Below are positions 1 through 64,000 of a stretch of DNA of 64,000 bases, piece after piece. The notes beneath the pieces are model-generated. The model made no database searches. It saw nothing but the letters and a program-made list of their open reading frames with translations, and was not told the origin of the DNA. A program made the position numbers and the translations under genes. Positions within the stretch are counted from its first letter, which is position 1. Each line of letters starts with the position of its first letter. The DNA is from Pratylenchus scribneri (lineage: Eukaryota; Nematoda; Chromadorea; Rhabditida; Pratylenchidae): the NCBI GenBank assembly GCA_030063045.1, contig JAQSEB010000090.1, positions 1,116,001 through 1,180,000 of the forward strand. Direction: 5' to 3'.

Positions 1-245
1 TGGTATCATTGAATAGAACTATTTAAGCTTTATTAAATGGTATGGAGTAATATGTGAAAAGTTCAATATTCGCTTAATAAGAAGCTTCTAAATAGCGAAA
101 TGGCGCCTTTTATTCTGTTTTTCGACTTTAAGCCAATTAAATTTCTATTATTCGAAAAAGCTTTAAACGTTTTTCAATAGATCTTAAATAGCTCTATCCA
201 ATGATACCAAGATTGGCTCAAACGATTTCTTCTTTGCTGAGTTAT

Positions 246-840
246 GACTCGTCAAAAGTAGCGGGCGATGAACCGGCGGGGATGAACCGACCCCAACCGC
301 TGGCACTTGCGGCGCCCATAATTGCGACGCTATAATTTGCGGGGCCCCCGATTTTAGTAAAATGAATGAACAAAATAATCATCAATATTAAAAAATTTAC
401 TATTACAAGAAATAAATTAGCATAAATTTAACCAAATCAATTTATATCAATAATATGCAATGCAAATTATTGTGCCATATGAAAAATAATTTTTTATTAC
501 ATAATGAATGTATTTGTGCGTTCTGGCTAAAAAAAAAGATTTTCAAACATTTTAATTCATGTTTTTGCTTGTGTTTAACTTTCATTGAATGATGTTTTTA
601 AGCCGATTTTAAGGGTTTTCCGAAATGTTAAATGTGAAAATATCTTAATTCTTATTATAAATTGATGAAAGCCGGTTTAGGAAAAAGTCTTAAGATCCTT
701 TTAGGCAAAATTCGATAGCTATAATTAGACGAACCGCAAATTGAAAGCACCGCAATTGTGGACGCCGCAAGTTTCAGAGCCCTAAAAAAGTTGGAGCCTC
801 AAAAGTCGACGCTGTAAAAAAATTGGCGCCGCAAAAATCC
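246..840. repeat. GC-rich inverted modules upstream of the first CxxC paralog
   Basis: Short GC-rich motifs built on GGCGCCGCAA and its complement occur at both ends (about 305-345 and 720-832) around ordinary AT-rich sequence. This resembles the GC-rich self-similar transposon ends elsewhere in the window. No clean terminal repeat or target duplication was found, so the boundaries are approximate. It occupies the place where the first exon of the next gene would be expected. Confidence 0.35.
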
Positions 841-847
841 AATACAG

Positions 848-1600
848 ATTCACTGACAACAAAATTACTCGCAATCGGAGCAATAGGAGGCTTCTTCTTT
901 AGTCCCTTTATAACGATTGCTGGTTTGCTAGCTATACCCAAAGGTTGTATTGACAACTTTCATGTTTCGGGTTTATTCTGGAGATGCCCAGATTGCGGAT
1001 TCACCCCAGGCTTAGATGAGTGAGTGACTAAATTTCTCAATTAAAGGAAAACATGTATAAAAAACTAAAATCCTGATAATAGTAAATACTAAAATTGTAA
1101 CCAAAATTTTTAAACGAAATTATAATTTAACTCTCTATTATTATAATGAAAATATTTTTTCCCTTTAATATTCAAATGATGCAAATTTTGAATTGTTACA
1201 AAGAAAATTTATAGAAAGTACATGTAACACAAAGCAAATTTTTCACTCCAACAAAAATTTATAAAAATATTATTCAAAAGGGAATTTTAGATGTCTAACA
1301 TATGCCATTATAGTTTAATTATATTTGGTCATAATCAATAATTTAAATGTGACTTACCCTGTTTAATGTTGGCAATCGATTACCAAGATTGTCAAAATGA
1401 AGATAAAATGGAGGCCAAAACCTTCCTAGAATACTGTATATGAAAATGCTTTTTGAAAATAAAATTTTATCAAAATTATTTAAGTCCGATTTATTTAATT
1501 TTTACGATATTATATCAAATTTTAATATTAATTTTCAACTTATTTCAGTTATGAAGGCGACGAAGGTGGTACAGTCACTACTAGAATGGGAAGGAAGTAA
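848..1600 (+). pseudogene. Membrane CxxC protein paralog 1, 5' end missing
   Basis: Two exons fit: 848-1019 (acceptor AATACAG) and 1549-1600 (acceptor TTATTTCAG). The donor GTGAGT at 1020 joins in frame and the product ends TTRMGRK at the stop at 1600. The product has a hydrophobic stretch and then the knuckle FWRCPDCGFTPGLD, which matches the C-terminus of the complete copy at 10.3 kb (WSCPNCDFTPG). The acceptor phase also matches that copy. No first exon with the N-terminal CxxC is visible upstream; a GC-rich repeat sits there instead. The intron resembles the sequence after the 10.7-kb copy, so the duplication was larger than the exon. It may be a 5'-truncated gene or one whose first exon lies outside the window. 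Function is unknown. Confidence 0.5.
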
Positions 1601-1877
1601 TAAAGACAAATGATGAGAGGATGATTTTATTTTGATTTTTTTTTGTTAAATTCATCAAAATGATCAAAAGTATTGCCATGGACTTATATTAAAGAGTTGT
1701 TTTTTTTCTGTTAAAGATCATTAAATAAATCTGTCGAATCAGAATAATTATACATGATAGCTTGGTATTTTGAACATATTTCTATCGTTAAAAAAAGCAT
1801 ATTAGGCAATTGTTTTCCATTCCATTTTTCAGACTATTTTACTGTTTAATTATTTAATAAAAATTAATTAATTCATT

Positions 1878-2168
1878 ATGTTCGGTTTTTTGTGTATTTA
1901 TGGCTACAATAAAGTCAAGAAGATATGGAGCTACCCCAATTGCGATTTCACCCCCGGCTTGGATGATGTAAATGTATGGATGGTATTTAATTTGCGGAAA
2001 AAAACCTTGAATTTGCAGAAAAGAGTTTTGAAAATGCAGAAAAGTTTATACCAGTTTAGTGGATTGAAGAATCGACATAACAACATCTAATCCATTATAA
2101 ATGTTATTAAAAATTGGCATAAAATGGAATGATTATACATAATTATTTATTTTTAATTTATTTCAGCA
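1878..2168 (+). pseudogene. Membrane CxxC protein paralog 2, C-terminal fragment
   Basis: The reading frame from 1878 carries WSYPNCDFTPGLDD, the same C-terminal knuckle as the copies at 0.85 and 10.3 kb. The first cysteine is replaced by tyrosine, so the metal-binding pair is broken. The hydrophobic segments are missing. A donor-like GTAAAT follows the motif and a TTTATTTCAG acceptor lies near 2166, as in the other copies, but the joined frame stops at once. It is best read as a decayed third copy. Confidence 0.5.
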
Positions 2169-2449
2169 ATGAATGAAACTACCTAGTTTTGGATGCTTTC
2201 TTTCATGTTTCATGAAGTGGATGGAAGAAGGAAAGACTAAAACAAATGATAAATTATCCAAATGATCATCAAAAGTGTTACCATCTTTTAGTAAAAAATT
2301 CTATTAATAAAGAAACTTATAAAAATTTTCTTCCGACGCCGTTTATTTTTACACATCAATGGAGTTTGCCTTCTTTTAAACATTCTAATAAATTTAAAAA
2401 TAAATATTTTTAAAATTTTTTTGGCCTCATTTTTACTTTTTAAGAAATG

Positions 2450-2640
2450 TTTGCCCAATTGCTTTTTGCTCCCGACAAATTTGCACAAAAAAACTACAAA
2501 TATTTGTCGATTTGGCTGCTTATTTGGATTGGTTTTGTCGAGACACGAGACATTTTCAGACAAACCATAAAAATTTGTCGTTTATTTTTGTCGTTTGTCG
2601 AATGCTAATTTGGATTGGTCTCGTATATTGGCCATTAAAT
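2450..2640. repeat. Degenerate copy of the TTTGTCG-rich element at 6.56 kb
   Basis: This stretch shares with 6660-6750 the block GCTTTTTG..CCC.ACAAATTT.CACA and, near its right end, AATTTGGATTGG next to repeated TTTGTCG words. The inverted ends seen at 6.56 kb are too eroded here to set limits. Confidence 0.35.
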
Positions 2641-3294
2641 TCACAAGCTCATTTCCTTTAAGATCGGCCTAAGACCTCTTGAGCGAAATCCTGTTCGAGA
2701 TTTCCTAAAAATTCCCATTCTGAAGTTTTTCCCGAGTTAAAAACTTCAGAAATTTTCAGGATTCGGATATTTTTAAAAATAGTGGAATAACGTTTTTTAG
2801 TAGAAAAATGGTAGAAAAAACAATTTAAAGGCACAATATTTTTTTTGATTATATCTCATAAGCTTATTTTTTGCGAAGTTGCGCATTAAGAAAATTTAAA
2901 ATTCAATATTTAAGACCTTTAATTTCCCGAATTCCCGAAAATCCAAAAGTTTTCGCTACGGATTTTCCCAAAAATTCAGAAAATTCTTCGGGCGGGAACC
3001 CTTTCGGGATTTTCTGAGTTATTCCCGACCCGTTTCCCAAATTTTTCCGTGCAGGATCCCTTCCCGTCCGATCTCTAATTTTCTTATTGGATACAACATG
3101 TCAATGCACGTTTTTTTTCTCTCACTCTATACAATTTTTCTTTTCAAGTAAATCGCAACCACACGAAACTATAATTTTACTCTAATTTTAAAATGAGAAT
3201 ATTTGAAATAGAAATTGACTTTCAAATTAATTGGTGGACTAACCTTCTCTTTGCCATAAAATTTCATTCTCACATTAATTCCGCAAATAAAAGA

Positions 3295-4914
3295 ATGGAA
3301 GAACAATTGCTGAATTTTTTAATGGTCCATGGCGACATTTTCATCTATTTTTCCATTTTTCTGAGTGTGCCATCCGTTCTCCTATATTTGGCCGAAATTT
3401 TGACAATTTTAAGGCATAAATGCTTTCATAATTCTTTCCATGCACTTTTTATCATTCGTGCTGTGCCGGTAAAATTTTGCTAAAATTTAATGGTTAACCA
3501 AAAACTTAGTTTTTGACTTATAGTAAATACGAAGTCGGATTTAGACCCTTCATACTTTATACCAATTTGCAATCGAATGATATATAAAATGTCATGTTTT
3601 GGCCCAAAATTAAAGAATTTAAACCAAAACAGGAAAAATGGCTAAACGCTTTAATACACTTTAGTTTTGACCAATCCAGTCAAATTTTATATCAATTGAG
3701 GCATTTGATAAGATCTACAAAATATTATAAGGTTTATAGGGTCTAAATCCTATTTCGGATTTATTAGAAGTCAAAACTATTTTATTGACAAAAAAATATT
3801 TTTATTGGTAAAAAAAATAATTTTGTTGGTAAAAAAAAATATTTTGACTAAAATTTAAAATTATTCTAATTTTTAATTCACAGGATCTTCTCTACACTTT
3901 TGACTCATATTATGGCACTCGTTTACCGAATATATTTGGCCATTTGCTTCTCAATTTCTATCAAAAATTGCCAAAATTTTATTTGGAACTATTTGTTTTT
4001 CTTACCAATTATACATTCCAAGCTGATAATTTGGCCACTGTTTTCATTCTATTGCATCGATTCACCGCCATCGCTTTCCCAATTCGTCATGAAAAAGTTG
4101 GAAAATTATTCATAATTTTAATATTTTTAATATTATTTTAAGCTTTGGGCAAAATGGCTTTTGCCTTTGGCATTTTTTGTCATTTTTTGCCTGCCTTTAT
4201 ATGCAATTGAATTATTTAAAATTGAAGGAACAATTCTTGTGACCGAATCAAATAATGATGGCACTATTAAATTTGTCATTGCTATTGCTGATAAGGCTCA
4301 AAATGTAATTTAATATTACAAAAAAAATAAATTTATATATTATTTTCAAGGGCACCTCCATAATCCAAAAGTACGTCAAAATTAATACAATTTCTGCAGT
4401 TCTCTTTCTATTGATTTGTACATTTTTGAATTTGGCCTGTTTAATAGTTTATCGAAAAGAACAAAATAATTTCAATGAAGCTGGAACAGTGGAAAGAAAA
4501 TTATTGGTTTATGCAATTTGCACATTTTTTGGTCATATGCTCATCGCAATTTTGATGGTTAAATTCATTCAATTTTATCCAAATTTTTATATAAATTTAA
4601 TTTCAGATTTGCACTGCAATTTTTATGGAATACCAAAATATGACATTTTTGACCATTTTAACACTCAATACAATTGGATGGTTGATTTGGGCACGGTGGT
4701 TTTGCCAAGTTGGCTCATTCTCTGGGCCAGTCCCAATTTTAGACAACATTTGTGCGCCGATTATATACCCAAATGCATTTTAAATAGAAGAAATTCGTTT
4801 GGAGCGACAAATAAAACAACAACAAATGCAAAGCGAATAAATTCGATTGTTGAGAAAAATAAAAAAACAACAAATGTAATAAAGCGAAATTCATGGATGG
4901 AAGGAATAAAATAA
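3295..4914 (+). CDS. Srg-like nematode chemoreceptor (7-TM GPCR)
   Basis: Five exons can be joined in frame: 3295-3468, 3884-4096, 4143-4304 and 4351-4914, the last possibly holding one more short intron near 4558-4606. The start is the ATG at 3295. Hydrophobic segments are regularly spaced. After the third comes HRFTAIAFPIRHEK, the signature region of the serpentine receptor class gamma family. The last membrane segment is WMVDLGTVVLPSWLILWAS, followed by a basic, Asn/Thr-rich tail. Family knowledge: Srg proteins are sensory-neuron receptors in nematodes; the ligand is unknown. The first intron holds a degenerate foldback element. A copy of the 3' end of this gene lies at 8.96 kb. Removing the possible last intron would shift the frame, so I leave it unspliced. 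I have described four joined blocks; a fifth exists only if that intron is real. Confidence 0.8.
3520..3830. repeat. Degenerate foldback element in Srg intron 1
   Basis: The two halves are rough inverted copies of each other. They contain GAAGTCGGATTTAGACCC and its mirror GGGTCTAAATCC, plus AGATCTACAAAAT. This places it in the foldback family also seen at 15.55, 57.83 and 60.88 kb. Confidence 0.55.
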
Positions 4915-6083
4915 TTATTTTTTCTTCATTTATAATTTATTTAATTTTTGTCATCTGCAGAAATTATCGATAAAATATTTTTTAAAATATATTCGCAATT
5001 TTCTTTTTTGTTTATTTTATAATATTTTTATTTTACATTAGATTGAATTTAATGCAATGATATATGAAAATGATATATTAAATAAAATGTCAAAACCAGC
5101 TCAAATAAATTCATTCTAATCTCCGCGAAATTCCATTTTATGAAGTGCATTTTTAGTGTCGGTCTCAACCGAGACTTGGATCGAGAAACAAGACCGAGAT
5201 CGAGGCTAATCTCAGTCTCAAAACCTGAGGAATTCCTCTGTTCCCCGGCGGGACCAATCTCGATCTCGCGCTACCGTACTTAAAATTCACTCCATCTTTG
5301 GTGGAGTATGATTTCTGTTAAAAAATTTTAAATATAATATTCAATTGTACAACAAATTTGTCAATAGTTTGTCGAAAAAATCTCAAAAATCTCATTTTTT
5401 TAATTATAAAAATATGAAAAAGTACTTTATTTAAAAAAAACTTTAAATATATTATATATAATATTTAACTGATTATTTTAAGGCTTCACCCTATTATTTC
5501 TTGATACCGAAAATATTTTCACCACGGAGTGCTTCATTCAAACAAGGAGAGGGGAAGAAATTAATTGCCAAGCTGGCAATTTTCCAACGAGTTCAATTCA
5601 AGTTACATTTGCAAAAACCAAAAATATTTTTGGATATAAAAAAATTGATAATGAATTAGATCAAATTATTTCACTAAAAAATAGGACTAAAATGCACGAA
5701 TAGATTTTATTTCCTTTCTACTATGCTCTATAAAAGTTGAAAATAATTAAAAACCGTAAAGAGGAAAAAAAATATGAAAAGGATATTTTATGAAATGACA
5801 TTCTATATCCTAAATTTTGGAGCCAAAATCACAATTCATTCAATCATTCATTCATCGGAACCACACAGTGCCAATCCCTAAATTCTATTTTTCCGTATTC
5901 ATTGTTTTGTGAATTCATGGCTTCGCATTTCTTGAACTGGATCTGGATGATGCAAGTGCACGCGCTCTCATCTAAAATATTATATATATTATGTATCCAT
6001 TAATTTTTTTATTGTTTTATAAAATAAATAATAAACTAGCGTTAATTTCCCCACCCACAACCATAAAAATATTTTTTTAAAGA
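4915..6083. other. Intergenic, AT-rich
   Basis: No gene is supported. At 5155-5280 there is a GC-richer patch made of repeated GGTCTCG/GAGACCGAGAT words, similar in style to the self-similar elements at 9.5, 22.0 and 45.6 kb but without clear ends. The rest is A/T-run sequence. Confidence 0.5.
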
Positions 6084-6241
6084 TACCGTATTTCTTCTAT
6101 TAGAAGCCCCCCCTATCCATTGATTTAGGTGAAATTAAGCCGAAATAAACATTTTTGTTTTTCAAAAATTCCTAAAATTTCACACCTTAAGGGTCTCTGA
6201 AATTTATAAGCCCTGGGGCTTCTAATAGAAGAAATACGGTA
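6084..6241. mobile_element. Mariner-type MITE, 27-bp perfect inverted ends
   Basis: The left end at 6084-6110 and the right end at 6215-6241 are perfect reverse complements over 27 bp, counting the flanking TA on each side. Each arm begins CCGTATTTCTTC just inside that TA, as expected for a Tc1/mariner-type TA duplication. The 158-bp length is too short to encode a transposase. A diverged relative lies at 18.73 kb. Confidence 0.85.
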
Positions 6242-6555
6242 GCCGAAAAATTCGAAAATTTTATAATTTTTTGGCATTGGTACCATCGATTGAAAAGTAA
6301 AATTTAATTTGAATAAAAATAAATCAGAAATGAAAAATATTAAAATGATTGAAATTATATTTTCCCCGCCTCCATTATATACAAGCCTTCTCGATTTTGA
6401 GGACCCATATCCCTTGTATGAGAAATTTTTGAAAATTCCCTGATTGTCTATGAAATGCGCTATATAATTTGTTCATAAATGTCAACAACAAATTAAAGAG
6501 AAAGACCTACAATTTTGCCCATTTTTTGGTCTTTGATATAAAAGATCAGCAGAGT

Positions 6556-6754
6556 GGGGCCTATCCAAATTAAGCTTGTCAAATGACAAATCGCTCGAAA
6601 AGGGACAAAATTTGTCGAACGACGAAAATTAAATCCAAATTATGGCACCATTTTTACTCCAAAGACAAATTTGAGAGACCGCTTTTTGCGCCCAACAAAT
6701 TTACACGACAAATGGCATATTTATTGTTTGTCGAGCTTAATTTGGATAGGCCCC
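6556..6754. mobile_element. MITE with 21-bp inverted ends
   Basis: GGGGCCTATCCAAATTAAGC at 6556 is mirrored exactly by the right end at 6734-6754. The interior is rich in TTTGTCG and its complement and includes a reading frame of no recognisable protein. The flanks AGCAGAGT and AGCAGCAG are similar but not identical, so the target duplication is uncertain. It lies immediately 3' of the secreted-protein gene on the minus strand. Confidence 0.7.
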
Positions 6755-6770
6755 AGCAGCAGAGGAACAA

Positions 6771-7523
6771 TTAATAAAGCAAATTTACCCTCGTTTCTTC
6801 CTCTTGTTCGCGTCGTTTCTTTGCCTGACAAGCTGATGTGTGGTCTAGCATGGTACTCTGCTGTGTAAGTATGTCTGCCCCCATGGGCAACTCGAATTTT
6901 TTATAACAATATTTGCAATAGAATTTGTTCGCCTGTTGATGTCGAGCGCTACAGGAGTAATGATGATGATGATCGATGGCTTGTTGCGTTGTTTGACCCG
7001 CAGGCACATGGCATAGCTCTCCGCAATATTGGCATTGGAATGTGTTCAGCTGTTGCGGGGGAATTATTGCGCGTGAGAAGTAACGATGAGGATTGATGGC
7101 TTGTTGCAATGTGTGGAGACTCGCAGGCACATGCAATGGCTGTCCGTAATATTGGCCAGGGAATTGATGTCCGGAATATTGGCCAGGGAATTGATGTCCG
7201 GAATATTGGCCAGGGAATTGATGTCCGGAATATTGGCCAGGGAATTGATGTCCGGAATATTGGCCAGGGAATTGATGTCCGGAATATTGGCCAGGGAATA
7301 TCTGTCCGTAATATTGGCCATGGTTTATGTTCGCCTGGTGCTGTTGTGCGGGACAGAAATAACGATGGTGATTGATGGCGTTTTGTATTTCTACAAGACT
7401 CGCAGGCTCATGCAGCAGAGGGATTTCCTGTCGGCAATATTGGCAACCGATTGCCTCAACTTCGATGATAGCATATAAGGCGAAGAAAATGGCCAAAAAG
7501 GCGAAGTAGAGAAAATATTTCAT
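6771..7523 (-). CDS. Secreted CxYC-module protein with PGQYSGHQF repeats
   Basis: A single-exon frame of 250 residues. Residues 1-24 are a classical signal peptide (hydrophobic core, cut after VEA), so the product should be secreted. The mature protein carries modules of the form CxYC ... P ... QAI(N/D)xH.Y.C. One starts right after the signal (CQYC..HHRYFC), one lies near residue 165 (CQYCGE..HHHHYSC) and one is C-terminal (CKYCYKK..LDHTSAC). A half module without CxYC also occurs. Between modules 1 and 2 lie seven nine-residue units, of which five are exactly PGQYSGHQF. The Cys/His spacing suggests metal binding or disulfides, which is inference. I do not recognise the family. A TATA box lies 80-92 bp upstream of the ATG. 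Confidence 0.75.
   Translation of the reverse strand: MKYFLYFAFLAIFFALYAIIEVEAIGCQYCRQEIPLLHEPASLVEIQNAINHHRYFCPAQQHQANINHGQYYGQIFPGQYSGHQFPGQYSGHQFPGQYSGHQFPGQYSGHQFPGQYSGHQFPGQYYGQPLHVPASLHTLQQAINPHRYFSRAIIPPQQLNTFQCQYCGELCHVPAGQTTQQAIDHHHHYSCSARHQQANKFYCKYCYKKFELPMGADILTQQSTMLDHTSACQAKKRREQEEETRVNLLY
7135..7330. repeat. 27-bp coding tandem repeat
   Basis: The unit is 27 bp (CCAGGGAATTGATGTCCGG plus AATATTGG on the plus strand). There are five perfect copies and one diverged copy on each side. It encodes the PGQYSGHQF array of the secreted protein. The identical units imply recent expansion and likely length variation. Confidence 0.9.
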
Positions 7524-7603
7524 TCTTTTGATTGGGTTGATTTTGTTTGATTGATTCAGGGGATTTGAAATGGTTTAATGATGGCCCTTCATTGAATTCC
7601 ACT

Positions 7604-7615
7604 CCATATTTATAG
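7604..7615 (-). promoter_or_regulatory. TATA box of the secreted CxYC gene
   Basis: On the minus strand the sequence reads CTATAAATATGG, 81 to 92 bp upstream of the ATG at 7523. This fits a short 5' leader for a strongly expressed secreted gene. Confidence 0.5.
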
Positions 7616-7833
7616 GTATTTATGACAATGAAAAGTGAAAACGATGCCCCATTCCCATGTGAATAATTCCTGAATTTTGCCCTTTTCCTTGTAAAAATGG
7701 CCAAATGACAAAGGAACCCAAAAAATGCCCTAATAACAAAGGAACCACCAAAAAGAGGAATTGGATAGGGTAGGGAAGGGAATTTTAAACAAAATAAAAT
7801 GCTAACAAAGATGATTTGAGAAGGGAAAATTTT

Positions 7834-8110
7834 TTTGGTGCTATGTCGATTCCCGAATAGTGCAAATGTGGGCTTTTTCGAATTATATAATAAATTAGAA
7901 ACTGGTTTAGACTCAACAAACCTTTTACCATTTTGTAGATCTCATCGAGATGCATCGGGTGCTATATAATTTGTTATGGTTTAATTGGTTTTGAACCAAA
8001 CTCAAAATGGTTTAAGTGGTTTAAAACCCTCAATTTTTGATCAAACCACTAGAAAATATATACCAATCGACACGTCTTGAGAAGCACTATCCAATGGTAT
8101 ATGGTTTGTG
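7834..8110. repeat. Partial foldback element
   Basis: It contains the family words AAACTGGTTTAGACTC, CATTTTGTAGATCTCATC and TATATAATTTG. Only part of the inverted right half is present, so it is a truncated copy of the element at 15.55 and 60.88 kb. Confidence 0.55.
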
Positions 8111-8124
8111 AATTTTGGGCAAAA

Positions 8125-8614
8125 ACTAAACCGTTATAAACTTTTCGACATTTTAAATACTCTTTTCGATATTTTCAAAGTTTTTTTCTACAAATTAAAT
8201 ACCATCCATATTCCATATATAATTAAATTTCGGTGAACCCATCCTAAAATCAACAAAATCCAAATCACGGGAATATCATCATCACAGTGGCAATTTGTTT
8301 GGCGAGAATGGATGAAAGAATCGCGAAATTCTTTGGACCCAAAGACAAAGAGAAGAATTGGGCCATTGAAAATTTCTGTTGATGAGGAAAATGTTGGCAA
8401 AAAGCCAGCAGCTGGGGATTGGGAATGGGGATAGGAAGATGGATGGATGTGGCCACAAATACAATGCATTAGAAAGTGTATGGATTGAATGGAAAAGTGC
8501 AATCCAATATGCCAGAGCAATAAAGCCGGAGCAATGGAATAATATGGAATAGGGAATTATTTAATTTGTCCAAAAAATTTATTGAAAATGTCGAAAAGTT
8601 TATAACGGTTTAGT
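8125..8614. mobile_element. Inverted-repeat element, about 29-bp ends
   Basis: ACTAAACCGTTATAAACTTT at 8125 is mirrored at 8586-8614. The interior 8188-8520 is GC-richer, contains frames open in more than one phase on the minus strand, and does not look like a known gene. It directly follows the truncated foldback copy, so the two may have moved together or be nested. Confidence 0.5.
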
Positions 8615-8701
8615 GTAGAGAAACGAGTATTTATAAATTCATTGAATTTTAGTTCAAAATTTGTAAAATTTTGGGAAGATTTTTAAATGAAATTATAATT
8701 A

Positions 8702-8899
8702 GGTACTTATTGGTTATCTACCTCTAGATTTTGAAAAGAAGGAAGGCTCACCCCTTACGGTGATTAGGGTTAGGGATATGTGAAATGATAACCTATCCCC
8801 TAAGGACCATAAACCTATACCGGATGACCCATGGGGATAACCGGTACCTTTCCCCAGTTGACCTAAAAAAAATCTGGAGGTAGATAACCAATAAGTACC
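8702..8899. mobile_element. GGTACTTAT MITE with 8-bp target duplication
   Basis: The ends GGTACTTATTGGTTATCTAC and the mirror are perfect inverted repeats of more than 20 bp. The element is flanked by TATAATTA on both sides (8694-8701 and 8900-8907), a perfect 8-bp duplication. The interior includes GATTAGGGTTAGGG. Relatives are at 37.89, 48.86, 55.9 and 63.78 kb. The 8-bp duplication fits hAT, P or Merlin-type transposition; the GG ends do not decide which. Confidence 0.85.
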
Positions 8900-8958
8900 T
8901 ATAATTATTTGCCGAATGAATTAAATCCATCGCCGAAAAAATGATTTTTTTGCCGAAT

Positions 8959-9077
8959 CAATACAACGACAAATGTAAAGCGAAATTCATGGATGGAAGG
9001 AATAAAATAATTATTTTTTTTCATTTAATTTTTGTTTAATTTTTGATCATCCGAAATTGCCGAAAAAATATTTTTTT
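8959..9077 (+). pseudogene. Copy of the 3' end of the Srg-like gene
   Basis: The stretch CAAATGTAAAGCGAAATTC continues through the stop and 3' flank nearly as at 4870-4980: same ATGGATGGAAGG coding end, same run after the stop, same downstream GATAA/CCGAA words. Only the last dozen codons and the 3' flank are present. It is a fragment left by duplication. Confidence 0.65.
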
Positions 9078-9459
9078 TTAAATAATTTTGGTAATTTTGG
9101 AAGTTAATTCAATTATTATAATGCCATGCCAAATATGGCAGCATTTAATTTAGTTGAAGCATATAAATAATTAATTATTGAAATTTGTTAGCATTTGATT
9201 TATTCAAAAATTATTCTATTGATTTGAAAGGATTAAATAAAAATAAATTCATAAAAATTTGATTAAATTCATAATGAGACCACTTTTTGGATTTTACTTA
9301 CTTATAAGTCAATATTTCTTCCAGTCAAACATACATAATTCAACAAAAATATACAAATTTCATTATATTGACCATTGTTTTTTTTTTATAATTTTGTTTT
9401 TATTTATTTTTTTCTTCGAAAGCTAATTGTATTATTTGCTCTCAATTCCATATAATCAG

Positions 9460-9805
9460 CCTTTCGGATTTTATAGCTCCGGCTCCAATTCCGGGCTCCG
9501 ACCATTTTTTTAAGCTCCAGTTTCTATTTCTAGTGCTAAAAATTTTTCAAAATCTAGTTCTCAAAAAATCGAATTTTTTTCACCCAAAAAAAATTCGATT
9601 TATATTTTAACTTTAAGTTTTAAATACTTTTATATATGAATAAATATTTTATGAACAGCAAATGTCAATTGTTGACTGAAAAGATGATACGCAAAAAGGA
9701 AAAGTGGTCGGAGCCACAAATCGGCCAGCTCCGGCTCCGGTTCCAAACTCCGACCCTTCAAATTTTTCGCTCCGCCGGTTCCAGCCGGAGCTGGCACAGC
9801 ATTGG
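9460..9805. repeat. GC-rich AGCTCCGGCTCC element
   Basis: Both ends (9473-9510 and 9705-9800) are made of repeated CTCCGG/CCGGAG words in opposite orientation, with AT-rich sequence between. It looks like a non-autonomous element of the GC-rich self-similar type. Exact termini and target duplication could not be fixed. Confidence 0.4.
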
Positions 9806-10313
9806 ATATAATTCACAATTCGTTGAATAGTTTATTTTGAAGCCAGCCGCACAATTTTTTGTTCGCAAAAGTATTACATTCCAATGGAAAATAATTTACA
9901 TTCATCTATTCTTCAATATAATTTTAATTAATAAAAAAGGCGCTTTTTGGCTCAATTTGACTAAAATCAAAACAATCAATGCTTTTGTTATCATTTTGTG
10001 AGCAATTTGATATTCCTGCTGATAAAATGCTCTCAATAAATTGATTCAGAATTCTTATCTCAATTTCCCCCAAATCATATTCTCCCATTTTTGTAACATC
10101 TCTATCAATAAAAAATATAAAATGAATTGCCTTTGACTTTTCCTAAAACCAAGCAAGTTCATCCCCAATTTTTGTAACATTTCTACCAATTAAAAAGAAC
10201 ATTCATTTACATAAAACTCAAAATTATATTTTTTAAAATCAACAAATAAAAATTTTCTTACTAAAAGTGAATTTTAGCTATTTTTCAACAATAAAAAAGA
10301 TTTCTAAAGAAAA

Positions 10314-10720
10314 ATGACAAGAATTCACTGTACGAATTGCGGCCATTATTGTAAGTTTTTTAATTTTATCTAAATTATATTATTTCATTGGATTTTTGTT
10401 CAGATACAAGAAATGACCGAATTTATAGTGCTGGCGAGATCATTAAGGGGGTTTTATTTGCTTTGGCTTCTGGCGCCGTTATTTTAGCCGTTGGCTTTAT
10501 TTTTTTGCTCATTGCCTCTTTTTTGCTTCAACAAGTATACATACTTGGAATTTTACTTGGAATATTATGCCTATTTGTTATGTTTATCGGTGGCCTCTTT
10601 ATTTTGGCTGGCGTGATAGGAGTGCCATACCTTTTTTGTCAGAACTTTACTAGATCGAGAACAATCTGGAGCTGCCCCAATTGCGATTTCACTCCCGGCA
10701 TGGATGTGGTGAGGGATTAA
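10314..10720 (+). CDS. Small membrane protein with paired CxxC knuckles
   Basis: Exon 1 at 10314-10350 encodes MTRIHCTNCGHY. The donor GTAAGT follows, and the acceptor TTGTTCAG joins in frame at 10404. Exon 2 then gives two to three hydrophobic segments and ends IWSCPNCDFTPGMDV; translation can read through to the stop at 10718-10720 or splice at GTGAGG to a TAA at 11152. The two CxxC knuckles, one at each end of the membrane region, could together bind one metal ion on the same membrane face. LITAF-type proteins have such a layout, but the spacing here is much longer, so this is a comparison of architecture only. Two damaged or partial copies lie at 0.85 and 1.9 kb. The protein is about 120 residues. 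Function is unknown. Confidence 0.7.
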
Positions 10721-11832
10721 ATTTTCTAATATTTTTAAATTAAAAATTTGGTTATAGCCTAAAATAGTGCATATTATAATTTACCTCTCTATTAAAATTA
10801 AAAATATTTTTTCTCTTTAATATGGAATTTTTACAAATTTTAAATTGAATTCTAAAGAAAATTTACTAAAACTAATAAAATTTACATGCCAACAAAATTC
10901 CATTCAAAAATATCAAAAAATTTCTTTTAATACCGAAACCGAATACAACATTATTTTTTATTTCTAAATTTGGGCATCTTTTTAAATCATTGTCAACATT
11001 TACAAATATGACTAAGCAAATTTAAATATTGACATTGCTAAGAAAATTGAAATAAATTGAACAAACTTATTACATTTTAAACAATATTAATTCCAAATTT
11101 ATTTCAATTTTTTAAATACTATTTCTATAAATTTTTTTTTATTTATTTCAGTAATGAAATGATATCAGTTCGAATGCTCCATTCAATAAATTTGGGAAGA
11201 AGAAGGATAAATAGATGAATGATGGTCTTGATCTTTATCTAATTTTTTAATTTTCAAAATGATCAAGAATATTGCCATTATATTTAGTTAACTTGATAAA
11301 TAAAATTTTCTTCTAACACCCTTTTATAAGTAGACATATTTCGAAGGCATTTTTTAATTCACACCATTATCACTCTACAAATTAATTAATAGACTTGGCA
11401 CTTAATTATAGCTTTTTTAATTTTATATTTTATTTAAAATTGTATTTATTTACTGAATACTAGGGATAGGACTTTAGGTTTCAAAAAATATTTTAAAAAA
11501 AGGATAAAATTGTCTTAAAAAATACTAAAAAATATTGCACAAAGTGCGATTACATCCTCTGTCCTATGAATACCTCATATTTTTTCATATTCTCTTTTTA
11601 CAATTATATAAATAACCATTAAGCGGAGAAGATGAGCAATTTAGTTGGATTTGAAGTGAATGACAATTGTTGTTTTAAATTTTTGATTCCTATTCCCATC
11701 TCTCAACTCCCCAAATCCCATCTAGTTTTGCAATCCTCCAACTGTCGATCATTCATTCATCAGCTTAATCAATGAAAATCAATATAACTTTATTTAAAAT
11801 TTTTAAGAAAGAAAAATATATAAAATATTTTA
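10721..11832. other. Intergenic and 3' flank
   Basis: The first few hundred bases are homologous to the intron of the copy at 1.0-1.5 kb (for example TATTTTTTCTCTTTAATAT), so this is duplicated non-coding sequence. Beyond 11.2 kb nothing is recognised. Confidence 0.5.
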
Positions 11833-14800
11833 ATGGACGAATTTATAGCTACCAAAAAATGGCAACAACCGGCGGAAATTGAAAAATTCGATGAAGAAGC
11901 AATACAATGGTTATTTTTTAAATTAAATATCTTTTTTTGATTCAAAATTTTTTAAAAAAACAAACCATTTCGAAAAAAGATTTTTATAATTTTATTACAA
12001 ATTTTAGTGTGCCAAATTGGTTGATTGAAGTAATGAAATGGATTACTCGCATCGAGATGGCCAAATCGTCCATTTCCATTTCATGTCGGCTCTTCTATAA
12101 ATTGTGCTATTCAAAATTGCATGGAGCTGTTGAGCCTCATATTGTGCCAAAATTGATTTTTGTTTCATCTACAAAATCATTGAAGATTTGTAAATCAAAT
12201 AACATTCCATTTTGTGATTTGGAAGATATTACAATTGCCGAAGTGCCACCGCCTCCTTATATACTCGGCTTCAAATCAATTACATTCGAGTGAATTTTTT
12301 TTAAAATATATATCTGAATTGAAAAATGACACTTTTTATTTGTCATTATATATTTATTCCTTAAAGATATTTTTATTAATTTTAAAATTAAAATAATATG
12401 AAAATTTATAAATAATAACATCTAGTATTTTAATTATGGAAATAATATGAGTTTGAAAAAATGAATTAATATCCAGATTCCAGAACATAAGAAAGAATTG
12501 AGATTAAGAATATGATTTAGGTTTAGAATTAGGACTATTGAATCAGAAGCATTTAATTTAAAATAGAATCTTTATTTGGTAAATTTTTTGGCCCGGGTAT
12601 ATGAAAAAATTTTTTATATTTAATTTTTTTTAAATAAATTACTTTCCATTATTTACAGATTTATTGATGCTCGCGTTTTTCAATTCGTCAAGATTATTCT
12701 TCCATTGGTCCCTTCCCGTATTTTGAACTTTCAATCCTGTATAAGTTTTGAATTTTTGCAAACCAAAATTATAAGAGTTATTTAGAATAATAAAAACAAT
12801 GAAATTTTTTATCATCTTTTTTGGAACATTTTTCACACACTTCAGAAAATAACACATTTATCGTTGAATTGATTATAAAAATGCATTTAACTTATTGAAC
12901 ATCAAAGATATGTCATGAAGATGAAAATTTAATATAACAATTTAAAAGGCATTGTAACCAATTATTTATCGATGTCTAAAAATCTTAGACTTTTTTAAAA
13001 CTATTTGAAATATATTTTTTCACGAAAACACAAATCTAACCGGAAAAAACAACTCTAACTGGAAAACACAAATCTAACCGTAAAACACAAACTTAACCGG
13101 AAAACACAAATCTAACTAGAAAACACAAACTTAACCGGAAAACACAAATCTAACTAGAAAACACAAACTTAACCGGAAAACACAAATCTAACTAGAAAAC
13201 ACAAACTTAACCGGAAAACACAAATCTAACTAGAAAACACAAACTTAATCGGAAAACACAAATCTAACTAGAAAACACAAACTTAATCGGAAAACACAAA
13301 TCTAAGCGGAAAACACATATCTTAAGCGGAAAACACAAATCTAACTAGAAAACACAAACTTAATCGGAAAACACAAATCTAAGCGGAAAACACATATCTA
13401 AGCGGAAAACACAAATTTCATCGGAAAACACAAATCTTACTGGAAAACACATATCTAAGCGAAAACACAAATCTAAGTGGAAAACACAAATCTAACCGGA
13501 AAACACATATCTAAGCGGAAAACACAAATCTAAGTGGAAAACACAAATCTAAGTGGAAAACACAAATCTAATAAGTGGAAAAGACAAATCTAAGTTGAAA
13601 ACACAAATCTAACTGAAATGAAATAGAAATTAATTTAATTAAAAAATTTAGAAAAAATGCATGAAAACAAACAGAGCTAAAAGACACATTAACATTTTTA
13701 TCAAAAATGCTATTGCATTCCTATTCCTTCTAAAATAGCAATATTGCCGTCATATGTCGAGAGGGATGTGCTGGCGACAACCGATAATGTACGCCAATTA
13801 TTGACAATGCTGACCAGCAGTATTAGCCAAATTGACTGGCTACGATGGGATTGTGGGGGTTTTGCCCTTTGCGATGGATTCGCGCAAAATTTTCCCGGCA
13901 TCCTCGACAATGTTCAAATTTTATGTATTACTATCCCCTCATGTGATCGTACATTTATTGATGTCGCTTTTAAATGGCTGATAAAATCCAGAATTGATGG
14001 GAAACCTAAATTTCTATATTTTGGCGGCCCTAGTCTGGGAAGTAAAGAGATGTTGCTCAATCGTATTAAAGAGGTCAGGCTGAAAAATTTTATTTAAAAA
14101 TTTGGTTTGGATTTATAGTTTTTCAATACCAATTTTGTGTGGAAATTTTCCAATTATTTGGGGGAATATAAATGTTTTGATAGTAATAATTAAGGACCGG
14201 ATTTATATGCACGAAAAAGTGCCAAAATATGCAAATTTCGGAAAATTTCGTAAAAATTTCTTAAAATATGCAAAATTTTCTTAAAATATGCAATTTTTCG
14301 ATTTTTATTGCATTTTTGATTGACAATTTTTTCCAAAAAAGACAAAAATATGCAAAAATATGCAAAATAAAGTTGGTCTTAAAACACTCCAAATATCATA
14401 AAAACACTATTTATATATCCAGAAACCCATTTAGAGCATTGGCACAAAAACATACATTTGCATAAAATCCCGGTCCCTAGTAATAATAATAATATATCTC
14501 CACATTCCTCAATGGCACAATATGGGCACCATCACAATTAATAAAAATAAAAAATTAAAATAAATAGATAAAATTAATATATCTTTTGAAGAAATTATTT
14601 AAAACTTTAGCAATTTCGAAAATCAACTCAACCGATGACTTTTTTCGTTCATATGCAGCATTGGACGAAAAAATTCGAAATGGAAAACAATCGAACCGGA
14701 GAAGTGCTATTGCTGAATAGAAAAAATTATATTGACAAAGATTGGTATCTTTTGCGATGCACAAAAGGAACTGAAAATGAATGGAAAGAAGAGGGTCTGA

Positions 14801-14985
14801 TGAGGCTGTTTAGTTCGGAAATGCGCAATGCAACAATATTCAATGTGGAATGGGAAAAAAGAATTGATAGCACATACAAGAAGAAGAGCATCTTTTCAAA
14901 ATGTTTTAAAAATGAGTTCATACATATGCCATTGGGGCATAGACTATTGGGAATACATATACTAATATATTTTACTTTAATGTAA
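11833..14985 (+). CDS. F-box-like protein, four or more exons
   Basis: Exon 1 (11833-11909) joins in frame to exon 2 (from 12008). The joined reading gives CVPNWLIEVMKWITRIEMAK, then a CRLFYKL motif, resembling the nematode F-box that binds Skp1. Exon 2 continues to EVPPPPYILGFKSITFE. Exon 3 (13739-14073) and exon 4 (14611-14985) join perfectly in phase. Together they look like the C-terminal substrate-side domain of nematode F-box-like proteins (FEMENNRTGEVLLL, then LLRC and W.EEG). Family knowledge: such proteins select targets for SCF ubiquitin ligases. The exon 2 to 3 link is unproven: the donor at the end of exon 2 is in the wrong phase for exon 3, so a small exon may be missed or the gene may be damaged. 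That intron carries an 18-bp minisatellite. Confidence 0.55.
13022..13618. repeat. 18-bp minisatellite, about 33 copies
   Basis: The unit is GGAAAACACAAATCTAAC with variants (CTAACTA, CTTAACC, CTAAGC). Blocks of alternating variants show higher-order duplication. It lies in the long intron of the F-box-like gene. Its core GGAAAACACAAA resembles the 25-bp repeats at 20.3 and 34.95 kb. Confidence 0.9.
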
Positions 14986-15552
14986 AATTTTTGCTATTAT
15001 TATTATTATTGTAATGGAATTTGGATTCATGATTTGCTTTTCATCACAATTTTCGTAAATTCAATTTTTTGTTCACTATTTTTATTCTATTAAAATTCAA
15101 ATTGATTATTAATTTTTAAAATATATAAAATTAGATTTAAATTTTATTTATTCATAAATTCCCACCGATTGCTCTAGGCTCTCTCAATTCTCCTTATTTT
15201 ACTTTGAAGAAATAATATTCATTTATCCCATTTCCCGTCCCAGATAATTTTCCATTCGTCTTAATTTATTTCCATTCCTTCATTTTATAATCTGCTGGGC
15301 ATATTGTCATTAGTTGATGTCCCCTTTTTTACACAATGCACTCCTTAAAATGATCCATTTTTGTCCAATCCCCCATCGAATATTTCCTTTCCAAAATTGC
15401 GCCAATCTCTCATTTTGACTCTGAAAATTAAGTTCACTTCCATACTTCCATATAAAAAAGCGGCGAATACCTCAATATTTGTCTATTCTTTTTATGGCAT
15501 TGAGAAAAATTATTCTCATTTTTCTTAATTTTCATTTTCCAAAAAATAAAAA
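14986..15552. other. Intergenic
   Basis: AT-rich with TAT/ATT runs; no gene, RNA or inverted repeat is supported. Confidence 0.5.
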
Positions 15553-15945
15553 TAGGTGCTAGGTCAATTCCACAATTCTGCAATTATAGGCGTTTTCGAT
15601 TTATAACAAGTCAGAAACCGGTTTTAGACCCTACAAACCTTATACTATTTTGTAGATCTCATCAAGACGCATCGATTGGTATATAATTTGTCATGGTTTG
15701 GCCAAAAATAAAAGAGTTTAAAACCAAAAACTTAAAAATGAATTAATACCATTTAATTTTGACTAAACCATGACAAATTATATACCAATCGATGCGTTTT
15801 GATGAGATCTACAAAATGGTATAAGGCTTGTATGGTCTAAAATCAGTTTCTGATTTATTATAGTCGAAAACGCCCATAATTGCAGAATTGTGGAATCGCC
15901 CATAATTGCATAGCCTTTGTCTTTTGTGGAATCGACCACGGACGA
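15553..15945. mobile_element. Foldback element, full copy
   Basis: Nearly the whole length is two inverted halves. The left reads GGTGCTAGGTCAATTCC, then CGTTTTCGA, CCGGTTTTAGACCC and AGATCTCATC; the right half mirrors these and ends GGAATCGACCACGGACG. A long hairpin would form if transcribed. Other copies are at 57.83 and 60.88 kb (full) and 3.5 and 7.8 kb (eroded). No coding capacity. Confidence 0.8.
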
Positions 15946-16066
15946 TAAAAATATACTATTTTAGATTTTATTTATAATTATTAAATATTCATAAATTTCA
16001 GAAATCTTTATTTTCAAGAATTTATTCAAATTTATCTTTGCAATAAAGTCAAGAATTGAATAAAAA

Positions 16067-17144
16067 ATGGCAACAATGGAACCCGCAAAAAAGAAGGTTG
16101 GTTACTTTTAATTCTTATTTAAATTTTAATATTTTTCCATAGCCAAAATCATCGTTTCGCCGTCTAGGATTGCCATCAGAATTATTGAGCGAACTATTTG
16201 GCTCATTGCCATTTGAAAAGGCCTTTGCTCTTCTGGCCAAAATGCCGAATGTTCTTTTGGCAAGGAATGTTCAAAAAATGTTCAACAGCATTACAAAGGT
16301 TTATATATTTAAAATTAAATTAAAATGAATTTTTCAGACAATGAAAAATAATAAATGGAATGCAGTAGATTGTGGATCAGGCATGGCAATTTTCGAAGAT
16401 AAAATTGTTGCTAAGCATTCTGGATCAATGAGTAAAAATGGAAAAAAATAATTTTTGAATAAAAAATATTTTCAGAATTTAATTGCATTCGAACAATTTT
16501 GCCAATTCCAGCATTGAATTTGAAAATCAGGAAACCGAGGATTGCCTTCTACTTTGAAGTGCAGATTCTTTGCCATTTCCATTCAGCGGTAATTATAATA
16601 AATCTATACGAAAATGATAAATACAAAATTTGATATTAAAAAAAAATTTTTTGAGCATAATTAATCTTTTATTCAGTAATGACAGCATTATTATTGGATT
16701 TTGCGACCAATATTTTCCACTGGAAGAAAAATCTCTTGGATATGTGGAAAACTCAATTGGAATTTGGCACAAAAGAGGAATTTATATTGATGGTGATATA
16801 TGCGGGACAAAAATTGGGAATGATGAAATGTGGATGTGGTTCGAAGGGGATGTGATTGGTCTAGGAATAATCCAACAGCCAGAATCAAAATTTGAATGTT
16901 TTGCCATTTCGAATGGAAAATTATTGGGTATATTGAAAAAAAATTATTAATCAAAAATTTTTAAATAAAAATTAAAACTTTAAAAATAAATATTTTTAAT
17001 TCAGGAAAGGCTGAAATACCTCCAAAATTTACAAATTTTCGACTTTTCCCAGCTGTTGATTTAGGCTGCATTGACGATTCGGTCCGTGTGAATTTTGGGA
17101 AACACGAATGGCAATTCAAGGAATTCAAAAGTGTTCTTCATTGA
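16067..17144 (+). CDS. SPRY (B30.2-type) domain protein
   Basis: Start ATG 16067 (MATMEPAKKK). Six exons follow, with donors at GTTGGT, GTTTAT, GTAAAA, GTAATT and GTATAT. The N-terminal part has LPSELLSELFGSLPFEKAFA, which looks F-box-like. The SPRY core is seen in IAFYFEVQIL, SIIIGFCDQYFP, SIGIWHKRGIYIDG, a GDVIGLGI turn and, in the last exon, DDSVRVNFG. No signal peptide is present, so it should be intracellular, unlike the secreted SPRY effectors of some cyst nematodes. SPRY domains bind protein partners. One junction is odd: after HFHSA (16591) the obvious donor and acceptor would give an immediate stop, and the frame is one base off. Either a non-standard splice is used or the allele is broken. 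Confidence 0.7.
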
Positions 17145-17591
17145 GAATATTGGAATAAGAAAAAGGGAGAAAAAACGAAGAAATTCTCAATCTCAATATA
17201 AGTATTTTCTAAAAACTTTGTTGAATATTCACCTAAATTCCTTATACCTATTAATTTTTGACCACTTAATTTTGTTTTTGCATAAAAAAATAAATCTTTG
17301 ATCATACAATTTATTTTATTTTTGTTTGATTATTTAATTGCATATTTGAAAATTTAATAAATACTTTTTCTTGTCAAATTTTTCTAAATCTATTTGTGAT
17401 ATTTTAGCATGTGACAGAATTTAATATGATAGTGGAATTATTTGATTGAGAAAAAATATAAATTTATAATTTAATGGGGAAAAAAAAGTAAAATTTCTTT
17501 CAGAAAGAGGACACAAACAAAATTATATCACCTTTAACATTTTTTAGCTTTATCTGGGCCTCAAAATCATTAAGCAAAATCAAAAAGAAAC
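17145..17591. other. Intergenic
   Basis: AT-rich spacer between the SPRY gene and the tRNA; no further feature recognised. A TTTTAT-type terminator-like run lies near the 3' side of the tRNA. Confidence 0.5.
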
Positions 17592-17663
17592 TTCCGATGC
17601 GGGGAATCGAACCCCGGCCACGTGGGTGAAAACCACGGATCCTAACCACTAGACCACATCGGA
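17592..17663 (-). tRNA. tRNA-Glu (anticodon TTC)
   Basis: The minus strand folds into a complete 72-nt cloverleaf. The acceptor stem is TCCGATG/CATCGGA with discriminator A. The D-arm has TGGTCTAGTGG (A box) and the T-arm has GGTTCGATTCC (B box). The anticodon loop TTTTCAC is closed by CGTGG/CCACG, giving anticodon TTC. No intron and no mismatch in the stems is visible. CCA is not encoded, as expected for a eukaryotic nuclear gene. Confidence 0.97.
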
Positions 17664-18332
17664 ATATGAAGGTCGCCGATAGAATTTCCCTCATAACCCA
17701 TTAAATGGATTAAATAAAAAAGGTAAAATCAGCAGCCCAGTTTATCGCGAACATTTATAACTCTTGATGATTAAACCAATTTTAATGTTTTTGTTATCAA
17801 ATTAAAGAACATTTTGTTATCTATCAAATGATATAGAAATTTGTCCAGAATTATTCGAATTATGCAAGAAATTTAATCAATTAATTTTTTAAATTCTGAT
17901 TAAATCAGCAAAATATTTTTTCAAATTTCTTAAATGGAAATAATTGAACATTTTTTGAGTTTTATATTAAAATTGTTTAAAATTTCTTTCCATTTTTGCA
18001 TTTCTATTTATTTAAAACAAAAATGAAATCATTTTCATTATTGAATATATTATTTTATCCATTAAAACTTTTATATCCATTAAAAATTTTATATCCATTA
18101 AATAAATTAAAAAATATTTTATTCATTTTTGGCCCTAACCATCCATAAATCGATTCTTTTTCCCTTTTGATTTTTCTTTTTCCATTAGCCAATAGCAAAT
18201 CGCTGCCAGCCCTTACATCAATTTTTTTCACTTTTCCCAATAAATTTGTTCAAAATTCACAAGCTTATTTTAAAATAATTTTCAATTTCTTTCTAATTTT
18301 CAGAGAAAGTCAAAACTTAACCATTAGACTCG
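17664..18332. other. Intergenic / 5' region of zinc-finger gene
   Basis: AT-rich. At 18058-18110 a short direct repeat ATATCCATTAAAA occurs three times. The TTCAG at 18299-18303, ahead of the start codon, could be a trans-splice acceptor. Confidence 0.35.
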
Positions 18333-20237
18333 ATGTGCGAAAAATGTGAAAAATTGTTAATGGATTATGCCGAATTGGCGAAGGAAATGACAAAATTGCT
18401 CAAAGAAAATTCAAAATTGAAAGAGGAAATGGCAAGAAAGGATGAAAAATACAAAGAGCAAAATGCCACATTGAATGAAGAATTGACAAAATTGAAAGGA
18501 CAAATTCAACGAGAAAATTTAGGAAATCAACAAAGTCAAAATCCGATGATGGAAAATTCGGTATGACATTTTTTCCTAATTGGTTTTAATCGATTTTTAT
18601 AGCAAAACAACAGCACATTTGATGATTTGCCAACATCGGAGGAAACGCCACAAAATGATGAGTTTACTGCCCAAACAATGATGATGGATGTTCATTTGGA
18701 TCAGCGACAACCGGTTCAGTTTCTAATTACCGTAAATTTCCTATTAGAAAGCCCTCTCTATTTGTAAGCCCCTATGGAAAAATTCATGTCAAAACTAACC
18801 AATTTAGAGGTTAAATTATGCCTAAATAAGCAAGACATTTTTTTTCAAAAAATTCAGAAAAGTTTTCACTCGGAGGGTCTCTGAAAATTGGTAACAAGGG
18901 GTCGAAGAAAATTTACGGTAATTTATTAAACATTGGATACCACGACAATTTTGGATGGACAGTTTTAATGTCGTGATAAAAGCCCATTGATTAATTAATT
19001 TAGCCATTTTATTAGTCATAAAATTACCTCCAAAATAATATCAAAAACATTCTAGGATGTAAAAAAACCTAGGAATAATAATACACAAAATGTCAATGTT
19101 TAAAAAAACTAAAAAAAAATAATAAATTTAATCTATAAAATTAAATTCTTAATAATATATGATTAAAATTTAAATAAATTATTTGTAGAATTTGGCCATT
19201 ATTAATGATTCGATTGGAACCAACATCATCAAACGAGAATGTGATGATGTCGAAATGCGAGCATATTCCAAATTAGAAATGGAGACAACATCATCGGCTG
19301 CTTTAATAAATAATGATGAAGAAGAAGAGGGCGATGAACGCAATGGATTACAATTTTATGATGACAATTTTGCTGCTCACAATGTTGATGGAGAAATGGA
19401 TTTGGACGAAGAAGAAGAAGACAATGGAACAAGGTAGAAGATTTTGGAATTCAAATGTTAATTATACCTTTAAATAGAATGGAGGAAAGCGACAATGATG
19501 GACAAATCAAATGTACACCGATAAAAATTGGAAACATTGTATGATTTTGTTGTGACTCCTTTTAAATTTAAATTAAATAAATTTATAAACAGTTAAAATG
19601 CAATTGGCCAGGATGCAAATATCAAAAAGAAGGAAAAAATTCTAAACATTATCTGTCCTCACATTGGCGTCAACATTCAGGGGAAAGGCCTTATGTTTGC
19701 CAAGAATGCGGCCAATCATTTACTCATTCGAATAGTTTGAAATGCCATTTGCTAGATCACACTGGAAAGAAACCCTATAAATGCGATGTTTGCGGCAAAT
19801 CATTCAAGCAATCCAGTGGATTGGCCAATCATAAATTCATTCACACCAACGAAAAGCCATTCATTTGTGAAAAATGCGGCCAATCATTCAAGCAATCCAG
19901 TGGATTGGCCAATCATAAATACATTCACACCAACGAAAAGCCATTCATTTGTGAAAAATGCGGCCAATCATTCAAGCAATCCAGTGGATTGGCCAATCAT
20001 AAACGCACTCACACTAACGAAAGGCCATTCATTTGTAAAAAATGCGGTCAATCATTCAAGCAATCGGAGAATTTGAAAAAACATGAAAGTAGCGTTGTTT
20101 GCGGCAAATCATTCAAGCATTCCGAATCATTGATTGATGATAAGCTGATTCATCATATAGGACATTCCCGGATGGTAATAAATAAAATTATGGATCAATC
20201 CAAAATTCGTTATAACCAAAATCAAAATACTGATTGA
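18333..20237 (+). CDS. C2H2 zinc-finger protein with coiled coil and acidic region
   Basis: Exons join as follows. 18333-18560 encodes MCEKCEK then a coiled coil (LAKEMTKLLKENSKLKEEMA). The next runs from 18602. A third, 19189 to about 19433, is acidic (DEEEEGDER, DLDEEEEDNG). Short exons lead to the fingers from 19595. The finger block begins CNWPGCKY..H..H and continues with TGEKP-type linkers and four or five C2H2 fingers with nearly identical CGQSFKQSSGLANHK cores. The last two fingers are imperfect: one has lost its second histidine region. It is likely a nuclear DNA-binding protein. The finger identity shows recent tandem duplication of an 84-bp unit. A MITE lies in the second intron, and a damaged duplicate follows at 21.0 kb. 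Confidence 0.8.
18728..18920. mobile_element. Mariner-type MITE, diverged
   Basis: Ends TACCGTAAATTTCC and GAAAATTTACGGTA are inverted and flanked by TA. The interior GGGTCTCTGAAAAT matches the MITE at 6.08 kb. It lies inside an intron of the zinc-finger gene. Confidence 0.7.
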
Positions 20238-20289
20238 GCATAGTGATTAGTGAAAGGGAGAAGTCAAACATTACAAAGAGATCCGCTTA

Positions 20290-20935
20290 TGTGGGGAAAA
20301 CATAAAATGTTTGGAAAAACAAAAACATAAAATGTTTGGGAAAACAAAAACACAAAATGTTTGGGAAAACAAAAACATAAAATGTTTGGGAAAACAAAAA
20401 CATAAAATGTTTGGGAAAACAAAAACATAAAATGTTTGGGGAAACAAAAACACAAATTGTTTGGGGCAACAAAAACATAAAATGTTTGGAAAAACAAAAA
20501 CATAAAATGTTTGGGAAAACAAAAACACAAAATGTTTGGGAAAACAAAAACATAAAATGTTTGGGAAAACAAAAACATAAAATGTTTGGGGAAACAAAAA
20601 CACAAATTGTTTGGGGCAACAAAAACATAAAATGTTTGGGAAAACAAAAACATAAAATGTTTAGGAAAACAAAAACATTAAAATGTTTGGGGCAACAAAA
20701 ACATAAAATATTTGGGAAAACAAAAACATAAAATGTTTGGGGAAACAAAAACACAAAATGTTTGGGAAAACAAAAACATAAAATGTTTGGGAAAACAAAA
20801 ACATAAAATGTTTGGGGAAACATAAACATAAAATGTTTGGGAAAACATAAACATAAAATGTTTGGGGAAACAAAAACACAAATTGTTTCGGGCAACAAAA
20901 ACATAAAATGTTTAGGGAAACAAAAAATAAAATAT
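20290..20935. repeat. 25-bp minisatellite, about 26 copies
   Basis: The unit is GGGAAAACAAAAACATAAAA plus TGTTT, with variants (GGGGCAAC, CACAAATTG). Because 25 is not a multiple of three and the unit has no stop, long frames appear in all minus-strand phases; they are artefacts. The same unit occurs at 34.95 kb. Confidence 0.92.
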
Positions 20936-21041
20936 TGTGATATGAACCTAGAACCAAGTCACATATCTTTAAATTTTTTTGACTATGAAGGGTTATAGAG
21001 ATTTTGGTATGAAAATATGTTTAAAATAAATTCATTTACAG

Positions 21042-21795
21042 AATTTGGACCACTCGATGGAAAATGCCAATGTCACCATCAAACGGGAATGTGAAGATAC
21101 CGAAATGGCAGCAAATTCTCAATTTCAAATGCAACAAACATCATCATCGGCTGCTTTATTAAATGATGATGAAGAAGAAGAGGGCGATGAACGCAATGGA
21201 TTACAATTTTATGATGACAATTTTGCTGCTCACAATGTTGATGGAGAAATGGATTTGGACGAAGAAGAAGAAGACAATGGAACAAGGTAGAAGATTTTGG
21301 AATTCAAATGTTAATTATACCTTTAAATAGATTGGAGGAAAGCGACAATGATGGACAAATCAAATGTACACCGATAAAAATTGGAAACATTGTATGATTT
21401 TGTTGTGACTCCTTTTAAATTTAAATTAAATAAATTTATAAACAGTTCAAATGCAATTGGCCAGGATGCGAATATCAAACAGAAGAAGGAAAAAATTCGA
21501 AACATTATATGTCCTCACATTGGCGTCAACATTCAGGGGAAAGGCCATATGCTTGCACGGAATGCGAAAAATCATTTGCCGACCCGAGCACATTGAAAAG
21601 TCATGTACGAATTCACACTGGAGAGAAACACTACAAGTGGTGATGTCTGATGTGTGCGGGAAATCATTCAGGCAGTCCGATGGATTGACAAAACATAAAT
21701 GCATTAACACGAAAAGTCATTGTGAAAAGATGGCAAAAAAATATATTTTTATTAACTTTATATTTTATATTTTTACTTCGGATTCCATGGGATAA
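21042..21795 (+). pseudogene. Truncated duplicate of the C2H2 gene
   Basis: The acidic exon (21042-21288), the short exon and the first finger exon are almost identical to 19189-19720, including introns. Two fingers are intact (CNWPGCEY.., [17 protein letters not shown]). The frame then meets TGA at 21641 after HYKW, where a small insertion has replaced the expected second knuckle. The next finger (VCGKSFRQSDGLTKHK) persists in another frame. No coiled-coil exon is present upstream; the 25-bp minisatellite is there instead. It may still give a short two-finger protein. Confidence 0.7.
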
Positions 21796-22019
21796 AGATT
21801 TGTTGGATTTAAATAAATATAATGAGAACAATTTTTATTTATCGCAAAAAAAGATATAGAAATTTCCGAAAATATTATGCCGGTTCAGAAATTTATCCCA
21901 ATCCCAACCATTCAATCTTTAAAACCAAATGATAATCATTTTATTATGTTTTAATGAAAAAATTTCGAAAAAAATAAAATTTAGCCAAAAATGCCATTTT
22001 ATGTGGTGCTTTTTGGCTA

Positions 22020-22145
22020 ATACCGAATTGAAAAATCGGTAACGGTATTACCCGGGGTCGGTAGCGGTTATGGCCAAATCGATATTCGGTACTGGCCCCG
22101 GTATTTTGGCACTAATACCGAACGGTATTCCGATACCGCAAGGCT
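22020..22145. repeat. GGTATTACCG self-similar patch
   Basis: A short GC-richer segment made of GGTA/TACCG words in both orientations (ACCGAATTG, CGGTATTACCCGG, GATACCGCAAGG). It resembles the GGTACCGG patch at 45.61 kb. GGCTAAT flanks both ends, perhaps an imperfect target duplication. Confidence 0.4.
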
Positions 22146-22698
22146 AATTCTGGAAATAGTTCTTTTCCGGAACCATCCATTATCTAATATTATCGGCAAT
22201 CAATATGCATATGCATAATAAATATAAGTATAAAAAGAGATTGGGCATATTTAAAAAAAGTTCACTCAAAAATTGGAATTAAAATTAATAAAAAGCAGTG
22301 TAATTAATGCTCTTTTTTGCCATAAAGTAAAAAGCACATTTCTTTTAATAATACATATTCTTATCAATATCCAATGGCAATCCCAACAAAATTGTTTGGC
22401 CCGCATTTGCGCAAAATGTTAACAAAAAGAGTCGAAATTTGATCAAAATAACCATTCGCTGTGCCCTTCTTTTGTGATATGAACTTGGCCAAATCAACAC
22501 GAAACATTTTAAAAAAATAGATAAAATGATTAAATTTTATTAATTAAATCTTAGACATCCAGATATAAATTTTTTTGCAAAATGGAAAATCATATTTAGA
22601 ATATATGATGATAAATGATTCATAGAATTTAAAAACTAACAAAAATTTATTTTTTGAAAAAGTGTCATTTTTGAAAAAATTAAATTTTAAATATTATA
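22146..22698. other. Intergenic
   Basis: AT-rich; nothing recognised. Confidence 0.4.
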
Positions 22699-24956
22699 TT
22701 AAAATCGTAATTTATGGTTCATTTCCGCCCCACTCGGCATCATCCCTCCAATAATTGCCGAATTTGTATTATTCAATTTGATGATCGTTTTCTTCTTTTC
22801 TTGTTGCTTTTGACGCCAACGAAGCAGCAGCCAATAGGCCAGAGCACAAGTAATACCGTCCAAGGAGCATAAGAAAATGCCAATTTCACCGGTGTAACGT
22901 GAATTTGGAATGCCACTAATCTGGAATAGAGATTGGTAAAAAATTATATCAAAAAATGTAGGAATGCTTAAGTGTCGAATGGCAATTCTGTCATAAAGCC
23001 AAGGGCACTGTAAATGGCAACTGCCAAAATTAAAGCAATTTGAGCCAATTGAAAATGACGCTTTTTGAAGAAATTGGCCATAGGGAAACGAAGCATCAAG
23101 CATCGCTCCAAAGTGAGCATGAATACGGCTGCCGGTGCTATCCCATAATAGACATAAGCCAACATGCCAGTCCAAAATAGAACCTAACAATTTTTAAATA
23201 TTCATTTGTTTAATTTTTCACATATATTTTTTCATCTCATAAATTATTTTTATGTTATTTGGAATTTAACTTCTAATTTTTTATTGTTTTTTTAAGTGAG
23301 CAAATTGGCAATCCATTTGAAATTTAAAAAAATAATAAATAATTTAAAAAAAGAAGCTAATTTTTTCAAATTCGACCAAATTTGGTGCCATTTTCTTCAT
23401 ATCAATTTTATAAGAACTGTTTATCTTTGTTTTATAGAGAATTATTAACTTTTTATTTGTTAAATTGAAGCATTACTTTTTATATTTTAAATGTTTATTA
23501 TTTAAAAAATTAATTCCAGTATATGTAGGACTAGGAATTAAGAAATGGTATTCTTCCCATTTTGATAGAACCAAATTTGCTGTTAAAATTGTTATTTATT
23601 TTCAAGAAATTTTTATTCGAATAAATTAATTTCACTCACTCAGTAAGTGTTTTTATTAACGCAATAAAAATTTTTAAAATTAATATTTAATAAAAAATAA
23701 AAGAATAACTTTTGTTGAAATTAAAAAAATATATCATTTTATTTAATTTCACACAAATTTTTGCGTCTCATTAAATTATTTTTATGTAATTGGAATTTAA
23801 TTTCTATTTTTTTTTGTTTTTTAATGAAATGAGCCACGATTTACATTCAATTGAAATTTAAAATAAAAATTAAAAAAATTAAAAATAATTAAAAATAAAT
23901 ATTATTGAAATAATAACAATTTATTTAATTTTTTTCACATATATTTTTGCATCTCATAAATTTTTTTTATGTTTTATAGAATTTAAATTCTAATTTTTGT
24001 TATTTTTATGAAATGAACGCGATCGGCATCATCCAATTGAAAGTTTAAAAAAATTAAAAATAATAAAAAATGATAAATATAAAGAAGCTAATTTTTGCAA
24101 ATTCCATAAAATTTGGTGCCATTTCTTATCCTTATTTTTTTGCATTGATAAATTTTTGTTCGTTGTTAAATTAAAAAGTTACTTTTGACATTTTTAATGT
24201 TTTTAGATATTTCAAAAAATTAATTCCGAAGTAAAACTAATAATTAGGAAATAATATTCCTATCTTGATGGAAACAAATTTACTGTTAAAAAATTCTGAA
24301 TCTGGATTATGAAGGTGCTTAAATAGATTCCTTTTTTACTTTCTAGTAATGCTAGCTAAACAAAATTTCACGAATATGGTTTGAAAAATTTTCTTCCTTT
24401 TTTAATATAATTAGTTAATTATTTTAAAAATTTTAAGCGGATTTTTGTTAATGCCTGAACTTGATTGTTTAAGTCTTATTGAGCTGTTGTTCTGATCCGA
24501 AGTCAAATTCATAAAGAAAATTCTTATCAAAATGGAAATTTACTCACCTGTGCTGAATATGGATTTAACTTATAAGTGCCTGGCAAATGCCAATTCCAGA
24601 CTCGATAAAAATGATAAGGCAAAGAAATCAATGAGCCAACAATTTGAGCACAAAAAAAGCAATTTTAATGCAGGCGAGAATTTGGCTCCATTAGGGAATG
24701 ATGAAAATGAACCGCAAAAAATGCCACCAAATTTTTTAGTCGGTGAAGAAAGCAACAAAAGAGCAACGAAAAGCAATAGGGAAAAGCATTGGGCAATGGC
24801 GCAAATGCAATTCTCGCCAAATTGGAGAAATGGCAAATATTCGGGTGGAGTGGAAGTGGATTTGAGGACAATGGATTCAGATTCGGAGGCAGCGGTTGAA
24901 GACATTTTTTGATCAAGGAGAAAATTCAGAATATTTTTAAATTCTACAAAAATCAA
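22699..24956 (-). pseudogene. Broken nematode chemoreceptor (7-TM GPCR)
   Basis: Minus-strand exon 1 ends at 24548 with a perfect donor GTGAGTA. Its last part reads SLPYHFYRVWNWHLPGTYK and joins in phase across a 1.36-kb intron to VLFWTGMLAYVYYGIAPAAV then LTLERCLMLRFP, a clear second and third membrane segment with the family ERC motif. Two faults are visible. In exon 1 the frame shifts by one base near the seven-T run at 24651-24660. In exon 2 the frame ends after ELPFDT while the rest (SIPTFFDIIFYQSL.. and NSRYTGEIGIFLCSLDG) continues in the next phase, with no GT donor between. The tail is basic. It looks like a recently dead receptor. Confidence 0.6.
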
Positions 24957-24980
24957 AAAAGCTGAAAATTACCTGTGAAT

Positions 24981-25352
24981 CAGGGCTGCCAGAATGTACC
25001 CCTACGGGGGGCATTTGCCCCCTTTTTGAGATTTTGCCTCCTTTTGTGCCCCCCAAGCCAAGATGCCCCCCAAATGCCCCCTTTTTAAAATTTTGTCATT
25101 TTTTCCCTTTTTTTATTATTTTTTGGTCTAATTTTTCACTGCGCGGCCATTTTTTGGTCTAATTTTTCGCTGCGCGGTAAATTTTTGGTCTAATTTTTCG
25201 CTGCGCGGCCATTATTGGCAAAAATTTTTGCATTTTTGGCACTTTTTAAAACTGCCCCCGATAATGCCCCCTATTATCATAAAAATGCCCCCCAAATGCC
25301 CCCTTTTTTTCACGAAATGCCCCCCAAACTGAAAAACCATCTGGCAGCCCTG
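24981..25352. mobile_element. hAT-like MITE, CAGGGCTGCCAG ends
   Basis: The left end CAGGGCTGCCAGA and right end CTGGCAGCCCTG are inverted repeats. CTGTGAAT flanks both sides (24973-24980 and 25353-25360), a perfect 8-bp duplication. Ends starting CAGGG with 8-bp duplications are typical of hAT. The interior is self-similar (CCCCC, ATGCCCCC repeats) and contains three CGCTGCGCGG words, shared with elements at 47.66 and 50.76 kb. Confidence 0.88.
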
Positions 25353-25360
25353 CTGTGAAT

Positions 25361-26700
25361 CAAAGGAAAAATTATTTGAAATTTGAGTATCAAAAACTAG
25401 AATATAATTCAAATAAATAACTCATTAAAAGACAAGTACATTTTTTCATCTTCCACTCTCAAAGAATACTATTTTTTAAATGAACATCACTCAGAAAAAT
25501 CAAATTTAAGTGTACGATCAAATTATTGTTAAAAATCTGTTACAAAATGGATTCATTTTTTTTAAATTTTGGACATAAACTAATGAGCATAAATATTCGT
25601 ATTGCAAAGAATGTTGGGCTAATAAAATGTAATACAATTCAAATTTTAAAACTTTAATTTTATTTTCTTTATAGGATTTATAAATAATGAAAAATACTAT
25701 TTTTGAGTATAAAATCTTATGATTAATTTAGGGGGAAAAATTAAGGTGTATGATTTTGGGATGTAGAATTGGTATAAAAATAATCGGAGTAAGTCAAATA
25801 TCAAATTTTTTCACAGTATTCGTAAAATATAAAAAATTGGATGAAAAAATATGCCAGATAATGGGAATATTATTTTCAAGAATATTAAGTACATTGTGAT
25901 CTTCAGTGAATATTATTAAAAAAAATATTATTTCGGTAATGTTTAAAAATGATCGGAAATTTCTGGCAAAAATGATGCCAAATTATTATTTATTACAGCA
26001 TGACCATTACTCCATTACATATGACATTCGCACCTCCCTCTGTGCACTTAAATGGATAGACTATTGAGTGAGCTTGAAGCATTGAAAACAAAATAAAATT
26101 AACAATTATTCCTTTTCTTCATAATGAATAAAATGTACTAAAATTTGTTATAGAATAAATGTGGAGGCAAATTAATGGCAAAAATCACAAGAATTTACCT
26201 TATTTAATTCTATATACTCTTAATTTAATTTTATTTTTGGGGTTTTGTGGAATAAAAAATAATTTAATTTTTTAAATATTTTGACAAGAATTTGTTAATT
26301 AATTTTCCATGAAAAAATTTTACCAGCGTACCGGAATTCAATTTTGTAATTTCCAAGAGAAGAAATTATTAAATAAAGTGGAGGAAAATTGTTTATCTAT
26401 GATAAATTTATTAAATTTATTTTTTTACTTACAATGCTGAATTTTATTTAAATGAATAGGAACAAAATTCTATGAATGGAACTTTTGGAAGTTGGAAGTG
26501 GAAATTTTATAAGGCGAAAATTGGAAATTAAAAACTGAAATTAAAAGAATAATAATAAATTATATTTAAAGCAAAATGTTTACGAATTGGTATTCTATTT
26601 ATATTTATGTATTGCTCCGCGGCATACAAAAATGATAATTATAGTGTAAAAATATTTTAAGTGCTAATTATTATGTGAAATATAAAGTTAAAAATTTATA
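25361..26700. other. Intergenic, nothing recognised
   Basis: Long AT-rich spacer with A/T runs. No reading frame with protein character and no clear inverted repeat was seen on either strand. Confidence 0.5.
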
Positions 26701-26704
26701 AAAA

Positions 26705-27050
26705 AAATTGGGGGGTTCAGTGGCTTCATTTGGTCAAGGGATCGGTCTTCGGTGCAAGCTGCATTTGTTGGGGCCATGGCTTTTTTGCCTCCATCCTCCA
26801 TGTATTATTTGGTGGGCCCCACCTCCACAAAGCCTTGAAGACTTTTTCCTCCCGGGCCCGGTCTTGATGGTCTCTTCCTTTTTTTTTTTTGTTTTTTTTT
26901 CTTTTTTTTTGATCTCCATGGCCCTGATGAGCTTGCGATGATTTGTTTGTCAACCCTGCCAGAGTCGACGTATCCTTTTGGTCCCGCAGCATTGCTGACC
27001 GCACTTGACCATCCGCCATGGAGCTATCCTTGCTCCCTGAACCCCACAGC
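26705..27050 (-). ncRNA. Structured Pol III-type ncRNA candidate, copy 1
   Basis: The predicted transcript starts near 27050 (GCTGTGGGGTTCAGGGAG) and ends at a T-run at 26701-26707. The two ends pair: GGGGTTCAG with CTGAACCCC, then GGTCAAG with CTTGACC. A hairpin GGAGC-AGCTCC follows the first arm. A TATA box and a 21-nt conserved block lie upstream at the same spacing as in copy 2 at 43.84 kb. Conservation between copies is strongest at the two ends; the middle differs and here holds a long A-rich run. The layout is that of snRNA-promoter, Pol III genes. I could not match it to U6, 7SL, RNase P/MRP, Y or spliced-leader RNA from memory. Confidence 0.6.
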
Positions 27051-27069
27051 AAATGAAAATGACCGATCG

Positions 27070-27129
27070 CTTATATAGAATGCAACTTTTCTTTCTGCAT
27101 ATTTTGTATGGGAAGCAGGCAATAGGATG
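27070..27129 (-). promoter_or_regulatory. PSE-like block and TATA box of ncRNA copy 1
   Basis: The TATA box CTATATAAG sits about 27 bp before the transcript start. Farther up, at 27109-27129, CCTATTGCCTGCTTCCCA and three flanking bases are identical to copy 2. The distance from block to start is the same in both copies (58-59 bp), as expected for a proximal sequence element. Confidence 0.6.
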
Positions 27130-28443
27130 GGAAAGGCAAAAGCAAAGGATCGCATTTATGCCTTGTCTTCCTCCTTTTCTCTCATTTCTCTATCTAATTC
27201 CTTTGAGATTCCATCTTTTAAATTAAAAGGCGAAATAAGTTGAATGGTTATGAATTAATTTAATTTATTTAAAATTGAAGAAATTAAAATAATGGAATAA
27301 AGAGAAATGGAAGCAAAATTAGTATAAATTTGCAGATTAATTATCAAAAAAAAATTATTCACTTATTAGAAAACTTATTTAAATTTAATAAAACTAAAAT
27401 TAATACATCAAAATTCATTAAAATATGCTCATTCAATGACTAAAATCTCATTTAAATATACTAAAATGACTCCAGTAGATTTTTAGTAAAATAATTTTCT
27501 GCTTCTACTCAATGAAAATAAAGTATAATATATTAATAAAATTCAAAGATTATTTGCAAGTTCAGCAGAAAATGTTCAACAACAATTTGTACTCTGCACT
27601 CTGCGGTGAAAATTGCAGTATATTTGGAATGAATTTTAATAAAAATTAATTAACTATCGTTTTTAGTGCTTTGTAAAATTTTAATTAACTGTTTTTTTTT
27701 TTTTGAATTTTGAGAATTCCATGATCTTCTACTTTTTTAACCTATTCTAAAATGGATGGAATTAAAGTAATCAAAAATATATACCCATTTTTTTTCTCAG
27801 TTAATTTCTGGAAATATTTTAAATTCCGAAAATAATTTTGAAAATGGCGAAAATAATATCTTAAATGGCGGATGTCTTTGATTTCTAAATCATAGGCCCA
27901 ATCGATAGATCTTGTAGAGGCAATCGTTTGATAATAATTCTGCTTAAGTTTAATCAATTTAAATTGTTTTTTAATCGAAAAAATGTGCAATTTCATATAA
28001 AATCCACTAATTCTTTGTTAGATCAAAAAATTCAAGGAAAATGGTAACAAATTTGCTAAACTTCTTATAGATAATATTAATTTTAACAATTCATTTAAGG
28101 CGTAAATTTCTTTTCACTGAAAAAATCCTCAATAATTTATTTTAATATACTGATAAAATTTTAAATTCCCTTTTTAGCAAATTAAATCATTCAAATAATT
28201 CCACATACCCCAGTTCCATGGACTAAGAAAGGTTTTAAAATTTAATTTGCAAAAAGAAGTGCAAAATGACAGCTGTAAAAAAGATAAATGGCATTCAAAG
28301 AAAAATTTGTATATTATGAACACATTTTACCTATATAATTAAATATGCACAATGGCATTTAGCCGATGAATTTAATTTCAAAGTAATGTAATTTTGTTTC
28401 GATGCATAGCAATTTTAATGTTGGCACAAAATTTTTATCAATA
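27130..28443. other. Intergenic, AT-rich
   Basis: The first 60 bp continue the similarity with the region upstream of ncRNA copy 2. Beyond that no gene or repeat is supported. Confidence 0.45.
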
Positions 28444-31400
28444 ATGGCATCGACGGCAGAAAATGCATTAAATCCGGTTGGTATTAAAATATTTTTTTAT
28501 TAAATAAAAATTTTTAATTATTTTTAATTTTAAATATTTATTTCGTAGCAATTTATAAATTATCAATAAATAAAAATTCATTTAAATTAATTTTAAATTC
28601 GATATGGCCATATAAAAATAATAGAACTATTATTACTTATAAAAAAGGAAAAAATATTTATTTCATTTATTAGAATTTTTTACTATTACATAAAAAAAAT
28701 TTTCAAGCAAATAATTATGAAATTTTAAAATAACCATAATTATTTTTTCCTGAAGATTTATTTGCTTTATGGAGAGGACCATCGTCTACATTTGGAATTA
28801 ATTTTGCCAGCTTTTGGCTATTTTCTGATCGCTTTAATTGGAATTCCATTAAATTTTAGTGTATGCTTTATCACCATAAAATATAGGTAAATGTTTAAAA
28901 AATATATTCATTACTTCTAAAAATCTTCATTTATATTTAATTGTAATTGAATGATTGTAAGTTTTTAATTAAAATAATTTAAAAAAAATTTTACAATTAT
29001 ATTTGAATATTTTAATACAAATTTCGAAGTAAAAATTGAAGAATTTATACTTGAAAATTCCTTATTTTATGATTTAAAAATGACGATTTTCCTAATTTTA
29101 AACTCCGATATATTTAAAATTACAAAAATTGAATTCACATTTCAAACACATAATTTTTTTGAAGAAAAAAATGCAAAACTTTTGGCTCTACTGCTGGAAT
29201 TCTAATTGCATTGTATTCTGGTTTTGAAATAATGCATCAAGCCAGCCACTTCATATTCTTTTACATTGCTGTCAGTGGCATAAATTTCATTCCGGTATCC
29301 AAGGCAATCTTCATTGAAGCTATTTCCGTATTCGGATTTTCTTCCTGCTGCATCAATATTTTATTATTGAGCCTTGATAGATTTTTTGCTGTGGCTTTTC
29401 CTATAAGGTATTTTTTTATTTTAAGATTAAAAAATATATCATATTTTGCTGATTTTCATGATAAGACAAATTTTTTAATTTGATAAAAATTGTTAAAATA
29501 AATTTTGGTAAAAAATTCATTTTGAAAAAATTAATCATATTATTGAGCTACTTTTTAAAACATTTCCTGTAAGCCCTATGCTAGCCCCAATTTAAACCAT
29601 GCCATTATCCTAAGTTCTATTAATGCAAACCAATAAATATTTTCTATTTGGTAAATGTAGTAAATTTTTGAATTTCCTTTTTTTCCAATATTTATTGAAA
29701 TATTTTTTTTGTATTAAAAATTATTAGATTCCTTGAAATTTTATAAATTTTAAAATTGTTTATTATAAAATTTTTCTAACCATTTTTTTGGTTTATTTTG
29801 CGAATTTTTAATAATTAATTTAATTTATTTAATTATTTTTAATAAATATTAATATCAAATTTAAATTTTATTTATACAAAGATATCGCCAATTGGACAAG
29901 CGGCACACAATTTTTTGCTATTTGATTTTCTTATTTTCCTATGTATTCTATATATTTTATTTTATGCTTCTCTCAAATCAAATGCAACCGGATTTGCCAG
30001 TTACTGGCTTCATCGGCGATTTATATACTTTAAGAATAAAAAGCTTCAAATGGAATATTTTAACCAGTATAATTATTGGTGCAACTGTATTTGTCTATTT
30101 GTTTGTTGCAATCATTGTTAAATGCACTACAGGTGAGGGAGTTATTCTATGTATTCAGATATTATGGTAAATAAATTTATTTTAATTCATTAATATAGTA
30201 AAAAATTGTGGATAGACATTTTTGGGGCGGCAACCGAATTCAGACATTGCTAAAATTTAATTTTTTTTTTCACAAAGATTATAATTAGAAATACCAAATT
30301 AAATCAGATAATCAAATAATCTTATTTCTTTTAAACATCATATAATATAATACCAGGAAAAGAATTTAGGTTTCCAAGATAATTATTTATTTTTTTGGCT
30401 AGCCGTATTTTGCGGACCCGCCATTTGCGGACGAAACAATGGTGCCGATGGCGGTAAAGTTGATATGGAATTGTTTATGACATTTTAGCCAAAAAATTAA
30501 CAACAAAATGACTTCAAAATCTTTAACCAAAATTGAGTATTCTCCGAGTTATGGCCAAAAAACCATTGTTTTTATTAAAATTGCGTTTTTGGGCCGTCTT
30601 TTGGCCATAACTCGGTGAATTTGCAACATTGGCAAATGCTTTTGATGTTATTTTGTAGCTAATTTTATGCCTAATAAAATGACATAAACAATTCCACATC
30701 AACTTTACCGCCTGCAGCATCAAACCATTTCGTATGCAAATTGACAGGTCTGCAAAAAGCGTAATACCATTTTTTTTAAACTAGGACTAATAAGGGTTAG
30801 GCATCGAAACATAGAGAAAATAGGGAAGTGAAATACCAGTGTCAGTAGTGTCTTTTTCGATCTAAAATGGTAAAAAATTTTTCATTTAATTACAATAAAA
30901 TTTTTTCTTTTATTGAACAGACACCACTTTTACTATAAATATATAGATCACAATTATTAAAATATTAACATATTCTTAAAAAGATGGGCAAATAAAAATT
31001 ATGTTTTTTAAATTATTTTAAAAAATAATTTTGGAAAAGCGCTTTAATAATTTTAGCACTAAAAAATTTCCTCACATATTTACAGATATCAGCGATGAAA
31101 TGATGCGTAAACTCTATCGTTCGTTGTCGATTATTGTATTTTTCAATATTGGCGGCTATTTCCTCTGCACCCTATTTCCCATATTATTTTTTATGGTTAA
31201 TATTTTTCGACTGGAATTCATTCAATTTTGGTTTATATTCAATTTCCTTGGATGGCTTCTGAATATTGCCTCAGCATCAAATGCCCCAATTTTATATTGT
31301 AACAGGTGGAAAATATCAATTTTCATAATTAAAAAAATTATAAAATTTTAATTATAAATGTTTTTCAAACCCAATTTTTTTCAATGGACTTTCACAAAAA

Positions 31401-31695
31401 ATTTTCCTAAAGTTTATAAAATTGACTTTTAAATAAATCACAATTTTCAGTTTAATTTAAAACTAAAATTGTATTTGCCATCAAACCGATTTAATACCAA
31501 AATCTTGGCCATAATTTATGTCCAAAAAATTTTCATTGAAATTAAATTTTTATAAACATAAATTATTTTAGTACCGATTATCGAGATGCATATCGAAAAG
31601 AGTTTCAGGCGATTTGTTGTAGACAAATAATAAAGGAAAATGCCAGCTTTATAAAAGTAGCACCAGCACAAATCCATGTAGAAACAACGATGTGA
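28444..31695 (+). CDS. Srsx-like nematode chemoreceptor (7-TM GPCR), complete
   Basis: Six exons join in phase: ATG 28444 (MASTAENALNP), about 28756-28886, 29165-29406, 29882-30131, 31084-31306 and 31572-31695. Landmarks in order are GIPLNFSVCFITIKYR (first segment), SGINFIPVSKAIFIEA, then LLLSLDRFFAVAFPIRYRQ at the end of segment three, PDLPVTGFIGD in a loop, IIIGATVFVYLFVAIIVK, and SNAPILYCNSTDYR in the last segment. The C-terminus is STDYRDAYRKEF plus a short tail. These features match the nematode Srsx class. It is likely expressed in sensory neurons (family knowledge). The fourth intron contains a foldback element. A second, incomplete member lies at 42.2-43.2 kb. Confidence 0.85.
30411..30764. 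mobile_element. Foldback element in Srsx intron
   Basis: The arms GGCGGTAAAGTTGATATGG (30450) and CCACATCAACTTTACCGCC (ending 30712) are near-perfect inverted repeats. Inner GTTATGGCCAAAA words are mirrored too, and outer arms TTTTGCGGACC/GGTCTGCAAAA extend the pairing. It is unrelated in sequence to the 15.55-kb family. Confidence 0.7.
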
Positions 31696-33171
31696 TTGAT
31701 ATTCTGTTCAGATAAATCAAATAAATATTTTTCATTGAATTTCCCAACACAGAATATAATATATTTAACTTCACAAATTGAAAATATGAAAAATAAATTT
31801 TCAATTTTATTTTTGGCAAATTTTTTTTTATAATTTATTGAAATTTATTGTAGAATTAATTTTTATAATCAAATTATATGCTTTTTTTGCAACACTCTAA
31901 ATCCCATTTTTTTAGTCAAATAAAATTAATAATATATATGATACAATGATTCAAGTATTTAGAATTATTATTCGCAAACGAATAAATTTTTAATCTTTCC
32001 AAATTAATGAATAATGAGATAAAGCATATTAATAGAAAGAAAGAATTTATCAGCTTTTATTTCCGTTAAACATATAAAATTGAAATAATTCAATAAGAAA
32101 AATTCTCCGTTGAGATTAATACATAATAATATGTGTGGTGTGACTATTTGGAAATAAAAAAACAAGCAAATTATTAATTTGTTGAAAGTGGTTTGGTGAT
32201 GATGAAATATTGTTGATTAAATGATAAAAATATGCACTATTTTAGATTATGAACATTTTCTATATATTTAAAATGAATTATTAATATACATAGTATCTAT
32301 CAATTCCTGAATAATAATAAAATAATCCGAAAAAATAAAAGAATTATATATAATAAAATGAATTTGCTGATGTGAATGGTGTTGGGTTAATATTGAGAAA
32401 AATGACAAAGAATTTTTAGAAATTTGAAATCATTTATATATTTAAAATGATTTATAAATGCAAACATTAATTCCTGAATAATAAAATAATCCGAAAAATG
32501 GAATAATAAAGATGAGATTTCAAAACAATCTTAATCAATTCGTCTGATTAACATATAGTAAAAAATAAGAAAAGATCAATGCAAGTCAACCCAATAAAAA
32601 TGAATAATTTTCCTTGGCGTTTTTGCCCAAATCATTTCAATCTCGACTCTTGAATAGCAATATAATTTTTTTTCCTTGTTCTCGATTAGAATATCATAAA
32701 AAAAATTAGAATATGCAAAATTTTAGAAATCAAAAATATTAATTTTTAAATTATCAAAATTTTTCCTGGGCTTAATCCAGAATATATAATTATTTCAATA
32801 AAAAAAGTAATACTGACATCACTTTTTCATATAATTTTTCTCACGGCTATAAATGGAGATTCGTCCAAATTGTTGAATCATCCTTAAAATAAATATATTA
32901 TTTTTAACTTTTCATCCAAATTTTCTTGCCCAATCATCATTTAATTCATTAAAAATACGTATTTTTATATTAATTCGTCCATCTATGACCAATCATCATT
33001 TTATAATTTTCATTTTATTTTTTTTTCCATCCATTTTACGATTAATCCATTTTAGGGTTTATATCAACAGACCTCCAATTTTTCATTTAATTAAATCAAA
33101 AATAATAATATAAATTAATTTCTTTTTTTTCAATCAAAAATATAATAATAAATTTAGATTCCCATCAAATG
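31696..33171. other. Intergenic with a local tandem duplication
   Basis: Around 32150-32520 a segment of roughly 190 bp is repeated (TATTTAAAATGA..., AATTCCTGAATAATA, AATAATCCGAAAAA). Otherwise AT-rich and without genes. Confidence 0.45.
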
Positions 33172-36100
33172 ATGGAAATCCCCAAATACATATTATTCCC
33201 ATTCATCATCATTTTCTTCTTGATTCCACCTCTTCACAATGGAGAGTAAGTTTTTAAAATTTTTTGACAATTTTTTTTCATTTTTTTAAAGGACAATTTT
33301 GACGGATGGAACCGAAAAGCCCGATGAAGGCATTGTTGTTGTTCACATTATGAATGGCACCCAACATCCGGAATTATTCTTCACCCAAACTGTGCCCATC
33401 AAACACTATTCCAGCCAGGATCAATGCTATCTGCAACCTGGGAATCAGGAAATCTTGCCAATGGCATTGGTCTTTTTCTTTCCCCTGGAGGCCCTGAATG
33501 CTGGAACCGGGTAAATTTGAGAGATAAGAAAAAAAATATTCAAATTTTAATCAAATTTCTCCCAAATTTTCCTGAATTTTTTGGAGATTTAATCAAATTT
33601 TATTCAAATTTCGGGAAAATTTTTAATCAAATTTTTCTCAAAATTTTTGGCAAATTTTAATCAAAATTTTCCCATCTCTCATTTTAGCATCATTTTCTGC
33701 TACAATGGCCAATTAGATAAAATGGAAAATATTAAACGGGGTTTGGGCCCGGTAAAACAATTCCTAGTCAACAACATGGCAAACAATGAGGTGGCAAAAA
33801 TGTGCGGCCCAAATATGCATGGATTCCAGCTGAAGGAAACGGATAATGGCCGAAAATTGGTGATCACATTGTCGATCACCAATATTCCGTAAATTATAAA
33901 TAATTACTGGATTTAAATAAATTTCCTTTTAAAGTTTTGTGATTGACCGCAGCAAATTCCCGAGTGGCATTTTGGTACTCAAATTGACACGTTGGAATAG
34001 TTTGGTCAGCCATTTTGCCACAAAAATCGGTCCAAATTAATTTTTGAATATCCTTTAATTTATTCCAATTTTATGCACTAACAAATGGAACCGTCATTTG
34101 GTCAACATTCCAATGGATCGGGACCTGCGAAATGCCTTTTTTCAAAATGTTCATTTGGGGGCCACTCTGCAAAAATTTGCTGGACTTTGGTCATTGGGTG
34201 TGGATATGCTGCCAGCTTCGGAATATTCCACCGCCGATGATCAATTCGAAATTTTCGTCAATCGCTCAATTTGCAGCGAAATTGCCGCTATGGTATGTTT
34301 TCCATTTAATGGAAATATTTTCTATTTGTAAAGTTCAAATTGGGATCGGATCCAGTGGATTCTGATTTTTCCGGACCAAAGAAACTTGAACCATTGGGAA
34401 GCAATGTGACCTCAAACAAAACATTGGAAATCCCAAATGGCTCGGATATGATTGTGCGCGGCAAAGTCGGCACCAATCCTGACAATTTCCTTTTCCAAAT
34501 ACGTACCACCGAATTGGAGGTTTTTAGATAAATTTTTGATTGAATTATTATATATTTTTCTCCATAGGTATGCTCGCATTCCGATTGAATTTTTCCTTCA
34601 AGGACAAAACCATTTCAATGGAAAAATTTGATGTAAAATATGGTTAAATAATATATAAATTGGAATTTTAAGGGAAAATGGAAGCAAGTTGGCAAATCAG
34701 CCGAAAATAAACTCATCGGTGGTCAACAATTTCGGATGAAGGCAATTTATGAAAATTTTGAGCTGAAAATCAGCATTAATTGTGGCCAATTTGAAATATT
34801 TTCATTTGAAATGACTGAAATGGAGATAGAAAAATTAATGACAGATGGCATTGGCTTCAATTTTGGTGTAAGCTTATTACAAAAAAATATTAATGAATCT
34901 AAAAACGGTGCTAGATAATCTACGCAAATAAGTTTGTAAAACAAAAAAACAAAATGTTTTGGGAAACTAAAAACATAAATTGTTTAGGAAAACAAAAATA
35001 CTAATAAATTTTTGGAGAAACAAAAACACTAAATGTTTGGGGCAACAAAGACACAAATTGTTTGGAGCAATAACAAAAATACAAAATGTTTGGGGTAATA
35101 AAAACACAAAATGTTTGGGGAAACAAAAACACAAATTGTTTGGGGCAATAAAAACACAAAATGTTTAGGGCAACAAAAACACAAATTGTTTGAGGCAACT
35201 AAAACACAAATTGTTTGGTACAATAAAAACATAAATTATTTGGGGCAACAAAAACACAAAATATTTGGGGCAATAAAAACACAAAATATTTAAGGCAAAA
35301 CAACAAAAACACAAATTATTTGGGGCAACAAAAACACAAATTGTTTGGGGCAATTAAAACACAAAATGTTTAGGGCAACAAAAACACAAATTGTTTGAGG
35401 CAACTAAAACACAAATTGTTTGGTACAATAAAAACACAAAATATTTAAGGCAAAACAACAAAAACACAAATTATTGGGGCAACAAAAACACAAAATATTT
35501 GGGGCAATAAAAACACAAATTATTTGGGGCAATTAAACACAAATTGTTTGGGGCAATAAAAACAGAAATTCTTTGGGACAACAAAAACACTGTTTTTAAA
35601 ATGTTTCGGATTAACATAAATACAAATATGTCTGGAGAAAAAACACAAAAAATTTGTATACATATTATTCCATCTACAAATAATTCGCTTATTTCATCAA
35701 GAAATTAAAAAGTTCGATAATTTATTCGAATTCAAACTATAATTATTTTTATTAAGTTTTTTGGTGATGTTGAGATCTATTGGGTGGAATTTCGCGATGA
35801 AAAATTGGAAGGATGGGTTCATGGGCAAATGTTGTCAAAGGAAATCAAAATAAATGCCGTAAACAAAGGGGATGCCATATACAAAGGGGGAATCCTGATT
35901 CGTGCATATATTTTGCCCGACCCTGAATGGAACATCACAATTGAATTGGAATCTGAAAAAGAGGAAAAATTCATTTTCTCGACAGATTCAAAAAATGAGG
36001 ATATTTCTTTCCAACCAAAGGTTGAAATTTTAAGCGAAAGTAATATGTTCCGATATTCAGCTGAAGAACGTCATCAAAAAGTCTTATTATGAAATCAAAG

Positions 36101-36961
36101 CTGGAACTGAATTTGAAATTCATTTTTTGGTAAAGAAGTATGCAATTGACATCATTGTAATGGGCAACTACAACGCACCATTCTTGACTTGGTCTTATAA
36201 TGGAGAAAATCCTAAAAACTTATCGGTCAAGGTTAATATACAATCAAATCAAAATAAGTAAATAAAAATGGAATGCTTTAGATCAACGCCAGTTTCGATC
36301 AAGGCTCATTTTTCTATTATAAAACTATCTCAACTCCGATTAAATTCACTCTTATCGATGGAAATTATTTTGAGAAGGGTTCCATGCTGACTTTATATGG
36401 AAAAATTCCAAAAAATGCTAAAAAATTCTCAATTGATTTTCTGGACTACGATGTTAAAATACCAAAATTAAATGAATGTCAAACTAAATCGGGTAGGAAT
36501 GTAATTAAATATAATGTCAATTTTTTATGTAGATGTTGTATGCAAAATTCCTTTGCATATTCATTGCAATTTGAAAGAAGACACGGCTGAATTTAGCCAA
36601 CTTGAAATCGATGTATTAAAAATATTATAAAATAGTTTTTAATTTCTAAAATTTTTTAGTCGACAAGTGGAGATATGATCAAAGAATGGGTGAATAAATT
36701 GGCATTTGATCCGAATCCATTTCATGGTGGCATGGAATTCGAGATGAATATCACATCCAATCCAAAGGAATTCAACATTGTTTTGCAAGAACTAAATGTC
36801 GACAAATTTCGCAACTATTCATATCCCAGTACATATTTCCGCATCAAAACAACCGAGGTAAATGTTCAAATATTTTTTGTTAGCATTATTATTTATTCTA
36901 GGTTTATGATGACATTTTTATGTTGAGTTGGCCAAAGCTGCGACCTGCGACAGAAGGGTGA
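33172..36961 (+). CDS. Secreted galectin-like multidomain protein A
   Basis: Start ATG 33172 (a second ATG follows at once); residues 1-25 are a signal peptide. Exons include 33172-33245, 33292-33510, 33688-33888, 33935-34030, about 34097-34283 and several more, ending with the stop at 36961. After an N-terminal region of unknown type, galectin-like half-domains follow: LEIPNGSDMIVRGKVG, then W..VGKSAENKLIGGQQFRM and FELKISINCG (first domain). The second is marked by KAGTEFEIHFLVKKYAIDII. The third has GSMLTLYGKIPKNAKKFSID, IPLHIHCNL and DPNPFHGGMEFEMNITS. Key sugar-binding residues of classical galectins are not conserved, so sugar binding is doubtful. Two faults: no acceptor is visible before 34097, and the frame slips by one base near 36060. 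A 25-bp minisatellite fills one intron. Confidence 0.6.
34950..35650. repeat. 25-bp minisatellite in galectin-like gene A
   Basis: The unit GGGGCAACAAAAACACAAAA plus TGTTT is the same as at 20.3 kb, with about 28 more diverged copies. It contains an internal duplication of a multi-unit block (35280-35330 and 35450-35480 share TTTAAGGCAAAACAACAAAA). It lies wholly within an intron. Confidence 0.9.
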
Positions 36962-37893
36962 TTATTGATTAAACCAAATGAATGATGAATTTTGGTGAAT
37001 GAGAATGAGAACAATATTATTTCTTAATCATTTTTCATTTTTATTTGCATGCATCTTTATGTGAATTGTTTAATAAATAACTTAAATTAAAATTACTATG
37101 AAAAATGTCAGAAGCTTAAACAACAAATTTTTTAGAGTCCTCTGGGAAAAATTAAAATGTTAATTTGACTATATATATCAAATATCAACAACAATATATA
37201 ATAAAAATTGTGCTTACATAGAAAAATAGATAAATGAATATTCAGAAAAATAATATGGATTAAATTAATTGATGTTAAAATATGATTCCAACACTCAATC
37301 ACAAATCGAATACATCAATTTTTTCTATTATTTTTAGATTAGAAATGGTAATCCCTTCCATAATTTCATTAGAATTAAAATTATATGACAAAATTAATTT
37401 TGCCCAATTTACAATATTTACACTTTTAATTATTACCATGATGAATTATTTTCAACTCATCCAAAATGTGGGGAATTATTAGAGAGCAGGGAATTATTTT
37501 TTCAATGTTCATTTAAGAACGAGTGAGCAATTATTTTTCGGAGGATTAAAAGTTAAAATTCTCTAAAAATCAAAATTACACTTTTTTGGCAAATGTGAAG
37601 AAAGGAAACCACTAAAAATGATTTTAAAATTCAAAATAAAAATTTTTTGGGAAATCTGAATAAAATTTTATTTTGCACGGCATCATTTGCATCTTCCAAA
37701 ATTAACTAAAAAAAATTCGCTGCAGCTTCTTCCACCCCAAATTCGTAAAAATAGAGCTCATGATCACTATCAAATGCGCAATCATTTGCCTCAATCGGTG
37801 CATAAATGAAAAAAAGGTACTTGTTCGAATTTTCAATTATTCATTTAAATCTATTAAAAAATTTCACAAGATTGAACTTTTGATAGAATTTAT
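36962..37893. other. Convergent intergenic region
   Basis: AT-rich 3' flanks of the two convergent galectin-like genes. No gene supported. Confidence 0.5.
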
Positions 37894-38100
37894 GGTACTT
37901 ATCGGTTATCTGTGTGCAGATTTTGAAAAGAAGGAAGGGTCTCCCCTTACGGTGATTAGGGTTAGGGTTAAGGATATGTGAAATGATAACCTATCCCCTA
38001 ATAAGGACCCTAACCCTATACCGGATGACCCATGGGGATCACCGGTACCTTTCCCCAGTTGACCTAAAAAAAATCTGCACACAGATAACCGATAAGTACC
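37894..38100. mobile_element. GGTACTTAT MITE, perfect 8-bp duplication
   Basis: GGTACTTATCGGTTATCTGT and its mirror form the ends. GAATTTAT flanks both sides (37886-37893, 38101-38108). The interior includes TTAGGGTTAGGGTTAAGG and CCTAACCCTA and is highly similar to the copy at 8.70 kb, so both are fairly young. It sits between the two convergent genes. Confidence 0.9.
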
Positions 38101-38157
38101 GAATTTATTTTTTAAATGATATTTGTTACAATATTGCATGAAAATTGTTTGATAACT

Positions 38158-41100
38158 TCAAAGCGTTTTGTCTCCTTTTTTCACAATTTTTGGCTCTTCA
38201 ATCACAATAATTTCCCCCTGGAACTATAAATGAAGAATATGGTATTAAATTAAAAATTTTTTATTGATACCTCAATTCGTTTCACATTTGAAATTTGGGT
38301 CGTAAAATCATATTGAGACTGTTTATTCTTGATTTTATCTTGCAGTTGAATGTGAAATATTTTCTTGGTCAATGAAGTAATATTCATCATAAATTCCATG
38401 CCTACATAGAATGGGTTTTCCTCTAATTGAATTTCACCATCCCAACGGTTATTTTTCTGATTTTTGGACTAAAAATTTAATATTTAATTTAAAAATAATA
38501 ATTTTTAACTATTACATCAACAACCATATAATCAATTTTGGTGATATTCTCTTTCAAATTGCAATGAATTCTCATTCGAATCCAACAACAACATTTTTCT
38601 TCTGACGTATAAATACATTCATCGACATCCAACGGCAAATTACGTATATTGTAATATATTATATGAATTTTGAATCCTTCTTTGGCATCTTTCGGTATTT
38701 TCGCATTAATAATAATTTGAGAACCATTCATCATTCCATAGCCGTCTTTTCGATCAGAAAGTCGTGCTGGCGTCAAATAGATTTTTTTCAGTAAAATGCT
38801 GTTCGGCACAAATCCATTCTTGTTTGGCTGAAATATTGTTTTTATTATTTTAAACAAAAATATCAAATTCAATTTCATATCAAAAAAATTTAAAAAATAA
38901 GGCCATTGTATTTTTTTAAAATTATGGAAAAAAAGGCATTTTATTGGACTTAATTGCTAATTATCTTATGATTATTACTGATTTTGAGAAAAATAGCGTG
39001 AACTTGGGGGAAGGGAGTGTGTTAAAATTTGGACTAATAAGGCAATGTGATATCATTTTTCACTAGTCTTATAACACACAAAGCAGCATAATTTCCTTCT
39101 CCATTACCATTCCCTACAATTTATTAGATTTTTTAGCTCCTAGAATGCTATTGACATATTTTTCATCAATTACCCCGATCGGCTCAATAAAAAACTAATA
39201 AGAAATTCGTTCCATAAAATTATTTTTTCAGAATCAAAGATTCAAATTTATTAATTATTGCATATTATTTATAAAAATGTGTTACCTCATTATCGGCGAT
39301 TTGAACTGTAAGATTTCTGGATTTTCGTCTATCGAGTAAAAATTCACCCAAATTTTCATCATTCAACACTAATTCCAATTGAATATTATTCATTTCCAAA
39401 TCAGCATTTCCAGTAATTTTCAATCGTTTTACCAACAAATTAAAAGGCCCTGGTTTGATCAAATCATTCAGAGGAAATTCTTTCGACTTAATTGAAAAAT
39501 CTTTAATTTTTTAAAATTAAAAAATAACCTCCACATATTCAGGCAACTTTATGTAAATTTTATTTTCATTTTTGTCGGCAGTAAAATTTAAAAATCGCTG
39601 TATTCCATCACCTATAGGATCATTCCAGTTAATTTCAATTTCAATTTTGTTCCAATCTTCTTCGATTTCACCACCCAACAAAAATCCTTCCAAAACTTGC
39701 ATTAACAAATTTCCGATAAATGCCATAGTTCTAGGCAACTGAAAAAATGATAATAAGATTATTTATTAGTTTTTTTTAATGAAAATAAAAAATCTTAAAT
39801 AATATAACAATTATAAATGCTTTATAAATCCGAGTGCGCAAAAGTCACAGCAGGGTTTGAATAGTATTTATAAAATATATTTTCCTATTGTTATTACTAG
39901 GGTTGAACAGAGTCAATTTTAAACCGATGTTTTCGATTTCCATTTTGGTCTGTTTTTGAATTTCGATTTTCTTTTTTTGATAAAATCCTTGATTTCGATT
40001 TTTGAAATCGACTCTCTCTAACCCTAGTTATTAAGTTGTGTATTCTGATAAATAAATTTACTTAAAAAAATAAAATAATTTAGAAGAAAATTTCAAAAAT
40101 ATAATCGAATTTGAAATTCTTTTATGTAAAATTTTTCTGTATTTTTTAAATTGAATTTTAATGTTAATATTTTACCGTTTGAGTTGACATTGAAGTGCTA
40201 GTGACTTCTCCTCCAGAAATTGATGAATTATCGGTCTTAATTGTAGTGCTTCCGGCATTAGTATCATTTCTTCCTGAATTGGACTAAAAAATTCAAATTA
40301 TTTAAATTAGAATTTCAACAAAATTAAACATCATAAATCAGCAAGCAATTTTCATTTTTGTCATTTTTAGAAGACAAATCCAATCCAAATGCCAAAAAAT
40401 TATCAAAATCATCGAGAAATGAACCGTCGGCAATTTGTTTCTCAAAATCCACTTTCCCTTTATCCATTCCACTCCGAATATTCATTCTATGGCACTGTCC
40501 ATTTTTTACGGCAGAATTCATTGTACATTTCACTGGAGGACCCAGTTTGAAACGTTTTCCAGGCTTTGACTTGGTTTCCAAATTTGCCAAAAGAATGGCT
40601 TCATATTCGATGGTGAAACTATGAAAAAATGTGAAATTCCCAATAAAGTTAATCAAAAGAATTTCATAATTTGTTTTACTTGTTGAAATCATAGTCCAAA
40701 TTTTTTTTTAAATTAAGCCGGTTTAGAACACACAATCAAAAGAATTCATATTTGTTTTAATTTAGCTAGATGGAATCATAGTCCAAAATTTTTCTTAAAA
40801 ATTAAGCCAATTTAGTACACAAAACCAATATGAGATTTTTGAGTGGAATTTCCACTTATTAGCGCATTCTATTTCTATCAATCCAATTTTGTTTCAATCT
40901 CTAGAGTGATTTAGCCTCTGGCTTTTGACCAAGACTCACCAAAGAAATACTGTTTAATGCCGATTATTTTGTGGATAGATTCGGCTTTTTTCATTTAGTA
41001 TAAAGAAATTTAATTCCTTAAACAGTATTTTACTCCCCTCCCATTCTTATAAATATTATATTGATTTAGAATTGAATTTCCCCAAGTAAATATAATACTT

Positions 41101-41531
41101 TAATTGCTTTGAAGCTAGTTTATATATACCCAGACCCGGAACTTAACCGCTGATGATTTCAAAACTCGGCCATGCTTTTAGGCTGCTCGAACCGGCTACT
41201 TCACGCCCATCCCCATACCTAGGTTCCGCCGCCAAGCCTAAACCCAAATTCTAACCCGGAACCTTTGACAAAATTCCGTTCTTTTTTACTTTATTTTTAG
41301 TATTACAAACTTTGCACTTTGGCATTCCAATTTCACATAAGGGTATTCGCATTTCGTTTCTCCCTTATTTTTCCATTCAAGGCATTTATCACTTTTGGTA
41401 AAAAATATGTATTAATTTTGAATATTTAAGTCAAAAACTAGCCATTGGTCAGGGCCATTAGTACCGCTCAAACTGAAAAGCACAAGGAAAAGGAGGATGA
41501 CCGAATTTGAGAAATTAAAAATGTTCAACAT
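38158..41531 (-). CDS. Secreted galectin-like multidomain protein B
   Basis: A start at 41531 gives MLNIFNFSNSVILLFLVLFS, a signal peptide ending near SLSGTNG. A cysteine-bearing exon (DKCLEWKNKGETKCEYPYVK) and FTIEYEAILLANLETKSKPG follow. Then comes a Ser/Thr-rich linker exon (GGEVTSTSMSTQT). Further exons lie at 39534-39740, 39286-39482, about 38503-38829, 38275-38465 and 38158-38226, ending GDKTL. Later exons match protein A: GSQIIINAKIPKDAKEGFKI corresponds to GSMLTLYGKIPKNAKKFSID; RIHCNLKEN and ENPFYVGMEFMMNITS also match. The two genes are thus an inverted, convergent paralog pair. The signal exon to exon 2 splice is uncertain in phase. An extracellular role is inferred from the signal peptide only. 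Confidence 0.6.
39898..40026. mobile_element. Short hAT-like MITE in an intron of gene B
   Basis: The ends TAGGGTTGAACAGAGTC and GACTCTCTCTAACCCTA are inverted. GTTATTAC and GTTATTAA flank it, an 8-bp duplication with one mismatch. The interior consists of repeated TTTCGATTT words. The TAGGGTTG start is shared with the element at 50.76 kb. Confidence 0.8.
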
Positions 41532-42231
41532 TTTCCAAACAAAAAGATGGCCATTGGAGGCCATCCTAAATAAAAAATTTAATGGATAATATTAAATAAA
41601 TTTTTAGTAATAAAAATCAAATAGAATTAAAACGTCACGTCATTAAATAAAAAAAAGAATGAATCACATTAAAATTAAAGCAAAAAAATTCAGGGAAACG
41701 AAAAAGGAAAAATATTAGTGTATTAAAGTGAAATTTAGTGGGGCGGGTTCTCAAATGAATAAGGTAGAGAAATTAATCAAAATTTATCTCATCATAATTA
41801 TTAAATAATTGAAGAATTGGACAATAATTTCGTATTAATATTGTTTGGACAAAAATTATAAAAAAGCATACAATAATTTGAATAAAATAATTCTACAATA
41901 AATTTCATATAAAGAATAGGCTCATTCGATACAGAATTATCGAATATAGTCAATGAAATTTGAATTTCAGATTGTTTTATGAGCCTGTTTAACAACAATT
42001 TCCGTAAGATTCCTATCCCATTCTGGCGCCATATCGTATTTCTAACCCTAACCTTATCCGTGTTCTGAAATTGAAATTTCAAAAAATCGACCATGCCAAT
42101 AAATGAGCATATTCTAGATTAATATATGACCTAGAAGCCGTGATTTAGTCCATCGCTTAGCTAATTCCAGAAATAGACAATTTATAGCAATATATTATCT
42201 ATGGTGACAAATAAATAACTCACTATGAGTC

Positions 42232-43215
42232 GTGTATTTAACAATGATTGCAACAAACAAATATACCAATACAGTTGAGCTAATGATCAATATAAATGGT
42301 GAAATATTCCCTTTGCCGTTTATTTTTAAAGTAAAAAAATCGCCAATATAACCGGTGACCAGCAAATCCGGATGCATTAGAATTGCTCTAAGATTATTAT
42401 AATATATGTAGAACACATATATAATTTCACAAATCAAATAGGCAAAAATTGAGAGTCGTTTGTCAAATTGTCGATATCTGAATTTGACTTTTAAATTTTT
42501 CCTAATTAATATTGATTAATTTTTCAATTAAATTTAATATTAAAAAATTCAGGGAAAAATTGATTGAAAAATGTTTTAAATGATGCCATCTTTCTATTTC
42601 TAACATATTTAAAATTTAGAGATATTAAATATCGAAAAAACTAGAACTTTTTTTTTAAAAATTTCCCAAATGAGTATCTGGTAGAGGCTAGAAGGTTAGG
42701 GTCATCTACGAATACATAATCATCTCACATACCGTAAACCTAATCCTAACCATAACATAACGGGTTTCTTTCATTTCAAAATCATCTGGACAGGGAATAA
42801 AGCAAAATTCAAAAAATGTATCCAATTAATTAAGTATATTATTGTATTCTTAATTTACAAATTATTTCCAAAATATGTAACATTATCAAATTTAAATAAT
42901 ATTTTATATTAGATTTTTTGCCATAAAAATTGGCCATTTTAGGGTATTAATAGAATTAAGATCGTAGCAATAAGTTATATTATAAACATGTTTTATTGAC
43001 TAAAAATATTATTTTCTCGAGAAGAAAAATTTAGTGACAAAATCGAAATTATAATAAGTAATTTTTACCATATGTAAAACTAATTTAAATTTAATATATT
43101 TTTCAATTAATTTAAAAAGAAATACCTAATAGGGAACGCCACAGCAAAAAATCTATCAATGCTCAATGATAAATTACTAATACACGCGCCAGCAAATCCG
43201 AACATGTTTAATTTC
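42232..43215 (-). pseudogene. Srsx-like receptor fragment
   Basis: Two exons in the correct order are seen. About 43126-43215 encodes LNMFGFAGACISNLSLSIDR then FFAVAFPIR. After a 640-bp intron, 42232-42485 encodes RYRQFDKRLSIFAYLICEII, HPDLLVTGYIGDFFTLKI and a segment ending LFVAIIVKYTTH. Both match the complete Srsx gene at 28.4-31.7 kb. No exon for segments one to two or six to seven was found on either side. Frames are intact, so it is a partial duplicate or a gene whose other exons are too diverged to see. Confidence 0.6.
42668..42800. repeat. Eroded GGTACTTAT-family MITE
   Basis: Shares AAGGTTAGGGTCATC, TAATCATCTCACATACCG and CCTAACCATAAC with the copies at 48.9 and 63.8 kb. It lies in the intron of the Srsx fragment. 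Ends are lost. Confidence 0.45.
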
Positions 43216-43764
43216 GTTGAGCGGCAGGTGAAAAATCCTTTTCTTTCTTAAAATATGCCTGCTGGAGACATTTTGGTAATAGTAATTCATTAAAGATTTT
43301 GGTCATTGAATGTCAATTAAATGAATTTAATTTAGCATTAAGAGAAATATGATTCCTAATTTAAGTTGAAAATTTATCATTTTCATTTTTTTTGTCATTT
43401 TTGGCAAATCAAATATGCCTGCTGGAGTCGAGTAATTTTGGCAACCGAATATCTTATTTTAATGGATTAGATTTTGTGTTTACAGAAATATGTTTTCTAA
43501 TTAAGGATGAAAATTTTTTTATAATTTTTCATATTTTTTTAAATTTTATTTTCGTAATATTTCCGAATTTTATGTCAAATTTTATTTCTATACCATTCCT
43601 TTATATAATTTTTCATACCCTACTTAATTCAATTATTTAATCTCCCATTCACCTTCTAATTCCTCCTTTAATTTAAAAAGATGGGGCCTCAAAGGAAAAG
43701 GGTAGAGAAATGAGAGAAAAAGAGAAATACAAGGCAAAACTGATTCCTTTGCTTTTTTCTTTCT

Positions 43765-43824
43765 CATCCTATTGCCTGCTTCCCACACAAAATACTGCTA
43801 CGGAAGAGTGCTTTCTATATAAGC
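43765..43824 (+). promoter_or_regulatory. PSE-like block and TATA box of ncRNA copy 2
   Basis: CCTATTGCCTGCTTCCCA lies within a 21-nt block at 43765-43785 that is identical to copy 1. The TATA box CTATATAAGCGATCGG starts at 43815. Spacing to the predicted start at 43844 equals that of copy 1. Confidence 0.65.
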
Positions 43825-43843
43825 GATCGGCCATTTTCCGTTT

Positions 43844-44180
43844 GCTGTGGGGTTCAGGGAGCAAGGAAGGCTCCACGGCGGATGGTCAAGTGCATTCCTT
43901 TTGCGGGTCTAAAGGATACGTCGACCTTTGGCAGGGTTGACAAAACCGAAAGAAGCCGATGGCCGAGAAAACGAAAGATCCTGCCGTGGGCAAAGAACTG
44001 CTTTCGAGCAGAGAAAACAAGCAAAAGAAAAATAAAGGCCTATGGAGGAAGAGCAGAAATGCTTATGGAGGGCGTGGGGCCAAAAATACACGCAAGGAGG
44101 TCGGAGGCAAATGCCATGGCCCAAAGCAGATTTGTGCAATGTCTCTTGATCAAATGAAGCCACTGGATCCCCCAAATTTT
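43844..44180 (+). ncRNA. Structured Pol III-type ncRNA candidate, copy 2
   Basis: It starts GCTGTGGGGTTCAGGGAGC and ends CACTGGATCCCCC followed by T8. The ends pair (GGGGTTCAG/CTGGATCCC; GGTCAAG/CTTGATC), with G-U or compensating changes compared with copy 1. Conserved parts include GGATGGTCAAGTGC, GGATACGTCGAC, GGCAGGGTTGACAAA and, near the 3' end, TTGATCAAATGAAGCCACT. The middle carries a CTGC..GCAG hairpin missing in copy 1. Protein frames across it are not conserved between copies. Confidence 0.6.
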
Positions 44181-44199
44181 TTTTCAAATTAATCAAAAA

Positions 44200-45224
44200 T
44201 ATTTTTCTATTTTTAAACTTATTCCAAGTTTTTACGAATAAAATAATTAATTTGTTTGGTTGCGGAAGAAAAAAAAGAGTAACAAAAATGAAAAATTATG
44301 TTTCTGTATTTCGGCTAATAGAAAAGTAATTAAATTTATTAGTTAACAGTTATTAATCAATAATTTAGGGAAAATATATTATTGGATTAAATATATGTTT
44401 TTTAAATTAAAAATGTTTTTAAGATATAATAATATTATAAAATGTTTTTTTATCTCTTTACGAATTAATTTATTTAAAAATGAAGAATTTTATAGAATTT
44501 ATTTGCTTTATTCTGAGTTTAAAAATTTTTATCAATTAATTCCGAATTTATTTTTTTTGCTCACAGTCAAATATTAAAAAATTCCACCATTTTTCTATAA
44601 ATTTATTAACTTTTATTTCTTTTTTTAAATTAATTTTATATTTTTTATTCAAAATTTTTAAATAAATAAAATGACAAAAAAATGCTTGATTATTATGCAT
44701 AAAGATTAAAAAAAAATTAATTTATTTCACGTTCCAAAGGATTAAAAATACTCGTCCAATGCCCCCAGCATAATTATTCCACTGATTTTTATATTACATT
44801 GCTAAATATTTTATTTTCTTGCCTCTTTCACACATTTGTTCCTATTCTAAATAAACCAATTTGTTTGTTTAGCTTACGACCATTTCCGGATGAAATGAGG
44901 CAAATTAGGTATTTCTATTGCTATCATCCACTCAGACATCCCTTGCAAACATTGAAAATTCCACCATCCTTCAAAATTGATCTCAATTTTTGCATTATTT
45001 GATTTATTTGTTTTATAAATTCTAATCATTTTGTATAATTTTTCCAAGCCTATAGACATTGGCTAAAAATTGAATAAAAATCATCCACATTTGTGCAAAT
45101 AATTTAATATTAAAAATGCGTCAAAAATGCCATTTTTATTCAAAAAAGGCCAATATAAATTCCTCAGGATATTTCCATATTAAATTCATAAAATTCGTTA
45201 AATTTAAATAAAATCCTTCCTAAA
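44200..45224. other. Intergenic
   Basis: The first 180 bp downstream of ncRNA copy 2 are repeated after copy 3 at 45.99-46.17 kb. Around 44874-45000 both strands show short open frames (for example LRPFPDEMRQIRYFYCYHPL after a TTTAG acceptor), too short to call. Confidence 0.4.
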
Positions 45225-45464
45225 ATGGTTTTCTTCAAAAAATTCCTTTCAATTTTGTTCACCATTTTTCTCCTTGTCCAAATTGTGAAATGTGCTCCTG
45301 CTGTCAATGTCCAAGGGGAAATGCCTTCACAAACTTCTTCTTTCGAATCCAGCGAACTTTCTGCTGCTGCTGCTGAATTTGATGGAATGATGGTGGAAGA
45401 GAAGGACCAACAAAATGTGCAAAAAAGAGAGGCGAAGAATTTGGATTATATTTATACCCAATAA
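45225..45464 (+). CDS. Small prepropeptide (secreted)
   Basis: A 79-residue single-exon frame. Residues 1-24 form a signal peptide (hydrophobic core LSILFTIFLLVQIV, cut near KCA). A Ser/Ala/Glu-rich propeptide follows. A dibasic KR site then leaves the C-terminal peptide EAKNLDYIYTQ. This is the layout of a neuropeptide or secreted signalling-peptide precursor. An AATAAA lies 35 bp after the stop. I do not recognise the peptide. Low-complexity parts (AAAA, SSS) reduce certainty, but the signal plus KR pattern is clear. Confidence 0.65.
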   Translation: MVFFKKFLSILFTIFLLVQIVKCAPAVNVQGEMPSQTSSFESSELSAAAAEFDGMMVEEKDQQNVQKREAKNLDYIYTQ

Positions 45465-45592
45465 TAAATTGCAAGAAATCGATGAACGATGATATTAAAT
45501 AAATGAATTTGTGAGGAATGATGTTAATTAAAATAAAAGCAGAATTATATGCATATTTAATATTTATTTAAGCGAGTGGTCATTTTCCACTT

Positions 45593-45985
45593 GCTGTGGG
45601 GTTCAGAGTAGGGTTCAGCGGTACCGGTACTTTGGACCAAAATCGGTACCGGTGCTTGCCGGTACCAGCCTACTCGTTATTCGGTACCGGTACTGGGTTT
45701 AGGGTCGGTACCCGGTACCGGTACTCGGCACCGGTCGGTACCGGTACCAGTCGGTACTGACGGTACTGGAGAAAAAAATAGACAAAAATAAATGATGCCC
45801 AGAGATGGGTGCATTCAAATCTCAAGCTGCTCATAGAGCAAGGGCGGGCCTGTGGAGGAAGAACAGAAATGTTCATGGAGGGCGTGGGGCCAAAAATACA
45901 CGCAAGGAGGATGGAGGCAAATGCCATGGCCCAAAGCAGATTGTGCAATGTCTCTTGACCAAATGAAGCCACTGAATCCCCCAAA
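45593..45985 (+). pseudogene. ncRNA candidate copy 3, broken by a GGTACC element
   Basis: The 5' arm GCTGTGGGGTTCAGAG is followed at 45609 by TAGGGTTCAGCGGTACCGG and 160 bp of GGTACCGG words, an inserted self-similar element. The 3' half from about 45796 matches copy 2 closely, including the T-run and 180 bp of flank. The TATA is degraded to TATTTAAGCG. It is a segmental duplicate of copy 2, since inactivated. Confidence 0.7.
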
Positions 45986-46294
45986 TTTTTTTTCAAATTA
46001 ATAAAAAATATTGTTTATATCCTTATAATATTTATTTTTAAGTTATTCCAGGTTTTTAAGAATAAAATAATTTATTAGTTACGGAAGAAATAAAAAGGAT
46101 AAAAAAATGTCAAAATATGTTTCTGCATTTTGGCGAATATCAAATATATTCGGTAACAGATATTTTTAATTATTCTTTGAGATTTACTTTTTTTGGAATT
46201 ATTGAATATTTAATTATCGAGAATTTAAATAAGTCATTTCACTCTTATATTTAAGGAAGAAGGATTGAATTCAAAGAATAATGATATGGAAAAA

Positions 46295-46903
46295 GGCAAA
46301 CGTAGAGAATTGTGGTCCCACTGGATTTTGATTTTAAAAATAGGGGAGACACATTTTTATGGGTTATTTTAGGCGTTGAACACGATTCTGAGTTCGGATT
46401 TTTGATATCTTGTCATCTTGGTAAAATATTGCCTACTTTTACCAAGAAAATGCCAGGATAAGACCAAGGCCAATTTTCAAAATAATTTTATTTATGGCAA
46501 ATTATACCTCAATCGACGCTGATCGACGAGAGGAATCGAATGGTATAACTTGCATTAGTTAATATTGAAAAATAAGCAAGTTATATGACTAAATACCTTA
46601 CCAAGATAAATAATTCTTTTTGTCATAACTAACCTATTTTGCCATATTTTCAAATAAAAATGGTACCATTAGATTCCTCTCGTTGAGCTGCGTCGATTGA
46701 ACTGGCTTAACAAAAATTTTCGCCAAAAGTGCCCTTGGTCCCCCCTTTGCTTTTTCATGATAAAAGTTGTCATTATCTTATCAAGATGGTAAGATATCAA
46801 AAATCTGAGCTCAGATTCGTGCTCAGCACCATCGGTTACCCCTAAAATGAGATTCCATTATTTAAAAAAAAAATCGGCGGGACCACAATTCTCTACGTTT
46901 GCC
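46295..46903. mobile_element. Inverted-repeat element, 25-bp perfect ends
   Basis: GGCAAACGTAGAGAATTGTG and five more bases at 46295-46319 are mirrored at 46879-46903. The pairing resumes further in (GGATTTTTGATATCTT / AAGATATCAAAAATC). The interior is non-coding. Target duplication not clear. Confidence 0.8.
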
Positions 46904-47245
46904 TGGTAAAAGACTAAAAAAATTGTGCATGTTTGATTATTAAAAAATATGATATATTGCCTGAAGCACATCAGTAAAGTCAATTTTATGGAATTGAAGG
47001 ATAAAGAAATGATTTTGAGTGAATTATAAACATCAAAATTTTATTTAAATTTTCTCATCATTAATTCCATCCATTTTATATTTTAAAATTTTAATTAAAA
47101 AAAATTTAATAAAAATCAATTTAAACGAAAATATAAAAGAAACGGCAATAAATTCGCAAAAAAAATATATAAAAATAAGCTAAGATATAAAATAAAAAAG
47201 GTGCATGAATTATGTTAATTGAATTAAATTTTAGCTGTTGTCGTT

Positions 47246-50200
47246 TCAAATTTTTTTGAATGCATCCGCCAAATTTTTCACATCCTCTGCATTGGCACGA
47301 TATTGGCCAGCATGCTTTTGCAAAGCCATTTTGAATGTCATCATTATCAGATCCTTTATTTGGCATTTGGCCAATTCCACTTTGCGTTTTGTCTCATCCG
47401 ATTCAAATAAGGCAATGCATTTTCCAATATCTTCCCTAACGAGTTCAATTTCGGCCAATTTCAAATTGCCCAATTTGATGGCTGCATCAGGCACCCAAAT
47501 TCGTTCATCATTGAGAAGAATGCCATGTCTCATTAGAATACCGGCAATTCGTTTTTCCTTATTTTTCCAAGCGGCCTTGTTGTTGAAACTAAAAATATTT
47601 TAAAAATATATCACATTATTATATTCTATTGCAATAAATTTTTTTAATATTCCAGGCAGGCACGTATCCAGGATTTTCGGATGGGGGGGGGGCACCCATG
47701 TAAAAAATTTCTAGGCGGGGTACGCATGTAAAAAAATTTGCCAAAGTAAAAATTTTAATACAAAAATTGGCCCCGCAGGGTAAAATTTTGGCCAAAAATG
47801 GCCCCGCAGGGTAAAATTTTGGCCAAAAATGGCCCCGCAGGGTAAAATTTTGGTCAAAAATGGCCGCGCAGCGAAAAATTTTGATCAATTTTGGACTACA
47901 GAAGGGTCCCCCCTTTACTTTTTTTTCTTCCACTTCCCCCGATGGGGGGGGGGGGGGTACGTACCCCGTGTATCCCCCCCCCCCCTAAATACGTGCCTGA
48001 TTCCAGGAACCTTTTTAGCAATATGTGTGTAAACTTATTTTTTTATATAAAAATATTATTTCATTTTCTCGAACAAATTGAAATATTTAATTTTATATTA
48101 TTGGATGTTTTTTTTAAAATTATTAATAATTTTTAAAAATAAAACTGTGTTAATTAAATTCATTATTTAGAAGTAAAGAAGCTAAACTGTCAAAAATCTA
48201 TTTGAAATGCTTTGCTTTTTTATCTAATATTTGTTCTATTTTGTTGAATATTTTTTAACATATTTTTATATAATCCTTTTAGCTATATATGCTAACTTAC
48301 ATTTCTTTAAATCGTTCCTCCATAGTTGGTAGATTTTTGAGAATGAAGGCATTCAAATTGTTTCTTATTTCAATATATATTCCATCGAGTACATTCCCAA
48401 ATTCAGCACCCATATCCACAGCAGTATCACTAAGTCCTGCCATCACATTTGCACAAAAGCCATCAATGCTTTTACGTTTTGTCTCAATCGATTTGCCAAC
48501 AATTTCCTCAACCGTATCTTTTACGGCCAAAATACCGCGTAATTTGGCATGCATCATCGATTTCGGTCCAAAATTTGTTTCCATTTTTGCATTGATATTT
48601 TGGCCCAAATCTTTGACCATTTCCTCAATATTTGAAGTGAAGAGTTTGTTCCTATCTGTTATAATTTATAAATATAAATATAAATTGGTCAATTTTTTTG
48701 GGCAAATATTTTCATTAAGTAAAAAATAATCAAATAAAATTATTTTTTTTTTCAAAAATTTTTTATTCTCAAAATTATTATCTCTTATTTTGTTCCTTTT
48801 TCAAAATAATTTAAAGAATGTTATTAAATTCTTAATTTATTCCTCAAAATAAATTCGGTACTTTTCGATTATCTGTAATTAGATTTTTTGGTTCACCATA
48901 GAAAGCTAACCGTAACCCTTATGGTTCATCCGGTCTAGGATTAAGATCTATATCATTCGATGTAGTGTTAAAAAGTCTCTAGACATTTAGAGGATAGAGA
49001 ATCATCTCATGTATCCGTAACTCTAACACTGATCATCTATAGGGGGCCTTTTATTTCTAAAACATCTGGTATAGTCTACAGTACAGATAACAACCGATAG
49101 GTACTATAAACATGTTTAAAATTAATATAATATTCTATCTAAAATGCTATAAAAAACAAACTTAAATTATTACCAATTGTTTCCTGTATCACAATATTTT
49201 CCATTGATCTCTGGAACAATTGATTCAATCCAACAGTGGCAAATTGCCTTTGTGTCCCGCTGAGTTGACCCAAAACAAGTTCTAGTATTCTTTGCATTTG
49301 AGGATATCGGCGCATGAGGAAGCGGCCAAATGAGAAGATTAATGTTCCGGAATATTCAACTGCCTTTTCGCGAAAATAATCATTCCAATTTATAGTGTCA
49401 TCGCCATTGGCTACCTAAAATAATAAATTTTATTTTGTTGAAAGTTAAAAAATTTTCAATTTAACATAGACACGAAATTATATAAATTTGGAAAATTCTT
49501 TGCTTACTTTAATAATAATTATTATTATATAATATACTTTTTAGACTTTCCAAAATTCAGCAGCTTTCCTAGGGATTTATTTTACCATAATAATTGGTTA
49601 TGAGAATATAATAGACTAATTATCTTTGTAAAAAATCGCTTTAAACAATTGAAATTACAATATAAATATTTATAATTTTTTTAGATTACTATAGAAAAAT
49701 ATTTTTTAATTTTTATGGAAGAAATAAAAATTTTTTGAATATAAATAAATTAATTTTATAAAAAAATTATTACTAATTATTAATCGTTTTTTTTTAAATT
49801 ATACAAATATTATTTAATAAATAATAAGTGATCTTATTGAAATACTATGGAAAGATAAAATAAAACTATTTACCGCAATGCCTTTTTGAATGTCCTTGAG
49901 GCCATTTTCAAATAATGCTAAAGCTAGGTCTGGCCTATAACAACACAAAGCAACAACACCCAATCCAACCTTAATATATTATATAATTAAAAAACATTTA
50001 AAAATGTAAATAAATAAAATAATAATAAATTCACCTGAATTACTCCAAGCGCAATGAGCGCAATTCCTGACCAAAAAGAGGGTTCAACTTTTTGATAGCC
50101 ATGATGAATTTGGGCGGTTTGCCTCGGGAATTCATATCTCTCTTTTCTTCTTCAGTTTGTTTCCTTTTTCGTTCATTTTCATTTTGCCCATCCTCATCCT

Positions 50201-53200
50201 CTTCCTCATCATACTCATTTTCATCCCTTTTTTCATTATCATCTTCGTCTGCATCATCGTTTACATACTGAAATTTTGATTATTTTCATATTTTAGGGTT
50301 TTAAAAACCTTCTGGCCCTTTCATTTTTTTATATTTATAAATAAAGGTTAAGTAAAATGAACTTTTCAAAAAAGATAATTTTAAAATGTTGAAGGATTCG
50401 CATTTTTAAGAAAAAAAAACTTGGCCAAATGGACAATTATATCATTTCCTAATAGCTCTATCTTTGCCAATCCTAAATTTTACTAAAATTTAAACACTTT
50501 TATGGACAAAATATATGGTCTTTAAATATGTCAATTTCAAACGAATGCCATTATAAATGGCATCATTAATTATTTTATAAAATAGTTTCTTTAGTATAAT
50601 TTTATTGAGCATCAAATTGAACATTTCAGATTAAAATCATTTAAAATTAATAAAAAATTTTTCACAAACCCGTTCAATTCTGATTGTTTGGCCTGCTGGA
50701 CAATTTCGAGCTCTTTCAATGTTTTCCATCATATCATGTTGCCATTCTTTTAGCTAGGGTTGCGCCCCCGAAGGTCGGGGGTGAGTTGGACGGGGACGGG
50801 GGTGATCGGGGATGGCACCTTCGGGGACGGGGACGGGGGTGACCTTGACGGGGACCCCCGCGGGGATCCCCGCGGGGGTACGGGGGTGATCTAAATTTTT
50901 TAAAAGGCCTTATTTTTCAGACAAAAAATTTTCTGAAGAAAAATTTACTAAAATTTCAATAAATTATAAGCGTAAATATATTTTACATCGTCATTTATTC
51001 CAATTTCCTATCTAATTTCTTCCGCAATAAAACCAGATTTTGTTGGTTCCAATTGAAAATCATCCAAATTTGCTTTTACAACTAAAATTTGACGGAAGTT
51101 TCTTGGAAAACTTTTAAATAAAATCAACTATATGGCGAGATATGATGAAGTCAGATTCTTGTTTCCTAAATTAGCTATAGGAAGTGATTTTCGTAAATCT
51201 TTGATTGGGAATTGCATACTTAATAATAGAAAAGTTTAGGTTGAGATCATTTCTATCTCGGCTATTTCCGTATCAGCAATTTTGACGAACCATAGTTCAT
51301 CAATCATCATCCAAATAACCAATCAGAATGTTTAAAGTGCATCTTATAGCCCAATTATTAGCTATCTATTGATATATTGTTCATAAAAAACTGTAATGTT
51401 TTGGCTAAGTTATGGCCATAAATACAAAAATAAAGGCGGTTTTTCAAAGTTTTTGGACAAAAATTGGACAAAACTTACATATTTAGATAATCAACATACC
51501 AATGGATAGCCAATATTAGGGCTATTAAACTTACTTTAGATCTTTTAAATTGTTTAATTGGGTGGCGAGCTGCAACTCGTCAAATTCGCTGACTGAGATG
51601 GAAGTGGCGAGACGGAAATGTCCCTCGCCGAAAAAGTTTCAATAGCCTTGCAGCGAAAAATATTAGCCAGATAAAGCCGCGCAGCGAAAAATTTTTACCG
51701 CCCTACAGAAATCTGCACAAAATTTCTTTATCTTATCCCATTTTCCTTGAAAAATCCAATAATATGGGGTGCATGTTCACCCCCGTACCCCCGCGGGGGT
51801 GAGCTTTCGGGGACGGGGATTTACGGGGATGGACCTTCGGGGACGGGGACGGGGGTGAGGCCCAAAATCCTCGGGGATCCCCGTCGGGGGTGGCCCCCGC
51901 GGGGCCGGGGGCGCAACCCTACTTTTAGCAATTCCACACGTCGCCTAATTTGTGCGGCCCGTTCACTATCAAATGATCGAATATTTCCAATACTGTAAAT
52001 GAAAAGAAAAATTTATAAACGATTTTCAATAGAATTTCAAAACTTCGATTTTAAAATTAGATTCTATAATCTTTAATTCATTAATGTGAGTAAACTAATT
52101 TTAGCTTAAAAACCGAAACCTACTCTACTGATTTTGGATTTTTGCTTTTTAAAAAATTGAAAAAAATGTTTGAATTGTAAACAATTAAAAATAAAAATTA
52201 CTCTTCGAAATTGTTGATAGATATTCTTTTTACTATTTCTGAAATTTTCATATGATAATTCGTTTTTTTTTTGGTAGAAACCAAAACATTTAAATTCGAT
52301 ATCTTATTTTTCATTTTTTATAAAAGGATTACTTTTGATTTAATCAATTAATTAATAAATTAATAAAAAAATTTTTACTTAATGTTTTCTGTTTGCTGTT
52401 GAATATTGTCCGTTGATGAACATGGATTTGTTAATTCAGCAGCGGCGGATGTTGATGCTTGATTATTTTGTGTTGTGCCAATCGAAGCCACTCCTTCGAC
52501 AATTTGTTCACCTTGAAGCAAATCAATTTCCGTATTGGTTGCTTCCACTGCCTTTTGCATATGCTCAATGAAGGCCGCTCTGAATCTTTGAGATTCTTGT
52601 GAATCATTATTGGCCACAATAAAATTTTGTTCGCTCCGAATGACGTCATGCATTGCGTGTGTGGCATAGCCAAAAGATTTGAATATTGGCTCACGGCTGG
52701 TTGCTTGTTGGATCAAATTTTCTGTGTCCTCCAATTCTACTTTGCTATCATCCTTGGGGAAAAAAGAATTTCGTCAAAATAATTTATTTAATCATAGATT
52801 CCACTTTTAATCAATATATCAAGTGAAAATTAACTTTAATTTTAACAAGTTTTTTTTGATTATATAGTAGTATTAATTATGATATTTAAATTAGATTTAA
52901 AATTAAATATAATTGGAAGAAAATTAAATAAGTAATGACCAAAAAAATCGGCGACAAAATAGGCAATATTTTGGATTTTTTTTTTATTTTTTGGCTATAA
53001 TTTCAGGTCCGAATTATGTTTTATTAAAACATTTTGATATCAAAATGCTCAATGGAAAGAGTTATTTATTTTACTAAATTGATTAAAAATTGTAAAAAAA
53101 TTGAAAAATTTTAAAATTTTGACAAAAAATTTGGGTATTAAGTCTAAACTTCAAGTTGGATTCTCAATTAAATTTTTTTAAATATATTTAATAATTTTAC

Positions 53201-56200
53201 ATTTGCTCGGTGCTTCCGTAGGCCCAAATTGTGTTGCGCTTGTTTGAGCATGTAAACAGAATTTTTCAAATAATCGCCCTTTACTGCTCGCTTTTTCTGA
53301 GTCAAATTTTCTCGCAATTCATTGATGAGAATGTCGGCCATATTAATACATTTTTCCGCATTCGCTCCATCTTGTGAAAAAAAAGGTAAATCAGAATCTT
53401 TTTTATTACAAAATTAGTAGTCGATATCAGAATTTTGAGTAAAAAATTAATTTTTTAAAGTTTTCTTCATAGAAATTTTAAAATTTTTTCAATTTATAAA
53501 ATAGTAAGTTCTAAATATTATATTTAATAGTTTTAAAATATTAATGCCTTGGAAAATTGCGATTTTAATTACATTTTAGAAAAAAAATTTATTTTGACTG
53601 ATAAATTTTTGGATTATAATTCTAGAAAAGAACGGGGATACTGGTATTGTTAGCCGCATACTTATTGGGATAGATCAAATAGAATCATATTTAGTATATT
53701 AGGATAAAATCAACACAATTATAAATAAGTACAATTGCTACATGCTATTATCGTTTAAAACCTAGACCAATTAGTATGATAGTAGAATAAAAACTTATCT
53801 AATTCATCGATAATTTCTTTCAATCTTATGCCCCAAAGTTCCTCATTTTGAAGGCGTAATATATCCTGATCCTTCATTGTTTTGATCATTTCCTCAGTAA
53901 AATTTGCAAATTTTGCAAAAATTTGGTCTCGCATTATCCATTTAGGCAATTTTCCTTTTTCAAATGTGTCCAATTCCTCTTCCTCAGACATGTCCCTCTC
54001 AACAATGACATTGTCAAATTCCCAATAGCTGGGATAGATCACAGCTTGATCATTTTCACTTCGTCTACATAAAATCATTTGACATTGCCCTGGGCGTCCT
54101 TGACGAGCAGTTCGTCCATAATTCTGAAAATAAATTTAAAAATGATTATACTACATTCATATTTTTGATTTCTTCTTAAATTTCTTAGAATTTTAGCGTT
54201 TTATTCTATTTTTTAAAAGTCAAATTCGAATCAATCATTTCGAAAAAAAAATATTAATGAAAACATAATGATATTGATTTATTCCAAAAAATATACATTA
54301 GATAAAAATCTCTAAAAAAAATATTGTCAAATACATCATTCATTATGTCTTAATTAATTCGATTTCTATTGATCTAAAATATGTGGATATAAATTAGATT
54401 ATAAATAGAGTCAAAAATCGGTTTTACAAAGTTATTTAAAATCCGATTTCAGTTTTTTCGAAGAAATTTCGGTTTTAAATCATCGATTTTCTGAAAACGA
54501 GACCAACTTTGCATAAAGTCACAAAATTACATATTTCATAGTATATTTAATCGATGGTCTATTCGATATGGTGAATTTTAAGAGATTATATTAATTTTGG
54601 CCCAAGTTAGAAATTTGAATTTTATAATAAATCATAAATTTGTACAAAATTACAAAAAACAAACCTGCATTTGTACGCGCATGTTGAGTGGCAAAAATGT
54701 GACCAGAACAAAAAGCCCGCCTTTATCGTCCACCCTGTCCGATGTGATTATATCAGTGCCTCGGCCAGCCAAATTAGTCGACAAAATAATTGATCCTGGC
54801 TCCGCGCATTTCTCCATTTCTTTTTTCTGCTCCAGCGAATCATCATCACTGTAGATGCGAATGCCTTTGGCTTCTGATTTGCTCAATTTTTGGGATAATT
54901 CCTTTCGCAATGTTTCCACTTGATTCACTGTCTCACTGATTACTAAAATTGCGCGGCCTTCTTTCACTGTTTTTTCCACCTGTGTGAATGACAATACTTT
55001 ATTCCATGTCGAATGAATATATAAATTTTACTAATGTATATTGCTTAAAAAATTTTAAAATTTTACGTTATAATTATCTCTAATATAAAAAGGCTATTTT
55101 TGGATGATAATTTTTAGATTTTTCGATCATAAAATAATAATTCTAAATGATTTTTCCCAAAATATTCAAAAATTAATTATCATTATTAATAATTTAAATT
55201 TAATACTATAATTTATACTAAAAAATTCTACCAGGAATATTAATAATTAATTTTAATTATAAGAATTATTAAATTCTACAATTTTTATTATCAGCTAATT
55301 AATTAATTCTAAAATTTTTGTCAAAAATTTTCAAAATTTAATTAATTATATTATGGTCAATTATTTTTATTATAGATTACGAAAATTATCTATTAAATAT
55401 TTTAATAATTTTATTGTTTAACTTAGTGGATTTTTAATATTATATTTTTTATATATATCATATTAAATAATATTATATTTTAAAATGATTTATTCTCTAA
55501 CCCTATCAATAATTGCGTTGAGCCAATCTTTTCTGTTTGCAAGCAGAAGTCCTTTCAACTCTTCAAGTCTTTTCTTCTTGAATGTTGGTATTGAAACCAA
55601 TTCAACGGGATAAAGTCTCTTTAAAAATTGTTGAGCCGGTTCTGAGCCAAGTGTTCCGGTTAGCCCATAGATATTCGTTCCGTATCGCTTGAAATATTCC
55701 AGATTTGAAGAGAACAATGTCACAATGCTCCCTTTCCTTATTTTTAATTGATGCTTAATCTCCAAAAATTCGTGCAACTGAAATGGGGATTTGGAAGAAT
55801 GACAACAGAAATATGTAATAAATAATAATAATTTTATTTTTGTACTATTTAGCATTTTTAAAGCATTGAAAATGAGAAGCGTCGATTTTTTTTTCACTTA
55901 ATACCCTATCCCCCGAAAACTTTAACCCTATAACCGGATGACCCATGAGGATCATTTTATCTTTTCCTAATTGAACTAAAAACCTAAAAAATGTGCCCAG
56001 AGATAACCGATAAGTACACAAATAATTTTTATTGAGATCCTCTCATAATTAACCATAACTACAAAAAAATTATCTCTAAAATGATATATAAAATTTTTAA
56101 AAAGAAGTAAAAAAATATGTAGAATTGTCGTAGTGACTAATTTTCTTACAATCCTCTATTGTATTATTTTTAAAAATATATTCTTTTTAATTTATATCTC

Positions 56201-59200
56201 AATGGCATAATTATATGAATACAAAATTCTTACACCATCTGAGTATCGGCTTTGTTGCAATGTTGTGCCAGTATTTTTAAAATCCAATATCTTTATGCAT
56301 TTAAATCCATGTTCATCTTTCGTAATTTTATAATTGTTTCCCTCTTGCATGCGAAACGCAGTAACCATAGAATTAGCCCATTTCTTTGTCATTGAACGAG
56401 CAAATTCTTTCAAATGTTCAGGAATGGTGAGACGAATCTAATTGTTTCAAAATTAAAGAATGGAAAATTATTCATATTTGAGCAAATTATTTGCGAGAAA
56501 TCAAATTAAATTTAAAACTTTTAATTTTCAATTTTTCTTAATATTTTGATTCAAGAAATCTAATATACATTTAAATGATTAGAATAGTTTAGGGATTCGC
56601 ATAAAATATATTTATTGAATGTCAACAGATTTTGCTTTAAAGATTAAAAGAGCTTTGTTATTTATATAGGCTTTATTAAAACCAACTACCCACTAAAAGT
56701 TTATAAATACTATTTCGCCATAGAATTAGAAAAATATAAACAGAGAAATATTTTAAATTTGGGTTAAAAATAAATATAAGTTTACGAGTATCACCAGCAT
56801 GGGTATTAGGGCCAGAGTTTAGGTATTTGCTCTGTTTATTTCGGTGAAATTATATATCATATTCAGTTTTAGTTAGATAATTTTAGGGTTAACAAAATTT
56901 TAATTGAAATTTTGACATTTAATAAATATTAGATCCAATTTCTCGACAAAATAATCATTATATGACAATAATTTCACTCAAAAGATTAGCCTTACTTGAT
57001 TGTCTTGTGAATCGATGGCGTCTAACATCCATTTCTCCACAATATCAATCATATTGCGACATTTGAAACGATGGACCAGTTGTTCGCCAGTTTCCGAATC
57101 AATTTTGCGCAGCTCATAACAATTCTCTTCAGATTTATGCACAATTTCGGACTGCAATGCTTGAAGTGATATCCAAAATTTCCAGGCCATCTCCATGAAA
57201 CCGTGCAATAATTCAGAGCCGGGCACCTGATGTGAAAGCATCAAAATTCGGCCACTGGTGATATCGTCGACGAGCATACTGTCCACTTCGTCAACAATTA
57301 TAATGGCATAGGGACGATCGCAGCGGACATTCTAATAAATATTTAATATAATTTGTAGATATAAATTGGAAAAAAAATAAAAAAAACAATTTCTTATAAT
57401 TTTAAAATTCAATTTCAATTCAAATTGAGTCCTTGAATAATATCTATTAGTAATAAAAATATTACCGGAAATTGTTATAACAATTTCATTTGAAAGATGT
57501 GTTTGAATTAAAAATTAATTGACTAGCATATCGAAAATCCCCTAGAGCAAAAAAAAATGACTTTAATAATCAGTCATACTTTTAGTTCTTTTTAATTTCA
57601 ATTCTCTAATAATTCCCCATCCTTTACTTTGAAGATCCGCAGCTAGTTAGCAGAGTGAACTTTAAAAAATTGTATTTTCTTAGTTCCCTAAAGCTCTATA
57701 AAATCCGTTATAATTGTTCAAAATGTCTACAAAATAAGGAGTTAGACTCCTAATTTTACAAATTTTTGGAAGTTGAAAAATAAATCCAATGGGGAATTAA
57801 AAAGGTTTTTTTTAGTTTTATAAATGCCAATTCCACAATAGGGCCAATGTGGTCAATTCCACAATAGGGTCAATGTGGTCAATTCCACAATAGGGTCAAT
57901 GTGAGCGTTTTCGAGTTCTAATAAATCAAAAACCGGCTTTAGACCCTACAAACCTTATGCCATTTTGTTGTTCTCATCGATAAGCATCGATTGATATATA
58001 ATTTGTTATTTTTTCTTCCAAAATTAAAGAGTTAAAAACCAAAGACTAAAAATGGTTTAAAATTACATTTTAATATTTGGCCATAACTTGACATTTTATA
58101 TACCATTCGATGCGTCTTGATGAGATCTACAAAATTGTATAAGGTTTGTAGGGTCTAAAGCCGGTTTTTGATTTATTAGAAGTCGTAAACAGTCACATTG
58201 ACCCTATTGTGGAATTGACCCCGGACGGTTTTATAAATATAAATTTTATATTGGTAATGCTGAATAAAAATTGAATTTTCTATAATTTATTTATTAATAT
58301 GCAGTAATAAACAAACATCGCCTTGAAGAAGATCAAGCATGTCCCCCTGGAATGATCCCAAATCTCCGTAGATTATGTCCGCTTTGTAGGGCTTTTGGCG
58401 TGCAGCCAATTCCATTCGGCGTGAAATAATGTTGTGCGCCACATTCAATCCCAGCATCGAGTAAAATGCACGACGCTTTTTGTCTCGTGCATCACGGATG
58501 GCCAAAATTTTGTTGCTGGTAACAATGTCAACCTGTGAATTTTAATTAATTATTTTATAGACAAATAAATTTGTCTTATTAGCAAAATAAATTCGAAATA
58601 TTTTGAGTTTTTTTTTGCTAATTTAGTGGCTTAATAGATTTATAGAAGAATAGATAAAAATTTTTATAATTATTTTTATTAAAATCTGAAGGAAAAAGGA
58701 AGCTTTCTAAATTCATTTACTTAAAGGATCACTTAATTTTGTGAAAAATATTTTTATTTATTTACATTTTAAATATTAAATACATTTATTGTATTTTAAT
58801 GATATTTTTATAATTTTTGAACATAAATATCAGGGAAAATATATTTTTAAATTTGATTATTTAACAATTGTTATAATAATTAAATAAATAACAATGATTT
58901 TTTCTCTAAAATTCATACCGTTTGCTTGTTGCCCCCAGCTATTGTCAGAATTGCTGCATGCATGGCAATTATTGTTGTTTTGCCTTCACCCGTTGAAACT
59001 TGTATCAATTTACCCGTTTCTTTGCTGGATAAAAGCTCAAGAAGGGCAATGAGTTGGGCATTCCGTGGTTTATTTCCTTTATTTTAGAAAATATTATGCA
59101 ATTTATTTAAGAAAAATAAATTTAATTGCTTTTTAATCATTAAATTTTCCAACCTGTTGCCAAAAAATTAGCCCTCGCCACAACTGCAATTAGCATCGAG

Positions 59201-60388
59201 TCAAATATTCGTTTTCGATATTCGTCTGAGGTTTTCTCCAATTTTTCATTAGATTTGCTAGAATTCCCATTGCCCTTATCATCATCATTCCCTGGCCATC
59301 TTTGTCGAAATTCCCTAGCAAAATTGGTGATTTTCCCAGCTTCCCATTGCGCAATTTGCCCATCGGCTTCATCAATGCAAGCTATCATCAATTCAAGCCA
59401 ATTACGGTGCTCTCGTTCAATAGCAGATGTTCGCCCTTCAAACATTTCATCCAAAAATACATCAATTGCCTTCTCTTCTGGATCGCGTTGAAATTCGTTG
59501 CCATTTTTACATAATTTCTTATTATGTTTATCACAGCTAACATCGGAATCATCTAAAAAAATATAAAAAATACAATTCCAGAAAAATTTCAAAATATTTG
59601 TATGTTAATAGTGAATTGTTTTTTAGGAAAAAATTAATAATTTCATTTATTTTTATTTTATTTTCATTCTCAATCGTTCATTTGATGATAAGAAATTTGA
59701 TGAGCAAAACAAATTTTATGCATGAAATAAAAAAATATTCAAATTAAATATAACTTTAATTTGAGTAGATTTTATTCGATTGGTAAAAATATAGTTGAAA
59801 AATTATGTCCAAAAAGTACCAATATATATCAAAATCAAAATTTTTTTTTAAAAATATTAGCCAATTTTTCTGACCTAATTATTTAATAAAAGTTTTATTG
59901 ATGCTTAAAAGATTGCTAAATTTTATTGTTTTATTGACGATACTAAAATTCGAGTGGCTAATATCGGATTAATCAATTTATTCCTACAGTAAATAAAATG
60001 ACAAAAATATCATAATGGAATAGGATTCATTTGCTCATTTAATAATTAAAAATTAATTTTGCATAATTGATAGTCTATTTTATATTTTGTTTATTTAAAA
60101 TTAATTAATTAATTTTTTTTATTAATTTTAATCCTCACAATCGGAAATATCCACCATGTCATCATCATCTAACAATGCCCGTTCGATTGCAGCCAAATCC
60201 TCCGGCGACAAATTATCATCACATCTGTTTCGCTTCTGTTGAATGCCAAATTGCTGGTAGTAATTGTTGCTTGTTGATGCCGAATTTGAATTCCTTCTTG
60301 ACTCATCCCCTTCAGCAACATTAGCCACCTCTTCATTTAAAACTTTGAGAATTTCGGCCAAATCCTCAGGCGAGATATTATCGCTCAT
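47246..60388 (-). CDS. SecA-like ATPase/helicase, about 17 exons
   Basis: Start 60388 (MSDNISPEDLAEIL), stop 47246. Exons on the minus strand: 60139-60388, 59154-59552, 58919-59076, 58317-58532, 56996-57331, 56234-56437, 55502-55777, 54665-54981, 53799-54123, 53201-53370, 52379-52752, 51923-51992 plus 50670-50753 (split by a transposon), 50035-50267, about 49874-49970, 49172-49414, 48304-48651 and 47246-47596. SecA motor motifs occur in order: QVSTGEGKTT (Walker A), IIIVDEVDSMLVDD (Walker B), YGLTGTLGSE, STNLAGRGTDI and YGRTARQGRPGQ. SecA normally drives protein export in bacteria and plastids; an animal role is unknown. No C-terminal zinc tail is seen. Instead there is an acidic stretch, a hydrophobic segment (SGIALIALGVIQ-VGLGVVAL) and helical exons. 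Weak points: the 53.8/53.4-kb junction phase and a frame change inside exon 50035-50267. Confidence 0.75.
47657..47999. mobile_element. hAT-like MITE, CAGGCACGTA ends
   Basis: CAGGCACGTATCC and ATACGTGCCTG are inverted ends. ATTCCAGG flanks both sides (47649-47656, 48000-48007), a perfect 8-bp duplication. The interior has G9-12 and C12 runs and three 31-bp units containing GGCCCCGCAGGGTAAAATTT. It shares CGCGCAGCGAAAAATTT with other elements here. It lies in the last intron of the SecA-like gene. Confidence 0.9.
48857..49103. mobile_element. GGTACTTAT-family MITE, diverged
   Basis: Left GGTACTTTTCGATTATCTGT and right ACAGATAACAACCGATAGGT are inverted ends. The interior has GTTCATCCGG and ATCATCTCATG as in the 42.67-kb relative. 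It lies in an intron of the SecA-like gene. Confidence 0.65.
50755..51921. mobile_element. hAT-like element inside a SecA-like coding exon
   Basis: The ends are TAGGGTTGCGCCCCCG and its perfect 16-bp mirror. CTTTTAGC flanks both sides (50747-50754 and 51922-51929), a perfect 8-bp duplication. GC-rich self-similar arms (GGGGACGGGGACGGGGGTG) enclose about 880 bp of AT-rich DNA with no transposase. The CGCGCAGCGAAAAATTT word links it to the elements at 24.98 and 47.66 kb. Removing the element and one duplication restores one continuous reading frame. Confidence 0.93.
55905..56018. repeat. Half copy of GGTACTTAT MITE
   Basis: Contains CCGGATGACCCATGAGGATC and the right end GAGATAACCGATAAGTAC. 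The left end is missing. It lies in an intron of the SecA-like gene. Confidence 0.65.
57829..58225. mobile_element. Foldback element with triplicated left end
   Basis: Inverted halves match the 15.55-kb family (CCGGCTTTAGACCCTACAAA, AGATCTACAAAA). The left end carries three tandem copies of a 26-28-bp unit with CAATTCCACAATAGGGTCAA. The right end is TGACCCCGGACGG. It lies in an intron of the SecA-like gene. Confidence 0.8.
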
Positions 60389-60399
60389 ATTAGGAAGAT

Positions 60400-60875
60400 A
60401 TTAATGAATATATATATTTTTAATTAGATGTGAATTCAATAAAATCTATATTATGTAGTGAATAAAAATTATTTTAATTTCAATATATACACAAATCAGT
60501 GAAAATTGTAACTTAAAAAAAGTTCAAAAAAATTATATAGTTATTTAGTTTACTAAAAAAACAATCTTTTCTTAATCAGATTATAAAATTAAATAATTAT
60601 TCGAAAATTTAAATTTCCTTTGTTAATTTTTGAATATTTTGAAAAAAAATTATAGGATGAATAATTTGATTCAAAAAATTAACTATTCTTTAAAAATATG
60701 AATTATGAACATTTTATTATTTATGATCAATTTGATTGAGTTTTTCAAAATGGTGATTTTTTTGTCTCTACAATAAACTTTTAAAAAATTGAAAAATAAA
60801 AAATTCCCAATTATTTTGATGGGATTGAATTCCGACATAATCTTTAATAGCCGATGCTGAATGATTTGATTCCGT
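60400..60875. other. 5' flank of the SecA-like gene
   Basis: AT-rich; no upstream exon or gene recognised. A promoter cannot be assigned. Confidence 0.4.
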
Positions 60876-61287
60876 CCGGGGTCATCTCCACAATAGATAA
60901 AGGACTATGCAATTATGGGCATGACCATAATTCTGCAATTATGGGCGTTTTCGACTAAATAAATCAGAAACCGGTTTTAGACTCCTAAAACCTTATACCA
61001 TTTTGTAGATCTCATCGAAACGCATCGAATGGTATATAATTTGTCATGGTTTGGTCAAAATTAAATGGTATTAAACTATTTTTTAAGTTTTTGGTTTTAA
61101 ACTCTTTAATTTTAGGCCAAACCATGACAAATTATATACCAGTCGATGCTTCTCGATGAGATCTACAAAATGGTATAAGGTTTGTATGGTCTAAAACCGG
61201 TTTCTGATTTATTATAAGTCGAAAACGCCCATAATTGCAGAATTGTGGACATGCCCATATTTGCAGAATTGTGGAGATGACCTAGCA
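60876..61287. mobile_element. Foldback element, full copy
   Basis: Left CCGTCCGGGGTCATCTCC, right GGAGATGACCTAGCACC. The arms pair almost throughout (AACCGGTTTTAGACTCC, CATTTTGTAGATCTCATCG). Its asymmetric termini are the same two seen in opposite order at 15.55 kb, so one end type is GTCCGGGGTC and the other GTGCTAGGTC. Confidence 0.85.
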
Positions 61288-61327
61288 CCATTTGATTCGT
61301 TCCAAAGCATTAAAAATAATAAGTAGG

Positions 61328-61636
61328 CTACCTATTATTTATGCAATTAATATTGTTAAATGTGCAATGCTTAGGGAAATGATGAGCAGAAATTCTTTTA
61401 TAACTTTCCCAGATGAATAAATTAATTTTTTGAAGGAAAGAAAAATGGTAATCTTCCATTGTCGTAGATTGTTCGTTATTTTTCCTGCACAAATTTTTAA
61501 ATGCAAATTTGTTCTGGGAAATGTGAATGTGGCAAATAAGAAATCGTTTTGTTTCATTTAACAAAAGCGTTTTTATGATGAAATAGGACGTTACAAATAA
61601 AATGTAAATTGATAAACCGAGGTTTGATTTTATCAT
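61328..61636 (-). CDS. Possible small secreted protein
   Basis: A 102-residue frame begins MIKSNLGLSIYILFVTSYFI, which could be a signal peptide or membrane anchor. The remainder has no recognised domain and three Cys. Another overlapping minus frame is also open, so this may be chance. No splice or promoter evidence. Confidence 0.2.
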   Translation of the reverse strand: MIKSNLGLSIYILFVTSYFIIKTLLLNETKRFLICHIHISQNKFAFKNLCRKNNEQSTTMEDYHFSFLQKINLFIWESYKRISAHHFPKHCTFNNINCINNR

Positions 61637-61639
61637 TTC

Positions 61640-62480
61640 CTTGTTTAATCATAAAATTTAATTGTGATATTTTTTCTAATTTTTGCCGACTTTTGTCATC
61701 AAAAAGTAAAAGGAAAGATTTATCTACAAAATTTCATAGACTCCTAATATTCGAGCACCAAATGACTATGTGAATTCAAAATTAATTTTTGATTTTTCCC
61801 GAATTTTTTTCGTATGGAATTTAAATATTTAATAGATTTTTTTTATAATTTTATATTTTATGAATTTTATCTTAAAATTCACATTAACATTGTATTTATT
61901 TTTATCAAGTATGTTTATCGTTAAATATTAAATTTAAATTTAATATAAAGTGGTGTGGTGTGGTGAGGTGAACAAATGATGAATAATGAAGTTATTTGAA
62001 GTTTGAACATGATTATTAATTAGTTAAAATAGTATTAAACAATTGAAAAATTATTGAATTTAATATACGAATTGATGCGTGGATTATTCACTATTATCCA
62101 AAATTAAAAATAATATTGAATAATAAAGAAATAATTTGTGTGGTGAAAATAATAATTTGAAATTGAAAATCAGCATTAAGTATAATTATTAATAATTAAA
62201 CAGAGCTGTAAAAGAGAATATTAAATATGGAAAGAATTAAATAAAAAATAATCATCGCATTTTAGTAAATTATCGATGTGATAAAATACAAATTAATATT
62301 AGTGGTATAAATAATTGGGTTTGAGTGTAAAATGTAAAGTGAAGAAACATTATAATGTAAAATAATAATATTAAATCAGAGATGCAAATATAATCTTTCC
62401 CCTTTTCTTAATTTATCATTAAATCTCAGAGCACATAACCACACACCAAAACAATAATTCTCGTCTACCTTTTTGGCTTA
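61640..62480. other. Intergenic
   Basis: Very AT-rich with GTGGTGTGGTGAGGTG at 61951-61972 and AATAAT runs. No gene supported. Confidence 0.45.
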
Positions 62481-62489
62481 ATTCTTTCC

Positions 62490-63414
62490 CTACTCCATGT
62501 CCTCCTCATCTTCATCCTCTTCATCATCCTGTTCATCCTCATCATATTCATCATCAGATCCCAGCTGCTGCTCTGCTTCATCTTCCTCTTCTCCATTCGA
62601 CTCATCCTCATTAACCACATTTGCACTATGAGTTGGTGCCATTTGTTTCTTCTGTTGATCAGTGGCGACCGAAGAAGTTGAAGCAATCTGTGATGGTTGT
62701 TGCTGGCCCATACCTTTGTAAAGCGAGAGCGCAGAAGAGCAGAGCGAATTGGAGGCACTCAAATTTTGATGCATTTTCATTTGCTTCTTAAAAAATTAAA
62801 TATTAAAAAGAGCTAAAATTTCAATATTTTTTTTTTTCAAAATTTCTTCTATTTATTTAAAATAAAAGAGTTAAAATGAATAAAAAATCAGAAAAATTTT
62901 CAATCGGCATTTTTGTGTTGAAATTGAAATTTCATTACTATATCTTTAATTATTTAATATTTTTAAATTCTGCTTAAATCCCTCTTTATCCAATATATTT
63001 TTTATATTATTCCTAATTATTTTTATAATGTAACATATTTGCCTCAAAAAATCTTCATCTATTGATTATTCATAGAATTGTGCAAAAATTACAATAAATG
63101 TGTAAGAAATGAAAAAATTAAAATTCATTTTTTCATTTATTGATTTATTTAAATTGAATTTTGGGAATTTAAAAAAAAAAAAAACAAACCAGATTTTGAT
63201 GACCTTTCTTCATATTAAATGCATAGTCTTTATCCTTATTCGCTAATTCTTGTGCATGGACCTTATCCATTTTCAATTGCTCATTCTTGTTTGTTTCCTG
63301 TAGCATTGCCAGTTCATGTTCGTATTGCATTTTCAATTCTTCCTTTTTGTTTGCCAAAAAGTTTTTGTCATTGCAACTCATTATCTGCACGTCGTGTTTC
63401 ATGCCTATGAGTGT
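62490..63414 (-). CDS. Coiled-coil protein with acidic tail, 5' end unresolved
   Basis: Two exons join in phase. The exon ending at 63191 (donor GTTTGT after HQNL) encodes a charged helix (KKEELKMQYEHELAMLQETN and LKMDKVHAQELANKD), likely a coiled coil. The next, 62490 to about 62792, has Gln/Ser-rich sequence and then an acidic tail (ESNGEEEDEAEQ, DDEYDEDEQDDEEDEDEE). An acceptor TCATAG sits just before the ATG at 63402, so either this is the trans-spliced first exon or more exons lie upstream. The acidic tail suggests a nuclear or chaperone-like protein. No family is recognised. Confidence 0.6.
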
Positions 63415-63778
63415 GAAATATGAATGTTAAAAGAATTAATTGATTTTTTTATGGAAATTTCTAGATACTAAATTTATATATATGAAAAATATTTTCAATT
63501 TTTTACTTTTATATATATATATTTATATTAATTTCAATAAATTAAATTTATTATTAAATAATTAGATTCAGTATTAATACCAAATTATATTATAACTATT
63601 AACTAATTAAAATTAACAAAAGTATCATATGGTTCTATTTCTATCTCTATCCTGTTTCCTGTATAAAAAAAAGTACTAAAAGTAAAAATTTATATAATTT
63701 TATGAAGTTTTATAGGAGATAAATTAAGAAGTTAAAAAGATTATTTTATAGCCTTTTTTGGCATGTACTGAAATGGGA

Positions 63779-64000
63779 TCCATTATGGTACTTATGGAGT
63801 TTGCCGTTTGCGTTCTCTTTTTTTCTCAAGAAGGAAAAAAAAGAAGGGTCCTCCCTTGGTTCATCAGAATTAGAGTTAGGGTCATTCAGGGATGGTTTCC
63901 GGATAGTATGGGGAAAAAATCATCTCACATAACCCCTAACCCTATCCCTAACACCCATAAGGGAAAACCCCCTTCACTTTTCCTTCATTTTTTCCTTCTT
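63779..64000. mobile_element. GGTACTTAT-family MITE cut by the window end
   Basis: It begins GGTACTTATGGAGTTTGCCG and contains AGAGTTAGGGTCATTC, ATCATCTCACATAACCCCTA and CCTATCCCTAACACCC. The right end lies beyond the window. Confidence 0.6.

Follow-up and report, generated by a model that had tools for sequence, protein, structure and literature searches.

The closest described relatives of the insertion examined here are maize Ds and other nonautonomous hAT elements, including hAT MITEs, which in the available text of PMC3260210 have short inverted ends, 8-bp duplications, subterminal repeats, transposase-coding relatives and near-identical copies. According to two studies cited there (Dennis 1988; Wessler 1991; PMC3260210), one maize hAT element, Ds1, is removed from exons by splicing, in the manner of an intron. 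Introners offer a second comparison: in the accessible part of Gozashti 2022 (PMC9860276) they are gene-enriched families of near-identical introns, among them a DNA-transposon type with terminal inverted repeats and target site duplications, whose splice sites come partly or wholly from the duplication and which in some cases adds codons. For new Caenorhabditis introns, the available portion of PMC9169325 reports polypyrimidine tracts in 168 of 168 and no exon insertion or deletion in 166, and states that no source sequence was found for the 168 in that study.

We analysed a 64,000-nucleotide stretch of the Pratylenchus scribneri genome, called the window, in which a transposable element lies inside a coding exon. 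An earlier sequence-only reading had proposed that the element may act as a newborn intron. The results instead make it probable that the hAT insertion disrupts a gene copy already in decay, and is not a new intron. It shares the features listed above for Ds and the hAT MITEs; it differs from maize Ds in its TAGGGTTGCGCCCCCG ends and its very G/C-rich subterminal repeats. With Ds1 it has in common that a hAT-type element with potential splice sites sits in an exon, but splicing is reported for Ds1 in the text available of PMC3260210 and is hypothetical for the window element. A further difference from Ds1 is that the duplication supplies one base of each splice dinucleotide. Introners, as described in the same part of PMC9860276, are already families of introns, whereas splice potential here needs a chance GN6G target. 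By the tests made the window element is a hAT, and it would be an introner candidate only. None of the literature matches listed, a scope that left out most subscription papers, describes a nematode hAT intron. The features of the locus are collected in Table 1.

Table 1. Features of the interrupted gene and its element, in window positions (a slash marks an exon-intron boundary)
Feature	Position	Strand	Details
Nonautonomous hAT element	50755..51921	.	Length 1167 bp; perfect inverted repeats of 16 bp at the ends, G/C-rich repeats in subterminal position
Target site duplication, copy 1	50747..50754	+	CTTTTAGC; minus strand GCTAAAAG
Target site duplication, copy 2	51922..51929	+	CTTTTAGC
Proposed GT...AG intron	50754..51922	-	Donor AAA/GTAGGG, score 4.58 (plausible); acceptor GCGCAACCCTAG/CT, score -5.21 (poor)
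Acceptor-like site inside element, possible cryptic site	50933..50944	-	ATTTTTCTTCAG/AA, score 8.25, best in element
Interrupted exon, 5' part (E12a)	51922..51992	-	Acceptor CATTTACAG in front
Interrupted exon, 3' part (E12b)	50670..50754	-	Donor CGG/GTTTGT behind
Next exon, E13	50035..50267	-	Lacks 1 bp near 50100 that the paralogue has; stop codon in frame at 50042-50040
SecA-like motor exons E2-E9	53762..59552	-	Walker A QVSTGEGKT, DEAD-like VDEVDSM, P-loop_SecA
Exons E10-E16, including the interrupted exon	48300..53370	-	Conserved in the paralogue; either the C terminus of the SecA-like protein or another gene

The insertion and its empty site

The extent of the element and the CTTTTAGC copies on either side of it are as the sequence-only reading had given them, and so is its translation of the minus-strand exon, which runs as ...RRVELLK into the element and continues as LKEWQHDMMENIERARN past it. 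With up to three mismatches allowed, the only two places in the window that carry the end motif are the ends of the element themselves. Shuffled sequence gave an expectation of 0.03 occurrences, which rules out chance inverted repeats as the origin of the ends.

When each flank was searched against the organism's own genome (227 Mb, 276 contigs), a single further copy of the interrupted exon came up, on contig C27; the second flank search also returned two additional short matches elsewhere, of 53 and 35 bases. The C27 matches of the two flanks overlap by exactly 8 bp (C27:316292-316299), and the C27 exon has a single 8-bp copy, lacks the element and forms one unbroken reading frame. Because the C27 sequence reads straight through without the element, the exon is real and the element is an insertion. 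It also bears out the earlier claim that taking away the element and one 8-bp copy restores the frame. The same reading had named a frame already broken in a relative without the element as evidence that would speak against it; the frame of the C27 exon is intact. In the window copy, a message that retained the element would, by computed translation of the minus strand, run into a stop after 33 codons of the element, at about 51823, and the frame of this gene copy would thereby be broken.

The element family

Membership in the hAT superfamily was judged from ends, duplications, target choice and coding relatives. The short terminal inverted repeats expected of a hAT element are present as the perfect ends of the window copy. 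Among 30 loci taken without a filter on the duplication, the 26 insertions for which both ends were found all had perfect 8-bp duplications (8/8 bases); L025, L027, L028 and L029, with one or both ends missing, were omitted from these counts. hAT elements prefer nTnnnnAn targets. The targets of this family show that preference, with a duplication consensus of nTTTAAAn; of the 160 symmetrised sites, 130 have T as their second base, and just as many have A as their seventh. A sister element of 1420 bp, L057 (C13:386568-387987, in locus C13:386540-388020), has the same ends and a duplication of its own, ATTTTAAA, and encodes a hAT dimerisation domain (Dimer_Tnp_hAT, PF05699) at 53.5 bits, which is a domain fragment and not a whole transposase. 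The perfect duplications, the nTTTAAAn targets and the domain carried by L057 between the same ends make the assignment to nonautonomous hAT elements well supported. The domain has at least 150 matches in the genome; a complete transposase-bearing copy with these ends was not found among the few candidates examined. The element was probably mobilised by a hAT transposase supplied from another locus.

The family is large and its copies are alike. The exact 12-base end occurs 595 times in the genome, which corresponds to about 300 elements, and 102 intact short copies measure 489-515 bp. Beside the window copy there are at least 22 whole-length matches at 99-100% identity, from a DNA search in which the best 40 of 952 candidates were scored. 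Average divergence among 24 long copies is 0.63%, and the window copy shows zero differences from L002 and L023 over the aligned bases. Judged by these comparisons the insertion is young, and the near-identity of the copies rules out an old repeat. The ends, the duplication and the empty site show that a nonautonomous hAT element recently inserted into the coding exon and produced the 8-bp duplication.

The core of the element (window 51239-51630; element positions 485-876) is also found elsewhere in the genome without the ends, at about 81-83% identity, and the places with such a stand-alone core have weaker matches on the opposite strand too. It is perhaps an older nested foldback element.

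The interrupted gene

The sequence-only reading had called the interrupted exon SecA-like, a label that could not be established. A SecA-like motor gene with introns does lie upstream in the window of this nematode (59552-53762, minus strand). Insects, fish, ciliates, rotifers and endosymbionts have SecA-like proteins that match its exons E2-E9; identity to the one with the highest score is 37%. For residues 640-958 of the model, covering the motor end and E10-E12a, none of 3023 candidates qualified as a relative at E<=1e-3, and E10-E13, compared locally with the 120 relatives listed, matched nothing. Inspection found no in-frame join of E9 to E10 with canonical sites in either gene copy, and in both copies an in-frame stop follows E9. 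The interrupted exon may therefore belong to a separate gene, as far as the sequence goes.

The frame is also disturbed beyond the insertion. E13 is 233 nt long in the window copy and 234 nt on C27; because of the 1-bp deletion and the stop in this exon, even perfect removal of the element would leave the frame truncated. The deletion was seen in one assembly and may be a sequencing or assembly error. Skipping of the interrupted exon would shift the frame, since its length in the paralogue, 148 nt, is not divisible by 3. The C27 paralogue (L037, 6674/6675) has no match to window 58983-55306, which contains the end of E3 (the Walker A exon) and E4-E7. Motor exon E5, the one motor exon searched by itself, had no matches elsewhere beyond two that were partial and diverged (58% over 43 aa; 41% over 64 aa). 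Both gene copies thus look damaged, and a plain disruptive insertion would then be easy to tolerate.

How far the decay has gone bears on a reading that overlaps the preferred one, in which the window copy is a pseudogene that is not expressed, so that the insertion would be without any RNA consequence. The deletion and stop in E13 point this way, as does the paralogue, which is without several motor exons, so that the gene family seems to be decaying. Constraint on the coding sequence points the other way: between the window copy and C27, dN/dS is a low 0.20 over the 870 codons of the shared exon segments and 0.16 over the 513 codons of E10-E16 around the element, both with the frame-shifted end of E13 left out, and with the same omission there is no stop in any of the 11 compared exon segments in either copy. 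The E10-E16 value also speaks for the interrupted exon being coding. We consider a silent pseudogene a serious possibility, somewhat short of an even chance. On the preferred reading, the insertion most likely does no more than disrupt the window copy, whose next exon is frame-shifted as well.

Splice sites and predicted fold

For scoring candidate splice sites, simple position scores were built from a small set of sites in the same gene region, 12 donors and 13 acceptors picked by inspection. Some sites inside the element score like true ones: the acceptor before 50932 is accompanied by donors at 51698 (8.57) and 51534 (6.78). These sites raise the possibility that the element is imperfectly removed or exonised, giving mostly frame-shifted messages, an outcome that again overlaps with disruption of the gene. 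The case for it consists of model scores, and we rate such splicing as possible but rather unlikely. If the disrupted copy is transcribed, any removal of the element from its RNA would most likely be partial, through cryptic sites of this sort.

The sites proposed for a newborn intron scored unevenly. True donors, scored leave-one-out, span 0.2 to 9.6; the proposed donor falls inside this span and outscores 88% of the GTs in the window. The acceptor lies under all 13 true acceptors (-0.9 to 8.9), at the 34th percentile of the AGs in the window and at rank 43 of 58 among the AGs of the local stretch. RNA folding predicts pairing between the inverted ends, which would place the donor's UAGGG and the acceptor's CCCUA inside the base of the stem and both flanking Gs just outside. 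The acceptor score and the modelled stem would count against efficient removal at the proposed sites, and they are not decisive.

Geometry of the insertion and target choice

On the minus strand, GT falls at 51922/51921 and AG at 50755/50754, and removal between them adds CTAAAA in frame, as the sequence-only reading had described. This arrangement follows from the ends of the element, which start with T and finish with A: with any GN6G target, one edge will read GT and the opposite edge AG. Because the duplication is 8 bp long, removal would leave six extra bases and keep the frame.

The frequency of such targets was taken from 80 distinct sampled insertions. A two-sided copy entered the sample only with a match at 6 or 7 or more of its 8 duplication bases; half of the sample (40) was known from one flank, where a single duplication copy was read, and L057 was excluded. 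GN6G targets on either strand made up 11 of the 80, where base composition predicts 12.15; the probability of 11 or more is 0.69. The GT...AG geometry is thus at chance level for this element family and not special to the window copy. The geometry expected for intron birth by a DNA transposon is present, then, but at chance frequency in the family, and it was set aside as support for an intron. The favoured splice-compatible targets that mark introners are likewise not seen in these counts. The GT...AG framing of the window insertion is mechanical, a product of T...A ends and a GN6G target, and arises in about one insertion in seven.

Insertions in possible coding exons

In the sample of 80, half of which was known from one flank as above, four insertions have some evidence of lying in a coding exon: the window copy, through its paralogue; L004 and L021, through a Pfam domain in the flank; and L042, through an open frame of 47 + 336 aa across the insertion, together with a same-strand open frame about 300 bases upstream that holds an SH3BGR domain. 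The 338-aa frame of L042 itself had no Pfam match. In L004 (1493-2675) the same element sits about 10 bases into a BTB exon, at a sense-strand GN6G target, and three empty relatives match at 88-91%. Being so close to the exon start, the L004 element could be absorbed into the preceding intron. L021 is inserted in the frame of a ligand-gated channel domain. The flanks of L009, L012, L015 and L026, the left flank alone of L044, and nine open frames known from one side had no Pfam match and were not counted as exonic; the domain search did not include open frames of L003, L007, L010, L011, L050, L090, L095 and L096 or second frames of L073 and L091.

Sense-strand GN6G is present in the window copy and L004 and absent in L021 and L042. 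Two of four compares with 7.6% expected from base composition (P=0.03), and without the discovery case one of three gives P=0.21. The excess is a hint in favour of introns, from too few cases.

The idea that the spliceosome removes 51922-50754, leaving CTAAAA as two extra codons and an exon product in frame, can now be weighed. Its proponents could point to the exact geometry and frame, the acceptable donor, the shared sense geometry of the element in the BTB exon and the splicing of Ds1 reported in the text seen of PMC3260210. The transposon in a real coding exon, the empty site and the frame-keeping GT...AG all stand; the action as an intron does not fare well, given the poor acceptor, the predicted stem at both sites, the chance geometry and the broken frame of E13. 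Such an intron would also have neither a polypyrimidine tract nor an indel-free exon, unlike the Caenorhabditis introns described in the available part of PMC9169325. We regard it as very improbable. If it were nevertheless spliced, it would be an early-caught intron birth by a nematode hAT, with empty site, source family and target rule in one genome; if it is not spliced, it is an ordinary recent mutation.

A broader version, in which the TAGGG-ended hAT family is a nascent intron-maker in this nematode and its exon insertions, such as the window copy and L004, are removed from RNA and tolerated, also seems very improbable. If true, every GN6G exon target would become a GT...AG intron adding exactly 6 nt, the frame would be kept unless the six added bases contain a stop, and the family would provide a source for new nematode introns, whose origin was reported as not found for Caenorhabditis in the same available part of PMC9169325. 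The 595 exact ends and the named exon insertions form a ready test set for splicing of GN6G targets.

Apart from the interrupted gene, the window encodes an Srsx-type chemoreceptor domain at 27 bits (cut-off 24.1). Srsx is a nematode family.
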